A stretch of DNA of 64,000 nt, from the NCBI RefSeq assembly GCF_009695875.1, contig NZ_VUNC01000005.1:1-64000 (forward strand), in the 5' to 3' direction. The notes under the pieces are model-generated. The model was not told the origin of the DNA. It made no database searches and saw only the letters and a list, made by a program, of their open reading frames with translations. Position numbers and translations under genes: made by a program. This DNA comes from Olsenella porci. Lineage in GTDB: Bacteria; Actinomycetota; Coriobacteriia; Coriobacteriales; Atopobiaceae. Positions 1 to 64,000 of the stretch are shown one piece after another. Position 1 is the stretch's first letter; each line of letters opens with the position of its first letter.

Positions 1-132
1 CAGTATCCGGTTCTCAAGGTTCGCCGCCGCCCGCCGGGCCCGAGGCCCCCGTGCGGCGCGAGGAACAACTATACGCGGCGCCGCGCCCGACGGGGCCGGG
101 CTTCCGCGCCTCCACGAGACGCACACATAGCT

Positions 133-176
133 GAATATCCTTTCCTCTCACCAGGATGAGAGAGAACCGGATATTC
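133..176. repeat. AT-rich two-part inverted repeat
   Basis: GAATATCC (133-140) pairs with GGATATTC (169-176), and inside it CTCTCA (145-150) pairs with TGAGAG (157-162), with a six-base loop. The pairing is exact but there is no T run after it on either strand. It may be an operator or an RNA hairpin for a gene left of the window. The rest of 1-200 is GC-rich and holds no gene that I can support. Confidence 0.5.
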
Positions 177-202
177 GCAGGTAAACGCTGCTTTATGAGG
201 AA

Positions 203-238
203 GGGGGAGAGGAGCCGTCGCCATGGCTCCTCTCCCCC
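203..238 (-). terminator. Terminator of the aminotransferase/PNP operon
   Basis: A perfect 14-bp stem, GGGGGAGAGGAGCC against its complement, with an eight-base loop, lies just past the stop codon of the minus-strand aminotransferase. The T run beyond it is weak (CCTTCCTCAT). Confidence 0.7.
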
Positions 239-248
239 AACGTTGTGT

Positions 249-1370
249 CTAGTCGAACTTTGCGAGTTCCTCGCCCAGAATCCTGAGCCCCTCGCGCAGG
301 ACCTCGGGCCTTGCGCAGTACCCCAGGCGCGCCCCCTTGGGCATGTCGAAGCGCGAGCCCGGCACCAGGAGGACGCCCGTGTCCTTGATCAGGTGCAGGC
401 AGAACTCCTCGTCATCCACGGGAATGTCAAAGCGCACGAAAGAGGTCGATACGCCCTTGGGCGGAATCCACGAGACCCTGGGCTGCGCATCTATCCACTC
501 CTGCGCGATGTCGCGGTTGCCAAAGATGATCTTGCGGTTGCGCTCCAGCACCTTGTCGCGATGCCGCAGCACGTAGGTCGCAAGCGTGTCGTTGAACACG
601 CCGCCGCAGATCATGGTGTAGTCACGGTAGTGGCGGATGCGGTCGGCGATCTGGTCGTCTGCGATGACCCAGCCAATGCGGGCACCCGGCGTTGAGTAGG
701 TCTTAGAGATCGAGTTGGTGACGATGGCCTTCTCGTAGACGTCTGCCAGGGACACGTAGTCCTCGGTGTTCTCCATGGGGAGGTAGACCTCGTCGCAGAG
801 GACGTAGGCGCCCACCGACCGGGCGATGTCGGCGATCTCGCGAATCGTGTCTGCCGAGAGGACCGTGCCGGTGGGGTTGGAGGCGTTGTTGATGCAGATG
901 AGCTTGGTGTCAGGTCTCACGAGCCTTCGGAGCTCCGCCATGTCGGGGCGCCAGCCCAGGTCCTCGCGGATGTGCCAGTACTCGACCTCGGCGCCCAGCA
1001 TGCGAGGGATCTCGTAGAGCGGGGCGTAAGTTGGGTACTCGGCGATCACGTGGTCGCCGGGCTCCACGACGGAGAGGAGCGCGTTGAGGTTGGCGCCCGT
1101 GCACCCGTTGGTCTGGAGGATCCTGCTAGGCGCGATGTCGGTGGTGTAGAGCTTGCGGACCTCGTCCTTGAACGCGGCCGACCCCTCGATCCAGCCGTAG
1201 TCCATGGTGGCCTTGGCGACCTCCTCGTCGAGCGTCGCGCCACCCTCGCCGTCCAGCTGGCGTATCTCGTCCATGGTGAGGGATGCGATGGTCGACTCGC
1301 TGATGTCCCACTTTGCCAGGCGATCCCAGTCGTTGAGCCAGGCCTCGACGCCGATCACGGGAATCTTCAT
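249..1370 (-). CDS. PLP-dependent class I/II aminotransferase
   Basis: This is a 373-residue fold-type I aminotransferase, expected in the cytosol and moving amino groups between an amino acid and a 2-oxo acid. NPTG (165-168) and DEVY (193-196) are the usual PLP-contact motifs. SISK at 220-223 carries the Schiff-base lysine, followed by the PGARIGW phosphate-binding stretch. The N-terminal arm is short compared with AspC-type enzymes. It lies 60 bases after the nucleoside phosphorylase on the same strand and they probably share a transcript. The substrate cannot be read from the sequence. ATG at 1370 has a GGAG-type site upstream. Confidence 0.88.
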   Translation of the reverse strand: MKIPVIGVEAWLNDWDRLAKWDISESTIASLTMDEIRQLDGEGGATLDEEVAKATMDYGWIEGSAAFKDEVRKLYTTDIAPSRILQTNGCTGANLNALLSVVEPGDHVIAEYPTYAPLYEIPRMLGAEVEYWHIREDLGWRPDMAELRRLVRPDTKLICINNASNPTGTVLSADTIREIADIARSVGAYVLCDEVYLPMENTEDYVSLADVYEKAIVTNSISKTYSTPGARIGWVIADDQIADRIRHYRDYTMICGGVFNDTLATYVLRHRDKVLERNRKIIFGNRDIAQEWIDAQPRVSWIPPKGVSTSFVRFDIPVDDEEFCLHLIKDTGVLLVPGSRFDMPKGARLGYCARPEVLREGLRILGEELAKFD

Positions 1371-1430
1371 GGTGTGTCGCTCCTCTCCCCTGGTGCCACG
1401 TCGGAGGTGACGCCAAGGTGGCGGTGATTG

Positions 1431-2633
1431 CTACAGCAGGCGGATGATGCCACGCACCAGGCGCTCGAAGTCATCCGCGTGGCGGCCGGCCTCCTCGAGA
1501 ACGCTCTGGTGGGTGACCGAGGGGTCACCGCACTCGTTGGCAGCGAGCGTGAGCCCCAGCACGTTCATGCCCAGGGCATGCGCCATGATGACCTCGAGGA
1601 CCGTGGACATGCCCACGTACGAGACGCCCATGGCGCGCATGGCGGCCACCTCCGCCGGGGTCTCGAACGAGGGCCCGAGCACGCCGGCGTAGACACCCTC
1701 CTCGACGGTGATGCCCAGGTCGTCCGCAACGCCGCGAGCGAGCGTCCTGAGGTAGGGCGTGTAGGCGTCGGACATTCCGACGAACGGGGTGTCAAGGTCG
1801 CGGACGTCACGACCTGCGAGCGGATTGCGCCCGGTGAGGTTGATCTGGTCGGTGAGGATGCCCAGGCCGATGTTGGCGTTGCCCGGGACGGCGCCGGTTG
1901 CGCAGGCAAAGATGATGTCGCGGCACCCCAGGTGATGCGCGTGGCGGACGAGGGCGGTGACCTCGGCGGGGTCATACCCCTGGTACAGGTGGATCCTCCC
2001 TGGGTAGACGACCACGGGGACGTCGTCGATCGTGCCCACGGTCGCCTCGAAGCTGTGACCTTGGACCGGGCGGGCGTCCTCGGGGAAGCCCTCGATGTCG
2101 TGGTAGTCGATCCTGCGGACGGGCTTCACGAGCGATGCAAGGTGACCGAGGCCGGAACCAAGCACTATTGCGACGGGATGCTCGACGGACGGGGAGCAGC
2201 TCCTCACGACGTCTTCGGTAACCACGCAGACTCCTTCCCTCTTGAGGAGGCGGGCAAACGCCCCGTCCCCCTTGGTGAGACTTCCTGTGTACGTTCCATC
2301 GTAGATGACGCCCGAGCCACAAGAGGGGCTCTTGGCCTTCAACACGGCGAGCGGCGCGACGCAGCCAAGGGCTCCCGACGCGCGAACGCGTTCGAGCGAG
2401 AGCCTCGCCCCCCTCTCGAAGTCCTCCGTGACGTCAGTCCCATCCCGGAGAAGAACGTGGCCATCACGCTGCTCGGCGGGAGGGCGCGGAACCGGGAGGC
2501 CGCTCGCCGACTCGGGGCACACGCCCACCGCCTCCACGCGGGAGCACAATCTGCGAACGGCGTCGTTGGGCTTGGCACCTCCGTCGTAGCGGCAGGCGAC
2601 GCCGCGCAGGCACTGGCTCACGATGACCTTCAC
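1431..2633 (-). CDS. DUF523-purine nucleoside phosphorylase fusion
   Basis: This is a 400-residue two-domain protein. Residues 1 to about 150 match DUF523: CLRG near residue 8, CRYDGG, and KSPSCGSG near 101-108. Residues 152-400 are a trimeric-type purine nucleoside phosphorylase with VLGSGLG near 157, YPGRIHLYQGY, TGRNPL and GPSFETPAE. The second domain should split purine (deoxy)ribonucleosides with phosphate into base and (d)ribose-1-phosphate in the cytosol. The DUF523 role is unknown; its cysteines may bind metal. The start is GTG at 2633 with GAGGTG upstream; the frame stays open further upstream but that stretch is the shadow of the next gene. Ordinary PNPs are about 270 residues. Confidence 0.88.
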   Translation of the reverse strand: MKVIVSQCLRGVACRYDGGAKPNDAVRRLCSRVEAVGVCPESASGLPVPRPPAEQRDGHVLLRDGTDVTEDFERGARLSLERVRASGALGCVAPLAVLKAKSPSCGSGVIYDGTYTGSLTKGDGAFARLLKREGVCVVTEDVVRSCSPSVEHPVAIVLGSGLGHLASLVKPVRRIDYHDIEGFPEDARPVQGHSFEATVGTIDDVPVVVYPGRIHLYQGYDPAEVTALVRHAHHLGCRDIIFACATGAVPGNANIGLGILTDQINLTGRNPLAGRDVRDLDTPFVGMSDAYTPYLRTLARGVADDLGITVEEGVYAGVLGPSFETPAEVAAMRAMGVSYVGMSTVLEVIMAHALGMNVLGLTLAANECGDPSVTHQSVLEEAGRHADDFERLVRGIIRLL

Positions 2634-2778
2634 GGGCACCACCTCTGGGCCGCGGGGGACGGTCCTCTCCCCCAGCCGGCGAAAACGGGAACGGCTTGCA
2701 CGGGGCTCTTCTCCCCCGTTTTGGACACGCATAACGGACGAGGCGGCAAACGGGAGGGCACACGTCGCAAGAAGCGAG

Positions 2779-2813
2779 AGGGGCGGGCCGGACGCAATGC
2801 CCGACCCGCCCCT
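2779..2813 (-). terminator. Terminator after the SurA-N-like gene
   Basis: The hairpin GGGGCGGG-CGG / CCG-CCCGCCCC lies between the stop codon at 2840 and the start of the PNP fusion. On the minus strand it is followed by TCTCGCTTCTT. Confidence 0.65.
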
Positions 2814-2839
2814 TGGGACGCTATGCCTCCGGATCTTGC

Positions 2840-3925
2840 CTACGCGGCGAGGCTGGAGATGGAGATGGAGGCGTTGCAGAGGATGCCGTCGATGTAGTTG
2901 GTCCACTGCGTCGACGCCTCGGAGGCCTCGGTGGAGTACTTTTGGTAGGCCACGTAGTACGCCGCCTCGGCCGCCTCGTACGTGGCGGAGTCGTTGGTGA
3001 TGGTGTACTTGGAGAGCGCCTTGTAGTAGTCGCCGTCGGTGGACGCCCAGGTGCCCTTGTCGGAGTCCCACTCGTCGCCAGCGAGGTCGATGATGTACTT
3101 GGCGTAGTCTGCGGACGCGGTCTGGTCGTTGCCGTCGCTGGGGGCGGTCGGCGCGGTTGGCTGCGTGGAGGTGGCGCCCACGACCTTGTTCTTGAGCTTG
3201 CTCATCTCGGCGGACTGCTTGAGGATCGTCTTCACGGTGTCGGAGTCCATGCCGTAGTTGGACGCGATGGTGTCGAAGTCGTCGGTGCCCAGCTGCTCCT
3301 TGGCGTAGGACTTGACGTCGTCGTCCGACACGGTGACGCCCTGGGCCTCAGCCTCCTGCTGGATGATCTGGGAGCGGGCGGCAGAGAGGATCGCGTCGGC
3401 CGTGGGCAGCGTGTAGTTGCCGTCGCTGTCCTTGGCGTTGTCGAGCGTGGAGTTCATCTGGATGACCTCGCGCGCGGTGAGGTTGGTGGTCTTGCCGTTG
3501 TAGGTGTAGGTGGCGACCACGGTGTCGAGCTGGCCCTCGGAGACGGTGGTCTTGCCGCTCGCGGACGTCACGCCGCCCAGGAAGAACTTGCCGATGGCGA
3601 TTCCGCCGGCAAGGCACACGACGGCGATGATGACCCAGACGAAGGTGGGGATGCCGCGGCGCCCCTTTGCCTTGGACTTGCCCTTGGCCTTCTTCTCCTT
3701 CTCGCGCGCCGCCTTCTTCGCCGCCTTCTCGGCAGCCCTCTTCTCCCTGGCGAGCGCCTTGTCGTCGGCCTTCTTGGGCTTGTCGCCCTCGTCGGCGGGC
3801 TGGTCGTCCCCCTTTGCGGCCGCATCGCCCTGCCCGGCCTGGGACTCCACCTGGGTGGCGTCGTCGGCTGCGGACTGGACCTCCTCCGGCTTCTCGTCCT
3901 CGTTGTCGTTGATGGTGTCTGCCAT
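2840..3925 (-). CDS. Membrane-anchored SurA-N-like protein
   Basis: 361 residues. Residues 1-90 are a charged cytoplasmic tail, acidic first and then a Lys/Ala/Glu-rich helix (55-88). One transmembrane segment (93-116) follows, and the rest faces outward. Residues about 160-240 (DAILSAARSQIIQ... followed by KSYAKEQLG) resemble the N-terminal chaperone domain of SurA/PrsA proteins. No parvulin isomerase domain follows, so this is probably a substrate-binding chaperone or decoy, not an isomerase. The last 120 residues are rich in Tyr, Ala and Ser. ATG at 3925 was chosen over an upstream ATG because a GAGGGGGAG site precedes it and no conserved sequence lies before it. Confidence 0.75.
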   Translation of the reverse strand: MADTINDNEDEKPEEVQSAADDATQVESQAGQGDAAAKGDDQPADEGDKPKKADDKALAREKRAAEKAAKKAAREKEKKAKGKSKAKGRRGIPTFVWVIIAVVCLAGGIAIGKFFLGGVTSASGKTTVSEGQLDTVVATYTYNGKTTNLTAREVIQMNSTLDNAKDSDGNYTLPTADAILSAARSQIIQQEAEAQGVTVSDDDVKSYAKEQLGTDDFDTIASNYGMDSDTVKTILKQSAEMSKLKNKVVGATSTQPTAPTAPSDGNDQTASADYAKYIIDLAGDEWDSDKGTWASTDGDYYKALSKYTITNDSATYEAAEAAYYVAYQKYSTEASEASTQWTNYIDGILCNASISISSLAA

Positions 3926-4014
3926 CGACTCCCCCTCTTGCAGTGGCGCGCCGAGTTGGGGCGCACCTGCCAATAGTGCCAACGTCGGAAGATGGTAGCA
4001 CCTTGGCGCGGAAC

Positions 4015-4050
4015 GCCCCTCTCCCCCGCCGTCTGGGCTGCGGGGAGGGC
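4015..4050 (-). terminator. Possible terminator after the HEAT-repeat gene
   Basis: CTCCCCCGC pairs with GCGGGGAG round a ten-base loop, 30 bases past the minus-strand stop. The stem is imperfect and lacks a T run. Confidence 0.4.
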
Positions 4051-4077
4051 CGCTCGCCACGATGCCAATGCCTCTCG

Positions 4078-4656
4078 CTACTTGCGGGAGCACTCCTCCA
4101 GGATCTGCTTTGAGAACGTCTTGGTGTAGCCGCGCCCATTCTGGGCATCAAAGCCCACACGGGCGCCGACCGCGGCCCGCACCTTGTCGGAGATGCTACC
4201 CTGCACGAATTCCTGCAGGCAGACCAGCATGTCGCGGTACTCGGGGTCGCCGTGGTAGCACTGGATGGCCTCGTCGAGGAGCGGCCAGGACTCCTCGGAG
4301 CGCTGCTCGGAGGTGGCTCCGTACTGGGCGATGAACCTGAACGCCTGGAGCCTCACGGCCGCGGACGTCTCGTCGAAGAGCGAGGCTTCGGCGCCGTCAA
4401 AGGCATCCACCACAGAAGAGGCATCTACCTTGGCGATTTCTGAGAGGGCCGAGAGGACCTCCCAGCGGGTCTGCGCCTCGGGACGGCCGAGCGCATCGAT
4501 GAGCTTGGGGGCATAGGGAACGAGCGCGTCGGGGCTCGCCTTTGCGATGGCCTCGATGGTGTGGGCCGCCTCCTGGCGCCCCCTCCTCCCGGCACCCGAG
4601 AGCTGCCCCATGAGGACGTCCAGCGCCGCCCGGTCCTTGCTGTCCTGGTCTGCCAT
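4078..4656 (-). CDS. Small HEAT-repeat protein
   Basis: 192 residues, all helical, without signal peptide or membrane segment. Helix pairs such as AAHTIEAIAKASPDALVPY, RWEVLSALSEIAK and RLQAFRFIAQYG have the HEAT pattern, which usually gives a curved scaffold for protein contacts. It starts 18 bases after the stop of the NYN/OST-HTH gene, so the two are probably co-transcribed and may act together. No catalytic residues are apparent. Confidence 0.75.
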   Translation of the reverse strand: MADQDSKDRAALDVLMGQLSGAGRRGRQEAAHTIEAIAKASPDALVPYAPKLIDALGRPEAQTRWEVLSALSEIAKVDASSVVDAFDGAEASLFDETSAAVRLQAFRFIAQYGATSEQRSEESWPLLDEAIQCYHGDPEYRDMLVCLQEFVQGSISDKVRAAVGARVGFDAQNGRGYTKTFSKQILEECSRK

Positions 4657-4674
4657 TGCGTGTATCCCCTCTCG

Positions 4675-5451
4675 TTACTCGCAGAAGCCGTCTACCATGA
4701 CGGTGCCGCTCTTCGGATCCTGGTGGATGGTGATGAACCCCAGCTTTGACGCCTCTCGCAGCAGGTTGCTGAACGACCGGTAGCCAAAGCTCCTCTCGGA
4801 GAACTGCGGGCGCTTGCGCCGCATCGTGTCCTTGAGGCGCGAGGCGAGCACGGCACTGTCGCTCTCGCCCTGCAGCGCGTCGATGGTCTCGAACAGGAGC
4901 TGGTAGCACTCGTGCTTCTCCTTGGGAACCTTTGCCGCGTAGTCCGGGATCCCGCCCGTCTTGACGATGTCCTCGTAAAAGATGAACTCGTCGCAGTTCT
5001 CGGCAAGCAGGGTGCTCGTTGCCTCCTTGGTCCCCACGCCAATGACCGTCTTGCCAAACTCCTTGAGCTTGGCGACGAGGGGAGAGAAGTCCGAGTCTCC
5101 GGACAGGATAGCAAAGGTGTCGATGTGGTCCTTGGTGAGGCACATCTCCATGGCATCGACGGCAAGGCGGATGTCGGCCGAGTTCTTGCCGGTGTAGGCG
5201 CGGTCGGGTATCTCGATGAGCTCGATGCCGAGCTCGTGGAGTGGCGTGATGGCGTCCTCAAACCGCTGCCAGTCGCAGTAGGCGCGCTTTGCGGTGATGC
5301 GGCCCTTGTCGACCAGCCTCTCGAGGATGCGCTTGACGTCCGGGCGCGGACCGGGGTCCTGGTGCCCGTTGCGCCGACGCTTGCCAGTCCCGAGGGCGAG
5401 GTTCTCGTAGTCTATGAGAACCGCCATCGAGCTCTGGTTGGTGTCGCTCAT
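4675..5451 (-). CDS. NYN domain (LabA-like) and OST-HTH protein
   Basis: 258 residues. The N-terminal NYN/PIN-like domain has the acidic pocket expected of a metal-dependent RNase: LIDYEN near residue 12 (D14), the ADIRLAVDAM stretch and LSGDSDF. About 75 C-terminal residues (YQLLFETIDAL to VMVDGF) look like an OST-HTH/LOTUS winged helix that binds RNA. The combination points to RNA processing or decay in the cytosol, but the target is unknown. ATG at 5451 is preceded by AGGAAAGGA. The partner HEAT protein follows directly. Confidence 0.85.
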   Translation of the reverse strand: MSDTNQSSMAVLIDYENLALGTGKRRRNGHQDPGPRPDVKRILERLVDKGRITAKRAYCDWQRFEDAITPLHELGIELIEIPDRAYTGKNSADIRLAVDAMEMCLTKDHIDTFAILSGDSDFSPLVAKLKEFGKTVIGVGTKEATSTLLAENCDEFIFYEDIVKTGGIPDYAAKVPKEKHECYQLLFETIDALQGESDSAVLASRLKDTMRRKRPQFSERSFGYRSFSNLLREASKLGFITIHQDPKSGTVMVDGFCE

Positions 5452-5608
5452 TGGTGGTGCGTTCCTTTCCTGCGGGAATCCGGCGGGGCAATCCTCGCCC
5501 CCGCGAGAGCTTATATCAGAACATACGGAGGTTTCGTACCCAAACGAGGGGATTTCGAACCTAGGCGAGAGGAACGCGCGACCTCGCGTTGCCATGGCAA
5601 AACGCAAG

Positions 5609-5651
5609 GGGCCCGGATTCCGGGGTCTCTCCCCACCGCGAATCCGGGCCC
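5609..5651 (-). terminator. Terminator after the heptad-repeat gene
   Basis: GGGCCCGGATT (5609-5619) pairs exactly with AATCCGGGCCC (5641-5651). On the minus strand CTTGCGTTTTG follows. It ends the MMPL/heptad transcription unit. Confidence 0.75.
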
Positions 5652-5692
5652 TGTCTTGCATGCTCTGCAGTCGGTACGGTACGTGCTTTTCT

Positions 5693-8641
5693 CTACTCGT
5701 CCTTCTTCTCGGAGAAGAGGTCGGTCAGACGCTGCGTGAACGACTCGTCCTGGGTGCTGGAGGAGTCGTCGTCCTTGCCCTTGCTGGAGGAGTCGTCCTT
5801 CTTGACTCCGCTGACCACGTAGACGAACTGAACCTCCTTGACGTTGGAGTTGCTGGGGTCGACGAAGGAGTGCAGCGCGTAGCTGGTCCCCAGGCGCTCG
5901 TCGATGGCCTGCTGCACCTGGTCGAGGACCTTCTGGTCCATGCCGTCCACGGACTCGGCGAGCGTATCGAGACCGCTCGAGAGCTCCTCGGATCCGCTGT
6001 ACGCGGTATCGGTGCCACCAGCGAGGGTCCCGAGCCCATCCTCGAGCGTGCCGGCGCCGGAGGCAAGCTGCCAGGCTCCGGTCCTGAGGGCGGTGGTGCC
6101 ACTGCTCAGGGTGTCGAGCCCCTGCTTGAGCGTGGAGGCGCCACCCGCGAGCGTACGCGCGCCAGAGGCTGCCGTCTTGGCGTTGTCGTCCACGGTCTTG
6201 GCGCCGCTCGCAAGGCGCCTCGCGCCGGCGTCAAGCTTGGTCGACCCGCTGTGTAGCGTGTCCAGCCCCTGCTCGAGCTGGGCTGCGCCATCGGAGACTC
6301 GCTTGGCGCCCGAGGCGGCGGCGGAGGCGTTCTGGTCCACGGCGGCGGCACCTGCGGAGAGCTGCTCCGCCGCGCTGAGGAGCGTGGGGTTGCCCGAGGC
6401 GTCCGTCCCCTCTGTGGTGAGGCTGTCAACCAGCTCGCTCGTGCCGTCGGCGACGCTCTGCGCGCCACCTGCGAGCACGCTCAGCTGGTCGAGCTGCCCC
6501 TGCATCCCCGCCAGCTGCTGCTGGGTGCCGGAGACGAGCTGCTTGGAGCTGTCGAGGACCTTGCCGGACTCGTCCAGCACGCCGCTCGCGCTGGTGGTAA
6601 GGCTGCCGGCTCCCTTCTGGATGGCGACGAGGTCGCCCGCAAGGGTCTGGGCGTCGCCCGAAAGGGTCTGGGTGTCGACCCCCTGCGCGGCAGCCGCGAC
6701 CCCCTGAATTGCCTGCGCCGCAGACTGGGCGCTCTTGGCGGCATCCCCAGCGCTCCCGGCGGCACTGCCGGCATCAGACGCCGCGTCGCCTGCACCCTGC
6801 GCGGCGGTTCCCGCAGAGGTTGCCGCACTGTTCGCCTTGTTCATCGCGTCCGAGATGGTCGCCTTCTGGGCGTCGGTGAGGCTCGGGTCACCCAGCAGGC
6901 CCGAGAGCTCGCTCGCCGCGGATGAGGCGTCGCCCGAGGCGGACTGGGCGCTGGATGCCGCGGACTGCGCCTTCTGGGCTGCCGAGCCGGCGGACTGGGC
7001 AGCGGTCGCACCCTGCTGGGCCGCCGTCGCCGCGCCGGTACCCGCCGTGGAGAGCCCCTCCTTCAGACCACCGAGCTGTGACTGAACAGACTTGAGGTCA
7101 TCCGCCACCCTCTGACCGTCAGACTCGGTCTTCTGCGCGAGCGGCGTGAGCTGCTGGGCGGACGAATTGATGCCATCCACCTCGCCCTGAATCTGGGCAA
7201 TCTGCGCCTGAAGGGAGTCGAGCTGCGTGTTGGCCTGCGTGAGCATGCCGGGAAGCGTGCTGGTGAGCTCGGTCTGCAGCTGGCTCACGCCGCCTGCGAC
7301 CTGGGCGGAGCCAGACTTGAGCCGCGTGAGGTCGCCCGACTTTGCAGCCAGGGCGGACTGGAGCGCGGAGGCACCTCCCGCGACCTGGCTGGTCCCCTGG
7401 AACTGCAGGGCAGAGACTCCGCTCGAGAGCTGGCTCGCCCCCTCGGCGACCTGGCGCCCGCCCTCCGCGGCCTGCTGCGTCCCCGCAACCGCCTGCGACG
7501 TACCGTCTGCCAGCTGGTTTGCGCCGGAAGAGACCGCGCTGGTCCCCTCTCGCTGAAGCCTGCCCACGCCGTCGGCAAGCTCGCTTGCCCCGTCAGCGAG
7601 CTCCGCGGAGCCAGTGTCCGCCCTTCCCGCTCCGGACGCAAGCTGGTCAGACCCCGATGCCAGCCGCGTGGCACCGGCACCAAGCTTGGCCGCACCCGCA
7701 ACGGCACTGTCGGCGCCGATGCTGAGCTGGTACAGGCCGGCGGCAAGGGACTTGCCGCCCTGGTCGAGCTGGTCGACGCCGCCCTGGAGCTCGGACGTGG
7801 CGTCGGTGAGCTTGGAGGTGTCGTAGTCGCTCACATTGGTGTCGAGCGAGATAGGCATCGCCGCAATCTGCCAGCCCGAGTAGGTGAAGTCGCTCGCCTT
7901 GCCCTTGATGTGCCAGTCCCCGTTGGTGCCAGGCAGCAGCAGGTAGGTGACCGTGGTCTTGTTGCCCACGGTGGCGATGGTGGCGTCCTTGGCCTCGCCG
8001 AGGGAGAAGCTGCCGTTGTCGAAGGTGCCCTGCGCCTGGAGCATGAAGCTCTTGGCGAAGTCGGCCGTGCTACTGTCGTCCGAGAGCCCGTCGATCTTGA
8101 GCTCGATGTCCAGGTCGCCGTCCTTGCCCGCGAGGTCAGAGGGCGAGACCTCCTTGCCATCCAGGCGGTAGGTCACCGAGACGTTCCAGGGGAGCTGGGT
8201 CGAGGCGTCGAGGTCACCCTGGTAGTAGAAGGGCTTGCCGGCAAGCGTGGTCACGTCCACCTTGCCCCCATCGTCATCCAGCTTCTGCGAGGTTGTGAGG
8301 TTCTGCAGCTTGGTGTAGGAGCCGGGGTCGCTCACGTCCTGCGCGGAGTCGGTATCCCAGTAGTTCACCACATAGACGCCACTCTTCTTGCCCGCCGCGT
8401 CCGTCTTTGCGTAGACGATCTCCTTCTTCGCGGTCTGGGAGGCCCCCTTCTGCTCGGTGGAGTCGGGCTCCGCACCTTCGCCGTTCGCCTCGTCCGCCAT
8501 GGCCTGCACTGCCCCAAAGGGGATTGACATCGAGATGCTCAGGACCGCGCTCATGGCACCTGCCATGAGCCGCTTGCCGCGCCCCATGCCACCCCTCCCG
8601 GGGAGGTCTCCGCTCTCGTACCGCCTAGTGCTCTTGCTCAT
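5693..8641 (-). CDS. Secreted Leu-x-x-Gly heptad repeat protein
   Basis: 982 residues. A twin-basic N-terminus followed by a hydrophobic stretch (about 20-50) and an Ala-x-Ala-like site suggests export. Residues about 110-280 form a beta-rich domain. From about 285 two long blocks of the heptad LxxGAxxLxxG (LASGADQLASG type) surround an Ala/Ser-rich coiled coil (about 540-720). This repeat is typical of YhgE/Pip proteins, but the YhgE membrane segments are missing: the C-terminus is charged (KKDDSSSKGKDDD). It is the partner of the MMPL exporter whose stop is 52 bases upstream. I infer a long extracytoplasmic rod or adaptor for that pump. Confidence 0.8.
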   Translation of the reverse strand: MSKSTRRYESGDLPGRGGMGRGKRLMAGAMSAVLSISMSIPFGAVQAMADEANGEGAEPDSTEQKGASQTAKKEIVYAKTDAAGKKSGVYVVNYWDTDSAQDVSDPGSYTKLQNLTTSQKLDDDGGKVDVTTLAGKPFYYQGDLDASTQLPWNVSVTYRLDGKEVSPSDLAGKDGDLDIELKIDGLSDDSSTADFAKSFMLQAQGTFDNGSFSLGEAKDATIATVGNKTTVTYLLLPGTNGDWHIKGKASDFTYSGWQIAAMPISLDTNVSDYDTSKLTDATSELQGGVDQLDQGGKSLAAGLYQLSIGADSAVAGAAKLGAGATRLASGSDQLASGAGRADTGSAELADGASELADGVGRLQREGTSAVSSGANQLADGTSQAVAGTQQAAEGGRQVAEGASQLSSGVSALQFQGTSQVAGGASALQSALAAKSGDLTRLKSGSAQVAGGVSQLQTELTSTLPGMLTQANTQLDSLQAQIAQIQGEVDGINSSAQQLTPLAQKTESDGQRVADDLKSVQSQLGGLKEGLSTAGTGAATAAQQGATAAQSAGSAAQKAQSAASSAQSASGDASSAASELSGLLGDPSLTDAQKATISDAMNKANSAATSAGTAAQGAGDAASDAGSAAGSAGDAAKSAQSAAQAIQGVAAAAQGVDTQTLSGDAQTLAGDLVAIQKGAGSLTTSASGVLDESGKVLDSSKQLVSGTQQQLAGMQGQLDQLSVLAGGAQSVADGTSELVDSLTTEGTDASGNPTLLSAAEQLSAGAAAVDQNASAAASGAKRVSDGAAQLEQGLDTLHSGSTKLDAGARRLASGAKTVDDNAKTAASGARTLAGGASTLKQGLDTLSSGTTALRTGAWQLASGAGTLEDGLGTLAGGTDTAYSGSEELSSGLDTLAESVDGMDQKVLDQVQQAIDERLGTSYALHSFVDPSNSNVKEVQFVYVVSGVKKDDSSSKGKDDDSSSTQDESFTQRLTDLFSEKKDE

Positions 8642-8692
8642 TTTCAGTCACTCCATATTCAGTCAGTCGACGTTTCCTGTTTCTTGAAGGGG

Positions 8693-10822
8693 TCACGCCT
8701 CGTTGCCATTCGCCTCCGCAGGTGCCTCCGAGACATTGCCACCTTCACCCTTGCCCTGGTAGAACCCGAGCTTGTAGCTGGTGTGGCGCACGAAGCCGTC
8801 GCCGCCCGTAAAGAGCAGGGGCAGGACGAAGAAGATCTCGATCACCGAGATGAGCGCACCACGAGCGATGAGCATGCCCACCTGCTGGATCATGGGGCTC
8901 GACACGGCAAAGTAGATGCCGAGACACGCCAGGATGAGGATGGAGCTCGACGTGATGATGGGCTGTGCCGTCTTCTCCACCGACTGGATTGAGGCCTCCG
9001 CCTTGGGCATGCGCCTGCGCCTGGCCAGGTACTCCTCCGTGAAGATGATCGCGTAGTCCACGGCGGCGCCAAGCTGCACCGCGTCTATCACCAGGAAGGC
9101 CACGAAGTTGATCGTCTCGCCCGTGAAGTACGGGACCGCCTCGTTGATCCAGATCGACACCTCGATTGCCATGAGCAGGATGATGGGGATCGAGATGGAC
9201 TTGAACATGACGAGAAGCACCGCGCCGATGGCGAGGATTGACGCCAGCTTGACCGTCGTGGAGTCCGACGAGGTGACGGAGCGGATGTCGTAGTACGAGA
9301 CGGCATTGCCCACCAGGCGGTACTTATCGCCGTAGTGCTTCTGGCAGATGGAGCGGACCTTCTCCACGAGGTCGAAGGCTCCCTTGGACTCGTCGGGGAT
9401 GCTCGACGTGAGAACGATCCTGCTGTAGCCCCCGCTCAGGAGCTGGCTCACGTCGCTCTTGTCACCCAGCTGGGTGGGCAGCGCCGAACCCGCGATGGTG
9501 GAGTACGAGAGCACCTGCTTGGTGGTGGGAAGCGCCTTGAGCTCGTCCACGAGCTCGGTCTCCTCGCTCCACTCCCCCTCCGGGATCATGATCGCCCAGG
9601 TCTGCGACTCGCCAAACGCCTTGTTGATGATGTCCCCGTCCATCTTGACCTGCGACGTGGGGGACTCGTTGGCTGCGGAGCCATAGGTGAAGCTCACGCG
9701 GCCGGACGCGATGAGGCACGGCACCGCAAGCACCAGCGCGATCACGAACGCGGGAATCGCACCCTTGTGGCAGAAGCTCGCCATCTTATGGAAGCTCTTG
9801 AAGAACGGCTTGTGGGAGGTCTTTGCCACCGCGTTGCGCATGCCATAGAGGATGCAGGGCATGAGGAGCGTGATGGAGAGGAACGAGCACACGATGCCCT
9901 TGGCAAGGGCGATGCCCATGTCGGCACCGATCAGGAACTGCATCGCGGCGAGCGAGAGGAACCCAAAGAACGTGACGGCGGCAGACGACAGAATCACGGG
10001 GAGCGACTTGCTCATGGCCATGACCATGGCCTCGAACTGGTCGTCGGTCTTCTCACGGAACCTGCCGAAGTTGGTGAGGAGGACGATGGAGTAGTCCATC
10101 GACACCGCAAGCTGGAGCACCGAGGCAACCAGCTGGGTGATGGACGAGATGGTCCCCCTGAAGATGTTGGTCCCCATGTTGAGGATGATGGCGACGCCGA
10201 TGGTGAGGAGCATCACCACGGGGTGCAGGTAGCTGGTGGTGTTGAGGAGTACCATCACGAACACGGTGATCACGGCGATGGTCATGATCTTAGCCATGTC
10301 GGTGTTGATGGTCGCGAGGTTTGCCGCGTCGTCCACCGCAGAGCCGTCGATGGCGACCGTCTTGGCACCCGAGAGCGACTTTGCCATCGAGCGGATCTGG
10401 TCAACCTGGGCTTGATCGGTGCCACTCGCCAGAACCACCTGGAACAGGTAGCCCTTTCCGTCATACCAGTCCGAGATGGTGCCCTGATCCTGGACCTCGA
10501 GCGGCTCGTCCATGTTGACCTCGTCACCAAGCCAGGTGACAGAGACAACGTCGTCGAGCCCCTTCAGGCTGTCATCGAACTTCTGCGCCTCGGTCTTGGA
10601 GATGCCCGTGACGTACACGCGCGCGTTGGTGATGTCGTTGCCATAGACGCGCTTCATCTCGGTCAGGTCCTGCGACGACTTTGCGCTTGGCGGCAGGTAG
10701 TCGCTCATGTTTGCGTCGATCTTCACCATGGGGACGCACGCCAGGCTGATGGCGGTGAGGACCACAAAGATGGCCGTCACCAGCTTCCTGTGCCTCAGTA
10801 CCCCCCTGAAGAACCCTTCCAT
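8693..10822 (-). CDS. MMPL/RND-family exporter
   Basis: 709 residues with the RND layout: TM1 near the N-terminus (residues 13-33), a large outer loop, a block of five to six membrane segments, a short cytoplasmic stretch, another TM, a second outer loop and a final block. MMPL proteins use the proton gradient to export lipids, peptides or drugs. ATG at 10822 is preferred because the protein then begins MEGFFRGVLRHRK, as in the family, with GAGGGGAG upstream; ATG at 10903 is also in frame. The TetR gene reads away from it and probably controls it. Confidence 0.88.
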   Translation of the reverse strand: MEGFFRGVLRHRKLVTAIFVVLTAISLACVPMVKIDANMSDYLPPSAKSSQDLTEMKRVYGNDITNARVYVTGISKTEAQKFDDSLKGLDDVVSVTWLGDEVNMDEPLEVQDQGTISDWYDGKGYLFQVVLASGTDQAQVDQIRSMAKSLSGAKTVAIDGSAVDDAANLATINTDMAKIMTIAVITVFVMVLLNTTSYLHPVVMLLTIGVAIILNMGTNIFRGTISSITQLVASVLQLAVSMDYSIVLLTNFGRFREKTDDQFEAMVMAMSKSLPVILSSAAVTFFGFLSLAAMQFLIGADMGIALAKGIVCSFLSITLLMPCILYGMRNAVAKTSHKPFFKSFHKMASFCHKGAIPAFVIALVLAVPCLIASGRVSFTYGSAANESPTSQVKMDGDIINKAFGESQTWAIMIPEGEWSEETELVDELKALPTTKQVLSYSTIAGSALPTQLGDKSDVSQLLSGGYSRIVLTSSIPDESKGAFDLVEKVRSICQKHYGDKYRLVGNAVSYYDIRSVTSSDSTTVKLASILAIGAVLLVMFKSISIPIILLMAIEVSIWINEAVPYFTGETINFVAFLVIDAVQLGAAVDYAIIFTEEYLARRRRMPKAEASIQSVEKTAQPIITSSSILILACLGIYFAVSSPMIQQVGMLIARGALISVIEIFFVLPLLFTGGDGFVRHTSYKLGFYQGKGEGGNVSEAPAEANGNEA

Positions 10823-10966
10823 CGATAGTCCAGCTCCCCTCTCACCACTTACCGTTTCTGTACTACTGTTGGTCTTTGAACATCTGTTGTTTTCTACCCG
10901 CATTCAATTATTGTTAAGGGGAGAACGGCATCAATCATCAATGTCGACGTTTGGTGTTTGTTGTCA

Positions 10967-10978
10967 GTCACAAGTGAC
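10967..10978. promoter_or_regulatory. Putative TetR operator
   Basis: A perfect palindrome GTCAC-AA-GTGAC lies in the spacer between the divergent exporter and TetR genes, 26 bases before the TetR start. Its left half plus flank, TCAGTCAC, recurs at 8644-8651 just before the heptad-protein gene. This agrees with control of both transport genes, but binding is inferred. Confidence 0.5.
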
Positions 10979-11004
10979 GTGTTTTGTTTGGATTGTGAGA
11001 AACG

Positions 11005-11592
11005 ATGGCAGAGAAGAAGAACCGAAACGCACTCCGATCGATTCGACTCATCAAGGAGGCCTTCCTCGAGCTCCTTGCCACGGAGCCCTACGAGAAGATC
11101 ACCGTCACCGACGTGACGCGGGAGGCGGGCCTCAACCGGGGGACCTTCTATGCACATTTCGACGATATGGACGACCTCCTGCACCAGGTCATCGACGAGG
11201 TGGTGGAGCGGGCGTCGGAGCTGCTGCAGCAGTCGTTTGACACTGACTTCCTGGAGAACCCCCTGCCCATCCTGGAGCAGCTGGGAAAGTACATGAGCGA
11301 GAGCTACGGCCTCTATGGCCGCGTGCTCAACTCGGCGAGCTCGGACATCTTCGTGAAGTCGCTGGGGGGCATGTTCGAGAAGAAGGTCCACGGCTGGATC
11401 GACGCGCAGAACGTGGACGATCCAACCACCCAGCTCATGCTGTCCGACTACCTGGTGGGTGGGGTCCTGCGCACCTACCGCGCATGGATGGACGGCGAGT
11501 ACGGCAACATTCCCATCGAGGAGGTCAACCTGCGGCTCGGTGCCTTCGTGAAGGCCGCCGGGAGAATCATTCCCCGACGGACCCGGCAGTAA
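11005..11592 (+). CDS. TetR/AcrR-family transcriptional regulator
   Basis: 195 residues. The N-terminal 60 residues form the TetR helix-turn-helix (IRLIKEAFLELL, then VTDVTREAGLNRGTFYAHF). The rest is a helical ligand-binding and dimerisation domain. The divergent position beside the MMPL exporter is the classic layout for a local repressor that is released when the pump substrate is present. Confidence 0.9.
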   Translation: MAEKKNRNALRSIRLIKEAFLELLATEPYEKITVTDVTREAGLNRGTFYAHFDDMDDLLHQVIDEVVERASELLQQSFDTDFLENPLPILEQLGKYMSESYGLYGRVLNSASSDIFVKSLGGMFEKKVHGWIDAQNVDDPTTQLMLSDYLVGGVLRTYRAWMDGEYGNIPIEEVNLRLGAFVKAAGRIIPRRTRQ

Positions 11593-11604
11593 GGAAACGC
11601 CGCA

Positions 11605-11640
11605 AGGGGCGGCCGCCGGAATCTTCCGACGACCGCCCCT
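11605..11640. terminator. Two-way terminator between TetR and membrane protein genes
   Basis: AGGGGCGG pairs with CCGCCCCT with further pairing inside (CCGGAA / TTCCG-like). It lies between two convergent genes and can serve both. Confidence 0.65.
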
Positions 11641-11680
11641 CGCGTAAAAGGCGCATGTCCCGAGACAACCCGTCCGCAGA

Positions 11681-12169
11681 CTACCCTTTCCGGTCTCCCC
11701 GACGAGTCCTGAAGCCCTTGGGGGAGGCGCCAGCCCCGTCGGACGCGCCCTTCTCCCCCTCCGCATCGTCCTGGGAGACGCTCATGTACTCGGGCATGGG
11801 GGTGCCGTCGCGGCGGGCGCGCCTGACCGCCTCGGCGTTTTTATCCCCGGCACGGCGCAGCTGGTCCTTGTTGACGCCCAGGGAGCGGTCGATGAACTTC
11901 CAGGGGCCGCTGCTCTCGCCAAACTCCATCTTAAGACCCGCGATGGCGCCGCCCATGCCGCCGATGGCGACGCCGGCGAGAAGCGAGAACCCCGTGAGCC
12001 CTATGACCATGCTTGCGAGGACGCCCACCACGACGATCTTGAGGTTGGCGAGCCAGTACTCCCTGGTGGTGACGACGTTCTTGGCCATCTCCGCGCCGAT
12101 CTTGCTCCCCATCACGATGCCAAAGAGGAACAGCAGGAGGGCGACGATGGCCATGGAGAACGCGGACAC
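11681..12169 (-). CDS. Small membrane protein of unknown function
   Basis: 162 residues. A hydrophobic N-terminal segment (about 5-23) is followed by a Gly-rich hydrophobic pair (about 45-90, including GVLASMVIGLTGFSLLAGVAIGGMGG). The tail is basic, then acidic, and looks unstructured. The start is a GTG that directly follows the stop of the dehydrogenase gene (TAG-GTG), so translation may be coupled. I do not recognise the family. Confidence 0.65.
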   Translation of the reverse strand: MSAFSMAIVALLLFLFGIVMGSKIGAEMAKNVVTTREYWLANLKIVVVGVLASMVIGLTGFSLLAGVAIGGMGGAIAGLKMEFGESSGPWKFIDRSLGVNKDQLRRAGDKNAEAVRRARRDGTPMPEYMSVSQDDAEGEKGASDGAGASPKGFRTRRGDRKG

Positions 12170-13210
12170 CTACTCATCGCCCCCGTTGTGGTGGTGACAG
12201 TGGCACTCGTGACCCTCTCCGTCGCCGTGGCCACCGCAGCAGCCATCCCCGTGACCGCCACAGCAGCCGTCGCCGTCCTCGTCCTCGACCTTGGCCTTGC
12301 TCCAGTCGAGCCCGGCCTTCTCCCCCACCTCGGCGGGAGCGTAGAGGAGCGAGATGGCCTGGGTGCCCAGCCGTGCGCCGCCCACCTGGCACAGGAGCTT
12401 GTACAGGTTCTCGGCCGTGGCGGTGGAGGGCATCCCGATGCCCAGCTCGTCGGCGGCATCGAGCGAGAGCGTCACATCCTTGAGGAGATGCTCGGAGAGG
12501 AAGCCGGGACGGTAGTCTCCCTCGAGCGACTTGGGGGCGAGCCTCGAAAGGGCGACCGAGCCGCCCATGCCGCTCGATACCGCCTGGAGCATGCGGGCGA
12601 CGTCCACGCCCGACGCCTCGGCGAGAGCCATGGCCTCGGCGTATCCCATCATGCACGAGGCGAGCGACACCTGGTTGCAGAGCTTGACCGTCTGGCCCGC
12701 GCCCGCCTGGTCAAAGTAGGTGATCTTGGACGAGAAGCACTGGAGCAGCGGAAGCACGGGCTCAGCCTCCTTGGGTGTGGCGCCCACGAAGAGCGTGAGC
12801 GTGCCCGCCTTGGCGCCCTCCTCGCCGCCGGTGACCGGGCAGTCGAAGGCATGGCGGTCGTCGACCTCCGCGGCGCCGTGGATGTCACGCGCGAGGTCGG
12901 GAGAGCTCGTGGTGAGGTCGATGAGAAAAGCGCCCTCCTTGGACGAGCGCAGGATCCCGTTGGTCGAGAGGTACACGTCCTCCACGTCGGTTGGGTAGCC
13001 GAGCATGGTGAACACCACGTCGGCTCCCTCGACCGCCGAGGCTACGTCGTCCGCCCAGTGGGCGCCCCTCTCCACCAGGCCATCCGCCTTTGACTTTGTC
13101 CTGTTATAGACCGTGACGTCGTACCCGGCGTCCATGATGTGACCGGCGATGGGGGCTCCCATGATACCGGTGCCGATGAATGCCACCTTGGCGCTGTTGC
13201 CTAGGGCCAT
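12170..13210 (-). CDS. 3-hydroxyisobutyrate dehydrogenase-like reductase with Cys/His tail
   Basis: 346 residues. FIGTGIMGAPIAG near the N-terminus is the Rossmann NAD(P) motif of beta-hydroxyacid dehydrogenases. GQTVKLCNQ carries the catalytic lysine, and the all-helical C-terminal domain is present, so a 2-methyl-3-hydroxy or tartronate-semialdehyde type reduction is plausible. Residues 310-346 are an added acidic, Gly-rich tail with six Cys and seven His, including two copies of CCGGHGDG and HECHCHHH. That tail should bind metal such as Ni, Zn or Cu. It is not part of the enzyme fold. Confidence 0.85.
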   Translation of the reverse strand: MALGNSAKVAFIGTGIMGAPIAGHIMDAGYDVTVYNRTKSKADGLVERGAHWADDVASAVEGADVVFTMLGYPTDVEDVYLSTNGILRSSKEGAFLIDLTTSSPDLARDIHGAAEVDDRHAFDCPVTGGEEGAKAGTLTLFVGATPKEAEPVLPLLQCFSSKITYFDQAGAGQTVKLCNQVSLASCMMGYAEAMALAEASGVDVARMLQAVSSGMGGSVALSRLAPKSLEGDYRPGFLSEHLLKDVTLSLDAADELGIGMPSTATAENLYKLLCQVGGARLGTQAISLLYAPAEVGEKAGLDWSKAKVEDEDGDGCCGGHGDGCCGGHGDGEGHECHCHHHNGGDE

Positions 13211-13234
13211 GTGCTGGCTCCTCTCCAGACTGAA

Positions 13235-13263
13235 GGGCCGCCCCGCTGCTCGCCGGACGGCCC
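13235..13263 (-). terminator. Possible terminator after degV
   Basis: GGGCCG pairs with CGGCCC across a 17-base loop, between the degV stop codon (13279) and the dehydrogenase start. The stem is short and has no T run. Confidence 0.35.
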
Positions 13264-13278
13264 CCAGATCCTCCTGCC

Positions 13279-14307
13279 TTACTCCGCCCTGCCGGCGGTA
13301 CCCTTCCTGACCTTGCGGGCTATTCGGTCCGTGAGGGAGACCTTCTCCCTTCGGTCGGTGCCCCAGAAGACGAGGGCGACCATGCCAGGCCCCACGTGCG
13401 ATCCCAAGATGGGCGAGACTGTGCTGTGGATGATGGTGACGTCCTCGCAGCCCTTCTCCTTGCGGACCTGGGCGTCAAGCCAGTCGGCGTCCTTCTTGGC
13501 GTCGGTGCTCACGATGGCGAGCGGAAGAGACGTGTCGTGCGCATAGTTGTCGCGGAAGTCCTGCAGAATGGCACGGAGCGCCTTCTTGCGCCCACGGCAC
13601 ATCCCACGCAGGGTGAGCGCGCCGTTGAGGTCGTACGACAGCTCGGGCTTGATGTCGAGCTTGCCCCCCACGTTTGCCGCTGCGGGCGGGATGCGACCGC
13701 CGGCAGCGAGGGCGTCGAAGCTCTCGAGCGTGAAGTAGCCGTGGATGAAGTAGCGTGCGTCCTCGGCCCACTCGACGAGCTCGCGCGCGCTGAGCCCATT
13801 GGACGCCTGACGGCAGACCTCGATTGCCAGGAGCTCCCCCGCCGCCGAGTCGCAGCAGGTGTCCACCACATAGATCTCGAACCCTGGGAACTCGTCCCGC
13901 ACCATCTGCGCCGCCTGACGCGCCAAGTCGATGGAGCTGGAGAGCCCCGCCGTGAGACCGAGGTAGATGGTGGGCATGCCCTCCTTCGCCGCGCGGGCGA
14001 ACACCTCGTAGTAGTTGCCCGGCGTGACCGCCGCAGTATGGAAGTGCGCCTCGGGGTTCTTGCGCATGAACTCGTAGAACTCGTGCGGGTCGCGCGACTT
14101 CCACATGTCGTCCACGTGCTCTACGCCCTCGGGGTCGACGTAGTGGAAGGGGATGACCTCCACTCCCAGCTGCTCCGCCACGCCGGGGGCGTAGTCTGCC
14201 GTGGAGTCCACGATGATGCGGACGTTCCTCTTCTGATGATAGGCCCGGCCGACGCGCTCGACGTCGGCCGGGGTGAGGTTCTGTGGCTCTGACTTGTTCT
14301 CGGACAT
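13279..14307 (-). CDS. DegV family fatty-acid binding protein
   Basis: 342 residues. RIIVDSTADY near residue 30 opens the DegV fold, and FHTAAVTPGNYYEVF and YLGLTAGLSSSIDLA form the fatty-acid head-group site. DegV/FakB proteins present acyl chains to the kinase FakA, but no fakA gene is visible here. It starts 7 bases after the stop of hpf, with AGGAG inside the hpf end, so the two form an operon. Confidence 0.9.
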   Translation of the reverse strand: MSENKSEPQNLTPADVERVGRAYHQKRNVRIIVDSTADYAPGVAEQLGVEVIPFHYVDPEGVEHVDDMWKSRDPHEFYEFMRKNPEAHFHTAAVTPGNYYEVFARAAKEGMPTIYLGLTAGLSSSIDLARQAAQMVRDEFPGFEIYVVDTCCDSAAGELLAIEVCRQASNGLSARELVEWAEDARYFIHGYFTLESFDALAAGGRIPPAAANVGGKLDIKPELSYDLNGALTLRGMCRGRKKALRAILQDFRDNYAHDTSLPLAIVSTDAKKDADWLDAQVRKEKGCEDVTIIHSTVSPILGSHVGPGMVALVFWGTDRREKVSLTDRIARKVRKGTAGRAE

Positions 14308-14314
14308 CAGGCTC

Positions 14315-14896
14315 CTATGCCTCGCCGTCTTCCGTCTCGATCCTGGGCTTCAGGATTCCATAGCCACCATTATGGCGGTGGTAGATGACATTGACGAGGC
14401 CGGTGGTCGCATTCTCGAAAACATAGAAATCGTGGCCCAGGAGGTCGGTCTGCACCAGTGCCTCCTCCTCGGTCATGGGCTTGAGGTCGATGTACTTCTC
14501 GCGGACCAGCTGGTCGTCGTCCTCCTCGATGAGGTCGCCCAGGTCGTCGATCTTGGCACCCTCGCGGATGGTCTGCGTGGAACGCTGCTTGCGGTCGACC
14601 ACCTTGGTCTTGTACTTGCGCAGCTGCCGGGTGACCTTGTCCGCCGCGGTGTCGATGGCCACATACATGTCCTCATCCGCCGCCTCGACGCGCACCACGT
14701 TGTCGCGGACGAACACGGTGACCTCGCACATCTTGCGCTCTGGGTTGGAGCGGTTCTTGTCAACGCGCAGCACCACATCGCACGACATTGGCTTGATGTC
14801 GAAGACCTTGAGGGCGTCCCCTATCTTCTCGTTTACGCGCTGGCGCATGCCATCGGTGACGGAGACCTTGCGTCCCGAGATCTTGATGTCGACCAT
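14315..14896 (-). CDS. hpf: Ribosome hibernation promoting factor, long form
   Basis: 193 residues. Residues 1 to about 100 are the S30AE/YfiA domain that sits in the decoding groove. An acidic linker follows (about 115-130), then the C-terminal dimerisation domain (REKYIDLKPMTEEEALVQ to FENATTGLVNVIYHR) that joins two 70S ribosomes into 100S dimers. ATG at 14896 has AGGAGG seven bases upstream. Upstream at 14923-14946 a GTAGG/CCTAC hairpin lies in the leader. Confidence 0.95.
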   Translation of the reverse strand: MVDIKISGRKVSVTDGMRQRVNEKIGDALKVFDIKPMSCDVVLRVDKNRSNPERKMCEVTVFVRDNVVRVEAADEDMYVAIDTAADKVTRQLRKYKTKVVDRKQRSTQTIREGAKIDDLGDLIEEDDDQLVREKYIDLKPMTEEEALVQTDLLGHDFYVFENATTGLVNVIYHRHNGGYGILKPRIETEDGEA

Positions 14897-15002
14897 CAGT
14901 ACCTCCTCTTGTCGCGTTTGATCTTCGTAGGAGAGAACCTACTACTGTGCCCCTTTAGATACCCCTTTGGGCTCTTGGGTTACAGGCGGATTCGACAAGC
15001 GG

Positions 15003-15980
15003 TCACAGATTGGCGACGCTCACGGCTCCCGTGCCAACGCTCGTGAGGGATGCCTGCGACGTCGAGGAGGACGCGTCCGAGGGCGTGTCGCCGGAGGACT
15101 CGGGGACGTCCTGGATCTGGTTCTGGGTCCCCAGCTGCGCCATGCCGCCCAGCCAACGCGAACGGACCAGGTCGTACAGGCCATTGGACGAGAGGGAGTC
15201 GTAGGCGGACTGCGCTGCATCCACGAGCTGTGTGTTGGAACTCGAGACACCGATGCCATAGGTCTTCGCCGCGTCGAGCGTCCCCACGAAGGCGATGTCG
15301 TCGTACCGACACGCGAGGTAGGCTCCGGAGCACGCGTCGCACAGCACGTAGTCGATCTGGCCACCCTCCAGGGCGGTGAACGCGTCGTTGAGGTTGGAAT
15401 AGGTCTTCTCGCTCATCACGAGGCCGGTGCTCTCGAGCGCCTTCTGCGACATGGAGCCATCCTGCAGGCCGACGGTCTTGGACGAGAGGTCACCCACCTT
15501 GGCGATGCCGGTGTCCCCCTTGTGGAAGAAGGCGGTCGCGGACTCTGCGTAGGTGCCCACGACCTTTACGGATGACGCCTCGCCGTCGGAGAGGTCCATC
15601 ACGATGTCGCAGGTCTTGCCCAGCGAGTCGTTCACCGTAGCGACGCTCACAAAGCGGACCTTGAGTCCCATCTCGTCGGCGATTGCCGAGGCGAGGTCCA
15701 CGTCCAGACCGCTTAGCGAGCCGTCCTGCGTCTCAACGAGCACCGGGGCGGAGACCGCACCAGTTCGAACGCCCACGGTGAGGGTCCCGGGCGAGACGAG
15801 CGCGGAGTCGTCCACCGTCGCCGTCTTGCCGGACGAGAGGGAGGCCGTGGCCTCCGCGACGGAGGGGTAGCTTGCCTTGGGGAGGCCAGAGATGGACGGA
15901 ACGGAGCAGGCGCACAACGAGAACGAAACGAATGTCGCAATCCCCGCCGCGACCGCCCTGCTGGCCACCCTGCTCTTCAT
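15003..15980 (-). CDS. Solute-binding lipoprotein, family 3
   Basis: 325 residues. A basic N-terminus and hydrophobic stretch end in SLCAC, a lipobox-like site with Cys at -2, so it is probably anchored to the outer face of the membrane. GTLTVGVRTG, GLDVDLASAIADEMG and the C-terminal ALEGGQIDYVLCD follow the periplasmic amino-acid binding fold. No permease or ATPase gene is next to it, so it works with a distant ABC system or as a sensor. A second ATG at 16010 is in frame; 15980 gives the standard signal peptide. The last 40 residues are Ser/Thr/Ala-rich and probably unstructured. Confidence 0.82.
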   Translation of the reverse strand: MKSRVASRAVAAGIATFVSFSLCACSVPSISGLPKASYPSVAEATASLSSGKTATVDDSALVSPGTLTVGVRTGAVSAPVLVETQDGSLSGLDVDLASAIADEMGLKVRFVSVATVNDSLGKTCDIVMDLSDGEASSVKVVGTYAESATAFFHKGDTGIAKVGDLSSKTVGLQDGSMSQKALESTGLVMSEKTYSNLNDAFTALEGGQIDYVLCDACSGAYLACRYDDIAFVGTLDAAKTYGIGVSSSNTQLVDAAQSAYDSLSSNGLYDLVRSRWLGGMAQLGTQNQIQDVPESSGDTPSDASSSTSQASLTSVGTGAVSVANL

Positions 15981-16010
15981 GCTCTCAACACCCCGCGCGT
16001 CCGTCACCAT

Positions 16011-16414
16011 TCCAATGCCCTACCCAGCTGACCTGGTATTTGACCCCACACTCGCGCACAGGGGCTTTTGCCGGGCGCACCGCGGTGTCCCGACTGGAGG
16101 CCCTCTCGCCCGCGAGGCCCCATGCCCCATGTGTAGACGGGCGGTGCGACTTACCTCTAGGACGAGCCATGCTCGCGCGCACGCGCACGCACGCGCTTAC
16201 GTGGATCCTTTTGACCTCGTCTGCCATGGACTAGGGAGCCACGAGGGCGCCCGCAACCACAGACCTGGGTAAAGCGAGTCAGAGTATACCAGCAAGCACC
16301 TCTCGGAGATTGCGGACCCGCATGGATACGGCTCCCCCATTGCATAAACGGTTGCAATCTTCCAACGAGGGGTCACGTGACGCCACCGCGAACCGGTTTT
16401 GAGACCTTGGGACC
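16011..16414. other. Gene-free stretch with a CG-alternating tract
   Basis: No gene is supported here. At about 16174-16196 the sequence alternates strictly between purine and pyrimidine (CGCGCGCACGCG type), the pattern that favours Z-DNA. On the minus strand TATACT at 16288-16283 could be a -10 box for the lipoprotein gene, but there is no good -35. Confidence 0.4.
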
Positions 16415-17176
16415 TCACCACACGCGGGCGAGCGCGCAGCAGGTGACCTCGGAGGCGCCGCGCGCGAGGAGTGCCCTCGTGCACTCCCTCATGGTGGCGC
16501 CGGTGGTCACCACGTCGTCCGCCAGCAGGACCCTGAGGCCGCGGACGTCTTCCACGACGTCGACCGTCCCGCTTAGGTTGCGGGCGCGCTCGTCCCTCCC
16601 CAGCTCGCGCTGGTCGCGCGCGCCGCGACGGCCGAGTGCATCCAGCAGCGGGATGCCGCTGAGGCGACAGAGCTCGCGGGAGACGAGCTCCATGTGGTCG
16701 AAGCCGCGCCGCAGGTACGCCTCGGGCGTGGCGGGGACAAAGCAGACGACGTCCGGCTCAAGCCACCCGGCGCCTTCCCTGCACGCGCGCCATGAGGACG
16801 CATCGTCCAGCGCGGTCGCCATGGCGGCGGCAATCACCCCGGCGGCACGGAGCTCATGCGAATCCTTCAAGGCGCAGACCATGCGCGCCGCGACACCCGA
16901 GAACGGGAGGGCGCAGACGGTCGTGCCCGCCTCCCAGTCCCCCTTGCACTCCGTGCAGGTGAGCCAGCCAAAGGGGGCGCCGCACACGGGGCAGGCGTAG
17001 CACTGGTCTATCCAGGGGAGACGGGCGCGGCAGTCGGGGCACAGCAGCTCACCCGGAAGCCCGCAGCCCAGGCAGCGCGTGGGCCACATCAACTCGCCCA
17101 CGTCTGACAGGAGACCTCGCAGCGGCGACCCGGAGCGCCCTGGCGCGCACGACGCCGGGGCAGGGGAACTTGGCAT
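16415..17176 (-). CDS. ComF family phosphoribosyltransferase-like protein
   Basis: 253 residues. The N-terminal part has zinc-binding pairs CLGCGLPGELLCPDC and CPVCGAPFGWLTCTEC. The C-terminal part is a PRTase fold with VLLADDVVTTGATM as the PRPP loop. ComF is needed for DNA uptake in Bacillus; in many bacteria its role is open. Two ATGs lie six bases apart; the inner one (17176) has the better spacing from GAGGAG. Confidence 0.9.
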   Translation of the reverse strand: MPSSPAPASCAPGRSGSPLRGLLSDVGELMWPTRCLGCGLPGELLCPDCRARLPWIDQCYACPVCGAPFGWLTCTECKGDWEAGTTVCALPFSGVAARMVCALKDSHELRAAGVIAAAMATALDDASSWRACREGAGWLEPDVVCFVPATPEAYLRRGFDHMELVSRELCRLSGIPLLDALGRRGARDQRELGRDERARNLSGTVDVVEDVRGLRVLLADDVVTTGATMRECTRALLARGASEVTCCALARVW

Positions 17177-17423
17177 GGGCATCTCCTCGCACGAGCTCGT
17201 GCGTGGGGGCGCGTTGGGTTGCGACCGACGCTACCAGGGAATAACCGAGCCATGCAAGCACGGGGAGGGCCCGGGCGTACCCACGAGAGATGGTGTCAAT
17301 TGGTCTGGGAAGGCAGCTGACAAGTCCCGTCGGGAACTTGCAGAGTGCGACGCAGGCAGACTCGAGGTGGCCAGGCACTGGAAGACCCTGCCCTTGCGGC
17401 CTGGAGGCGCTTGCCGCAACCAC

Positions 17424-17449
17424 CTGCTGAGAAAATGCGAGCTGTGGCA
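17424..17449 (+). repeat. Family 2 repeat, copy 1
   Basis: The unit begins CTGCTGAGAAAATGCGA and ends TGTGGCA. It recurs at 17486 in direct orientation with about 85% identity by eye. Confidence 0.7.
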
Positions 17450-17485
17450 ATCGGAGATGGGCCCTCGCGTCACTGCGGGCGGATT

Positions 17486-17511
17486 CTGCTGAGGAAATGC
17501 GACCTGTGGCA
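17486..17511 (+). repeat. Family 2 repeat, copy 2
   Basis: CTGCTGAGGAAATGCGA followed by CCTGTGGCA; the same unit as at 17424, four changes. Confidence 0.7.
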
Positions 17512-17530
17512 GTAAAAGTGCCGCGATGAT

Positions 17531-17557
17531 TGCCCGGGACTCAAGATTCCTCAGTGG
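17531..17557 (-). repeat. Family 2 repeat, copy 3 (inverted, diverged)
   Basis: On the minus strand it reads CCACTGAGGAATCTTGAG, matching the unit in its first half. Confidence 0.5.
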
Positions 17558-17572
17558 TTCGAGCCCTCGGAT

Positions 17573-17598
17573 TGCCACAACTCAAGATTCTTCAGCAC
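17573..17598 (-). repeat. Family 2 repeat, copy 4 (inverted)
   Basis: On the minus strand it reads GTGCTGAAGAATCTTGAG and ends TTGTGGCA. With copies 1-3 it makes a paired inverted structure over 17424-17598. Confidence 0.6.
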
Positions 17599-17676
17599 CT
17601 GGGGGCATGCGCCCCTGATTCGCCCAACCTTCCCCGCCCCCTGCCCGAGCATCAGGTAGCGCGATGCTTAGCGCCG

Positions 17677-18210
17677 CTAGGCGAGACGGGCCAGCACCAT
17701 GGGGGCGGCGGTTATGAACCACGCCGCAAACGAATCGGGGTCGCGAGCAAGCTCCGCCGAGAGGTCGTCGGCGGATACCCAGCGCACGTCCATGACCTCG
17801 TCGGGGTCGGGCAGCACCTCGCCGTCGTACTCCCCGACCATCACGTGGTCGTACTCGTACTCGGCTAGGCCGTTGGCAAAGGGCGCGTAGTACACGAACG
17901 ACCCCACCTCGTGGCAGTCGACGCCCGTGACCCCCAGCTCCTGGGCAAGGCGCCGCTCCACAGCCTGGGGGAGAGACTCGCCCACACGCGGGTGGGAGCA
18001 GCACGAGTTGGCCCACAGCCCGCCGGAGTGGTACTTCCCTAGCGCCCTCCTCTGGAGGAGCACCTGAATCCTCCCGCCCACGCGGCGCCAGAGGAACACG
18101 GAGAACGCCCGGTGGAGGAGGTGACGGCGATGGCAGTCGAGCTTCTCCGCCTGACCCACCGGTCGGTCGAGGACGTCTACCAGGACCAGGAGGTCGTCTC
18201 CCCCTGCCAT
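17677..18210 (-). CDS. idi: Isopentenyl-diphosphate delta-isomerase, type I
   Basis: 177-residue Nudix-fold enzyme that converts IPP to DMAPP. HRAFSVFLW, ANSCCSHP with the catalytic cysteine, the Nudix-like ESLPQAVERRLAQELG, the acidic pair in EYEYDHV and DEVMDVRWV all match the Idi pattern. ATG at 18210 has GGGAGGTGGG upstream. It follows the UbiX gene by 40 bases on the same strand. This is notable because UbiX attaches a dimethylallyl group to FMN, so Idi could feed that reaction. It could also simply serve general isoprenoid synthesis. Confidence 0.88.
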   Translation of the reverse strand: MAGGDDLLVLVDVLDRPVGQAEKLDCHRRHLLHRAFSVFLWRRVGGRIQVLLQRRALGKYHSGGLWANSCCSHPRVGESLPQAVERRLAQELGVTGVDCHEVGSFVYYAPFANGLAEYEYDHVMVGEYDGEVLPDPDEVMDVRWVSADDLSAELARDPDSFAAWFITAAPMVLARLA

Positions 18211-18250
18211 GGTCCCACCTCCCGTCGTGGCCGCCCGGGCAATCCCTGCC

Positions 18251-18811
18251 CTACCCCTGCCAGGGGACGAAGCGGTCGTAGTCGATGCCAAACTGCATGA
18301 GCACCTTGCCGACCACGTGGTCGACCTGATGCTGCGTTGTCTCGCACCCATTGTAGAAGGTGAGCATGGGTGGGACGATGGAATAGCCGTCCTCGGCAGC
18401 CTGCAGGAGGTTGCGGCAGTGGCTGCGGTTGAGGGGCATCTCGCGCGGGACCAGGACGACCCGCCTGCCCTCCTTCATACATACGTCGGCTGCCCTCACG
18501 AGGAGATCGTCGTCGTACGAGTTGACCATGGCAGAGAGGCTCTTCATGCTGCACGGGGCAACGATCATGCCGTCTGTCCGGTACGAGCCGCTCGAGATGG
18601 GTGCGGCCAGGTCGCGGTTGTCGTAGGTCACGTCCGCGAGGGCCTCGACCTGTTTTATGGAGAGGTCGGTCTCCCTGCCGAAGATGACCTTGGCCCCCTC
18701 GCTCACGACCAGGTGGGTCTGGACGTCCTCCACCCCCGCAAGCGCCTGCAGGACCCGATACCCAATCTGGACGCCCGTGGCGCCGCTGATGCCGACGATG
18801 ATCTTGCGCAT
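18251..18811 (-). CDS. ubiX: UbiX-like flavin prenyltransferase
   Basis: 186 residues. KIIVGISGATGVQIGYRVL is the N-terminal flavin-binding loop, SSGSYRTDGMIVAPCSMKSL the second, and LVPREMPLNRSHCRNLL the prenyl-phosphate site. The enzyme joins dimethylallyl phosphate to FMN to give prenylated FMN, the cofactor of UbiD decarboxylases. Its UbiD partner lies two genes upstream in the same direction. ATG at 18811 has GAGGAG upstream. It is of the LpdB/Pad1 type used with aromatic acid decarboxylases. Confidence 0.92.
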   Translation of the reverse strand: MRKIIVGISGATGVQIGYRVLQALAGVEDVQTHLVVSEGAKVIFGRETDLSIKQVEALADVTYDNRDLAAPISSGSYRTDGMIVAPCSMKSLSAMVNSYDDDLLVRAADVCMKEGRRVVLVPREMPLNRSHCRNLLQAAEDGYSIVPPMLTFYNGCETTQHQVDHVVGKVLMQFGIDYDRFVPWQG

Positions 18812-18900
18812 ATGGACTCCTCGGTCCGTATGAAAGCCAATTACAAATGGAGCGGGGCCCCACGGCTGGAATGCAGCCCGGGACCCCGCAGTCCCGCGGG

Positions 18901-18923
18901 GCCGTCCGCCCAGGGCGGACGGC
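18901..18923 (-). terminator. Hairpin between transporter and ubiX
   Basis: GCCGTCCGCCC and its complement are separated by one base. It lies in the 128-base gap between the SLC13 stop and ubiX and has no T run. It may attenuate or process the transcript. Confidence 0.5.
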
Positions 18924-18939
18924 TCCCGAGGGAACTCTG

Positions 18940-20328
18940 TTACATCAGGCCGAGCATATGGAACCAGGCGGCCTCCACGAGCACGACGATGAAGACCACG
19001 ACGGTGAGGGGGATACCCATGCGCATGGCCTCCTTGGAGCTGTAGCCGGCGGCGTCCTCGCCCTCGCCAACCAGGATCGCAAGGTTGTGGAAGGGCAGGA
19101 TGTAGTGGATGTTGATGGCGGAGAAGACCATCATGCTCACGGCGATGGGGCTGATGGACGTACCCGAGGTGAACGCCAGGAACGCCGGGACGCAGATGCC
19201 CAGGACGGCCATGACCGAGCCCATGAACATGTGGATGATCACGGTGATGGCGGCGATCAGGAGCGCGAGAACGAAGATGTTGCTGGGGACGGAGCTGGGA
19301 AGGACCACGTTGGCGATCCACTGGTTCATGCCCGTTGCGCTGCCCACGGTGCCGATGCCCATGGCAGCAGTGAGGAACACGAGCGTGTTGATGGGCACGG
19401 AGTTCCAGGTGGACGGGGTGAGGACCTCGCCGATGACGGGCAGTGCCATGGCGGCGCCCACGATGAGGGTCACAAAGCCGATGTTGAAGCCGGTAATGGA
19501 CTCGGTGAGCCAGAGCGCGATGGCAATGACGAGCCACACGACGACGCGCTTCTCCTTGGTGCTGACGGGACCGAGTGCCTCCTGGCGCTCCCTGACCTCG
19601 TCGAAGTCGATGGTCATCTCACGCTCGGGCTTGAAGAGGCGAAGGCCCAGGAAGAGCGTGCAGAGCGTAGCGATGAGCATGGGCACCGACATGTAGAAGA
19701 ACCACTGGATGAACGAGACCCCATCCTTGGCGTACGAGGCGACGAGGGGGTTGAGCGTGGCGTCACCAGTGAGGAAGAACATGGATCCCGGAGCGGCGGC
19801 TGCGAAGGTGAGGAAGCCGACCTTGACCTTGTCTGCCTTGGACATCTTGGCGGCGTCGCAGATGGCGATCATGACCGCGAGGATCATGAACGCGCGCGGG
19901 AAGGGATGCGGGATGATCAGCGAGAGGATGAAGGTGAGTGCGAAGATGCTGATCACGAGCGACTTCCAGTCGCGCACGAACTTGATCGCGAACCAGTAGG
20001 CAATCCTCTCGCCCAGGCCCGACTCCTTGACCGCAGCCGCGATGAGGTAGGCGCCGATGACCATCCACATCTGCATCTTGGTCCACGAGGCAAATACCGT
20101 CTCGGCGTCAGAGGTGCCGGTGAGGATGAGGAGCGAGAGATAGATTGCCGAGACGTACGCGGGCTGGGCGACGCCACAGGCCCACCACACGACGGTCATG
20201 AGCGTGAGGGCGAGGCAGTGCTGGCCCTGCGCGCTAATCTCGCCGAGCGCGCTCAGGGGCGCGACCCACACGATCGCGAGGACGACGAGGCCGGCGAACA
20301 AACCGACGGTCTTCTTGTTGAGTTTCAC
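18940..20328 (-). CDS. SLC13/DASS-family anion transporter
   Basis: 462 residues with 11-13 membrane segments and no soluble domain. The HPFPRAFMILA and GDATLNPLVASYA stretches and the repeated C-terminal half (MALPVIGEVLTPSTWNSVPINTLVFL, SINIHYILPFHN) fit the divalent-anion symporter superfamily. Lying between the UbiD and UbiX genes, it is likely the importer of the aromatic acid substrate, or an exchanger. The start is a GTG at 20328 after AAGGA; the gap to ubiD is 63 bases. Confidence 0.85.
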   Translation of the reverse strand: MKLNKKTVGLFAGLVVLAIVWVAPLSALGEISAQGQHCLALTLMTVVWWACGVAQPAYVSAIYLSLLILTGTSDAETVFASWTKMQMWMVIGAYLIAAAVKESGLGERIAYWFAIKFVRDWKSLVISIFALTFILSLIIPHPFPRAFMILAVMIAICDAAKMSKADKVKVGFLTFAAAAPGSMFFLTGDATLNPLVASYAKDGVSFIQWFFYMSVPMLIATLCTLFLGLRLFKPEREMTIDFDEVRERQEALGPVSTKEKRVVVWLVIAIALWLTESITGFNIGFVTLIVGAAMALPVIGEVLTPSTWNSVPINTLVFLTAAMGIGTVGSATGMNQWIANVVLPSSVPSNIFVLALLIAAITVIIHMFMGSVMAVLGICVPAFLAFTSGTSISPIAVSMMVFSAINIHYILPFHNLAILVGEGEDAAGYSSKEAMRMGIPLTVVVFIVVLVEAAWFHMLGLM

Positions 20329-20347
20329 GAACCAATCCTTCCCTTGG

Positions 20348-20372
20348 GGCGCGGGCGGGATGCGCCCGCGCC
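20348..20372 (-). terminator. Hairpin between ubiD and transporter
   Basis: GGCGCGGGCG pairs exactly with CGCCCGCGCC round a five-base loop. No T run follows, so it may only stabilise the upstream message. Confidence 0.45.
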
Positions 20373-20391
20373 ACGTCGAGGCTTGCGGGTA

Positions 20392-21870
20392 CTAGGCCTG
20401 GAGCTCCTTGGCCCACTTCTGCTTGTCGATCTCGAGGAACTTGCTGCGCTGGAAGTTGTCCTTGAGGTCGAAGGGCACCGTGCAGTCGAAGATCGCCTTG
20501 CACGCGATGCCGTGGAAGCGGATTGAGGGGTCCATCGCGGGGTCGTTGGAGGGGTCGAGCACGTGGCAGTGGCAGCCGGGGATCGTGATGAGGTCACGGT
20601 CGGCCTGGAAGCGCGTGGTCATGGCCCACATGACGTCGTTCATGTCAAAGATGTCGATGTCCTCGTCGACCAGGAACACGTGCTTGAGCTCGCTGAATGC
20701 CGAGAACGCAAGCAGGGCGGCGTTGCGCTGGCGGCCCTCATCGTTCTTGCTGCTCTTCTTGAACTGCAGGATCGCGACGAACTTGCCACCGCCGCAGGGT
20801 GCCGCGTGGACGTTGAGCAGGCGGCCGGGGATGGCGGTCTCGACCATCTTGTAGATGGACGCCTCGGTGGGGATGCCCGCCATCGAGACGTGCTCGTGGG
20901 ACGGCCCGATGCAGGACTGCATGATGGGGTGCTCGCGATGCGTGACGGCGGTGATCTTGATCACGGGCAGCGCGGGCTTGGCGTCGCCGGTGTAGCCCGG
21001 GAACTCGGGCATGGCCTTGCCGGTGTTGGAGTTGATGTCCTCGCGGATGGTCTTGTCGTGCAGCAGGTAGCCCTCGAGCACGTACTCGGCGTTGGCGATG
21101 CACTTCTCGGGGACGGTGAGGCAGTTTGCCAGCTCAACGGGACGGTTGCGGATGGCGCCGGCGATCTGCAGCTCGTTGTAGCCGAGCGGCGTCGTGGGAG
21201 CCTCGAAGCCTGCGGACATGTAGACCGCGGGGTCCAGTCCGATGGAGATGGAGATGGGCATGTCCTTGCCCTCAGCCTTCCAGCGGTCGAAGAACGCCCC
21301 CAGGTGACGGCTGCCCGGGGTGATCCACATGCCCAGCTCGTCCTTGGACTCGATGCAGAGGCGGTGGATCGTTACATCGGAGGTGCCGTTCTCGGGGTCA
21401 TGCCCCATGCACAGGCCCATGGTGATGTAGGGGCCGGCGTCCTCGGGGGTGTTGGTGGGCGCGGGAACGAGCGTGCGCAGGTCAAAGTCGTGGTCGGTGG
21501 CCTTGTGCACGACCTCCTGGCAGTCGATGTGCTTGCCCTCCTCGATCATCACGGGCGGGATGGTGTGCTGCAGCTTCTTGCCCATCTCGAGGCCCAGGTG
21601 CTCCTCGTCCATGCCGATGAGCTTCGAGACGCGCTTGCGGCTCGCGAGCATGCCGATCACGACCTTGGCGTCGGGGAAGCCCTTCACGTTGTTGAAGAGC
21701 ATCGCGGGGCCCTCCTTGGTCGGGCGCATGACCGTTCCGCCTGCACCAACGTAGCGGTAGACGCCGGAGACCTCCGCGTCGGGGTCGACCTCGGTGTCCG
21801 TGGTCAGCAGCTGGCCCTGCTCTCCCTCAAGGAACTCGAGCGCGCTTCTCAGGTCGTGAATCTCTGCCAT
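20392..21870 (-). CDS. UbiD-family aromatic acid decarboxylase, gallate decarboxylase-like
   Basis: 492 residues. The UbiD layout is clear: the SDVTIHR stretch (164-170) for prenyl-FMN contact, AEYVLEG (261-267) with the catalytic glutamates, IGPSHEHVSMAGIPTEASI and VDEDIDIFDMNDVMWAM. From memory, GVYRYVGAGGTVMRPTKEGP and the adjacent FNNVKGFPDAKV are very close to LpdC, the gallate (and protocatechuate) decarboxylase of lactobacilli; I could not run the comparison. The reaction would be gallate to pyrogallol plus CO2 in the cytosol. ATG at 21870 has AGGAGGG upstream. The set UbiD-transporter-UbiX-Idi under a MerR gene looks like one catabolic unit. Confidence 0.85.
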   Translation of the reverse strand: MAEIHDLRSALEFLEGEQGQLLTTDTEVDPDAEVSGVYRYVGAGGTVMRPTKEGPAMLFNNVKGFPDAKVVIGMLASRKRVSKLIGMDEEHLGLEMGKKLQHTIPPVMIEEGKHIDCQEVVHKATDHDFDLRTLVPAPTNTPEDAGPYITMGLCMGHDPENGTSDVTIHRLCIESKDELGMWITPGSRHLGAFFDRWKAEGKDMPISISIGLDPAVYMSAGFEAPTTPLGYNELQIAGAIRNRPVELANCLTVPEKCIANAEYVLEGYLLHDKTIREDINSNTGKAMPEFPGYTGDAKPALPVIKITAVTHREHPIMQSCIGPSHEHVSMAGIPTEASIYKMVETAIPGRLLNVHAAPCGGGKFVAILQFKKSSKNDEGRQRNAALLAFSAFSELKHVFLVDEDIDIFDMNDVMWAMTTRFQADRDLITIPGCHCHVLDPSNDPAMDPSIRFHGIACKAIFDCTVPFDLKDNFQRSKFLEIDKQKWAKELQA

Positions 21871-21947
21871 GTTGTCCCTCCTGCACGTCGCATGTGGGCG
21901 GAGAGGGATTCCCCGCCCCCGTTTCGGCACGAGGGTAGAAGTGTGTT

Positions 21948-21963
21948 CCTGCTATCAGGTCAA
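21948..21963 (-). promoter_or_regulatory. Candidate MerR-controlled promoter of the decarboxylase operon
   Basis: On the minus strand TTGACC (21963-21958) overlaps a dyad, CCTG-ATAG-CAGG, at 21959-21948. MerR regulators bind such a dyad between the -35 and -10 boxes. A clear -10 is not visible 17-19 bases on, so the call is weak. Confidence 0.35.
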
Positions 21964-22028
21964 GCACAATTTTCACAAATGGCTTGGAATTGTCTGGCGA
22001 GAGGGACGCGGGCAGGCGCGCCAGCGGC

Positions 22029-22871
22029 CTATCCCTCTGGCATCACGGGAATCTCGAGCCTGCAGAGGTCGGCGTGGTGCTCCTCATTGTAGAAGGCGGA
22101 GTCGAGGATGCAGAGGTCAAAGACGTCGCCACACGGAACGAGGCCCCTCTCCCCCATCCAGTCGAGGAGCCGCCGGACCGGCTTCCAGTCGTAGGGCATC
22201 GCAACCTTGTACATGGTCACGTACTCGCCCTCGGGCAGGGTGACCATGGTTGCCCCGGGGACGTCCTGCCCGTTGGGGACCAGCACGATGCTTCCCGCCC
22301 CGTCGAGGGGACGCGGCGTTCCCTGGCTCTCTGCACGCAGGACGGACCCAAACCCCATGGAGGGAAGCATCCCCGCGTCGAGCAGCTTCCCCCAGGCGCC
22401 CATGAGGGCAAGATGCAGCTTCATCACGTCCATGTCCCCCTCGGGATAGGGCGAGAAGATAGCCTTGCGCTGCGGGAGCCACTCCACCCGGGGCAGGTCG
22501 ACCGACCGAGCCTTGGTCGCGGAGTGGGAGAAGAGCTCGCCCAACTGACGCACCTCACTCAGCTGCTCCTGGAGCCGCTCGATCTGGGACTGGATGGCAT
22601 CCTCACGCTGGCGGAGGAGCTCTATGACGCCGTCGACCGAGCGGTTGCGCATGAAGGCGCCTATCTGGGCGAGGGGGACACCCATCTCCTTGAGCAGGCA
22701 GATGAGCCTGAGCTGCGGAATCTGGCCGATGCTGTAGTAGCGGTAGCCCGACTCGCTCACGTACGCAGGCTTGAGCAGACCGTTCTTGTCGTACAGGATG
22801 AGCGTCTGGCGCGAGATGCCGTTGAGGGCGGCCATCTGGCTGATTTTGACGAACTCCTTGCGGTCCTCCAT
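22029..22871 (-). CDS. MerR-family regulator with GyrI-like effector domain
   Basis: 280 residues. Residues 8-75 are the MerR winged helix (ISQMAALNGISRQTLILYDKNGLL, then GYRYYSIGQI). A coiled coil follows (about 85-115). The C-terminal 150 residues resemble the GyrI/BmrR ligand domain, which binds aromatic or cationic compounds. It reads into the UbiD gene from 158 bases away, so it is probably the local activator responding to the acid substrate. ATG at 22871 has GGAGGTG upstream; an earlier ATG at 22931 lacks support. Confidence 0.9.
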   Translation of the reverse strand: MEDRKEFVKISQMAALNGISRQTLILYDKNGLLKPAYVSESGYRYYSIGQIPQLRLICLLKEMGVPLAQIGAFMRNRSVDGVIELLRQREDAIQSQIERLQEQLSEVRQLGELFSHSATKARSVDLPRVEWLPQRKAIFSPYPEGDMDVMKLHLALMGAWGKLLDAGMLPSMGFGSVLRAESQGTPRPLDGAGSIVLVPNGQDVPGATMVTLPEGEYVTMYKVAMPYDWKPVRRLLDWMGERGLVPCGDVFDLCILDSAFYNEEHHADLCRLEIPVMPEG

Positions 22872-23008
22872 GGGCACCTCCGGTCCGTGACGACTTGCGC
22901 GAGACACCACAAAACTGTATTGCAGCTTCACAGTTTGATGCCATTCAGGTTCGCAGTCACTCTCGGCGGACGCAATCAGGGCGCCGTGACCTTCGTCGCC
23001 ACCGACGT

Positions 23009-24031
23009 CTAAAGCGAGAAGAGCGCCCTCGCGTTATCCCAGAGCGCATCGTACGTGCGCTGGCGGGAGGCAATCCCAGCGTCCTCCCTCACCTGGGCGA
23101 GGCTTGCGGCGGAGAAGGCAACCATGGCCTCCTCGCACTCCTCCCCGCGCAGGGGGACGGGGGCCATGTAGGGCGAGTCCGTCTCCGAGAGAATCAGCCG
23201 CTCGGGGCACTCGACTGCCGCCTGTCGTACGTCGTCACTCGAGCGGAACGTCTCGGCGCCTCCAAAGGCGACGTGCGAGCCAAGCTCCACGAACGGGGCC
23301 ATGACCTCGGGGCCCTGCGTGAAGCAGTGCAGGTCGCAGCCGCGTCGCGGGACGCCCTCCTCCCGCAGGACGCGCTCGACAAGGGCGTGCGCCGAGGCCG
23401 CCTCGTCGTCCCGGGCGTCGCGAACGTGCAGCTCGACGGGTAGGTCACGCTCACGTGCCACGCGGAGCTGGTCGCGAAGGGCACATTCCTGGGCATCGAG
23501 TGGGACGTCAGAGTACGGGCCGAGGTCCACGCCTATCTCGCCTACGCCAACGCAGCGCGGGGAGTCGAGCAGGAGCGAGAGCCTCTCCCCCACCGACAGG
23601 TCGCCCAGATAGTCGACGGCCCCATACGGGTGGACCCCCGCGACGATCCACACGTTGTCGAGGAGCGGGGGCAGGCCGGGCCGGTCGGGGAACTCTGGCG
23701 GGACCAGTCCGATGGAGGCGTACCTGTCAAGCAATCCGCGGGCCTCATCCACCTTGGACTCGAACCAGTCCAGGAACCTCGGGACGTCCCGGACGTCGTC
23801 CGCCGGGTCGACCGGGACCACAAGGAGGCGCACCCCCGCGAGGGCGGCCCTTGCCAGGACGTTGGCCGCCTGGTGCTCGCGGAACACCGTGAGGTGCCCA
23901 TGGGTATCGGCAAGCGGCGCAAGGGGTGCGGGGAACTCCACGGCCCTGCCGCGCACGTCGTGGAACAGCGAGCCGTCCTCCCAGGTGAGCGCGTCGAGCT
24001 GGGAGGAGCTGAGGGAGTGCCTCCCGCTCAT
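23009..24031 (-). CDS. tatD: TatD-family metal-dependent hydrolase
   Basis: 340 residues. TIM-barrel metal ligands appear in order: DTHGHL (usual DxHxHL), GEIGVDL, the HVRDA and LHCFTQG histidines and SETDSPYM. TatD enzymes act as Mg-dependent 3'-5' exonucleases. The protein is about 80 residues longer than E. coli TatD because of an insert after the first metal motif (about residues 68-120). Its ATG overlaps the end of rsmA by four bases, so translation is coupled. Confidence 0.9.
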   Translation of the reverse strand: MSGRHSLSSSQLDALTWEDGSLFHDVRGRAVEFPAPLAPLADTHGHLTVFREHQAANVLARAALAGVRLLVVPVDPADDVRDVPRFLDWFESKVDEARGLLDRYASIGLVPPEFPDRPGLPPLLDNVWIVAGVHPYGAVDYLGDLSVGERLSLLLDSPRCVGVGEIGVDLGPYSDVPLDAQECALRDQLRVARERDLPVELHVRDARDDEAASAHALVERVLREEGVPRRGCDLHCFTQGPEVMAPFVELGSHVAFGGAETFRSSDDVRQAAVECPERLILSETDSPYMAPVPLRGEECEEAMVAFSAASLAQVREDAGIASRQRTYDALWDNARALFSL

Positions 24032-24957
24032 GCGAGCGCCCCCTCGCCGAGCTCGCGGGCAAGGTTCACAAAGTCCTCGGTGGAGAGGCGCTCGGCGCGC
24101 ACGGTCGGCTCGATGCCAACCCGTGCGAACGCCTCGTCGAGGGCGGCCTTGTCGAAGCCAGACGAGGACATGGAGTTGCGGATGGTCTTGCGGCGCTGCG
24201 CGAAGGCGGCATCGATCACGTGCGCGGTCGCCTCGAGCTGGCCAGGCGAGAGGGGCTCCCCCGTCTGCGGGTCAACGGCCGGCCTGCGGTCGATCCGCAC
24301 CACGGCGCTCTGCACGTGCGGGGGCGGGAGGAAGTTGCCCGGACCCACCTCAAAGCGCCCCGTGACCGTGCCGTACAGCCCAAGCTTGGCGGTGTAGGCA
24401 CCGTAGTCGCGCCCGCCCGGGGTCGCGGCGATGCGGTCGGCGACCTCTGCCTGCACCATCACGACCTCGCGGTGCACGTGGGGCATGGCCTGGAGCGTGC
24501 GCAGGATGATGGTGGCGGCGACCTGGTACGGGAGGTTGCTCACGAGCTTGGTTGGCCTTGGGGAGGGAAGGGGCCTGCCCAGCCGGGAGACCGCCTGGGC
24601 GAGGTCGTCCTCCCCCACCCCCAGGGCGTCGCCCATGAGGAGGGCGAACCGCTCAGAGTCGCGGGCGCAGGTGCTCTGGAGCACGGGCTCGAGCGACCGG
24701 TCCGCCTCCACCGAGCACACCGCACCCGCAAGCGGGAGCAGCGCCACGGTGAGGGTGCCGATGCCCGGCCCCACCTCAAAGACCACGTCGTCCTCGCCCA
24801 GCTCGGCGAGGTCCAGGATCGAGGCGATGACCGAGTCGCTCACCAGGAAGTTCTGGCCAAGCCGATGCTTGGCCCCATGGCCAAACTCCTCCAGCACCAG
24901 ACGGGTCTGGCGCGGGTTGGCGAGCCACGAGCAGGCCTTGTCGCCGGAGCCTGCCAC
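24028..24957 (-). CDS. rsmA: 16S rRNA dimethyladenosine transferase
   Basis: 309 residues. HRLGQNFLVSDSVIASI and VFEVGPGIGTLTVALLP are the KsgA/RsmA entry and SAM motifs, and VSNLPYQVAATIIL is motif IV. It dimethylates two adjacent adenines near the 3' end of 16S rRNA. The start is GTG at 24957, four bases after the metG stop, with AGAGGGAC upstream. The order metG-rsmA-tatD is a common bacterial cluster. Confidence 0.94.
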   Translation of the reverse strand: MAGSGDKACSWLANPRQTRLVLEEFGHGAKHRLGQNFLVSDSVIASILDLAELGEDDVVFEVGPGIGTLTVALLPLAGAVCSVEADRSLEPVLQSTCARDSERFALLMGDALGVGEDDLAQAVSRLGRPLPSPRPTKLVSNLPYQVAATIILRTLQAMPHVHREVVMVQAEVADRIAATPGGRDYGAYTAKLGLYGTVTGRFEVGPGNFLPPPHVQSAVVRIDRRPAVDPQTGEPLSPGQLEATAHVIDAAFAQRRKTIRNSMSSSGFDKAALDEAFARVGIEPTVRAERLSTEDFVNLARELGEGALA

Positions 24958-24961
24958 CGTG

Positions 24962-26572
24962 CTAGTCCCTCTTGGCCTGGAGACGGGGGAACAGCGCGTC
25001 TCCCTTGGTGACGGGGACGGAGGAGGCGAGGCCGCCCCACTGGCAGACGGCCGCGAGGTCGTCCGTCTGGGCCTCTCCACCAAGGCTCATGCGACGCAGG
25101 ACCTCCGCCGAGGTGCTGGGCATGAAGGGCGCCAGCAGGTGGGCGCAGATGCGGATGGACTCGAGCAGGTTGGTGATGATGTCCGCGAGCTCCTGCGCGC
25201 GTGCGGGATCCTTGGCGACTGCCCAGGGCGCGGAGTCCTCGATGTAGTGGTTGGCTGCGTGCACGAGCTCCATCACCACGTCCTTGGCTGCCACGTACTC
25301 GAGCTTGTCCATGTGCTCCGCGTAGCGCCCCTCGATGCCCAGGGCGATGCTGCGGAGCGGGTTGTCCCTCTCCGCCCAGCCGTCCGCGAGCGCTGGGGTC
25401 TTGCCATCAAAGTACTTGGCGCTCATGTTGAGGGAGCGGGACACCAGGTTGCCCCAGCTGTTGGCCAGGTCGGCGTTGTAGACCTGCTCCATGCGGTTGA
25501 AGCTGATGGCGCCGTCCTCGCCCGGCACGCAGTCGGTCATGAAGTAGTAGCGGTACCCCTCCACGCCCAGCATGTCGATGACCTCGCGCGGCGCGATGGC
25601 GTTGCCGCGCGACTTGGACATCTTCTCTCCCTTGCCGGTCTCCTCGTTGCGCACCATGAGGAAGCCGTGCGCAAAGACGTGCTCGGGCAGCGCCTCGTTA
25701 ATGGCCATGAGCATGGCGGGCCAGATGACGCAGTGGAAGCGGATGATGTCCTTGCCCACGATGTGGTACTGGGCCGGCCAGCGGCGGGCGAACTCTGCCT
25801 TGGCCTCGGGGGTGTCGACGCCATACCCAACGGCTGTCATGTAGTTGAGGAGGGCGTCAAACCACACGTAGGTGACGTGCTTGTCGTCGAACGGAACGGG
25901 GATGCCCCAGTCAAAGCTCGTGCGCGAGACCGAGAGGTCCTGGAGGCCACCCTCGACGAAGCTGCGGACCTCGTTCATGCGGAAGTCGGGCTGGACGAAG
26001 TCGGGATGCTCGTCGTACAGCTTGAGCAGGCGGTCCTGGAACGCGGAGAGCTTGAAGAAGTAGGACTCCTCCTGCACGCGCTCCAGGGGACGGCCGCAGT
26101 CGGGGCACAGGTGCTGGCCCTCGGTGTGGCGCTCCTCGTCTGCCTTCGAAACCTGGGTCTCGGTGAAGTAGGTCTCCTCGGGCACGCAGTACCAGCCGTC
26201 GTAGCTGCCCTTGTACAGGTATCCGGAATCCCTCATGCGATCCCACAGGTACTGCACCGCATGCACCTGGCGGGGCTCGGTGGTGCGGATGAAGTCGTCG
26301 TTGGAGATCTCGAGCTCGCGCCACAGGTCCTTGAAGAGCGGCGCCTGGCTGTCACACCACTCCTGCGGGGTCATGCCGTGGCTGCGCGCGGCCTCCTCCA
26401 CCTTCTCGCCGTGCTCGTCCATCCCCGTGAGGAACTTGACGTCGTACCCCGCGGCGCGGCGGTAGCGCGCCTGGACGTCGCAGAGGATCGTGGAGTAGGC
26501 AGTCCCCAGGTGGGGGGCTGCGTTGACGTAGTAGATGGGGGTGGTGATGAAGAAGGACGGCTTGTCGCTCAT
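24962..26572 (-). CDS. metG: Methionyl-tRNA synthetase
   Basis: 536 residues. TTPIYYVNAAPHLGTAYS holds the HIGH-type motif (HLGTAYS here) and EKMSKSRGNAI the KMSKS motif. The four-cysteine zinc knuckle is reduced to one CPDCG pair. There is no C-terminal tRNA-binding EMAP domain, so this is the short form. It charges tRNA-Met in the cytosol. ATG at 26572 follows CGGGAGA. The 155-base leader contains a GTACAA/TTGTAC hairpin near 26603-26623 but no recognisable T-box. Confidence 0.96.
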   Translation of the reverse strand: MSDKPSFFITTPIYYVNAAPHLGTAYSTILCDVQARYRRAAGYDVKFLTGMDEHGEKVEEAARSHGMTPQEWCDSQAPLFKDLWRELEISNDDFIRTTEPRQVHAVQYLWDRMRDSGYLYKGSYDGWYCVPEETYFTETQVSKADEERHTEGQHLCPDCGRPLERVQEESYFFKLSAFQDRLLKLYDEHPDFVQPDFRMNEVRSFVEGGLQDLSVSRTSFDWGIPVPFDDKHVTYVWFDALLNYMTAVGYGVDTPEAKAEFARRWPAQYHIVGKDIIRFHCVIWPAMLMAINEALPEHVFAHGFLMVRNEETGKGEKMSKSRGNAIAPREVIDMLGVEGYRYYFMTDCVPGEDGAISFNRMEQVYNADLANSWGNLVSRSLNMSAKYFDGKTPALADGWAERDNPLRSIALGIEGRYAEHMDKLEYVAAKDVVMELVHAANHYIEDSAPWAVAKDPARAQELADIITNLLESIRICAHLLAPFMPSTSAEVLRRMSLGGEAQTDDLAAVCQWGGLASSVPVTKGDALFPRLQAKRD

Positions 26573-26727
26573 GGGGTCTCCCGATTCCTGATGGCGGAAC
26601 GTACAACGGGGGCAATTGTACTCTGGGAGCGATGGAGACCCGCGGGAGGCGACTCCAATCGAAAAAACACCCACCGCACGACATGGTTTTGGCACCGGGG
26701 GAGAGGGGCGGGGCAACGGCAACGCAG

Positions 26728-27612
26728 CTAGGACCCGTTGGCAGCCCGGAGGACGCGCTCGTACACCTGGGCGCGTGGGACCCCATACCGCTTTGCGAGC
26801 GCCTTGGCGAGGGCACTCTTGGGCTCGCCGGACGCGAGACCCTGCGCGATCGCCTCCTCGAGTGTTGGGAGCTCGGCGGACGCCGACCGGGCGTCTCGAA
26901 GCTCGTCCGCCCCCGGCGGGGCTATGACGACCACGCACTCGCCTCGCAGCCCCTCGCGCTCCGCGACCTCGCGGGCAAGGGCTGGAGCAAAGTCGCGGAC
27001 GACTTCCTCGTGCAGCTTGGTGAGCTCGCGGACCAGGGCGACGCGGCGCGACGGCATGACCTCCGCCACGTTTGCGAGGGTCGCCGCGACCCTGTGGGGA
27101 GACTCGTACAGCACGATGGCGCCGGGAACCGCCGCCAGCTCCCCCAGGCGACGCACCTGGTCTCCCCTCCTGCGGGGGAGAAAGCCCTCGAAGAAGAAGT
27201 GCTCCATGGGGAGGCCCGACGCCACGAGGGCGCAGGTGACCGCGGACGGGCCGGGCACGACCTCGACGCGATGGCCGGCGTCCAGCGCCGCGTCGACCAG
27301 CTGCTGGCCTGGGTCGGACACGCCGGGCATGCCGGCATCGGAGGCAAATGCCACGCGAGCGCCCTCGCCCAGCAGGGAGAGGACCCTCTCCACGCGGTCG
27401 GCGATCACGTTCTGGTCGCACCGCTCCAGCGGCACCCGGATGTCAAAGTGGGAGAGGAGCCTGCCCGTGACGCGCGTGTCCTCGCACAGCAGGAGGTCCG
27501 CCTCCGCAAGCGTTCGCAGGGCACGCGGGGAGGCGTCGTCCAGGTTGCCGATAGGCGTCCCCACCATGGAGAGGAGTCCCGCGCCCCACGTGGCGCCGCC
27601 CTCCCCTAGCAC
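26728..27612 (-). CDS. rsmI: 16S rRNA 2'-O-ribose methyltransferase RsmI
   Basis: 294 residues. LLSMVGTPIGNLDD, LLCEDTRVT, SDAGMPGVSDPG and EVVPGPSAV are the RsmI/tetrapyrrole-methylase motifs. It methylates C1402 of 16S rRNA. I chose GTG at 27612 because it gives a complete first beta strand before TPIGNL. This start overlaps the last codons of the upstream GH5-like gene. ATG at 27567 would remove the strand. Confidence 0.9.
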   Translation of the reverse strand: MLGEGGATWGAGLLSMVGTPIGNLDDASPRALRTLAEADLLLCEDTRVTGRLLSHFDIRVPLERCDQNVIADRVERVLSLLGEGARVAFASDAGMPGVSDPGQQLVDAALDAGHRVEVVPGPSAVTCALVASGLPMEHFFFEGFLPRRRGDQVRRLGELAAVPGAIVLYESPHRVAATLANVAEVMPSRRVALVRELTKLHEEVVRDFAPALAREVAEREGLRGECVVVIAPPGADELRDARSASAELPTLEEAIAQGLASGEPKSALAKALAKRYGVPRAQVYERVLRAANGS

Positions 27613-28649
27613 AGCATCCCCCGCTCGAAGGTTGCGAGCGAGACGCGGGCGTCCCAGCCCGCGAGGCGCCCCTCTGTCTTCCAGGTCTGGAAGAACCAGG
27701 CGGGGCAGCCGGAGAACATGGAGATCTGCTCGGAGATGAAGACGCGCTCCAGGGCGATGCGCCCCTCGGGCGTGGTGGAGGAGTCGGCGAACGGCAGCGA
27801 CCCGGACCACTTGCCCACCATCACGGGAAGGCCACTGCGGCGCGCCTGGTCGAGCTCCTTGCGCGACCGGTCGGCGAGCTTGCGTATGGCGGTGGGCCCG
27901 ATGGAACCCACGTTGTCGAAGTAGCGGTACAGGTGGCAGTCGAGCCACGCGTTGTGGTAGCGACGCTGCGCCATGAAGCGCCCCCACGCGCCATGCTGCC
28001 CGGCATCGGGGACGATGACCAGCACGTCGTCCCCCGCGCAGGCGCGGATGCGGTCGTACGCGTCGCGGTAGTAGTTGCGCAGCACGTGGAGCGGGACGCC
28101 GTCGCTGAGCGTGAGGCCGCGCCGAACCTGCGGGTTGGGGTCGTCCGCGACCTCGATGCCCGCGAGCGCGGCACGCGTGCCGTAGCGGTCGCAGAGCATC
28201 CCGATGACATCGAGCATGTCCTCGCGATACGAGGCGAAGTCCCCGTGGTTGCGCACGAGCTCGCCCTCCGCCCCCCGCACGCCCGGGTTGATGCAGAGGT
28301 CGAGCACGATTTTGAGGCCAATCTCGTCCGCCCAATCAAAGGCGTCGTCCACCAGCTCGATGCAGCCGACGAAGGGACCGGGCGTGGGACCGTCGTCCCC
28401 AAAGACGTACCAGGGGACGGGGAGGCGCACTGCGTTGAACCCGCGCGAGGCGATCTGCAGGAAGTCCGACTGAGACATGAAGTCCGCGCGATGGGCGCGG
28501 ACGAGCCCCTGGTAGTCCTCGCGACCGATGGAGCTGACGAGTGCCGCCTCGTCGAGCACCCCGGAGTCGACGAAAAGCGAGGGGGTCACCCACGGCTCGA
28601 GCGTAAGCCAGCCCGTGAGGTTGACTCCGTGAAGCGGTCGCGCCGACAT
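27606..28649 (-). CDS. GH5-fold protein lacking both catalytic glutamates
   Basis: 347 residues. The barrel opens GVNLTGWLTLEPW and contains FNAVRLPVPWYVF, KIVLDLCINPG and DCHLYRYFDN, as in GH5 exo-beta-glucanases (GH5_9-like). The acid/base motif NEP appears as ADDPN at 168-172, and the nucleophile motif GEWS appears as GKWS at 279-282. Both glutamates are therefore replaced (Asp and Lys). Hydrolysis by the normal mechanism is unlikely; it may bind glucan or serve another role. There is no signal peptide. ATG at 28649 has AAAGGAG upstream. A TATACT box lies at 28694-28689 on the minus strand. Confidence 0.82.
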   Translation of the reverse strand: MSARPLHGVNLTGWLTLEPWVTPSLFVDSGVLDEAALVSSIGREDYQGLVRAHRADFMSQSDFLQIASRGFNAVRLPVPWYVFGDDGPTPGPFVGCIELVDDAFDWADEIGLKIVLDLCINPGVRGAEGELVRNHGDFASYREDMLDVIGMLCDRYGTRAALAGIEVADDPNPQVRRGLTLSDGVPLHVLRNYYRDAYDRIRACAGDDVLVIVPDAGQHGAWGRFMAQRRYHNAWLDCHLYRYFDNVGSIGPTAIRKLADRSRKELDQARRSGLPVMVGKWSGSLPFADSSTTPEGRIALERVFISEQISMFSGCPAWFFQTWKTEGRLAGWDARVSLATFERGMLC

Positions 28650-28864
28650 CGTCGCTCCTTTCATAGTGCGAGGTACGAGGTATTTTGCAGTATACCCTCG
28701 ACCCCGGACAATAGGTGCTTCGTGCCGCAAGCTGGCCAAGAGTGGCTGAAGGCGCTCAAGGCGGCAGGCCGCCGGCAACGGCATGCGAGACGGCCCCTTC
28801 TCCATGGGTTCGCTATCCTCTTCTGGGAGAATGGGGGAATCCGCATGCGAAGACGGGAGGGACC

Positions 28865-29278
28865 TTGGTTCGTGACATCGTGCGCTCGCGCATCCTGCTC
28901 GCCCGCTCCTCCCGGCAGGCAACCGCAGACGACCTGGCGATAGGCGCAGACCTCGCCGACACGCTCGCCGCCCACTCGGACGGCTGCGTGGGCATGGCGG
29001 CCAACATGATTGGGGAACGTGTGTGCATCATCGCGGTTCTCGACCGCAATGGAAGGCCACGCGTGATGTACAACCCCAGCATCGTCTGGCACGAGGGCCC
29101 CTATCAGACGGAGGAGGGCTGCCTCTGCCTTGAGGGAACCAGGCCGGCCACCAGGTGGCGCCGCATCGCCGTGGAGTACCAGGACTCGTCCATGCGGGCG
29201 AGGACGGGTCGGTTTGAGGGCCTTGAGGCCGAGGCGATTCAACACGAGATCGACCACTGCGACGGAGTGGTGATCTAG
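28865..29278 (+). CDS. def: Peptide deformylase, short form
   Basis: 137 residues. The three deformylase motifs are present but altered: GCVGMAANMIG (40-50) with Asn for the usual Gln, EEGCLCLEG (83-91) with the metal cysteine C86, and QHEIDH (126-131). It removes the formyl group from new N-terminal methionine. The TTG start at 28865 is chosen because GGGAGGGACC precedes it and no conserved sequence lies before. The lysozyme gene starts on its last stop-codon base. It may be a second, specialised deformylase. Confidence 0.85.
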   Translation: MVRDIVRSRILLARSSRQATADDLAIGADLADTLAAHSDGCVGMAANMIGERVCIIAVLDRNGRPRVMYNPSIVWHEGPYQTEEGCLCLEGTRPATRWRRIAVEYQDSSMRARTGRFEGLEAEAIQHEIDHCDGVVI

Positions 29279-30639
29279 TGACGCCACGCGACCAGGACAG
29301 GGACAGGCGACGCTCGTCCGGGACGCCCCGGGGGAGGTCGGCGGGCTCTCGCCCAAGGGGAGCCGCGCGCCCGTACGGCGAGCGCCAATCCTCCGGCGGG
29401 CGGGGCACCGACCGCTCCGAGGTCAGGGGCACCGCCCGTTCCGCCGCACGTCCATCGCGGAGGACTGCCACGCCCCGCGAGGCTCCGCGTAGGATTCGCG
29501 AGGAGCGGCCGCGTCCCCGTCCGACGCGCGCACCTGGAGAGCCCCGTCGCACGCAGCAGCGCCCCGAGCGCAGGAGGGAGCAGCCGTACGCGCGCAGGTC
29601 GAGCGAGGACCGCGCCATGCGCACGGCGAACGAGGCCATCGCAAACCAACGGCCCAACCAGAGGGAGCAGATGCGCCGCGAGCGCAGGAGGAAGCTCCTT
29701 CTCCCCATTGCCCTGGTCTCCGCGGCAATCGTCGCCGTGGTTGCGCTGGCCGTGACACATCCCTCGCTCCTGGCGCCACAGGACGATACGTTGGTCGAGG
29801 ACTCCTCTGCACAGGATCAGAACGCGGACATCTCGCAGCCCAACGGCCTCGTTGGCCTGCAGTTTGCAGCCGCAGACAGCCCGACCCTTCTGAAGCAGCC
29901 GTACGACTGGACCAACCTGGACACCAGCGGCTCCTACTACAGCTACGCCGTGGACGGAAGCACCAAGTCGGTTCTGGGCATCGACGTGAGCCAGCATCAG
30001 GGTGACATCGACTGGGAGAAGGTCAAGGCCGCCGGAATACAGTTTGTGTACCTCCGCGTGGGCTACCGGGAGTCGATTGGGGCAAAGGTGCGCGCCGACT
30101 CCAACTTCAAGCAGAACCTGAGCGACGCCAAGGCGGCGGGGCTCAAGGTGGGCGTGTACTTCTACTCCCAGGCAACAACCGAGGAGGAGGCCCGCGAGGA
30201 GGCGGACCTCACGCTCCAGATGCTCGATGGGACATCGCTCGACTATCCCGTCGCCTTCGACTTTGAGCCGACCAACGACTCCAGCGGCACGAGGGTCTCG
30301 AACCTCTCCGCCGACCAGATGACGAAGGTGGCAAAGGCGTTTTGCAACAGGATCTGGAGCAGCGGCTACTCAACGATCATCTACGGCAACTCCGCGGACC
30401 TGTCGCTGTACAACCTAGGCGACCTCGCCAAGTATGGCTTCTGGTACGCGGAGTACGGCTCGCATCCCACGATGGACCTCAACTTTGTGCTGTGGCAGTA
30501 CACCGACGAGGGAACCGTGGACGGCATCGAGGGCAACGTCGACATCGACCTGGACCTCTCCGCCGCCAATGACGCGATCTCGGTCACCAGGAGCGGCGAG
30601 GACGCGAAGGCGGCACCCTCGTCGTCCGGCAGCGACTAG
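29278..30639 (+). CDS. Membrane-anchored GH25 lysozyme with Arg-rich tail
   Basis: 453 residues. Residues 1-138 are an Arg/Pro-rich, strongly basic cytoplasmic tail with almost no hydrophobic residues. One membrane segment follows (about 140-160) and then a linker. The GH25 barrel runs from GIDVSQHQGDIDW (234) to the end, with catalytic D236 and the DFE pair D328/E330. GH25 enzymes cut the beta-1,4 bond after N-acetylmuramic acid in peptidoglycan. The start is GTG, overlapping the deformylase stop. The basic tail could bind nucleic acid or anionic lipid; I see no match to a known domain. Confidence 0.9.
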   Translation: MTPRDQDRDRRRSSGTPRGRSAGSRPRGAARPYGERQSSGGRGTDRSEVRGTARSAARPSRRTATPREAPRRIREERPRPRPTRAPGEPRRTQQRPERRREQPYARRSSEDRAMRTANEAIANQRPNQREQMRRERRRKLLLPIALVSAAIVAVVALAVTHPSLLAPQDDTLVEDSSAQDQNADISQPNGLVGLQFAAADSPTLLKQPYDWTNLDTSGSYYSYAVDGSTKSVLGIDVSQHQGDIDWEKVKAAGIQFVYLRVGYRESIGAKVRADSNFKQNLSDAKAAGLKVGVYFYSQATTEEEAREEADLTLQMLDGTSLDYPVAFDFEPTNDSSGTRVSNLSADQMTKVAKAFCNRIWSSGYSTIIYGNSADLSLYNLGDLAKYGFWYAEYGSHPTMDLNFVLWQYTDEGTVDGIEGNVDIDLDLSAANDAISVTRSGEDAKAAPSSSGSD

Positions 30640-30717
30640 CCGCCGGACGAGACGACACTCGCCACAAGCCACGGGCGCCCACGTGATGCCCGTGCTCGAC
30701 GGCCATGCCAGACGAGC

Positions 30718-31836
30718 CTACGCCAGGTCCCGGGCCGCCCTGCGGAGCCACGATGTGACCTCGATGTGCTGTGGGCAGGTGCCCTCGCAGCGACGGCACC
30801 CTATGCAGTCCCCTGCCCCACCATGTCCGCGAACTGCCTCCGCGTACTCCTTGCGCGCACGCGTGGGATTGCCCCACAGGAGCTCCTGGTTCAAGGCCTC
30901 GAACACGTCTGGGATGGGGATGTCCCTGGGGCACCCCTCCACGCAGTAGCGGCAGGCAGTGCAGGGAACCTGCTCCACGCCCGCAAGCGCCTGCCGGGCG
31001 CGCTCAACCGCCTCGCGCTCCCCCTGGTCGAGTGGGCGGAAGTCCCCCATGTAACCCACGTTGTCCCTCACCTGGTCCAGCGTGGACATGCCGCTCAGGA
31101 CGGTCATGACGCCGTCGAGCGAGGCAGCGAAGCGAATGGCCCAGCTGGCTAGGGACGCGTCGGGATTGGCATGGCGAAGGATCTGCGCAACCTCCCTCGG
31201 AGGGTTGGCGAGCCTGCCGCCCTTGACGGGCTCCATGATCACCACCGGCTTGCCGTGGCTGCGGGCCACCTCGTAGTTCTCGCGCGAGAAGACCGTGGGG
31301 CTCTCCCAGTCGGCGTAGTTGATCTGCAGCTGCACGAAGTCGACCTCCGGATGGAGGGTGAGCAGCTCGTCCAGCATCTGCGGCGAGTCGTGGAACGAGA
31401 ACCCAACGTGACGGACGACTCCGCGCTTCTTCTGCTCGCGTACGAAGTCCCAGATGCCGTAGCGGTCGTAGTTATCGCGGTTGGACGACTGGAGCGCGTG
31501 GAGCAGGTAGAAATCGAGGTAGCCCGCGCCCGTGCGACGGAGCGACTCTTGGAGCTGCGCCTTGCACGTCTTGGCGTCTACGCACCCCAGGCGCGCGTTG
31601 ATCTTGCTCGCCAGCGTGAACGAGTCACGGGGATGGCGCTCCACCAGGGCCTTCCTTGTCGCCTCCTCGGAGCCCTCGTACACGTACGCCGTGTCAAAGT
31701 AGGTGAGCCCGGCATCGAGGAACATGTCGACCATCTGGGAGGTCTGCTCCACGTCGATCTTGCCGCTCTTGAGCCTTGGAAGTCGCATGAGCCCAAACCC
31801 CAGCTTGGGCGTGTTGGTCAGGGCGTCACCAGACAT
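30718..31836 (-). CDS. Aldo/keto reductase with two [4Fe-4S] clusters
   Basis: 372 residues. The barrel carries TYFDTAYVYEGSEE, LDFYLLHAL and the catalytic tetrad positions Asp/Tyr/Lys/His (D and Y in the first motif). The C-terminus (about 295-372) has CTACRYCVEGCP and CIGCRRCEGTCP, each a CxxCxxCxxxCP ferredoxin-type motif. The ferredoxin part suggests electrons come from or go to iron-sulfur carriers. ATG at 31836 follows GGGGGAGG. It lies between the two GH25 genes on the opposite strand. Confidence 0.9.
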   Translation of the reverse strand: MSGDALTNTPKLGFGLMRLPRLKSGKIDVEQTSQMVDMFLDAGLTYFDTAYVYEGSEEATRKALVERHPRDSFTLASKINARLGCVDAKTCKAQLQESLRRTGAGYLDFYLLHALQSSNRDNYDRYGIWDFVREQKKRGVVRHVGFSFHDSPQMLDELLTLHPEVDFVQLQINYADWESPTVFSRENYEVARSHGKPVVIMEPVKGGRLANPPREVAQILRHANPDASLASWAIRFAASLDGVMTVLSGMSTLDQVRDNVGYMGDFRPLDQGEREAVERARQALAGVEQVPCTACRYCVEGCPRDIPIPDVFEALNQELLWGNPTRARKEYAEAVRGHGGAGDCIGCRRCEGTCPQHIEVTSWLRRAARDLA

Positions 31837-31990
31837 CGTTCCTCCCCCACTCTTGGCCTCGGGGCCTTCCCCGCACGAGGACATGATACGTCGCACCGTC
31901 CCGAGGAGGTGACGCGGAGGGCAGGGGACGCAGGCCGCGGCGCCCCGCCATCGTGGTATACGTAGTCAGACGCGAGCGAGGGAGAGGCCC

Positions 31991-33088
31991 ATGGCAGCCA
32001 AGGTCAGGCGGGGAGGCAAGGCGAAGGCCGGCGCAGCGGGGCATGGGGCCTCCTCGTCTGGCTCATCGAAGGGCCCGCAGGCCTCGAAGGGTACAAAGAA
32101 GGCCACGACCGGCGGCGGGAGGCACTCGTCCAAGCACGCCGGCAAGACGACCTCGCACGGCACCAAGACGGCACCAAAGAAGAAGGCGTCACGCGGGTCC
32201 TCGCATGCTGGCAGGCACTCCGCACGACCGTCGGGAGCCGCCCGAATCATCGGGCGCATCATGATAATCGCCGCCATCGCCTGCATCGTGGTCCTGGCGG
32301 TCTCCAGGGTCCTGGTCTCCGAATCCTCCGCCGGCAGCTTCGCCGGCTCGGCCCTCCCCAGCTCGTCGGTGGCCTATACCAACCCCTTCGACTGGTCCAG
32401 CCTCTCGTTTGGCCTGGACGGCCGGCCGCGCTACGTGGTGGACGGCGTGACCGAGAGCCGCGTGGGCATCGACGTCTCCGAGCACCAGGGAGACATCGAC
32501 TGGGGGTCGGTGAGGGCAGACGGGATCGGCTTTGCCTTCGTGCGCGTGGGCTACCGCGGATCGAGCAACGGCACCATCGTGGAGGACGCCAAGTTCGAGC
32601 AGAACGTGGCGGGTGCGCAGGCGGCGGGCGTGGAGTTGGGCGCATACTTCTACTCGCAGGCAACGACCGAGGCCGAGGCCGTCGAGGAGGCCCAGTACGT
32701 GCTGCAGAAGCTGCGGGGCGTGTCCCTCTCGTACCCCGTCGCCTTTGACTACGAGCCCACGGGCAACCAGGGGTCGCGCATCTACACCCTGTCCAAGGAC
32801 CAGATGCGCGCCGTTGCCGACGCCTTCTGCCAGACGATCGAGGCCAGCGGGCGCACGGCGATCGTATACGGGAACCAGTCGGACCTCGCCCGGATGGACG
32901 CGGCATCCCTCTACACGTACGGGTACTGGTATGCCTCGTACACCTCTGCGCCCACGCTCGACATGGCGTTCGCCATCTGGCAGTACGCGTCCACGGGCCA
33001 GGTGGCGGGCATCTCGACCTCGGTGGACATGGACCTCGATCTGTCGCGTCCCCTCGCAGAGGGGCTCGCCGCGGCGTCCTCGTCGTAG
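31991..33088 (+). CDS. Membrane-anchored GH25 lysozyme with Lys/Ser-rich tail
   Basis: 365 residues and a paralogue of the GH25 protein at 29278. Residues 1-85 are a Lys/Ser/Gly/Ala-rich basic tail, with one membrane segment at about 88-108. The barrel starts at GIDVSEHQGDIDW (159) with D161 and the DYE pair D253/E255. The two share the block YFYSQATTE and the ending VDMDLDLS/VDIDLDLS. GGGAGAGG lies upstream of the ATG. Probably peptidoglycan remodelling at the membrane surface. Confidence 0.9.
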   Translation: MAAKVRRGGKAKAGAAGHGASSSGSSKGPQASKGTKKATTGGGRHSSKHAGKTTSHGTKTAPKKKASRGSSHAGRHSARPSGAARIIGRIMIIAAIACIVVLAVSRVLVSESSAGSFAGSALPSSSVAYTNPFDWSSLSFGLDGRPRYVVDGVTESRVGIDVSEHQGDIDWGSVRADGIGFAFVRVGYRGSSNGTIVEDAKFEQNVAGAQAAGVELGAYFYSQATTEAEAVEEAQYVLQKLRGVSLSYPVAFDYEPTGNQGSRIYTLSKDQMRAVADAFCQTIEASGRTAIVYGNQSDLARMDAASLYTYGYWYASYTSAPTLDMAFAIWQYASTGQVAGISTSVDMDLDLSRPLAEGLAAASSS

Positions 33089-33099
33089 GGGCAGAAAAA

Positions 33100-33127
33100 C
33101 CGCGGCGGGAGACGTTCCCCGCCGCGG
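33100..33127 (-). terminator. Intrinsic terminator of ettA
   Basis: CCGCGGCGGG pairs exactly with CCCGCCGCGG round eight bases, and on the minus strand TTTTT follows at once. It may also stop the convergent lysozyme transcript. Confidence 0.9.
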
Positions 33128-33138
33128 CTGCCTTGGCG

Positions 33139-34818
33139 CTAGTCCCTGGTGAGCTTGCGGTGCAGCCGGTGCGGCTTGGAGAGGTCCGGCCCCAGCCTCT
33201 TCTCGCGGTCGCGCTGGTAGTCCTCGAAGTTGCCCTCAAACCAGCGCCAGCTGCCGGGGTCCTCGTCCGTGCCCTCCCATGCCAGGATGTGCGTGGCGAT
33301 GCGGTCCATGAACCAGCGGTCGTGGCTGGTGATGACCGCGCAGCCGGGGAAGGCGAGGAGTGCCTCCTCCAGGCTCTCCAGGGTCTCGGTGTCCAGGTCG
33401 TTGGTAGGCTCGTCCAGCAGCAGCAGGTTGCCGCCCTGGCGAAGGGTCAGGGCCAGGTTGAGGCGGTTCCTCTCGCCTCCCGAGAGCACGCCAGCTCGCT
33501 TCTGCTGGTCGGTCCCCTTGAAGCCGAAGGCGCTCACGTACGCGCGGCTGGGAATCTCCTGGTCGCCCACCTGGATGTAGTCGTTGCCACCGGAGACGAC
33601 CTCCCACACGTTCTTCTGCGGGTCGATCCCCTCGCGGTTCTGGTCAACGTAGCTGATCTTGACCGTCTCGCCCAGGTCGAGCTCGCCGGAGGTGGGTGCC
33701 TCCTGCCCCACGATCATCTTGAACAGCGTGGACTTGCCCACGCCGTTGGGGCCGATGACGCCCACGATGCCGTTGCGGGGCAGGGTGAAGCTGAGGTCGT
33801 GCATCAGCACGCGGTCGCCAAACGACTTGCAGAGCCCCTTGGCCTCCAGCACCTTGGATCCCAGCCTGGGACCGACGGGGATGTGGATGTCGGTGTAGTC
33901 GACCTTGGTCACGCGCTGCGCCTCGGCCTCCATCTGCTCGTAGGCGGCGAGACGGGCCTTGCTCTTTGCCTGGCGCGCCTTCTGGGAGCTGCGCACCCAC
34001 TCCAGCTCGCTCTTCATCTTCTTGGCGAGCTTGGCGCTCTGCTTGGACTCCGCCTCCATGCGCGCGGACTTGGTCTCGAGGTAGGTGGAGTAGTTGCCCT
34101 TGTACGGGTAGAGCGTGCCGCGGTCGACCTCGCAGATCCACTCGGCGACGTTGTTGAGGAAGTAGCGGTCGTGCGTCACTGCCAGGACGGCTCCCTGGTA
34201 GTTCTTGAGAAACTGCTCCAGCCACAGAACGCTCTCGGCGTCCAGGTGGTTGGTGGGCTCGTCCAGCAGCAGCAGGTCGGGCGCCTGCAGCAGCAGCCTG
34301 CACAGCGCGACGCGACGGCGCTCGCCGCCGGAGAGGTGGGTCACCGGCTCGTCGGGGTCGGGGCACTGAAGGGCGTCCATCGCCTGCGAAAGCTGGCTGT
34401 CGACGTCCCAGCCGTTGGCCGCGTCAATCTCGTCCTGAAGGCGTCCCATCTCGGCCATGAGGGCGTCGTAGTCGGCGTCGGGGTCGGCCATCTCCTCGCC
34501 GATCTGGTTGAAGCGGTCGACCTTGGCAAGGACGTCGCCAAAGGCCTCGCGGATGTTCTCGCCCACGGTCTTGTCCTCGTCCAGAGGGGGCTCCTGCAGC
34601 AGGATGCCCACCGAGTAGCCGGGCGAGAGGCGCGCCTCGCCGTTGGAGACCTCCTCCATGCCGGCCATGATCTTGAGCAGGGTCGACTTGCCCATGCCGT
34701 TGGGGCCCACCACGCCGATCTTGGCGCCGGGGAAGAAGCCCATGGTGACGTCGTCGAGCACGACCTTGTCGTCAAACGCCTTGCGGGCCTTGTACATCTG
34801 GTAAATGAACTCTGCCAT
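33139..34818 (-). CDS. ettA: Energy-dependent translational throttle ATPase EttA
   Basis: 559-residue ABC-F protein. First cassette: GPNGMGKST and LSGGERRRVAL; second: GPNGVGKST and LSGGERNRLNL. The stretch ETKSARMEAESKQSAKLAKK is the interdomain linker, and the arm insert (about 90-140) is the EttA type. Without membrane segments it binds the ribosomal E site and couples initiation to the ATP/ADP ratio. ATG at 34818 has AAAGGAG upstream. Confidence 0.94.
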   Translation of the reverse strand: MAEFIYQMYKARKAFDDKVVLDDVTMGFFPGAKIGVVGPNGMGKSTLLKIMAGMEEVSNGEARLSPGYSVGILLQEPPLDEDKTVGENIREAFGDVLAKVDRFNQIGEEMADPDADYDALMAEMGRLQDEIDAANGWDVDSQLSQAMDALQCPDPDEPVTHLSGGERRRVALCRLLLQAPDLLLLDEPTNHLDAESVLWLEQFLKNYQGAVLAVTHDRYFLNNVAEWICEVDRGTLYPYKGNYSTYLETKSARMEAESKQSAKLAKKMKSELEWVRSSQKARQAKSKARLAAYEQMEAEAQRVTKVDYTDIHIPVGPRLGSKVLEAKGLCKSFGDRVLMHDLSFTLPRNGIVGVIGPNGVGKSTLFKMIVGQEAPTSGELDLGETVKISYVDQNREGIDPQKNVWEVVSGGNDYIQVGDQEIPSRAYVSAFGFKGTDQQKRAGVLSGGERNRLNLALTLRQGGNLLLLDEPTNDLDTETLESLEEALLAFPGCAVITSHDRWFMDRIATHILAWEGTDEDPGSWRWFEGNFEDYQRDREKRLGPDLSKPHRLHRKLTRD

Positions 34819-35006
34819 GCTGCTCCTTTGCGGGGCTCGGTGATGGATCCAGGGGACATTCTACGGTGTGCGGGCGGGCGAGATGTGAGGGCGATGTGGT
34901 TCCGACCCTCCCCGCGGGGCGTGTGCCCTCACCTCCTGACGCGCGACCGGGCGCCACGGGTACCGTCGCATACAATGGACGCCGCAAGGAGAGGAGAGGA
35001 GGCCGC

Positions 35007-35528
35007 ATGGGGCACGGGGACGCAAGGCTGCCCATACAGCGCGAGGCGACGCCAACGGAGCTGATCGCCCGCCACGGCGAGGACATTCTCGCTTCGGCGG
35101 GAATGGACGTGGAGAGGCACTGCATCCAGCACGGGACCACGAGCGTGTGCGCCCACTCGCTGGCGGTGACGCGCGCCTGCGTGCGCATGGCGCAGGCAAC
35201 ACGGCTGCCCGTGGACGAGCGTGCCCTCGTGCGCGGGGCGCTTCTCCACGACTACTTTCTGTACGACTGGCACGTGAGCGACCCCAGCCACCGGCTCCAC
35301 GGCTTCACGCACCCCGGCACCGCCTGCAGCAACGCCGTCCGCGACTTTGGCATAGGGCCGGTGGAGCAGAACATGGTCCGTCACCACATGTTCCCCCTCA
35401 CGCCAACGCCGCCCACCTGCCGCGAGGCGGTCATCCTGTGCGTTGCCGACAAGGTGGTCGCCACGCGCGAGACGGCACAGGGCATCGCGCTCAAGGTCGA
35501 GGCCCTTGCAGGGCGGGGGCGCGCATGA
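35007..35528 (+). CDS. HD-domain phosphohydrolase
   Basis: 173 residues. TSVCAHSLAVTRAC, LLHDYFLYDWH and HGFTHPGTACSNA carry the histidines and HD pair of the HD superfamily, with ADKVVATRE at the end. HD proteins cleave nucleotides or other phosphate esters with bound metals; the substrate is unknown. AGGAGAGGAGG precedes ATG 35007. Its stop overlaps the asparaginase start (ATGA), so the two are translated together. Confidence 0.85.
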   Translation: MGHGDARLPIQREATPTELIARHGEDILASAGMDVERHCIQHGTTSVCAHSLAVTRACVRMAQATRLPVDERALVRGALLHDYFLYDWHVSDPSHRLHGFTHPGTACSNAVRDFGIGPVEQNMVRHHMFPLTPTPPTCREAVILCVADKVVATRETAQGIALKVEALAGRGRA

Positions 35529-36565
35529 GGAGGGTCCTCATCATCGCCACGGGCGGCACGATCGCCTCGATGCAGGACGATCGGGGCCTCTCGCCCCAGC
35601 TGACCGGCGCCGAGATAGCTGCTTACGTGCCGCAGCTGGCAGACGTGGCAGAGGTGGGCTTTGTTCAGCCCATGAACATAGACAGCACCAACATGCGCCC
35701 CACCGACTGGCTGCGCATACGCGACGTTATAGAGGACGCCTACGACGACTACGACGGCTTTGTGGTCCTGCACGGCACGGATACCATGGCATACACGGCG
35801 GCGGCGCTGAGCTACCTGGTGCAGGACAGCCCCAAGCCCATCGTGCTCACGGGCTCCCAGCAGCCCATGGCAAACCCGTTCACCGACGCCAAGCTCAACC
35901 TGTACCACTCGGTGCTGTATGCGACGACGCCCGGCTCGCGCGACGTGAGCGTGGTCTTTGGCGGCAAGGTCATCGCCGGGACGCGCGCCCACAAGCAGCG
36001 CACCATGAGCTACAACGCCTTCACCAGCGTGAACTACCCGCTTCCCGCGGTCATCCGTGGCAACCGCGTGGTGCGGGACGTCGCCATGGGAATGTCGATC
36101 ACGAGACAGGAGGACGAGCCCCTACCCAATGGGGACGGCTCCTCTCGCCCCACCTTCTACCGCTGCCTGGACGAGCGCGTGGTGGTGCTGCGCCTGACGC
36201 CCGAGCTACAGCCGAGCATCCTGGACCTTCTCTCCCGCGACTACCAGGCGGTCATCCTCGAGACCTTTGGCATTGGGGGCATCCCCGAGTACGAGGGCGG
36301 CTCGTGGAAGCGCGCAATCTTTGACTGGGTGGGGTCAGGTCGCACGCTGGTGCTGACCACGCAGGTGAACGAGGAGGGCATGGACCTGGGGGTCTACGAG
36401 GTGGGCCACGACTACGCCGAGCACCCGGGCATCCTCAAGGGAGACGACATGACCACCGAGGCGCTGGTGGCAAAGACCATGTGGGCGCTGGGGCAGGCGA
36501 GAGACGCGGACGAGACGCGCGAGTTGTTCTACCGCCCCGTCAACCACGACCGCATGCCGCGCTAA
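35525..36565 (+). CDS. L-asparaginase, type I
   Basis: 346 residues. ATGGTIAS near residue 9 is the first catalytic threonine motif, and VVLHGTDTMAYTA the second, with the Thr-Asp pair. ETFGIGGIPEYEGG belongs to the C-terminal domain. There is no signal peptide, so it is the cytosolic type I that hydrolyses asparagine to aspartate and ammonia. The ATG overlaps the HD gene stop. Confidence 0.94.
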   Translation: MRRVLIIATGGTIASMQDDRGLSPQLTGAEIAAYVPQLADVAEVGFVQPMNIDSTNMRPTDWLRIRDVIEDAYDDYDGFVVLHGTDTMAYTAAALSYLVQDSPKPIVLTGSQQPMANPFTDAKLNLYHSVLYATTPGSRDVSVVFGGKVIAGTRAHKQRTMSYNAFTSVNYPLPAVIRGNRVVRDVAMGMSITRQEDEPLPNGDGSSRPTFYRCLDERVVVLRLTPELQPSILDLLSRDYQAVILETFGIGGIPEYEGGSWKRAIFDWVGSGRTLVLTTQVNEEGMDLGVYEVGHDYAEHPGILKGDDMTTEALVAKTMWALGQARDADETRELFYRPVNHDRMPR

Positions 36566-36571
36566 CCCCCG

Positions 36572-37021
36572 CTATGCCTCCGCGTTGACCGCAAGGCCGA
36601 GGAACACGCACAGGATGGCGGCGGCGATATTGCACACGTACGCCGGGACGCTCCCCACGATTCCGCCCACGAAGACGGTGAATCCAATGCCCACGACGGA
36701 GAGCGTGAGCCAAGCTGCCGCAGAGACCGCGGCGGGGAGGGCAAACCTGCGACGGCGCGAGGCTCGCAGCCCCAGGGCTCCCGAGACGGCGGCGGCGATC
36801 AGGTTGACGACAAAGACGAGAGCCACTGCCGGAGCCCCCGCGTCCAGGACTCCTTTGCCGCCAAACAGCACGTTGCCCAAGCCGCCCAGGACGTCGAGGC
36901 CAAATGCGAAATGGGCGATGGCTGCGGCGAGGACGACGATGCTCACGACCAGAACCACCAGGGAGACGACGCCGAGGAACGACTGGACGATTGGCCTGCC
37001 GCCCGAGCCCATGTACCTCAT
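36572..37021 (-). CDS. Four-helix membrane protein, unknown
   Basis: 149 residues with about four hydrophobic segments (near 15-40, 58-80, 92-113 and 120-145) and RASRRRR between the second and third. It reads towards asparaginase on the opposite strand. GGGAGGTCAG precedes ATG 37021. No family recognised; the gene is short and composition is strongly Ala/Val. Confidence 0.7.
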   Translation of the reverse strand: MRYMGSGGRPIVQSFLGVVSLVVLVVSIVVLAAAIAHFAFGLDVLGGLGNVLFGGKGVLDAGAPAVALVFVVNLIAAAVSGALGLRASRRRRFALPAAVSAAAWLTLSVVGIGFTVFVGGIVGSVPAYVCNIAAAILCVFLGLAVNAEA

Positions 37022-37401
37022 CTGACCTCCCTGCTACGTTTGAGTCATGTTTATTGGTGTTTGAGAAACGCATCGTGCAAACCGAGAAAGCATAGCACAC
37101 GGTTTCACCATATTTTCATCATATTACACCTAGGAAAGCCAGATTACGGCATCAATCGCAGCGTGGGAGCCCCACGTCTGCCAGCGCTGGGCGCAGACGA
37201 TGCCGGCAGAACCGCACGGACCTTTGGCCCGCGGGGAGCTGTCGCCCAAATGTGCATCCTACGTGCATTTGTGCCGTCGCCCCTCTCCCCCGACGCGGCA
37301 AGCGGGCTTTTTTGGGAAATGCGCCAGCGCACGTGGCACAATCCTTGTATCACCAACACTGTGCCACCGGCCCCCACTGGCGGCGAGACAAGGAGAGTCA
37401 C
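37022..37401. other. AT-richer divergent promoter region before the pyrophosphatase gene
   Basis: No gene is supported. Positions 37035-37140 are much poorer in G and C than the rest of the window (stretches such as ATATTTTCATCATATTACACC), as expected for promoters of the two divergent genes. A GCTTTTTT run occurs near 37300 and an AAATGTGCA/TGCATTT inverted repeat near 37249-37271. I do not see a confident -35/-10 pair. Confidence 0.5.
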
Positions 37402-39063
37402 ATGCCCGAGGCAATCCGCAAGGTCAACATCATCGGTCACCTGCACCCTGACACCGACAGCATCTGCAGCGCGATAGCCCTTGCATACCTCAAGAACCAG
37501 ACGAGCGACATCGAGTACGAGCCGCGCCGCGCAGGCACCATCAACCGCGAGACCGCGTTTGTGCTCAAGCACTTTGGCGTGCCCGAGCCCCAGCTCATCA
37601 CCAGCGTTCGCCCGCAGATCAAGGACATCCAGATCCAGCACATGGCGGGCATCGACCGAGAGACCAGCCTGTTCTCCGCCTGGAACCTCATGGGCGAGAC
37701 CAAGACTGACACGCTCCCCATCACCGACGAGAAGGGTGGCCTTGAGGGCATCATCGCGGTGAAGGACATCGCCAATGCCAACATGGACGTGTTTGACACC
37801 ACGGTGGTCTCGGAGTCCAAGACCAGGTACGCCAACATCGTCGAGACGCTCAAGGGCGAGATGGTCATGGGCGACGAGGGCGCCTGTGTGGAGAGCGGCA
37901 ACGTCGTTGTGGGCACCACGCCCGAGATGATGGAGGGCAACATCCTGAAGGGCGACATCGTCCTGGTGACCAACCGCTACGAGACCCAGCGCTTTGCCGT
38001 GGAGAGCGGCGCGAGCTGCCTCATCGTGTGCAACGGCGCCGAGCTCTCGCACGTGGTGCAGGAGGCGGCGGAGAGGAACGGCTGCTCGGTCATCACCACG
38101 CCCTACTCAACGTATGCGGCCGCTCGCCTGATCAGCATGTCCACGCCCGTGCGCGCCAAGATGCTCCCCGCAAAGGACGTCCTGAGCTTCTCGGTCAACT
38201 CCACCGTGGACGACGCCCGCAAGACCATCACGCAGTCGCGCCACCGCTTCTTCCCCGTGCTGGACGAGGACGGTCGCTACGCAGGACTGGTGAGCACCCC
38301 CAACCTGCTCAACGTGAACAAGAAGCACATCATCCTCGTGGACCACAACGAGCGCTCCCAGGCGGTCGACGGCCTTGAGCAGGCCGTGATCATGGAGATC
38401 GTGGACCACCACCGCATCGGCTCCATCGAGACCTCCGCGCCCGCGATGTTCCGCAACGAGCCCGTTGGCTGCACCTGCACCATCCTGTACAAGATGTACA
38501 ACGAGCAGGACGTTGAGATCCCCAAGAGCATCGCCGGCCTGATGATGAGCGCCATCCTCTCCGACACCCTGTGCTTCCGCTCCCCCACCTGCACGCCCTT
38601 TGACGAGAAGGCAGGCCGCGCGCTCGCCAAGATCTGCGGCGAGGACGTGGACGAGTACGCGGACCAGATGTTCGACGCCGGCGCAGAGCTGACCGGGCGC
38701 ACGGCGGAGGAGGTCTTCCACCAGGACTTCAAGATCTTCTCCCGTGGCAACGCCCGCTTTGGCGTGGGCCAGGGCAGCTTCATGACCGAGAACAGCCGCA
38801 AGGCGGCGGAGGCACTGGTTGGCCCGTACCTCAAGGAGGGCGCGGCAAACGACGAGCTGCCTCTGGTGTTCTACATGTTCACGGACGTGAAGAGCCAGAC
38901 CACCGAGATGCTGTACTACGGCGAGGGCGCCGAGGACATCGTCGCGCGCGCCTTCAACGTGCAGCCCGTCGACGGCATCGCGACGCTGCCGGGCGTGGTG
39001 AGCCGCAAGAAGCAGGTCACGCCCGCCCTCATGAACACGCTGCAGGACGTGCAGGAGGACTAG
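37402..39063 (+). CDS. ppaC: Manganese-dependent inorganic pyrophosphatase with CBS and DRTGG domains
   Basis: 553 residues. GHLHPDTDS near residue 12 replaces the usual GHxNPDTDS (His for Asn), and MEIVDHHRIG is the DHH motif. A regulatory insert is made of CBS halves (about 70-125 and 250-315) with a DRTGG-type domain between, as in clostridial enzymes regulated by AMP and Ap4A. It hydrolyses pyrophosphate to phosphate. AAGGAGAG lies upstream of ATG 37402. A strong terminator follows. Confidence 0.93.
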   Translation: MPEAIRKVNIIGHLHPDTDSICSAIALAYLKNQTSDIEYEPRRAGTINRETAFVLKHFGVPEPQLITSVRPQIKDIQIQHMAGIDRETSLFSAWNLMGETKTDTLPITDEKGGLEGIIAVKDIANANMDVFDTTVVSESKTRYANIVETLKGEMVMGDEGACVESGNVVVGTTPEMMEGNILKGDIVLVTNRYETQRFAVESGASCLIVCNGAELSHVVQEAAERNGCSVITTPYSTYAAARLISMSTPVRAKMLPAKDVLSFSVNSTVDDARKTITQSRHRFFPVLDEDGRYAGLVSTPNLLNVNKKHIILVDHNERSQAVDGLEQAVIMEIVDHHRIGSIETSAPAMFRNEPVGCTCTILYKMYNEQDVEIPKSIAGLMMSAILSDTLCFRSPTCTPFDEKAGRALAKICGEDVDEYADQMFDAGAELTGRTAEEVFHQDFKIFSRGNARFGVGQGSFMTENSRKAAEALVGPYLKEGAANDELPLVFYMFTDVKSQTTEMLYYGEGAEDIVARAFNVQPVDGIATLPGVVSRKKQVTPALMNTLQDVQED

Positions 39064-39090
39064 TCGCAAGGACTATACGAGCGAACCAGG

Positions 39091-39124
39091 AGGGGGCGTC
39101 CCACGCGGGGCGCCCCCTCTTTGT
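39091..39124 (+). terminator. Intrinsic terminator of ppaC
   Basis: AGGGGGCG pairs with CGCCCCCT round twelve bases, followed by CTTTGT, 27 bases after the stop codon. Confidence 0.85.
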
Positions 39125-39168
39125 CAGAAGGTACGTCCCGTGCGTACACACGCTACGGAGCTTCTGAC
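39123..39168 (+). repeat. Family 3 element, copy 1
   Basis: It is bounded by GTCAGAAG and CTTCTGAC, an exact inverted repeat, with CGTCCCGTGCGTACACACG between. The same motifs recur at 39197 and 39279. Confidence 0.65.
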
Positions 39169-39196
39169 ATTCGCGGTGCCGGGAGAGCCCCATCTG

Positions 39197-39243
39197 CCAA
39201 AACCCTCGCAGTGTGTGTACACACGGGATAAGGTTTCTGACGT
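39197..39243 (+). repeat. Family 3 element, copy 2
   Basis: CCAAAACCCTCG, then GTGTGTACACACGGGAT, ending TTTCTGACG. Centre is a GTGTGTACACAC palindrome. Confidence 0.6.
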
Positions 39244-39278
39244 AGGGTCCATCTCTCAGAGGCTGGGAGCCCCTCCTC

Positions 39279-39326
39279 CGTCGAAAATCTCGTCCCACGC
39301 GTACACACGGGACGTACCTTCTGACA
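39279..39326 (+). repeat. Family 3 element, copy 3
   Basis: GTCGAAAATCTCGTCCC, then ACGCGTACACACGGGACGT and CTTCTGACAC. The counterpart at 49208 matches over the whole length, and similarity continues downstream to AGAATGGGACGG (39401-39412). Confidence 0.7.
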
Positions 39327-39535
39327 CGGGGCGGCTCAAGAGATGGCACAGCCCCCTGAGTCCCACGCCACCACGGTAACCGCGGGACATCAATAGGCTA
39401 AGAATGGGACGGATCATCCACCTCCTGGACAAGCTGGCCCCCGTAGGCGCCAGGCAGCATGACCCTCCCTATGAGGGCCTTCCCCCCTACCAGGTGCAAG
39501 TCGCGTTGCGAGTTGCCCCCCTTGGTGGACCCACT

Positions 39536-39625
39536 GGCAAAAGTCCCCCGATGCGAGCACTTGCGCCGAAAGACGCCTGCCAGAGAGATGGGCGAGGATC
39601 GCGTTCCCCCAGTAGGACTCACATC
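39536..39625 (-). repeat. Family 1 element, copy 1
   Basis: On the minus strand it runs from GTGAGTCC through CTGGGGGAACGCG to the core AAGTGCTCGCATCGGG (39562-39547). Confidence 0.6.
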
Positions 39626-39635
39626 ATAATTTTAA

Positions 39636-39711
39636 TTGTGGCAGCTAGCTCCAGATACGAGTGCTCATTTCCGGCTCCCCCTGCCATTCAATCCCCGAGA
39701 GGGGCCCGTTT
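39636..39711 (-). repeat. Family 1 element, copy 2 (diverged)
   Basis: The core on the minus strand reads GAGCACTCGTATCTGG (39665-39650), followed by GAGCTAGCTGCCAC. It abuts a palindrome, as does the copy at 57.7 kb. Confidence 0.55.
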
Positions 39712-39753
39712 GGCAACGAACTCCTGCGTGAGTGCTCACTTTGGGAGTTTGCC
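39712..39753. repeat. Palindrome with GTGAGTGCTCAC core
   Basis: A perfect 12-base core is extended by AACTCC / GGGAGTT and GGCA / TGCC with a small bulge. The related palindrome is at 57807. Confidence 0.65.
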
Positions 39754-39785
39754 GTCACAGAACGGGCGATGGGCGTTCACTGATG

Positions 39786-39895
39786 ACCCCTCAACTGGGG
39801 TAACGTCGGATTTGTACGGCTCCGCAGGCCGTCCTTCCACGGGGAGGCACTCGTATCGGGCTTTGGCTGCCGGCGGCAGGTGCCATTCCCCCATT
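39786..39895 (+). repeat. Family 1 element, copy 3
   Basis: CAACTGGGGTAACGTCGG, then CAGGCC, then the core AGGCACTCGTATCGGG (39845-39860) and GCTTTGGCTGCC. It aligns well with the copy at 49535. Confidence 0.65.
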
Positions 39896-39937
39896 CCATG
39901 GGCTCTTTTCCCGTGCGGGAGTCGTAGCTAAGCGAGT

Positions 39938-39955
39938 CCTCGCGAGCACTTCTCC
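39938..39955 (-). repeat. Family 1 core, copy 4 (partial)
   Basis: On the minus strand GGAGAAGTGCTCGCGAGG, matching the core GAGAAGTGCTCG of the 57.7 kb copy. Confidence 0.45.
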
Positions 39956-40064
39956 GTCAGGCAGATCCCGGAGGGGAGGCAGGATCAGCAGGGACTCCCC
40001 ATGGAGCAAACGGCCTACTCCCTGAGGGCGGAATCCACCGGAACCATTGCTGCCGCAGCGCGAG

Positions 40065-40820
40065 TCAGCTCGGACTCGTGCGTGGCACACGCTCCTCTCC
40101 CCTTCTTTGAGCACTTCGTCCGTAGGGGTCCTTGGCCCCGGAACTAGCCCCTCCGTCACGTAGGGGCGTCGCACCGGGTGGCACCCCCCGAGGGACGGGC
40201 CGCGAGGCATACAGTAGCTGGTCCAGCGTGTGTCCGTAGGATGGCAGGAACTCGTTCATGAAGTCGCGGACCTCGGGCAGCTCGGTCGCCATCTGGTCGA
40301 GCGCGGCACGGGTGGTCCTCTCTGCGGTGACGAACTCCGTGTTGCCGGCACTCCGCTCGTCCAGGCACTTGATGAGAGCGCTGAGTTTGTCCGCCGCCTT
40401 CACCAGGCGGCGGAGGAGGGCATCGCCCTCGCTCCCGTCCGACTTGAAGATTCCCTCGTAGACCGGACGGAGGTCGTTTGGCAGCGTCTGCAGGAGCCTC
40501 TCCTGCGCGGAGTCCTCCACGGCCCGGTACGCCTCACGGAGCGTGCCGTTGGCGTACTTGACGGGCGTGGGCATGTCCCCCGTAATGATCTCTGACGCAT
40601 CGTGGTACATGCCCACGAGCGCGGCGCGCTCGGCGTCGAGGTGACGACCGTAACGCTGGTTGCCAATCACACACAGCGCGTGCGCGATCATCGCGACCTC
40701 AAGCGAGTGCTCCCCCAAGTTTTCTGGGCGCGAGCTGCGCATGAGCGCCCAGCGCTCGATGTACTTGAGCCTGGAGAGAAGCGCGAGGAAGCTCGACTCG
40801 CGCGGCTGTTCCTGTTCCAT
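40065..40820 (-). CDS. YfbR-like HD-domain 5'-nucleotidase
   Basis: 251 residues. RLKYIERWALMRSS, GEHSLEVAMIAHAL and GMYHDASEIITGDMPTPVKY are the YfbR signature with the HD metal site and the substrate loop. YfbR hydrolyses deoxyribonucleoside 5'-monophosphates. The family ends near LYASRPV (about residue 205). The last 45 residues are Gly/Pro/Arg/Ser-rich and are encoded by DNA that belongs to the repeat island, including a family 1 core at 40106-40121. The tail therefore looks acquired by read-through into repeat sequence. ATG at 40820 follows GGAAGGG. Confidence 0.88.
   Translation of the reverse strand: MEQEQPRESSFLALLSRLKYIERWALMRSSRPENLGEHSLEVAMIAHALCVIGNQRYGRHLDAERAALVGMYHDASEIITGDMPTPVKYANGTLREAYRAVEDSAQERLLQTLPNDLRPVYEGIFKSDGSEGDALLRRLVKAADKLSALIKCLDERSAGNTEFVTAERTTRAALDQMATELPEVRDFMNEFLPSYGHTLDQLLYASRPVPRGVPPGATPLRDGGASSGAKDPYGRSAQRRGEERVPRTSPS
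40106..40121 (-). repeat. Family 1 core, copy 5, inside a gene end
   Basis: On the minus strand GGACGAAGTGCTCAAA, close to the GAAGTGCTCG core. It codes for part of the C-terminal tail of the nucleotidase. Confidence 0.4.
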
Positions 40821-40951
40821 GTTGACCCTTCCGTTGGGATACCGTGCCATCATACGGCCGACCCCGGACGGGATGGCCCGCCGCGCGACGAAGGGACTCG
40901 GCTGGCCTAGAATCGAACCCGTTCGCAGCCCACCTCGCAGATTGGCACCGC

Positions 40952-41779
40952 ATGCACGCGCTTCACGCACGACTTCCCAAGCACTTTGTCCTGGAGGAGC
41001 GCCTGGAGCGCTACCGGGACGCCATCGAAACCGACCCCCGCTCGTACGCGGGCGCATGGCGCGAGGCGTGCACACCCCTGGACGGCAGGCAAGCGTTCCG
41101 CGAGCTCAGGGTGGACCTTGGCTGCGGCAAGGGCGGCTTTGCCGCGGAGTCCGCCGCTCGGGAGCCCAACGTGCTGTTCGTGGGGATAGACGCCGAGCCC
41201 ATCTGCATCGCCTACGCCGCGCAGAAGGCGGTTGAGGGCGGCCTGGACAACCTGGTGCTGGTGCCGGCGCTGGGGTCAGCGGTGGACGAGCTCTTCTCCC
41301 CCGGCGAGGTGGACCGCATCATCCTCAACTTTCCCACGCCCTTTCCCAAGAAGCGCGATGCCTGGCAGCGTCTGACCCACCTCGACCAGCTGATGCGTTA
41401 CCGCACGGTGCTCGCACCCGGCGGGAGCGTGGTGCTCAAGACGGACAGCCAGCCGCTGTTCGACTTCTCGCTCACGCAGTTTGACCTGGCGGGATACCGC
41501 CTGACGTGGCGAAGCTCCGACGCCCGCCGCGACCGTCCGGACGACCCCATGAGCTGGTACGAGGAGCGCCTCTCGGCACAGGGTGCCACGGTCTTTGGGC
41601 TGGAGGCAGTCCCCGGACCCGCCCCCGAGCACGTGGAGCAGACCGCCGAACTGAGTCTGGCAGAGTACCTGCCGCAGGACCTCACCAACCTGTCGTACGT
41701 CCCCCATGGCATGGAGGGCACGGTCACCAACCTGCGCAACCTCAGGGCAAAGCGCGCAATGGGAAAGCGCGAGGGGTAA
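40952..41779 (+). CDS. trmB: tRNA (guanine-N7)-methyltransferase
   Basis: 275 residues. LRVDLGCGKGGFAAE is the SAM motif, FVGIDAEPICIAYAA motif II, and IILNFPTPFPKKRDAWQRL the TrmB active-site motif (usually PDPWPKKRH). It methylates G46 of tRNA. ATG 40952 has no clear ribosome site. A TAGAAT box lies at 40910-40915, so the transcript leader may be only about 30 bases. The frame is open back to 40844 but without conserved sequence. Confidence 0.9.
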   Translation: MHALHARLPKHFVLEERLERYRDAIETDPRSYAGAWREACTPLDGRQAFRELRVDLGCGKGGFAAESAAREPNVLFVGIDAEPICIAYAAQKAVEGGLDNLVLVPALGSAVDELFSPGEVDRIILNFPTPFPKKRDAWQRLTHLDQLMRYRTVLAPGGSVVLKTDSQPLFDFSLTQFDLAGYRLTWRSSDARRDRPDDPMSWYEERLSAQGATVFGLEAVPGPAPEHVEQTAELSLAEYLPQDLTNLSYVPHGMEGTVTNLRNLRAKRAMGKREG

Positions 41780-41793
41780 TGGGCGAGACAAAC

Positions 41794-41827
41794 GCCGCCC
41801 CCGTCTCCCAAGAGGGACGGGGGCGGC
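41794..41827. terminator. Two-way terminator between trmB and fruK
   Basis: GCCGCCCCCGTC pairs exactly with GACGGGGGCGGC round ten bases, between convergent genes. Confidence 0.8.
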
Positions 41828-41902
41828 TGCCATCTGCATGGGCTTTGGCCATGGTGGGAGTGACCTCTCCCCCAGGCAATCGCGCAAACGACGACGGTCC
41901 GC

Positions 41903-42832
41903 CTACAGCCTGGTGACGCTAACCTTGTCCACGAGGGAGTCGACGAGGTCGCGGGGGGCCGCCTGCGTGCCGGACTGCATCACGTTGGCGGCGCCGGTTG
42001 CCATCGCGAGCCTGACGGTGTCATCCAGCCCCATGCCCAGGTCCTCCGCGTAGGCGAGCGCCGCCACCACAGAGTCGCCCGCGCCAACCGTGGAGCCCAC
42101 GGGCACCTTGACGGAGCCACCCTTCACCACGTGGTCGCGGCTCACGAACATGGCACCGGCGCCACCCATGGAAACGACAACGTTGTCCAGCCCCTTCTCC
42201 ACGAGCTCGCGCGCAGCCTCCGCGACCTTGTCGTCGGTGTCGAGCTTGCGGCCCAGCATGAAGCCGAGCTCGATCTCGTTGGGCTTGATGAGGTACGGGC
42301 CGGCGGAGATGCCCGCCACCAGCTTGTCGCCGTCGGCGTCGAGGAAGACCTTGGCGCCCGCCTCCTTGAGGGCCGAGACCCACGTGGCGTACGTCCTGGG
42401 GCTTGCCCCGCGCGGGAGCGAGCCGGAGAGAACCGTGATGTCGCCGGGCTTCACGACGTCCACGAGCTGCGCCAGCATGCCGTCCAGCATCTGGTCGCTC
42501 ACCTCGGGGCCGGGCTCGTTGATGTCGGTGTGGGTGTCTCCCGTGGGGTCCACGACCTTGAGGTTGGTGCGCGTCTCTCCCTCGACCTGGAAGCTGCGGA
42601 GCTCAATGCCCTGGTCGGCCAGCATGGCGGCGATGGTATTGCCGGTGTTGCCCGCCAGGACGGCGTAGGCGACGCTGGTGCCACCCAGCTGGCGGATGAC
42701 CTTTGAGACGTTGATGCCCTTGCCGCCCGGGTCGCTGCGAAGCTGCGAGATCCGGTTGACGCGATCGAGGGTGAAGCCGTCCACCTGGGCGGTCTTGTCA
42801 AGCGCTGGGTTGAGCGTGACGGTGTAGATCAT
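41903..42832 (-). CDS. fruK: 1-phosphofructokinase, PfkB family
   Basis: 309 residues. MIYTVTLNPALDKTAQVDGF is the family start, GGKGINVSKVIRQLGG the sugar motif, and GSTVGAGDSVVAALAYA the ATP/catalytic motif with the base Asp. It makes fructose 1,6-bisphosphate from fructose 1-phosphate; tagatose 6-phosphate kinase is the main alternative. No PTS gene or fruR is adjacent. ATG at 42832. Confidence 0.87.
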   Translation of the reverse strand: MIYTVTLNPALDKTAQVDGFTLDRVNRISQLRSDPGGKGINVSKVIRQLGGTSVAYAVLAGNTGNTIAAMLADQGIELRSFQVEGETRTNLKVVDPTGDTHTDINEPGPEVSDQMLDGMLAQLVDVVKPGDITVLSGSLPRGASPRTYATWVSALKEAGAKVFLDADGDKLVAGISAGPYLIKPNEIELGFMLGRKLDTDDKVAEAARELVEKGLDNVVVSMGGAGAMFVSRDHVVKGGSVKVPVGSTVGAGDSVVAALAYAEDLGMGLDDTVRLAMATGAANVMQSGTQAAPRDLVDSLVDKVSVTRL

Positions 42833-42964
42833 GGGATCACTCGCCTTCCGTGTGCCTTGGTGCGACCGGTGCGTCCACCCCAAGTCTACCAGCGCGCGGG
42901 CCATGCCCCGACAACGTTGCCGCAAGCGTTCTGCCACGGCGGTGGGCCACCCCGCCTGGGGGCG

Positions 42965-44524
42965 CTACTCTCCCCTGAGCTCGCTCAGGAACTCGTCCCC
43001 GTAGCGGCGGAGCTTGGTCTTGCCCACACCCGAGACCTGCAGGAGCTCGTCGCGCGTGGTGGGCCTGCGACGCACCATGGCACGGAGCGTGGCATCGGAG
43101 AAGACCACGTACGGGGGCACGCCCGCCTCGTCGGCCAGGGACTTTCGCAGCGCCCTCAGGCGCTGGAACAGGCGCTCGTCCTCGTCGGTGACCTCCGCCT
43201 CGCTGGGAAGCTCGCGCTCGCGCGCGCCACGGCCGAAGGTGGTGCGGGAACGCACCGCACCCAGGTAGTCGTCGGGCGAGAGGTGCCTGCACACCGAACA
43301 GCCGCCGCATCCTCCGTCCGAGGGAGGGACCGCCTGCCCAAAGTAGGTGAGGACCCTCCTGCGCAGGCAGGTGTCGCTCATGGCGTAGCCGATCATCTTG
43401 GAGAGCAGGGCGTTGCGGCTGGCGAGGAGGCGCTCCCGGTCCGCACGCGTGGTCTCGGGCGGGAACTCCGTGTTGTCGATCAGGAAGTGGCAGGTGCGGA
43501 TGTCGCCGCGGCTCCACAGCAGGAAGCACTCGGCGGGCTCCCCGTCGCGCCCCGCGCGACCCGCCTCCTGGTAGTACTCCTCGAGCGACAGGGGCAGGCC
43601 CACGTTGACCACGTAGCGGACGTCGGACTTGTCGATGCCCATGCCAAATGCGTTGGTGGCGACCATGACCTGGGCGTCATCCCTCACAAATGCCTCCTGG
43701 GCGGCGGAGCGACTCTGGTTGTCGTAGCCGGCGTGGTAGGCGACGGCCCGCACCCCGGCGTCACGCAGGGCATCCGCCAGCGCGTCGACCTTCTTTCGCG
43801 TTGTCGCGTACACAATGCCGCTCTGGTCACGATGGGACAGCGCATACGAGACCACCCACCGCTCGCGCGCCTTGGGCGTGAGCTCGAAGGAGGAGAGCGT
43901 GAGGTTGGGGCGGTCGAACCCGTTGACCTGCACCGTTGGGTCGCGCAAACCAAGAAGAGAGACGATGTCCGCGCGCACGCGGGCGGTGGCGGTGGCAGTG
44001 AGCGCCGCGACCACCGGGCGCTTGGGCAGGGCGTCCACAAACCCCGCAATCCCCCGGTAGGCCGGGCGGAAGTCCTGGCCCCACTGGCTCACGCAGTGCG
44101 CCTCGTCCACCGCCACCAGGGGCACGCTCGCCCGGCTGGCAAAATCCAGGAACCGACCGTCCCGCAGGCGCTCCGGGGCAACGTACATGACGTCGTACCA
44201 GCCGTCCAGCGCCCGCTGCATCACGATCTCCTGCTGCCGCGGGTTGAGCGTTGAGTTGAGGTACGAGCCCCGGAGGCCCGCCTCCTTGAGCGAGCGCACC
44301 TGGTCTCCCATGAGCGAGATGAGCGGCGACACCACCAGCGTGAGGCCACCAAGGAGCGTCGCCGGTATCTGGTAGCACACCGACTTGCCGGCACCCGTGG
44401 GCATGACCGCCAGGCTGTCCCGCCCGTCGAGGATGGACGAGATGACCTCCGCCTGCCCAGGCCTGAACGACTCGTAGCCAAAGTAGCGCGAGAGCGCCTG
44501 CCGCGCGTCCTCCATGGTTGGCAT
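42965..44524 (-). CDS. recQ: RecQ-type ATP-dependent DNA helicase, short
   Basis: 519 residues. Helicase motifs in order: PTGAGKSVCYQIPA, VVSPLISLMGDQV, VDEAHCVSQWGQDFRP, TATAT, ATNAFGMGIDKSDVRYV and YYQEAGRAGRDG. The zinc site is CLRRRVLTYFG, then CGGCSVC (about 385-415). The RQC winged helix that normally follows is missing or much reduced: only about 35 residues separate the zinc site from an HRDC-type domain (about 440-519). It unwinds DNA in recombination and repair. ATG at 44524 has GGAGGAG upstream. Confidence 0.92.
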   Translation of the reverse strand: MPTMEDARQALSRYFGYESFRPGQAEVISSILDGRDSLAVMPTGAGKSVCYQIPATLLGGLTLVVSPLISLMGDQVRSLKEAGLRGSYLNSTLNPRQQEIVMQRALDGWYDVMYVAPERLRDGRFLDFASRASVPLVAVDEAHCVSQWGQDFRPAYRGIAGFVDALPKRPVVAALTATATARVRADIVSLLGLRDPTVQVNGFDRPNLTLSSFELTPKARERWVVSYALSHRDQSGIVYATTRKKVDALADALRDAGVRAVAYHAGYDNQSRSAAQEAFVRDDAQVMVATNAFGMGIDKSDVRYVVNVGLPLSLEEYYQEAGRAGRDGEPAECFLLWSRGDIRTCHFLIDNTEFPPETTRADRERLLASRNALLSKMIGYAMSDTCLRRRVLTYFGQAVPPSDGGCGGCSVCRHLSPDDYLGAVRSRTTFGRGARERELPSEAEVTDEDERLFQRLRALRKSLADEAGVPPYVVFSDATLRAMVRRRPTTRDELLQVSGVGKTKLRRYGDEFLSELRGE

Positions 44525-44632
44525 GGGGCACTCCTCCCCGCTCGTCTCTCCCCCAGCGCCCACTAAGCGCCGTGGGCCAAACCACGATTGTAGGCCGTGG
44601 GGGCGACGCTACGAACGCGGGTGGGCGAGAGG

Positions 44633-45253
<621 letters not shown>

Positions 45254-45333
45254 GGCAACCCCCGTCCCTTTGGCCCGCACCCCATGCGCAGGCTGGGGCG
45301 ATGATACCGCACGTCGGACGGGGAGGGTGCGGC

Positions 45334-45969
45334 TCAGGCGCCGCCCAGGGGCACGCGAAGCAGCTCGTCGTAGGTTAGCTCGCCACCCTCGGGATGGTGG
45401 CTCCACATCAGGCTCGCCGAGCGGACCTCAAACTCAAGCGTGCCGACGGGATGAGCCAGGGGAGAGGAGAGGCGCCCCTCTCCCCCATCCCCCACCACCG
45501 GCTGCCAGCCGCCCTTTGGCCGGGCGCCGCGGAAGAGCGTGATGTGCGGGCAAAACTGGCTTGCGGTGTCGGGGAGACGGTCACCCAGCCCCTGGTCGGC
45601 GAGGGCTTGCACCAGGGACGCCTGGAGGCGGGCGAGCCCCTGGAGCCCCGGACCATCCGCGACTCCCTGCCACACCACGCCCCCGCCACGCCCGTGCTCG
45701 AACACGCCCATCCCTCCTAGGGCGAGGGAGAGGGGCCGAGACTGCCCGCAGGCTACCCTTAGGGCGCGCGCCGCCGCCTCCCGCTCTCCGGCGTCGCACA
45801 TGCCAATGAAGGCGAGCGTGAGGTGGAGGTTGCCCCGCGAGGTAGGCCTCCCCTTCGCAAGTAGCGGCGCAACCTCACGCTGCGCGTGGCAGAGCTCGTC
45901 TCTCACCCGCTCGTTGGGCAGCACCGCCAGGAACAGCCTCGTCCGACCGTCCGCCGCGTCGTCCGCCAT
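45334..45969 (-). CDS. thpR: RNA 2',3'-cyclic phosphodiesterase ThpR
   Basis: 211 residues. The two HxT motifs of the 2H superfamily, NLHLTLAF and FCPHITLFR, are present in the right spacing. These enzymes open 2',3'-cyclic phosphate ends of RNA. A His-Pro-Glu-rich end (SHHPEGGELTYDEL) is normal. ATG at 45969 has GGGAGGTG upstream. Confidence 0.9.
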   Translation of the reverse strand: MADDAADGRTRLFLAVLPNERVRDELCHAQREVAPLLAKGRPTSRGNLHLTLAFIGMCDAGEREAAARALRVACGQSRPLSLALGGMGVFEHGRGGGVVWQGVADGPGLQGLARLQASLVQALADQGLGDRLPDTASQFCPHITLFRGARPKGGWQPVVGDGGEGRLSSPLAHPVGTLEFEVRSASLMWSHHPEGGELTYDELLRVPLGGA

Positions 45970-46085
45970 CCGGCACCTCCCGCGATGGTTTTTGCCAACT
46001 TGCCGACCGCGCCACCACCCGGCCGTCCCTTCCTGTTAGAGTCCAGTCTATGCACGTTGCGAACATCCGGCGATGGGAGGATCCC

Positions 46086-46433
46086 ATGAGCGAGAACGAC
46101 GAGGCAACCGACTACATCGACATCGACTTTGACGACGGCACCCAGGTTCGCTGCGAGGTCCAGGGCGTGTTTGACCTCGATGGCGAGGAGTACATCGCGC
46201 TGCTGCCCGAGGACGGGTCGGACGACGTGTACCTGTACGGCTACCACGAGTACGAGGAGGACCAGACCTACGAGCTGGTCGACATCCTGGACGACGACCT
46301 GTTCCAGCGGGTCTCGGACCGCTATGACGAGGTCGCGGCGGAGCAGGCCGAGATCGACGAGGAGCTTGCCGCCGAGGAGGACGCGGAGGCAGAGGCCGAG
46401 GAAGAGGCAGCCGAGGAGGACTCCGAGGAGTAG
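46086..46433 (+). CDS. DUF1292 family acidic protein
   Basis: 115 residues. The first 75 match DUF1292 (YIDIDFDDGTQVRCEVQGVFD, then EYIALLPEDG and ELVDILDDD), a small beta-rich domain of unknown role found in Firmicutes. The last 30 residues are almost wholly Glu, Ala and Asp. ATG 46086 follows GGGAGG. A strong terminator follows, so it is a single-gene unit. Confidence 0.85.
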   Translation: MSENDEATDYIDIDFDDGTQVRCEVQGVFDLDGEEYIALLPEDGSDDVYLYGYHEYEEDQTYELVDILDDDLFQRVSDRYDEVAAEQAEIDEELAAEEDAEAEAEEEAAEEDSEE

Positions 46434-46467
46434 CCTGACGCAACATCCTTTGGCAGGGGCCTTGCAA

Positions 46468-46511
46468 GGGGCCGCCGCCCGGGACGAACCGGGTGGCGGC
46501 CCCTTTTGTTT
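46468..46511 (+). terminator. Intrinsic terminator of the DUF1292 gene
   Basis: GGGGCCGCC pairs with GGCGGCCCC (inner CCCGG / CCGGG also pairs), followed by TTTTGTTT. Confidence 0.92.
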
Positions 46512-46659
46512 GCGCAGATGGACGAACCCGCCAATCCCAATGTGCCATGCAGGTGGCCGCGTGGGCCGGGGAGTGGTCCCCATTGGGTAGTAACCTATGA
46601 GCGCTCGAAATACCACCAACCCCGCCTCCGCGGCGGGCAAACATAGCTTGGAGCCCATC

Positions 46660-49104
46660 ATGCCCAGACTCACACCCGGCAACAGACTGTACTTCTACCA
46701 GCTCTTCTCCACGCGGCTGGGGGTCGGCGTCCAGACGCCCCTCCCCAAGGTGGAGGAGCTGCTGGACGAGGAGGACGTCGATCCCGCCGACGTTGGCTGC
46801 GAGGACGTTCAGCAGCTCCTCTCCCAGATGCCGGAGTTCATAAAGCTCACGGTGTTCAAGAAAGGCCGCGCCTACGTGACGGTGCAGCGTCGGGAGGATT
46901 GGGACCAGGTGCTGGCACGCGCCGGGGAGGAGCGCCAGAAGAAGGCTCCGGCAACGGGTGCCAAGGCATGGAAGCACAAGAAGAGCAGTAAGGATCCCAA
47001 GCCCGCGAAGCCTCGCCACCGCAGGGAGAGGCATGGCGGCTCAGGCACCGAGAAGGCAGCGATGCAGCCAGACGGGGACGACGAGAGGGCCGCTGAGTCG
47101 GTGGCGAGTGCGACGGAGCCGGTCGAAACGGTTGTGCGCGACGAAACCAAGGCGGTGCAAGCCAGCGAGTCGGGCAACCGCGCCACAGAGGCGGTGCAGG
47201 CATCGCCACAGCCCAAGCCCAATGTCGCGGCGACGCAGCTTGAAGACGCGGGACAGCAGGAGGGGCCCCAGCCAGCAGCCCAGGCTGACAAGGCAAGGCA
47301 GCAGGCGGAGCCCTCGGGGGATGTCGCGGGCGAGACGCCCAAGGCGAGCGAGCCTCGGGCCAAGACGGACGCCGCCTCCATCGCAGACGGCTCGCACGAG
47401 GGCGCGGATGCCAACTCCGCCCCGGCAGAGCATGCACCCGCACCGAAGTCCGCCACCAGCGACCCGGAGGCCGCCCCGGCGGACGGCGAGCCCGCAATCA
47501 AACTGACCATCACCTACGACCCCTACCGTGACATGGAGGAGGACCTGGACGCCGCACTGCGCGAGGCGGAGGACGGAGCCAGGCGCGAGGCCGACGAGGT
47601 TGCCCGAGCGGAGGGCGCACGGCCCCTCTCGCCCCACACGAAGACGAAGCCATCGGGCAGCAACGGTGCCGCACACCACGACTCCACCCACGCGCGCAAG
47701 GCAGCTCGGCACGACGCCGTAGTGCAGAGCCCCGCCGATGCCGAGCCCGCGACCCCCGCGGTCGCGGCGCCGGACATCCCCTCCCCCGTAAGGCTACAGG
47801 CGGACCTGCCGCAGGACTTCGCGAGCGAGGTCCACTGCACCGACCGCCTGCTCCAGCTTCTGTACCGCACCCTGCCCATCGACGCGGACGTGATGTCCGT
47901 GCTGGACGAGGACTGGCGCGTTGCCCGATCCACGGGATCCCTGGGCGGGACGCGCAGCAAGGTCACCTTCCCGCTGCGCTACCTGCAGGAGGACGGCTCC
48001 TCGCACGTGATGGTGACGCTGCGTCGCTCCTCCAAGGCGACCGCCGGCAAGCGCTGGGCGCTGGCATACGTGGACGGCGACGACGGCACGGGAGACACGC
48101 ACCAGGCCGTTGGGCTTGAGGGCCTGCCCAAGGAGGACGAAGGCGCCTGGAGCGACCTTGCCGGTTCCTCCCTTGGCATGGCTCCCACAACGAGTCCCGC
48201 GCGCGAGCTCGCCCAGTTTGCCGTGATAGGCTCCTGGGACGAGTTCCTGGGCGCCCTGGCGACCATGGCGGCCCCAGAGCGCTGGAACTACCCCGGCGAG
48301 GGCGTGGGCAAGGCGAGCCGCTACGGCGTCCTGCGCGAGTACCTTACGGTCACGTTCCACCGCCTCCTCGCCACCGACGGCGTGCGCATTGCGGCGGACG
48401 GGTCGCTGGCAGCCTTTGACACCGGGCTCCACACGGCGTTCTGGCAGGACATCTACGCCTGCTTCGCGCCGCACAGGGGAGACATACCCTGGCAGTTCAG
48501 TGGATTCTGCACCGCTGGCTCCGGCGAGCTGGGGGCGCGCCTGGTGGCATCCCTCGACCCGCTCCCCCAGCCGGCGCGCTACCTGGAGCGCATAGGCGAC
48601 GTGTTCCCCCAGCCGGGCAGGATGGTGGTCCTGGACACCGAGTCACTGGTCATGCGCCAGCTCGGCCGCCTACCCCGCGCGTTCCTGCAGGAGCAGGTGG
48701 GAACGAGCTCCGTTGCGAGCGAGGCCCTTGGCCGCGTGCTCTCCAACCCAGGCGACGCGAGGGCGCAGACCGAGCTCTCGCGTGCCATCAAGGGTGATCC
48801 GGGGACCTACCGCCGCGTGGGCCGCGCCCTCGACGACGCCTGCGACCTCGCCCTCCGCAGGGCTCGTGCGAGCTACCGCACCGTCGCCCCCGCCTTTGAC
48901 CCGCAGACGGACTCAATGCGGCTGCTGCTTCCCCTCTGCCTGGTGAGCGACGACAAGGTAGACTGCGCCCTTGCCCTCGCGCCCCAGCCTACTGGCAACT
49001 ACCAGGGGACCGCGATCCTCTCGCTCCCCCGCGCCTACGCCTGCTCCAGGGTCGTGGGAGAGGAGCAGCCATCCTGGCTGCAGCCCCAGGACGTCCTTGC
49101 CTAG
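46660..49104 (+). CDS. DUF3825 protein with a disordered middle
   Basis: 814 residues. Residues 1 to about 90 are a small folded domain (RLYFYQLFSTRLGVGV, then EFIKLTVFKKGRAYVTVQ) that could be an OST-HTH-like RNA binder. Residues 95-290 are Ala/Glu/Pro/Lys-rich and unstructured. From about 400, FPLRYLQEDGSSHVMVTL is a beta domain. The end matches DUF3825: GVLREYLTVTFHRLL, AAFDTGLHTAFWQDIYACF, MRLLLPLCLVSDDKVDCAL and AILSLPRAYACSRVV. DUF3825 is thought to be linked to RNA; its activity is unknown. ATG 46660 has GGAG eight bases before; ATG 46597 is also in frame. Confidence 0.8.
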   Translation: MPRLTPGNRLYFYQLFSTRLGVGVQTPLPKVEELLDEEDVDPADVGCEDVQQLLSQMPEFIKLTVFKKGRAYVTVQRREDWDQVLARAGEERQKKAPATGAKAWKHKKSSKDPKPAKPRHRRERHGGSGTEKAAMQPDGDDERAAESVASATEPVETVVRDETKAVQASESGNRATEAVQASPQPKPNVAATQLEDAGQQEGPQPAAQADKARQQAEPSGDVAGETPKASEPRAKTDAASIADGSHEGADANSAPAEHAPAPKSATSDPEAAPADGEPAIKLTITYDPYRDMEEDLDAALREAEDGARREADEVARAEGARPLSPHTKTKPSGSNGAAHHDSTHARKAARHDAVVQSPADAEPATPAVAAPDIPSPVRLQADLPQDFASEVHCTDRLLQLLYRTLPIDADVMSVLDEDWRVARSTGSLGGTRSKVTFPLRYLQEDGSSHVMVTLRRSSKATAGKRWALAYVDGDDGTGDTHQAVGLEGLPKEDEGAWSDLAGSSLGMAPTTSPARELAQFAVIGSWDEFLGALATMAAPERWNYPGEGVGKASRYGVLREYLTVTFHRLLATDGVRIAADGSLAAFDTGLHTAFWQDIYACFAPHRGDIPWQFSGFCTAGSGELGARLVASLDPLPQPARYLERIGDVFPQPGRMVVLDTESLVMRQLGRLPRAFLQEQVGTSSVASEALGRVLSNPGDARAQTELSRAIKGDPGTYRRVGRALDDACDLALRRARASYRTVAPAFDPQTDSMRLLLPLCLVSDDKVDCALALAPQPTGNYQGTAILSLPRAYACSRVVGEEQPSWLQPQDVLA

Positions 49105-49152
49105 GGTTTCGAGCGTCAACCTGGGCCCTATGGGGGGCCTGGGCACAGCCGC

Positions 49153-49178
49153 CTGCTGGGGAAATGCGAGCGTTGGCA
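49153..49178 (+). repeat. Family 2 repeat, copy 5
   Basis: CTGCTGGGGAAATGCGAGCG then TTGGCA, matching the units at 17424 and 17486; the following GAGCGGAGGCCC also resembles the flank at 17450. Confidence 0.65.
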
Positions 49179-49207
49179 GAGAGCGGAGGCCCAGAAGGCT
49201 CTCGCCC

Positions 49208-49253
49208 GTCGAAAACCCTGTCCCGCGCGTGCATACGTGGACGCTTTCTGACG
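49208..49253 (+). repeat. Family 3 element, copy 4
   Basis: GTCGAAAACCCTGTCCC, CGCGTGCATACGTGGACG and TTTCTGACG match 39279-39326. Similarity continues downstream to GGAATGGGACGG (49325-49336). Confidence 0.7.
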
Positions 49254-49534
49254 CAGGGAGGCCAAGCGATGTCAGGCGCCTCGGGCCTCGGGCAGCCACA
49301 GTTGCGACGGGGTGTCGATGGGCTGGGAATGGGACGGTTCGTTGACCATCCGAGCTGTTCAGCAGCTCCGTGCGCCAGGACCACGGCCGTCCCCGCGGCA
49401 CCCCTCCCTGCCAGGGACGGGTGCCGTCGCGCGCCAGGGGCCTCCCACGGAGGCCCCTGGCGAGAAGCTCCCGACGTGAGCTCTCATGTCAGGCCCCGTT
49501 GCCATGGGCCATGCGACGTTTGACGACCGAAAGC

Positions 49535-49640
49535 CTTCCAACTGGGAAACGTCGACAAGGTCCGATACCCAGGCCCCTCGCCCTGACGGGAAGGTGCTCA
49601 CATCGGGCCTCGGCCGCCATCGGTCGCCGGGATGACGGAA
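49535..49640 (+). repeat. Family 1 element, copy 6
   Basis: CCAACTGGGAAACGTCG, then CCCAGGCCCCTC, then the core AGGTGCTCACATCGGG (49592-49607). It aligns with 39786-39895 and with the minus strand of 57660-57780. Confidence 0.65.
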
Positions 49641-49776
49641 CGGTTGGCAGACCCACCTCGCTTCGTTAAAAAACAGATACGCCCCGCTTACGCTGCCGTT
49701 GCGGCAGACTTCCACGGCTACACTGGGTTGGTCGTTAACGGCCCTGTAGCCGCAAGGCGTGCACGGAGGTAAGCGC

Positions 49777-50991
49777 ATGGCGAAGATCCAGATGAAGACG
49801 CCGCTCGTCGAGATGGACGGCGACGAGATGACCCGCATCATGTGGCAGATGATCAAGGATGACCTGATCTGCCCATTTGTGGACCTCAAGACCGAGTACT
49901 ACGACCTGGGGCTCGAGAACAGGGAGGCGACTAAGGACCAGGTGACCGTGGACTCCGCCAACGCCACCAAGCGCCTGGGCGTCGCCGTGAAGTGCGCCAC
50001 CATCACCCCCAACGCGCAGCGCGTGGAGGAGTACCACCTGTCGAAGATGTGGAAGAGCCCCAACGGCACCATCCGCGCAATGCTCGACGGTACCGTGTTC
50101 CGCGCCCCCATCGTGGTGCGCGGCATCGAACCCGTCGTCCGCAACTGGAAGAAGCCCATCACCATCGCACGTCACGCCTACGGTGACGTGTACAAGAACG
50201 CCGAGATCCGCGTGCCCGGCCCGGGCAAGGCCGAGCTGGTCTTCACGGCGGAGGATGGCACCCAGACCCGCGAGCTGATCCACGAGTTCAGCGGCCCCGG
50301 CGTGATCCAGGGCATGCACAACCTAGACGACTCCATCAGCAGCTTTGCGCGCAGCTGCTTTGAGTACGCGCTCGCCACGGGCCAGGACCTGTGGTTTGCC
50401 ACCAAAGATACGATCTCGAAGACCTACGATCACCGCTTCAAGGACATCTTTGCCGAGATGTACGAGGCAGAGTACCGCGAGCGGTTTGAGAAGGCAGGCA
50501 TTACCTACTTCTACACCCTCATCGACGACGCCGTGGCCCGCGTGATGAAGGCGGAGGGCGGCTTTATCTGGGCGTGCAAGAACTACGACGGCGACGTGAT
50601 GAGCGACATGCTCTCGAGCGCCTTCGGAAGCCTTGCGATGATGACGTCGGTGCTGGTCTCGCCCCACGGCTACTACGAGTACGAGGCGGCGCACGGCACG
50701 GTGCAGCGCCACTACTACAAGCACCTGCGCGGGGAGGAGACGTCCACCAACTCGGTCGCCACGATCTTTGCCTGGACCGGGGCGCTTCGCAAGCGCGGCG
50801 AGCTTGACTCCCTGCCCGAGCTGGTCAACTTTGCCGATGCCCTGGAGCGCGCGACCGTGGACACCATCGAGAGCGGCCGCATGACGGGTGACCTTGCGCG
50901 CATCACCACAATCCCCAGCCCCATCAAGCTCAACACCGAGGACTTCATCCTGGCGGTCGCCGACCAGCTGAGAAGCGAGCTCGATCAGTAG
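49777..50991 (+). CDS. icd: NADP-dependent isocitrate dehydrogenase, type II
   Basis: 404 residues. It starts [24 protein letters not shown], as in the homodimeric type II enzymes shared with eukaryotes. The isocitrate-site serine lies in [17 protein letters not shown], and [13 protein letters not shown] and [11 protein letters not shown] are the metal and NADP stretches. It makes 2-oxoglutarate and NADPH. No other TCA gene is near. GGAGGTAAGCGC precedes ATG 49777. Confidence 0.95.
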
Positions 50992-51016
50992 CAGGCAAGA
51001 CGGTCGAGACACGCGA

Positions 51017-51060
51017 CCCCCATGCCAGGGACCCGACGGCCTTGGCATGGGGGTTGTCTC
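51017..51060. terminator. Two-way terminator after icd
   Basis: CCCCCATGCCA pairs with TGGCATGGGGG, followed on the plus strand by TTGTCTCGTCT. It lies between icd and the convergent MoxR gene. Confidence 0.82.
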
Positions 51061-51087
51061 GTCTGCCGACGAGACCAGCGTGCCCGT

Positions 51088-52563
51088 CTACCCCTGCCCT
51101 TTGCGGAGCGCCTCGAGCCGGTCGAGGAGGTCGAGGCCACGGTCCCGCAGCATGAGCGCGTTGGCGCAGGTCACAAAGGAGTCCGACCCGTGCGCCGCCT
51201 GGAAGCCCATGAACTCGGGGTCCACGGAGAGACGCGTGACGAAGACCAGGGTCTCCTCTCCCTCGCCAAAGGCGCGCGACACAAAGTCGATGGCGTGATC
51301 GACCTGGGCGGAGACCCGCCTGACGCGATGGGAGAGGGTCCTCACCACGTCGTTGTAGCGTCCCTTGGCACCGCCCAGGCCGCCCTTTGCGATCATGGGG
51401 CAGAGCTCGCGGAGCAGGGCTAGCCTGCGGGCGCAGACGGCGCGCCGGCGGTCCGACGCAAAGCCGCGCGACACCAGACCGGCAAGCTCTATCTCGCAGT
51501 CGGACACCACGGCACCTGCCGCCTGGGGCTCGTCCCCCAGCGTCTTGAGGATGTCGCGCACCTGGCGCACGGCCTCCTCCTCTATCCGAACGCCATGGAC
51601 GGCCGAGAGCAGTGCCGACTCCAACAGGCTCACCACCGCCATGCGCTCGTCCAGGTCCGCTCCGGAGACGCGCGCCACCGTGGCGTCGTCCGCGAGGCCG
51701 TCGAGCACCCGCGCCACGTCCAGGTCGTCGCGATACTTCCCAAACAGCTCGAGGTAGAGCGAGAAGTCCTCGGCGACCTCGTCATCCTGCAGGTACTGCC
51801 CAACCAGGTAGGGGTCCACGTCGATGCCCTCGCGCTCGTAGGCCTGCAGCATGCGAGAGAGGTCCTCCCAGCCGCGTGCGGTCACCACGCGCGTGCCCTC
51901 GACGGTGCTCCGCACCCGGAAGAAGTTCTCGGGCTTCTCGTCCAGGTAGGAGGTGATTGCCGGGTGCACGCCGTGCGCGGCGGCATATCCCATCCACGCG
52001 TCGAGGTCCGGCTCCACGTCGATGCGCTTGAGGCGGTCCATCATCGCGGGGTCAAACTCGCGGGCGGCGCGGTTGTACTCGGGCGGGTTGCCGGCGCACA
52101 CGATGACCCATCCCATCGGCAGCCGATGCTGGCCAAACGTCTTGTATTGGAGGAACTGCAGCATGGAGGGCATGAGCGTCTCGCTCGCGCAGTTAATCTC
52201 GTCCAGGAAGAGGATTCCCTCTCGCCCGCCCGACGACCTCATGGCGTCGTACACCGAGGCGATGATCTCGCTCATGGTGTAGCGACTGACCTTGTAGCTC
52301 TCGCCCTCGAACTCCTCGTCCACGATGTAGGGCAGGCCTAGGGCGCTCTGGCGCGTGTGGTGCGTGATGGAGTAGCTCACGAAGCACAGGCCGAGCCGCT
52401 CGGCAACCTGCGAGACGATTGCCGTCTTCCCCACCCCAGGAGGCCCCATGAGGATGATGGGCCGCTGCATCTGGGGCGGGATGAGGTAGATGCCCTCGTC
52501 GTCCCTTGCCAGGTATGCGCGCACCGCGCCCTCGACCTGCCCTGCCGCCTGCTGGATGTTCAC
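51088..52563 (-). CDS. MoxR-type AAA+ ATPase
   Basis: 491 residues. GPPGVGKTAIVSQVAERLG is Walker A, ILFLDEINCAS Walker B, and VCAGNPPEYNRAAREFDPAMMDRLKRIDVEP holds sensor 1 and the arginine finger. MoxR ATPases fold or load partners that carry VWA domains. The GTG start at 52563 overlaps the VWA gene stop (GTGA), so the two are made together. The last 200 residues have a helical extension beyond the usual AAA+ lid. Confidence 0.9.
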   Translation of the reverse strand: MNIQQAAGQVEGAVRAYLARDDEGIYLIPPQMQRPIILMGPPGVGKTAIVSQVAERLGLCFVSYSITHHTRQSALGLPYIVDEEFEGESYKVSRYTMSEIIASVYDAMRSSGGREGILFLDEINCASETLMPSMLQFLQYKTFGQHRLPMGWVIVCAGNPPEYNRAAREFDPAMMDRLKRIDVEPDLDAWMGYAAAHGVHPAITSYLDEKPENFFRVRSTVEGTRVVTARGWEDLSRMLQAYEREGIDVDPYLVGQYLQDDEVAEDFSLYLELFGKYRDDLDVARVLDGLADDATVARVSGADLDERMAVVSLLESALLSAVHGVRIEEEAVRQVRDILKTLGDEPQAAGAVVSDCEIELAGLVSRGFASDRRRAVCARRLALLRELCPMIAKGGLGGAKGRYNDVVRTLSHRVRRVSAQVDHAIDFVSRAFGEGEETLVFVTRLSVDPEFMGFQAAHGSDSFVTCANALMLRDRGLDLLDRLEALRKGQG

Positions 52564-54092
52564 CGTGCGCCTCCCTGCGCCTCGCCCTGGCCCGCCCCCA
52601 GTTCGTCTGGGTCGAGCACCACCTTGATGGCCCACGGCGGGACTGACGCCGTGGGGAAGTCCCTGTCGTAGAACACGAAGGCGACCCGGTAGTCCGGGAC
52701 CCTGCTGGGATAGATGCCCCAGCCGTCTGTGAGGTAGACCAGCCCCGAGAGGTCCCGGAGCCTGCCCTGATGGCGCAGCCGGTCCACGTAGTCAAAGGCC
52801 GGCCTGAAGTCCGTTCCCCCTCCTCCGACCACGCGGACCTGGCTCTGCCAGCGCCTGAGGTCGTCCTCGCTCGACAGGCACACGTCGCTGCGCACGCCCG
52901 CGTCTGCCATGATCACGTGGACGTTGGTCCTGTCGCCCATGGCACCGCCATCCCGCAGCATGCCAAAGGTCAGGTCGACGAAGCGCCTGACCATGGCCAG
53001 GGACACGGACGCCGAGGTGTCGATGACCACCACGAAGTCACGCAGGGTCCGGCGCTCGCGGTACTCCAGGCTCTCGATCAGGGGCATGTTGCCATAGAGG
53101 CTGAGCCCAAGTTCGTAGAACGCGTAGTCAAACTCGTCGGGCGAGACGCGCATCTCCTCCCGCTCGCGGGCAAAGCGCCTGATGAAGTCTGCGTAGCTCG
53201 CCCTGTGCCGCGTCGCCGCCTCGATCTGGCACTCAAGGTTGCCCAGGCCCTGCCCCCGTCCGCGCGAGAGCGTGCGCAGGTCAACGGCCGTGCTCTTGGC
53301 AACGTGCTCCCAGCGCCTGCGGAGCTCGTCTCGCTCTCGGGGGGAGAGGGGACTCCTGTCGCCGCCGCCCGTCTCACCGGCATCCGGGGCGCCGTCACCG
53401 TGACTCGCGCGACCCGGTGCGTCCGGGGGCGGGGTGCCGCCGCTGCCCGCGGGATCTCCCTGGACATCGGTGCCGCGGGTCTCTCCCCTGCCGCCCGCGG
53501 GGTCGGCCGAACGCCCCCTGCTTGCGCCGGCGAGCCAGCCGGACGCGTCATCACAGCGAAACACCCGCTGCCAAGACCGGCGAGAGGAGCGATACCTCCC
53601 CTCGCGGAGGGCGCGGTAGATCCTCTCGGCGGTGAGCGGCTCGCCCAGGTCGCGCGCAAGGCGGGAGAGGACCACCCCCTGCGCCTGCCCGCGCTCGCCG
53701 GGGCGCGGTCCGCACACCTCTGCCACGATCCTCTCGGCGGCGATGTCACAAGCGAGCTGCCACGCCGCCGGGTCCTTGGCGACCTCCCCGCCCATGAACG
53801 GGTGGAGAAGCAGGCAGTGGGCTAGAACGTGCACGTAGTCCCTGACGGGTGGCTCGCGCGTGCGGCCCAGGTCGAGCAGGATGCACTCCGGGTCGTACCA
53901 CAGCGTGCGGCCGTCGGTCGCAAAGGGGGCGCCAAGGCCGGATGCCGGCTTTGGGGTGAGCATGCCAGCCGCCTGCGAGAGGAAGTAGCTGCCCGAGATC
54001 GCTCGGCTCACGGCAAGGCGTACGGTGTCGGCCGCCAACCTGTTGGGAGTGTCGCCAAGTCGCGACGAACCCATGTCGGAATCCCCCGCCAT
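52560..54092 (-). CDS. VWA-domain protein, DUF2201-like
   Basis: 510 residues. The N-terminal part (about 20-180) resembles the DUF2201 metallopeptidase-like domain, but where HExxH is expected the sequence reads AHCLLLHPF, so peptidase activity is doubtful. A Gly/Asp/Arg-rich linker follows (about 185-275). The C-terminal VWA domain (about 360-490) has the metal-site motif DTSAS, the Thr in GGGGTDFRPAF and the Asp in LTDGWG. It is the partner of the MoxR ATPase with which it overlaps. Confidence 0.87.
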   Translation of the reverse strand: MAGDSDMGSSRLGDTPNRLAADTVRLAVSRAISGSYFLSQAAGMLTPKPASGLGAPFATDGRTLWYDPECILLDLGRTREPPVRDYVHVLAHCLLLHPFMGGEVAKDPAAWQLACDIAAERIVAEVCGPRPGERGQAQGVVLSRLARDLGEPLTAERIYRALREGRYRSSRRSWQRVFRCDDASGWLAGASRGRSADPAGGRGETRGTDVQGDPAGSGGTPPPDAPGRASHGDGAPDAGETGGGDRSPLSPRERDELRRRWEHVAKSTAVDLRTLSRGRGQGLGNLECQIEAATRHRASYADFIRRFAREREEMRVSPDEFDYAFYELGLSLYGNMPLIESLEYRERRTLRDFVVVIDTSASVSLAMVRRFVDLTFGMLRDGGAMGDRTNVHVIMADAGVRSDVCLSSEDDLRRWQSQVRVVGGGGTDFRPAFDYVDRLRHQGRLRDLSGLVYLTDGWGIYPSRVPDYRVAFVFYDRDFPTASVPPWAIKVVLDPDELGAGQGEAQGGAR

Positions 54093-54169
54093 CTGGTCGC
54101 CACCCCTCCCGAACCTGCCGAAACGCCGCCGATGCGGCCCCGGACGCCTACGCAGCCACCCGCATTGTC

Positions 54170-55315
54170 CTACAACAGGAGGTCACCCAGCTCCCCCAGG
54201 TCGTCATCTGCTCCCCCACGCCGGCGGTCGGGGACCTGCTGCCGCTCGCGCGACCTCCCCAACAGCCAGGCGGCAAGTTCCGCATGGCCCGAGGCGGACG
54301 CGACCGAGAGCCCCATGCGGTCAAGGGAGGGGGAGAGGAACGATGGCCACTCCGCCACCTCGCGCATCTGGCCGAGCATCCCGTTCTGGCACAGGTAGCG
54401 CACGAGCATCGCCGCCTGGGACGATGGGATGCCCGCGAGGTGCGGAACCATCGCCGCGACCACCTGCGGGTTACGGAACAGCCAGGTGCCGTCGCGAAGC
54501 TGGTCCGCCACGAGCGAGGGCGCCAGCTCGCACACCACCGCCAGGACCGCGTCGCACACGCCTGCCCTGAGGAAGAGTCCCAGCGCCTGGGTCACGCGCC
54601 CCTCTCCCCCGGCACCTCCTTCCCTCCACCGCTCTCCCATGCGTCGCGCAAGGGAGAGGCACGCCTCCGCCTCCCCGGGACGAGACGCGGCGGAATCGAG
54701 CGTCACCGCGTTGGCGCACGCGAGGGCGGCCCGCAGCAGGTCCGCGTAGGTGAGGGGATCGAACAGCCCGTCGGCAGCGAGCCTGGCCACGAGCTCGCAG
54801 GTTGCGGCGACGTCCGTGGAGGTGGAGAACGACCCGCCGCACAGCTGCTCGTTGCCCACAAAGGGCTCGAAGGGCTCGCTCGAGACGGACCGCGCGAAGG
54901 CGTCGCGCATTATTCCCGCGCTGCCCCGCGTGAGGTCGAGACGCGAGAGGGAGCGCGCGCCCTCCTCACCAGCCGGCAGGTTGGGCGGTGCCTGGAGCAG
55001 GTCCACCCCATGGGCGAGAAGCACGCGGGCAACGTCCTCCCGCGCCGTCCTCAGGGCGAGCGCAAGCGCCCAGCCGGCATAGGGGATGGGCGCGAGGGCG
55101 TCCCAGGCGCACGAGACGAGCGACCCCGTACCATAGACGCAGGAGCGCTCGAGCAGGTCGATGACCTCGCGCGACGAGAGGCGGTCCCTTTGGCCGGACA
55201 GCATTGACAGCGCCACCATGGCGCGCATCGCGTCACCCGAGACGATGGCCCCGCGGGTCACCACCAGGAGCCCGGCCACGTTGTCTGCCCCGTGGGGGAG
55301 CCGCACGAACGGCAC
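54170..55315 (-). CDS. Helical repeat (ankyrin-like) protein of the MoxR operon
   Basis: 381 residues, no signal or membrane segment. Segments such as GWALALALRTAREDVARVLLAHGVDLLQAP and GLSVASASGHAELAAWLLGRSRE have the ankyrin helix-turn-helix pattern; others are diverged. It is the first gene of a three-gene run followed 77 bases later by the VWA gene and then MoxR, and probably selects a target for them. GTG at 55315 with GGGGAGAGGGAC upstream lies 15 bases after the proA stop, so proA may lead the transcript. Confidence 0.7.
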   Translation of the reverse strand: MPFVRLPHGADNVAGLLVVTRGAIVSGDAMRAMVALSMLSGQRDRLSSREVIDLLERSCVYGTGSLVSCAWDALAPIPYAGWALALALRTAREDVARVLLAHGVDLLQAPPNLPAGEEGARSLSRLDLTRGSAGIMRDAFARSVSSEPFEPFVGNEQLCGGSFSTSTDVAATCELVARLAADGLFDPLTYADLLRAALACANAVTLDSAASRPGEAEACLSLARRMGERWREGGAGGEGRVTQALGLFLRAGVCDAVLAVVCELAPSLVADQLRDGTWLFRNPQVVAAMVPHLAGIPSSQAAMLVRYLCQNGMLGQMREVAEWPSFLSPSLDRMGLSVASASGHAELAAWLLGRSRERQQVPDRRRGGADDDLGELGDLLL

Positions 55316-55330
55316 GCCCGTCCCTCTCCC

Positions 55331-56614
55331 CTAGTCGAGGTCCCTGAAGTGGAAGTGGCTGCGCCCCTCGGCGTAGTCGCCCACCACCTGGCCGGAACCA
55401 TGGAGCTCGTACTTGTAGGTGACCAGTCCGTCCAGCCCCACCGGACCGCGCGCGTGCAGCTTGCCCGTGGAGATGCCGACCTCGGCGCCAAAGCCGTAGC
55501 GGAAGCCGTCGGCAAAGCGGGTCGAGGCGTTCTGATACACGCCGGCGGAGTCCACCAGGCGCATGAAGCGCTTGGCAGCCGCGTCGTCGTCGGTCACGAT
55601 GGCGTCTGTGTGGTGAGACCCGTGGCGGTTGATGTGGTCGATCGCCTGGTCGATGTTGTCCACGACCTTGGCCGAGATGATGGGGGCAAGGTACTCGGTG
55701 TCCCAGTCGTCCTCGGTGGCGGGCTCGCAGCCCACCAGGTCGCGCACCGCCTTGTCGCCGCGCAGGGTCACTCCCGCCTCGCGGTACGCCTCCGCCATGG
55801 GCGGAAGGAACTTCGCCGCGACGTCGCGGTGGACGAGCAGGGTCTCGGCGGCGTTGCAGGCGGCGGTGTACTGGGTCTTGGCGTCCAGGCAGATGCGCAC
55901 CGCCATCGGGACCTCGGCAGCCTTGTCCACATACACGTGGCAGATGCCGTCCGCGTGGCCCATGACGGGAATCTTGGTGTTGTCCATGATGTAGCGCACG
56001 AAGGCGTTGGACCCGCGCGGGATCAGCAGGTCAACGTAGCCGTAGCAGCCCAGCAGCTCGTCGACCTCGCGGTGTGCCTCGGCCAGGTACAGACAGGCGT
56101 CGGGAAGGCCGGCGGAGAGGGCCGCGGCACGGATGACCTCGAACATCTCCCGGTTGGTGTTGAGCGTCTCTGACCCGCCCTTGAGCATGGCGCAGTTGCC
56201 GCTCTTGATGCAGAGCGTGGAGATCTGGACCATGGCGTCAGGACGCGCCTCGAAGATCACTCCGATCACCCCGATGGGGCAGGTCACGCGGCTGAGCACC
56301 AGACCCTGGTCCAGCTCGCGGCGCAGCAGCACGCGGCCAACGGGGTCGGGCAGCGAGACCAGGCTGTCAATGCCGGCACACACGTCGGCAAGCTTGTGCT
56401 CGTCAAACAGCAGGCGCTTGCGAACCGCCGGGGCCACGTTCGCCTCGTCCGCCGCCGCAAGGTCCTTGGCGTTGGCGGCAAAGATTCGCTCCTTGCTCTC
56501 CTGCAGCGCCTGCTTGATGCGCAGGAGGGCGTCGTTGCGCACCTGCAGGCTGACCGAGGCCATCTCGGGGCTCTCGAGCTTCATGTGACGTGCGACGTCT
56601 CGGATGTCTGGCAT
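55331..56614 (-). CDS. proA: Gamma-glutamyl phosphate reductase
   Basis: 427 residues of the aldehyde dehydrogenase superfamily. GVIGVIFEARPDAMVQI and ALCIKSGN-like SGNCAMLKGGSE are the NADPH site, and YTAACNAAETLLVH holds the catalytic Cys. It reduces glutamyl 5-phosphate to the semialdehyde in proline synthesis. The partner proB is not in this window. ATG at 56614 follows GAGGGGGAG. Confidence 0.95.
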   Translation of the reverse strand: MPDIRDVARHMKLESPEMASVSLQVRNDALLRIKQALQESKERIFAANAKDLAAADEANVAPAVRKRLLFDEHKLADVCAGIDSLVSLPDPVGRVLLRRELDQGLVLSRVTCPIGVIGVIFEARPDAMVQISTLCIKSGNCAMLKGGSETLNTNREMFEVIRAAALSAGLPDACLYLAEAHREVDELLGCYGYVDLLIPRGSNAFVRYIMDNTKIPVMGHADGICHVYVDKAAEVPMAVRICLDAKTQYTAACNAAETLLVHRDVAAKFLPPMAEAYREAGVTLRGDKAVRDLVGCEPATEDDWDTEYLAPIISAKVVDNIDQAIDHINRHGSHHTDAIVTDDDAAAKRFMRLVDSAGVYQNASTRFADGFRYGFGAEVGISTGKLHARGPVGLDGLVTYKYELHGSGQVVGDYAEGRSHFHFRDLD

Positions 56615-56682
56615 CTCTCCCCCTCTTTTCGCTTTCACGCAAGTATAGGGGCTGGGGGAGACGAGCGGGGACGAGGCGTGGC

Positions 56683-56713
56683 GCCCGTCCCCCCGCCCGC
56701 AGGGGGGACGGGC
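56683..56713 (-). terminator. Terminator between tag and proA
   Basis: GCCCGTCCCCCC pairs exactly with GGGGGGACGGGC round seven bases. There is no T run. Confidence 0.7.
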
Positions 56714-56752
56714 CGCCTGTCGCAACGGTAGCGGTGGGTGGCCCAGGATTCG

Positions 56753-57322
56753 CTAGGCATGCTCGCGAAGGCAGCAGGAGGCCAGGTGGTCGTTCACCAC
56801 GCCCGTGGTCTGCAGGTACGAGTAGGCGTTGGCGGGGCCAAAGTACTTGAAGCCCCGGCGCTTCATGTCCAGCGCCAGCTCGTCCGATGTGTCCGTACGC
56901 ACCGGTATGTCACGGAGGGCCTGGGGGCAGCGGTCAATCACCTCTCCGCCCGCAAAGCCCCAGAGGTAGTTGGCAAAGCTTCCCCTCTCCTCCTGCACGC
57001 GCAGAAACGCCTGGGCGTTGCCGATCATGGCGCGGGCCTTCCACCGGTTGCGGATCACGCCCGGCATGCCCAGCACGAAGTCGACGTCGTTCTCGGTCCA
57101 GGTGGCCAGGACGTTGGGATCGAAGCCGGCGTAGGCGCGGCGGAGCTCGCACCACCGGCTCACCGCAAGCGACCAGCTGAGCCCGCTGCGCTGGGTCTCG
57201 ATGCACATGAGCTCAAAGAGCTTCCCATCATCGTGCGTGGGGTGCCCCCATACCTCGTCGTGGAAGTTGGTCATGGCGCTTCCGCGCCCCTCCCACCTGC
57301 AGCGGCCATGCGGCTCTGACAT
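56753..57322 (-). CDS. tag: DNA-3-methyladenine glycosylase I
   Basis: 189 residues. RCRW near the start and the HLASC end supply the zinc ligands, FHDEVWGHPTHDD and ELMCIETQRSGLSW form the base pocket, and the helix-hairpin-helix fold is evident. It removes 3-methyladenine from damaged DNA. ATG at 57322 is kept because the N-terminal Cys motif belongs to the family; GGGAGGGAG precedes it. An internal ATG would lose it. Confidence 0.92.
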   Translation of the reverse strand: MSEPHGRCRWEGRGSAMTNFHDEVWGHPTHDDGKLFELMCIETQRSGLSWSLAVSRWCELRRAYAGFDPNVLATWTENDVDFVLGMPGVIRNRWKARAMIGNAQAFLRVQEERGSFANYLWGFAGGEVIDRCPQALRDIPVRTDTSDELALDMKRRGFKYFGPANAYSYLQTTGVVNDHLASCCLREHA

Positions 57323-57499
57323 TCCGGCTCCCTCCCTTGTGGCTTACCCGTAAGCCAACCGTAGGCGAGCGCGGGAGTCGGCGGGCGAACCCGCAAAGTT
57401 TCGCCGCAGAAGGGATGCGTCCGAGTTGCGTGCAGGTTGCATGGCAACGCTCTGAACTGGGACTATGCGGCGCGCGTTTTGCGGTTCGCGCACGGCCAG

Positions 57500-57538
57500 G
57501 GGGAGAGGTCCCGGCAATCGGGGCTGAAACCTCTCCCC
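57500..57538. terminator. Terminator-like hairpin in island D
   Basis: GGGGAGAGGT pairs exactly with ACCTCTCCCC round 19 bases. It is 415 bases past the nearest minus-strand stop, so its role is unclear. Confidence 0.45.
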
Positions 57539-57659
57539 TTGGTCCCTGGGACCATCCCCCTGGTGCACCCAGCGGGCACCCGGGGTTCAGCTGACACGCG
57601 AACCTGCTGAAGCCAGCGAGGTCAGAGGGGATACGGACGTGACCATCTCCCGTGAGGCA

Positions 57660-57780
57660 TGCCCCCATCCCAGTAGCTCCGGACCCATGGCAGCAGGAGC
57701 CCGATACGAGCACTTCTCAGAGCTGGCCTTGGTCAAAGAGAGGGCACCGTCCGACGATTTCCCAGATAGACGACGTGACC
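57660..57780 (-). repeat. Family 1 element, copy 7
   Basis: On the minus strand CTGGGAAATCGTCGGACG, then AAGGCC, then the core AAGTGCTCGTATCGGG (57715-57700) and CTCCTGCTGCCATGG. It is the cleanest core in the window. Confidence 0.65.
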
Positions 57781-57806
57781 GGACTCACACTGCTATCCCG
57801 AAGTGG

Positions 57807-57848
57807 CAGCAGACGCCTTACGTGAGCACTCACGCGAGGCATCTGCTG
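57807..57848. repeat. 42-base near-perfect palindrome
   Basis: Twenty-base arms differ at three places and are separated by CA. Ends are CAGCAGA / TCTGCTG and the centre is GTGAGCACTCAC. The related palindrome at 39712 has the same core. Confidence 0.75.
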
Positions 57849-57953
57849 ATAAAGTTCAACCTATCATGTTGCTAGGCGCCAGAGCGCGAGGGCGACAACG
57901 CCCGCGTCCCCGCATCATCGCGCAAACCCAACATCCCCTTGGGACGGACCTAC

Positions 57954-58358
57954 CTACTCCCCCGCGGGATTCTTGGGAAGCGTCCCGTCCTGCTGCGCGC
58001 GGCGAATCGCCATCTCCAGGTTGGCGAGCATCGGTGCGGCCTCCCCTCCCGGCAGCGGGGTATCGGGCAGGCTCTCGCCACGATAGCTGTTGTCAAACAG
58101 CACGCTGAGCATGTCGGGCAACGGGCTCTCGTAGCCGTCGTCCTCGTGCTCGTAACCCTGGACGTCGTACCCCGAGGCCTCGAGCGCAAACGCGATGACC
58201 GACAGGTCCACCCCGGCGTCCTTGGCTAGCTCGGGGATGGTCGACTCCGCCGGAAGCTCCTCGAACCCCAGCTCGACCAGCGTCTGGCGCAGGTCCTCGT
58301 TCTCCTCCAGCAGCTCTTCCAGCGGCTTTGCCAGGTCGAGCGTCCTCTTCTCCGCCAT
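57954..58358 (-). CDS. DUF1858-like small protein
   Basis: 134 residues. PLEELLEENEDLRQTLVELGFEEL and the next helix ELAKDAGVDLSVIAFALEASGYDV resemble the DUF1858 helical domain (seen with hybrid-cluster and related redox proteins). The rest is acidic and unstructured (EHEDDGYESPLPD). No metal site or catalytic residue is visible. ATG at 58358 follows GAGGGGGAGG. Confidence 0.7.
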   Translation of the reverse strand: MAEKRTLDLAKPLEELLEENEDLRQTLVELGFEELPAESTIPELAKDAGVDLSVIAFALEASGYDVQGYEHEDDGYESPLPDMLSVLFDNSYRGESLPDTPLPGGEAAPMLANLEMAIRRAQQDGTLPKNPAGE

Positions 58359-58539
58359 GGTCCTCCCCCTCAACAAAGTGTCAACTGCGATAGCTTACCC
58401 CAGGGACGCTGGCACGAGTCGCAAGCCAGCCCCACCAAAGCCAAGGAGAGAAGCGCTCACGCCAGCCGCCGGGCTCGCCCCACGGGCAGGAAGCCGCTCT
58501 CGTCCGCTAAGCCGTCGCGGGAAACCCGAGCTACACCCC

Positions 58540-59229
58540 TCAAAGCCACAGGCTGCCGGCGATGAGCAGCTGGGCCACGTAGTAGGTGGAGAGGCTCACG
58601 ACGCGGCGCCCCGTCGTGCTCCCGCCGCCAAAGGAGTTGATCGCAAGCAGCGTGTCCGACACCGCGAACAGCATCCCGCCCAGCGCGAACGCCAGACGCG
58701 ACGGGGACGGCTGGGAGAGGAACCCGACGATCGCGAAGGAAGCGACGCACACGACCGCACCCAGGTAGGCCACCCCGCTCGCGCGCCTGGTGCCGCGCAG
58801 GCGAATCCGCGGGCCCAGCACTGCAAAGACCACGGCGACGGCCACTGCGGCAAGCAGGAGCGGGATGCCGGGCATCGGGCAGGGAGGTACGAGCGCCCCC
58901 AGGTAGGCGACGTGCCCGAGGAAGAAGCTCACGGCACCCGACATGAAGAGGTGCGTGGCAACGCGCTTGACCGGCTGGACAAACCGGAGCGCGTGCAGGA
59001 CGTCCCCCACCGCACCACAGGCAAGTCCCAGGCAAACGAGGGACGACGCCACGGATGCCCCGCCCGCCTGGCCCCCTTTGAGCGCACCCCACAGACCCAG
59101 GAGCGCGAAGGCGAGAGACGCGAGCCCCTTGAGAACAGCGGCGAGGCCATAGCGGCGCGAGCGGTCGCACTGGATAAACGCCGTCTGCAACACGATGCCG
59201 ATGAGCGCGAGCGAGAGGGATGGGGACAT
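58540..59229 (-). CDS. YhhN family membrane protein, lysoplasmalogenase-like
   Basis: 229 residues, about eight membrane segments. FVQPVKRVATHLFMSGAVSFFLGHVAYL and AFALGGMLFAVSDTLLAINSF carry the conserved Asp residues of YhhN/TMEM86, enzymes that split the vinyl ether of lysoplasmalogen. Plasmalogens occur in anaerobes, so this is plausible. ATG at 59229 has GGAGGAG upstream. A rival frame over 58457-59335 lacks a hydrophobic pattern. Confidence 0.83.
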   Translation of the reverse strand: MSPSLSLALIGIVLQTAFIQCDRSRRYGLAAVLKGLASLAFALLGLWGALKGGQAGGASVASSLVCLGLACGAVGDVLHALRFVQPVKRVATHLFMSGAVSFFLGHVAYLGALVPPCPMPGIPLLLAAVAVAVVFAVLGPRIRLRGTRRASGVAYLGAVVCVASFAIVGFLSQPSPSRLAFALGGMLFAVSDTLLAINSFGGGSTTGRRVVSLSTYYVAQLLIAGSLWL

Positions 59230-59335
59230 GGCTCCTCCGGGCTTTGCCTGGTGTCGGGAGGACGTTCCTCCCCAGCAGATGGTACCCGCGCACATCAAGC
59301 CAGCACTCAAGCCACCTGCCACGCGGTACCGCCAC

Positions 59336-59527
59336 TCACGCGGACGGAGGAGCGGGAGCATCCCTCTCCCCTGACTCCTGCTGCGTGCCGAGATCGGCAA
59401 CGTCCCCCGCCGCGCGGGACACGAGCAGGCCCTCATCCCGCACTCCGGCAAGGCCTCCAAAGTGTGCTATCGAGGCGTCATGAATGGCAATGGCTTCACG
59501 CGTGGCGAAACGATGCGCCCCACTCAC
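59336..59527 (-). pseudogene. Truncated Doc-type toxin fragment
   Basis: 63 codons. FATREAIAIHDASIAHFGG and LAGVRDEGLL match the N-terminus of Doc/Fic death-on-curing proteins. After VSRAA the similarity stops, and the Fic motif HPFxDGNKR is missing, so the toxin cannot be active. The GTG start overlaps the antitoxin stop (GTGA), as in intact phd-doc operons. Confidence 0.75.
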
Positions 59528-59742
59528 TTGGCGAGCTCTCGAAAGACGTCGGCGTACTCGTCCATGAAGTCAACCGCCACGTCGACGACGTCTCCCTCGG
59601 CGGCCCGCGTCGCCGGCTGGATGATCACCCAGGGCTTGTTGTTTTTGAGAACCGTGACGGGGCGGCCTGTACGGTTCACCTCCGCCGTAACCTTCGAGAA
59701 ATTGTTCTTGACCTCGGCGAGGCCCATCGTGATCGCGGCCAT
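59524..59742 (-). CDS. Phd/YefM-family antitoxin
   Basis: 72 residues. LAEVKNNFSKVTAEVNRTG and RPVTVLKNNKPWVIIQP are the Phd DNA-binding fold, and the tail DVAVDFMDEYADVFREL would wrap the toxin. The toxin gene that follows is broken. ATG at 59742 has GGAGGGACC upstream. Phd proteins repress their own promoter; TGGACAT occurs at 59762-59768 and again 26 bases later, a possible operator. Confidence 0.88.
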   Translation of the reverse strand: MAAITMGLAEVKNNFSKVTAEVNRTGRPVTVLKNNKPWVIIQPATRAAEGDVVDVAVDFMDEYADVFRELAK

Positions 59743-60077
59743 GGTCCCTCCGTCCCAGCAGACTTCTCTGGACATTATTATGACCATTTTTATGGACATG
59801 AGATATTCGATGCTTGGCAACGTCACAGCCGCGGCGTTGAGGACAAAGACTGACTAGCGCATGGTAGGATTTGGGCCGTGGGGCACCGGAGGCCGCCCGG
59901 GTTATTTGCCGGGGCAAGGAGCGGATGAGGCGAGTCTCGGCAAGTTACCGTCATTGGTGGCAACAGGGGGCGGCTCGACGAGACCTCGAGTCGCCCCCCT
60001 GTCAAACCAAAGGTTGGTATCTAAATGCCGGCACCCATGCGACTCTCACGCGGGTACCTCCAGACTCGCAACCTTGC
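59743..60077. other. Promoter of the antitoxin and terminator of the surface-protein gene
   Basis: No gene is supported. It contains an AT-rich stretch (59765-59812) ahead of the antitoxin with two TGGACAT repeats, and the terminator at 59964. Confidence 0.5.
59964..60001 (-). terminator. Terminator of the surface-protein gene
   Basis: CAGGGGGCG-CTCG pairs with CGAG-CGCCCCCCTG, one mismatch, 76 bases past the minus-strand stop. Confidence 0.7.
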
Positions 60078-62540
60078 CTAGAAGCCGCCGGCTGCCTTCT
60101 TGGCCTCGTCGGCCTTGGCCTGTGCCTCCTGAGCTGCCTTGTCGGCAGCATCAGACGCCGCCTTGGCCTCGTCGTAGACCTTCTGCGCCTTGTCGAGACT
60201 CGACTTGGCGGTGTCGAAGGCGGACTGGGCTGTGGTCAGCGCAGTGGCCTTGGACTGCGCGTCCTTGACGGCCGTGTCGTAGGCGGACTGGGCGTCGGTC
60301 ACGGCAGTCGCCTTGGACTGCGCGTCCTTGACGGCCGCGTCGTAGGCGGACTGGGCGTCGGTCACGGCAGTCGCCTTTGCCTTGGAATCGGAGGCGGCCT
60401 TGTCGTAGGCAGACTGAGCAGTCGAGAGGTTCGTCTTGGCGGTGGCCAGCGTGGCATTCGAAGCGTCGAGCTCGGACTTAGCCGAGTCGTAGGCCGCCTG
60501 CGCATTGTCAAGCGCGGTCTTCAGGGACGGGTCCACCGTGGCGGCCTTGCTTGCCTCGGCCTTGTCGACCAGGTCACGGAAGTAGTCCGTGGTGCCGGTG
60601 ACGTCGCCATCGACGGCGTCGGTGTGTCCGGCCGCGGCCTCCGCGGTGCCGTAGCGGGGGTGGCTCGTGCTGTAGCCCATGCCGATGTACTTGGCCACAG
60701 GGCTGGTCAGGCTCGTCCAGTGACCGTACTCACTAGGATTGCCATAGGCAGCCGTGACGTATGCGTCGATGGAACCGAAGTAATTCTTGTAGAACGCTAT
60801 GACGGAGGGCTCGCTGGACCAGTCAATGGACGCGAGGTCCTTCTTGTACTCGTCAGTCGCGGGCTTGTACTTGCCGTCTGCGACCTTGTAGCCGTTGTTG
60901 GCGTAGGCCTCGGCGTCCTTCTTGAAGGTGTCGCGCTCGGAGAGCCAGGCGTCGACGGCGTCGTAGCCCTTGCCGTTGACGTAGTTGGCGTAGCCCCACG
61001 CGAGGTCCTTGAACCACGCCTTCCCCCAGAAGTTCGTGTGGTACGAGAGGGTGCCGTCGTCCACGAGGTCGCACTCGAGCATCTGGCCGGCCATCTCGTA
61101 GCCGCTCACGGTCAGGGCGTCGAGGCCGTGCGTGGTGCGGTACTGGTTGAGGTGGTCGATCAGGTCGAGGGCGGCGAGGAAGTTGTCGTAGGTCATGTTC
61201 GACCCGTTGGCCTTGTTGGTGATGCTCTCGTCGTTGAGGCTGTAGTAGGTCTTAGCGGCCCACTCCGAGTACTTGCCGTTCGAGATGGAGTCGAGGAGCT
61301 GCGCGACATCCTCGGAATTCGGCTTAGTTGCGTCGTCGTAGACCTTCTGCGCTGCGTCGAGGGTATCCTTGGCAGACTGGACGGCGTTGGACTTCGCCTT
61401 GGCATCGGCAGCGGCATTGTCGGCCGCAGACTGAGCCTGGTCGAGCTTGGACTTGGCGTCCTTGGACGCCTGGTCAGCAGTGGACTTGTCGGACGCAGCC
61501 TTGTCGAGCTTGGACTTTGAGCTGATAACCGTCTGGTCGGCAACGGCCTTGTCGGACGCAGCCTTGTCAAGCTTGGACTTGGCGTCAGTAACGGCATGAT
61601 CGGCCGCGTCCTTGGCAGACTGCGCCTCGTCGAGCTTGGTCTTTGCATTCGTGGCATTGGACTGGGCGACATCGAGGGAGGCCTTGGCCTGAGCCGTGGC
61701 GGCGTCCTTGGCCTTGGCGTCCGCCTTGGCGGCATCGGCCGCCTTCTGGGCCTCCTCGGCCTTCTTCTGTGCCTCGGTGCGCGCGACATTCACGGTGACG
61801 CGCACGGCGTCGGTCGACCCATCGGGATAGGTGACCGTTACGGTACCGGACACAGCGCCCTCACTGGAGGTGTCGGGCGCCTTTGCCCATGAGAAGGTCG
61901 TTCCCTCGGGCAGCTCCGAGGCGTTGGCGATGGCGGACCTAGCATCGACCGAGAACCTGAGCGCGACGTTGAGGTTAGCCGGTTTGGGGTCATAGGCATC
62001 CGCGAGCGGTCCGCGCTGGGCATCCTTGTCGACGCCGTACCAGCCAATCCCCTCGTAGTTCCAACCGACCCTCACGAGGTAGTCGCTCTCGGCCTTGCTC
62101 GTGGTGTAGTTGTGCGCACCGGCCTTCGCGTTTGGGTTGTACTGGCGGTACAGGGGGACGGCCTTGGAGTCGGAGCTGTACCAGCCGATGCCCTCGTCCC
62201 TCCAGCCGACCTTGACGAGAGCGTCGTGCTCGCCCCTGCTCATGGTGTAGTGGTGGTCGCCCGCGTTGGGGTTGTAGAGCCGGTAGACCGGGGTGTTCGA
62301 GCTCTTCGGCGCGGTCCAGCCGGTGCCTTCGGACCTCCAGCCGACCCTCACGAGGTGGTCGCGCTCGCCGCCGCTCGCAGTGTAGAAGTGCTCCCCGCTG
62401 TTGGGGTTGTAGAGCCTGTACATCGGCTCGGTCTCCACCGAGTCCTTCGCCAAAGCCGCCGTCGGTCCAACGCCGACGACACCGAACCCAAGGCCTGCCG
62501 CGACCGCAACAACGGCTGCCATGCTCCCGAACTGGCGCAT
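60078..62540 (-). CDS. Large secreted surface protein with DUF5648 repeats and coiled coils
   Basis: 820 residues. Signal peptide 1-31 (AAALAK-type site near ALA-KDS). Three DUF5648-type repeats (about 37-170) share MYRLYNPNSGEHFYT and GWRSEGTGW. An immunoglobulin-like domain follows (about 180-260). An Ala/Lys/Asp-rich coiled coil (265-410), a folded region resembling a CAP/SCP domain (LIDHLNQYRTTHGLDALTV to GHWTSLTSPVAKYIG, about 415-640) and a second coiled coil (650-820) complete it. No LPXTG or other C-terminal anchor is seen. AAGGAGGGC precedes the ATG. Probably an adhesin or wall-attached protein. Confidence 0.85.
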   Translation of the reverse strand: MRQFGSMAAVVAVAAGLGFGVVGVGPTAALAKDSVETEPMYRLYNPNSGEHFYTASGGERDHLVRVGWRSEGTGWTAPKSSNTPVYRLYNPNAGDHHYTMSRGEHDALVKVGWRDEGIGWYSSDSKAVPLYRQYNPNAKAGAHNYTTSKAESDYLVRVGWNYEGIGWYGVDKDAQRGPLADAYDPKPANLNVALRFSVDARSAIANASELPEGTTFSWAKAPDTSSEGAVSGTVTVTYPDGSTDAVRVTVNVARTEAQKKAEEAQKAADAAKADAKAKDAATAQAKASLDVAQSNATNAKTKLDEAQSAKDAADHAVTDAKSKLDKAASDKAVADQTVISSKSKLDKAASDKSTADQASKDAKSKLDQAQSAADNAAADAKAKSNAVQSAKDTLDAAQKVYDDATKPNSEDVAQLLDSISNGKYSEWAAKTYYSLNDESITNKANGSNMTYDNFLAALDLIDHLNQYRTTHGLDALTVSGYEMAGQMLECDLVDDGTLSYHTNFWGKAWFKDLAWGYANYVNGKGYDAVDAWLSERDTFKKDAEAYANNGYKVADGKYKPATDEYKKDLASIDWSSEPSVIAFYKNYFGSIDAYVTAAYGNPSEYGHWTSLTSPVAKYIGMGYSTSHPRYGTAEAAAGHTDAVDGDVTGTTDYFRDLVDKAEASKAATVDPSLKTALDNAQAAYDSAKSELDASNATLATAKTNLSTAQSAYDKAASDSKAKATAVTDAQSAYDAAVKDAQSKATAVTDAQSAYDTAVKDAQSKATALTTAQSAFDTAKSSLDKAQKVYDEAKAASDAADKAAQEAQAKADEAKKAAGGF
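60247..60372 (-). repeat. 63-base tandem repeat inside the surface-protein gene
   Basis: Two almost identical 63-base units (start points 60247 and 60310; a third begins at 60373) code for 21-residue coiled-coil repeats of the type AVKDAQSKATAVTDAQSAYD. Such arrays change length by slippage. Confidence 0.8.
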
Positions 62541-63006
62541 GCGCCCTCCTTCCCACGATGGCCAACCCGACTCGGCCCATCTTCAGGAAACAGGATATGG
62601 GAGTGCGATGCTCGTCAGCAAACGAATCCGCAAGCGGCGTATGGGCTAGCAGTTGGACTCTGGGCTTGGGAGCACGGCCCGTAAACCCAACGTCACGCCC
62701 CTGCAAGAGCATTGGCAAGAGCTCTCGTAGCGCCTTGCGTTGTCCCAGATGGGGGTACTCTTAGGGTAATTTGGAAATCAACCCTGGGCGTGAGTTTTCA
62801 CGGGGTCTCTCTTGACACACGTGTAAGTAAGTTTCACGTGAGTGTTTTGCCGCTCTGAGCGCGAACGCAACAAACAAGGGTGAAGAGGCTTGCCGCTAGC
62901 CATGTCACCCTGCCAATCGAACGAGCGCCGCAGCCACCGAAGTGGTGCGGCGCTCGCGCCATGGCAGGTTCAGGGGTTCGCGCCCCCCGAAGTCGCTTGG
63001 CAATCC
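62541..63006. other. Intergenic region with promoter-like elements
   Basis: No gene is supported. ACACGTGT (62817-62824) and CACGTG (62835-62840) are palindromes. TTGACA at 62812-62817 lacks a matching -10 and points to no plus-strand gene. The right end holds the terminator at 62923. Confidence 0.45.
62923..62956 (-). terminator. Terminator of the partial aminotransferase gene
   Basis: GAGCGCCGCA-CCAC pairs with GTGG-TGCGGCGCTC round four bases with one bulge, followed on the minus strand by TTCGATTGG. Confidence 0.75.
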
Positions 63007-64000
63007 TTACTGGCGGTAGTACTCCAGGAAGTCGCCGATCTTGCGGATGGCCTCGCTCAGCACGCTCACGCGCGGCAGGTACACGATGCGGAAGTGGTCT
63101 GGCTTGTCCCAGTTGAAGCCCGTCCCCTGCACGATGAGGACCTTCTTCTCCCTTAGGAGATCGAGGGCAAACTGCATGTCGTCGGTGATGTTGAACTTGT
63201 CGACGTCGAGCTTGGGGAAGCAATAGAACGCCGCATGCGGCTTGACGCAGCTGATGCCGTCGATCTTTGCGAGCTCGTCCATGACGCAGTCGCGCTGGTC
63301 GAACACGCGCCCGCCGGGGACCAGATAGTCCTTGACCGACTGGTGGCCCCACAGCGCCGTCTGCACCACGGACTGGGCGGGCACATTGGAGCACAGGCGC
63401 ATGTTGGACAGCATGTTGATGCCCAGCATGTAGTCCTTGGCGATGCGCTTGTTGCCCGAGCACACCATCCAGCCGATGCGATAGCCGGCGATCATGTGCG
63501 ACTTGGACAGGCCGCTGAACGTGACGCAGAACAGGTCGGGGGCAAGCGACGCGATGCTCGTGTGCTCCAGCCCGTCCATGATCAGGCGGTCGTAGATCTC
63601 GTCCGAGAAGATGATCAGCTGGTTCTCGCGAGCCACCTGCACGATCTCCTCGAGCACCTCGCGGGAGTACACCGCACCCGTGGGGTTGTTGGGGTTGATG
63701 ATCACGATGGCCTTGGTGTTGGGAGTGATCTTTTTGCGGATGTCGTCGACGTCGGGGAACCAGTTGGCCTCCTCGTCGCAGCGGTAGTGGACCGCCTTGC
63801 CGCCCGCCAGCGTTGCGCACGCCGTCCACAGTGGGTAGTCGGGCATGGGGATCAGGATCTCGTCTCCGGTGTCCAGGAGTGCCTGCATGCACAGGTTGAT
63901 GAGCTCGCTCACGCCGTTGCCCGTGTAAATGTCGTCCATGGTGACGTTGGGCAGACCTCGCAGCTGCGAGTACTGCATGATCGCCTTGCGCGCGCTGAAC
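63007..64000 (-). CDS. Alanine/aspartate-type aminotransferase, N-terminus outside window
   Basis: 331 codons are visible and the frame stays open to the window edge, so the N-terminal part is missing. NPNNPTGAVYS and DEIYDRLI are the PLP-contact motifs, SGLSKSHMIAGYRIGW carries the Schiff-base lysine, and RIVYLPRV the carboxylate arginine. The pattern is that of AlaT-like enzymes that make alanine from pyruvate and glutamate. Substrate is inferred. Confidence 0.9.
   Translation of the reverse strand, partial: FSARKAIMQYSQLRGLPNVTMDDIYTGNGVSELINLCMQALLDTGDEILIPMPDYPLWTACATLAGGKAVHYRCDEEANWFPDVDDIRKKITPNTKAIVIINPNNPTGAVYSREVLEEIVQVARENQLIIFSDEIYDRLIMDGLEHTSIASLAPDLFCVTFSGLSKSHMIAGYRIGWMVCSGNKRIAKDYMLGINMLSNMRLCSNVPAQSVVQTALWGHQSVKDYLVPGGRVFDQRDCVMDELAKIDGISCVKPHAAFYCFPKLDVDKFNITDDMQFALDLLREKKVLIVQGTGFNWDKPDHFRIVYLPRVSVLSEAIRKIGDFLEYYRQ

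Follow-up and report, generated by a model that had tools for sequence, protein, structure and literature searches.

The gene directly upstream of rsmI in Olsenella porci encodes a GH5 barrel in which five of the eight canonical active-site residues are replaced, and this gene (psGH5) is a single-copy core gene of two families of gut bacteria, where it is maintained by strong purifying selection and is not a relic. We give about even weight, for the whole of it, to the explanation that psGH5 derived from a GH5_9 exo-β-1,3-glucanase before Atopobiaceae and Coriobacteriaceae split and is now a cytosolic pseudoenzyme, a binding or regulatory partner that does not hydrolyse glycosides. GH5_9 is the CAZy subfamily name of these glucanases. 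The gene is single-copy in its genome (genome search) and intact in the window, the 64,000-nucleotide stretch of DNA analysed (Table 1); an intact gene with a strong ribosome site, as the earlier note had it, is what the 347-aa ORF and the AAAGGAG five bases before its ATG confirm. A Pfam scan finds one domain (PF00150, Cellulase/GH5, 40.7 bits against a cutoff of 23.5), an NCBIfam search gave no family matching psGH5, and a description of the family was not found in the open-access literature searched. Because only six residues lie ahead of β1, leaving by inspection no room for a signal peptide, the protein is presumably cytosolic.

Table 1. Features in and around psGH5, in window coordinates.
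Feature	Position	Strand	Description
psGH5	27606..28649	(-)	GH5_9-derived pseudo-glycoside hydrolase (putative), 347 aa, without signal peptide; ATG at 28649, stop at 27606-27608
Shine-Dalgarno of psGH5	28655..28661	(-)	AAAGGAG, 5 nt before ATG; read from sequence
C119 of psGH5	28293..28295	(-)	Replaces catalytic-pocket His (CaExg H135); His in 0/117 orthologues
D169-D170 of psGH5	28140..28145	(-)	Replace Asn-Glu (acid/base; CaExg N191-E192); D169 at 28143-28145 (GAC), D170 at 28140-28142 (GAC)
K280 of psGH5	27810..27812	(-)	Replaces nucleophile Glu (CaExg E292); AAG
Q321 of psGH5	27687..27689	(-)	Replaces -1 subsite platform Trp (CaExg W363); Trp in 0/117 orthologues
rsmI	26728..27567	(-)	16S rRNA (cytidine1402-2'-O)-methyltransferase; TIGR00096, 218 bits against cutoff 168; 38 bp after psGH5
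metG	24962..26620	(-)	Methionyl-tRNA synthetase; NF008900, 642 bits; start approximate
ksgA/rsmA	24028..24951	(-)	16S rRNA dimethyltransferase; TIGR00755, 218 bits; start approximate
tatD-family nuclease	23009..24031	(-)	TIGR00010, 123 bits, below cutoff
Peptide deformylase-like gene	28715-29278	(+)	Divergent upstream neighbour of psGH5; PRK09218 (NCBIfam), 160.6 bits against cutoff 162
GH25-like lysozyme gene	29278-30639	(+)	Assigned by motif; long basic N-terminal stretch
Aldo/keto reductase	30718-31896	(-)	Ferredoxin-like Cys-rich C-terminal part; lies between the two GH25-like genes
GH25-like lysozyme gene	31991-33088	(+)	Assigned by motif; long basic N-terminal stretch

An AlphaFold2 model of psGH5, with an alignment of 55 orthologues as input, is a complete (β/α)8 barrel (pLDDT 91, pTM 0.91). 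The nearest folds in the PDB are all GH5_9 exo-β-1,3-glucanases (6ZB8/6ZB9, Z 39; CaExg, AoBgl and ScExg, Z 35–36), which are the closest solved proteins by sequence too. The acid/base motif reads VADDP and the nucleophile motif VGKWS. Aligned to 6ZB9, D169/D170 fall on the N and E of NEP (E167), and E295, the nucleophile, is matched by K280; in the model these residues sit at the ends of β4 and β7. The GH5 active site of Candida albicans Exg (CaExg) is made up of eight residues: R92, H135, N191, E192, H253, Y255, E292 and W363 (PMC10304600). At the matching positions psGH5 has R75, C119, D169, D170, H239, Y241, K280 and Q321, keeping three (R75, H239 and Y241) and replacing five (C119, D169, D170, K280 and Q321), and this column matching agrees with the strand-end positions in the model. 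The earlier note had seen replacement of both catalytic glutamates; D170 and K280 bear this out, and the loss goes further than it claimed.

Set against active GH5_9 enzymes, psGH5 thus has the GH5 domain and the equivalents of R92, H253 and Y255, and lacks the acid/base Glu, the nucleophile Glu, the pocket His and the platform Trp. Because a lysine (K280) cannot serve as the glycosyl nucleophile, the side chain of D170 is shorter than that of Glu by one methylene, and the platform and pocket His are gone, psGH5 is probably devoid of glycosidase activity. Both Pfam and fold are plainly GH5, as they would be for an ordinary active GH5_9 glucanase whose motifs had been misaligned or misassembled, but that reading is barely credible and is refuted by the GKW/GEW and ADDP/NEP blocks, which align unambiguously, and by dozens of independent assemblies, from independent isolates, that carry identical substitutions. 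Alignment and orthologues agree in ruling out a misaligned motif or a substitute glutamate, E18 and E166 being ancestral.

Whole-genome searches found psGH5 orthologues in 133 of 140 Atopobiaceae genomes (99 of the 101 good ones) and in 47 sampled genomes of the same order beyond Atopobiaceae, all from one second family; none of the remaining families sampled in the order has it. We name this second family Coriobacteriaceae from two Collinsella loci (L058 and L059) that nest in the clade of family f10 in the tree. A profile run against 296 genomes of the phylum gave no orthologue outside these two families, and the 64 psGH5 loci in one genome-collection scan were all from Atopobiaceae/Coriobacteriales bins or Collinsella. 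One Coriobacteriaceae bin with its own copy also holds an Atopobiaceae-type psGH5–rsmI pair on a small extra contig (L083, G268:C124:522-1556), which is probably contamination. A few genomes hold a second GH5_9 gene, roughly 28–36% identical to psGH5. These coriobacterial paralogues (L107–L125) share its domain and often its genomes, but differ in having intact catalytic motifs (LHTxP, NEP, GEW and HxY in 18/18; the platform Trp in 17/18, with Phe in the remaining one), in forming one separate clade (support 100) and in their patchy distribution. In one of them, L119 (G072:C27), the active-type gene is broken by a single in-frame TAG.

Neither the pocket His119 nor the platform Trp321 occurs in any of 117 distinct psGH5 orthologues. 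D169, D170 and K280 are themselves not strictly conserved, so the expectation that orthologues would keep them holds only in the sense that no orthologue has the complete catalytic set. Orthologues with the glutamates, which the earlier note had said would speak against it, do exist in part: basal ones hold one or both (both in 16/117, all without His119 and Trp321), and just three (L057/L127 and L141) combine Asn with the two glutamates, His and Trp still missing. Coriobacteriaceae have D169 followed by S/T/A170 and retain E280 in 21/22 sequences; among Atopobiaceae, position 280 is E in 23/95 and, in a large clade, K (50), A (15), S (4) or T (3). On a tree from which the catalytic columns had been left out, Atopobiaceae show a single loss of E280, placed at the base of an Olsenella-like clade (52 rows, starred), and one Coriobacteriaceae genome shows another. 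Position 119 changes 28 times and position 170 26 times on this tree (median site 16), and N10, W14, W20, R75, W80, D237, W281, W318, W323 and K324 never change, which together indicate that the catalytic centre has been released and the barrel frame kept. As read from the sequences, catalytic decay is stepwise: pocket His and platform Trp went everywhere, then the acid/base in Coriobacteriaceae or the nucleophile in Olsenella-like Atopobiaceae. A168-D169 accompanies K280 in 50/50 sequences, which may hint at a buried salt bridge of K280 with D169, with only three independent pairs in a tree-based coupling test.

These counts bear on the possibility that psGH5 is an enzyme of altered chemistry, one that in Coriobacteriaceae and basal Atopobiaceae might attack activated substrates with its nucleophile alone and in Olsenella-like members might run some other reaction through K280/D169/D170. 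The frequent E280 and the 16 sequences with both glutamates speak for it, as does myrosinase, a retaining glycosidase without acid/base. Pseudoenzymes with migrated catalytic residues also exist (PMC10211241). However, positions 119, 170 and 280 have no residue set common to the clade, K280 itself gives way to A, S or T within it, and E18 and E166 are ancestral and found in active enzymes as well, so that no migrated glutamate is seen; we consider altered chemistry distinctly unlikely.

Selection on the gene is strong. In close K280 pairs omega is 0.024–0.06, against 0.07–0.20 for RsmI in the same pairs; it is 0.04 in an A280 pair and about 0.1–0.2 in Coriobacteriaceae. These values come from close pairs only, since NG86 dS saturates at larger distance in this high-GC set and overall medians are uninformative. 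No frameshift or stop was present in the full-length psGH5 loci checked. A recent pseudogene is ruled out by omega and by the universality of the gene. By definition a pseudoenzyme has lost conserved catalytic motifs (PMC10211241), and psGH5 has lost its motif relative to active homologues in a gene under selection. That the loss is ancient, common to the clade and kept under purifying selection lends good support to the part of the earlier proposal that saw a conserved, non-hydrolytic role.

Where constraint now lies was mapped by secondary structure and column entropy, with the active paralogues, which come from another GH5_9 lineage, as reference. Relative to them, the β3–α3 substrate loop of psGH5 is loosened (entropy 2.38 versus 0.59, +1.79), whereas helix α7 is tightened (0.91 versus 1.82, −0.91), as is the β8 loop (lower by 0.69); R191 and R195 on helix α4 are among the sites that gained constraint. 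R302, Q308 and WKT of the conserved α7/β8 region are shared with fungal GH5_9 enzymes, and part of this conservation may be structural. This pattern would match a newly acquired interaction surface more closely than a pocket for sugars.

The carbohydrate-binding half of the earlier proposal finds no such support: the −1 platform Trp, the pocket His, Asn146/Phe144 and the QNGFDN loop are lost or vary freely, and binding of β-glucans is further undercut by the missing signal peptide and by neighbours that serve rRNA and tRNA modification, not glycan use. In a broader form, psGH5 would be a cytosolic binder or sensor of a carbohydrate or a sugar-phosphate/nucleoside, its old pocket holding an uncleaved ligand whose state regulates a partner. 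The clade shows no change at pocket-rim residues N10, W14, W20, R75, W80, D237, W281 and W323 and hardly any at H239, but many rim residues double as barrel structure, the Asn146/Phe144 loop is lost clade-wide with the Trp and His and ranks with the most variable regions, one sub-clade has D in place of Y241, and no glycan-use genes are linked to psGH5. We hold this to be unlikely, yet worth serious weight.

The conserved features now lie outside the sugar subsite, and it is for this reason that we propose a scaffold or regulator. psGH5 would be made together with RsmI, would work by binding protein or RNA, and would act in late 30S maturation or translation; the surface used would comprise helix α7, β8 and its following loop, and the Arg positions of helix α4, rather than the sugar subsite. 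Against this, the pocket-frame residues R75, E166, D237, H239 and W281 persist, which is compatible with a ligand pocket. The likeliest candidate for its client is RsmI or the 30S subunit, which we guess from the arrangement of the genes.

That gene order is constant. Wherever a locus is long enough to judge (107/107), the gene directly downstream of psGH5, in the same orientation, is rsmI, at a median distance of 35 bp; metG closely trails rsmI in only 46/84, which makes the psGH5–rsmI link the tighter of the two. ricT and/or queD lie directly upstream of psGH5 in 40/92 loci, and ancestral Atopobiaceae probably had the arrangement holB-ricT-queD-psGH5-rsmI-metG-ksgA-tatD, presumably a translation and RNA-modification operon. 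The substrate of RsmI is the assembled 30S (PMC5053481). One Atopobiaceae genus (g31, L147–L150) has no psGH5, and its ricT-queD ends 30–150 bp before rsmI; since its RsmI nests within the Atopobiaceae clade (95, starred), this absence is a secondary loss. RsmI therefore does not need psGH5, which is dispensable in at least one lineage, and all other families of the order likewise have rsmI without psGH5. Gene order alone is not interaction. That a former β-glucanase was recruited in two families as a dedicated partner of RsmI, or of the 30S decoding region, a ribosome-maturation factor with a glycosidase fold, is in our estimate rather improbable.

The same adjacency, with its short gaps, would fit translational coupling, and psGH5 could on that account be a decaying relic held only by its linkage to rsmI, through coupling or promoter supply. 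The open reading frames and the omega values below those of RsmI largely refute this, and in g31 the loss of psGH5 joined ricT-queD to rsmI, which was itself retained; we regard a relic as highly improbable.

As a maintained pseudoenzyme, psGH5 stands close to the GH5_9 enzymes CaExg (1CZ1/3N9K), ScExg1 (1H4P), AoBgl (8Z2W) and a moose-rumen protein (6ZB9) at Z 35–39 and 24–31% identity, sharing their barrel frame, the WKT..WD C-terminal motif and the R92/H253/Y255 equivalents. It differs from them in having lost H135, N191, E192, E292, W363 and the QNGFDN loop with Phe144, in being cytosolic by inspection and in its place in an RNA-modification operon. Glycosidase folds have yielded other pseudoenzymes, among them Klotho (GH1) and YKL-40 and narbonin (GH18). 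Like these and the beetle GH28 pseudoenzymes (PMC6549527), psGH5 keeps the fold without the catalytic residues and may have gained a new binding role. All of those are eukaryotic and mostly secreted, whereas psGH5 is bacterial, probably cytosolic, a single-copy family-core gene and derived from GH5.

Bacteria that carry psGH5 (Olsenella, Atopobium, Lancefieldella and Collinsella) are common inhabitants of the gut, mouth and rumen. Pfam-based annotation calls the protein a cellulase, so that a probable non-enzyme is counted among their CAZymes. Successive stages of catalytic decay survive within the clade and can be set against the active paralogues, which serve as controls; the link to rsmI offers a directly testable hypothesis on function.

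Two neighbours in the window have unusual features of their own. The TatD-family protein is 340 aa long, with about 100 extra N-terminal residues. The deformylase-like gene has GMAANMIG in place of the usual GxGxAAxQ and keeps EGCLCLEG and HEIDH, and may encode an atypical deformylase.
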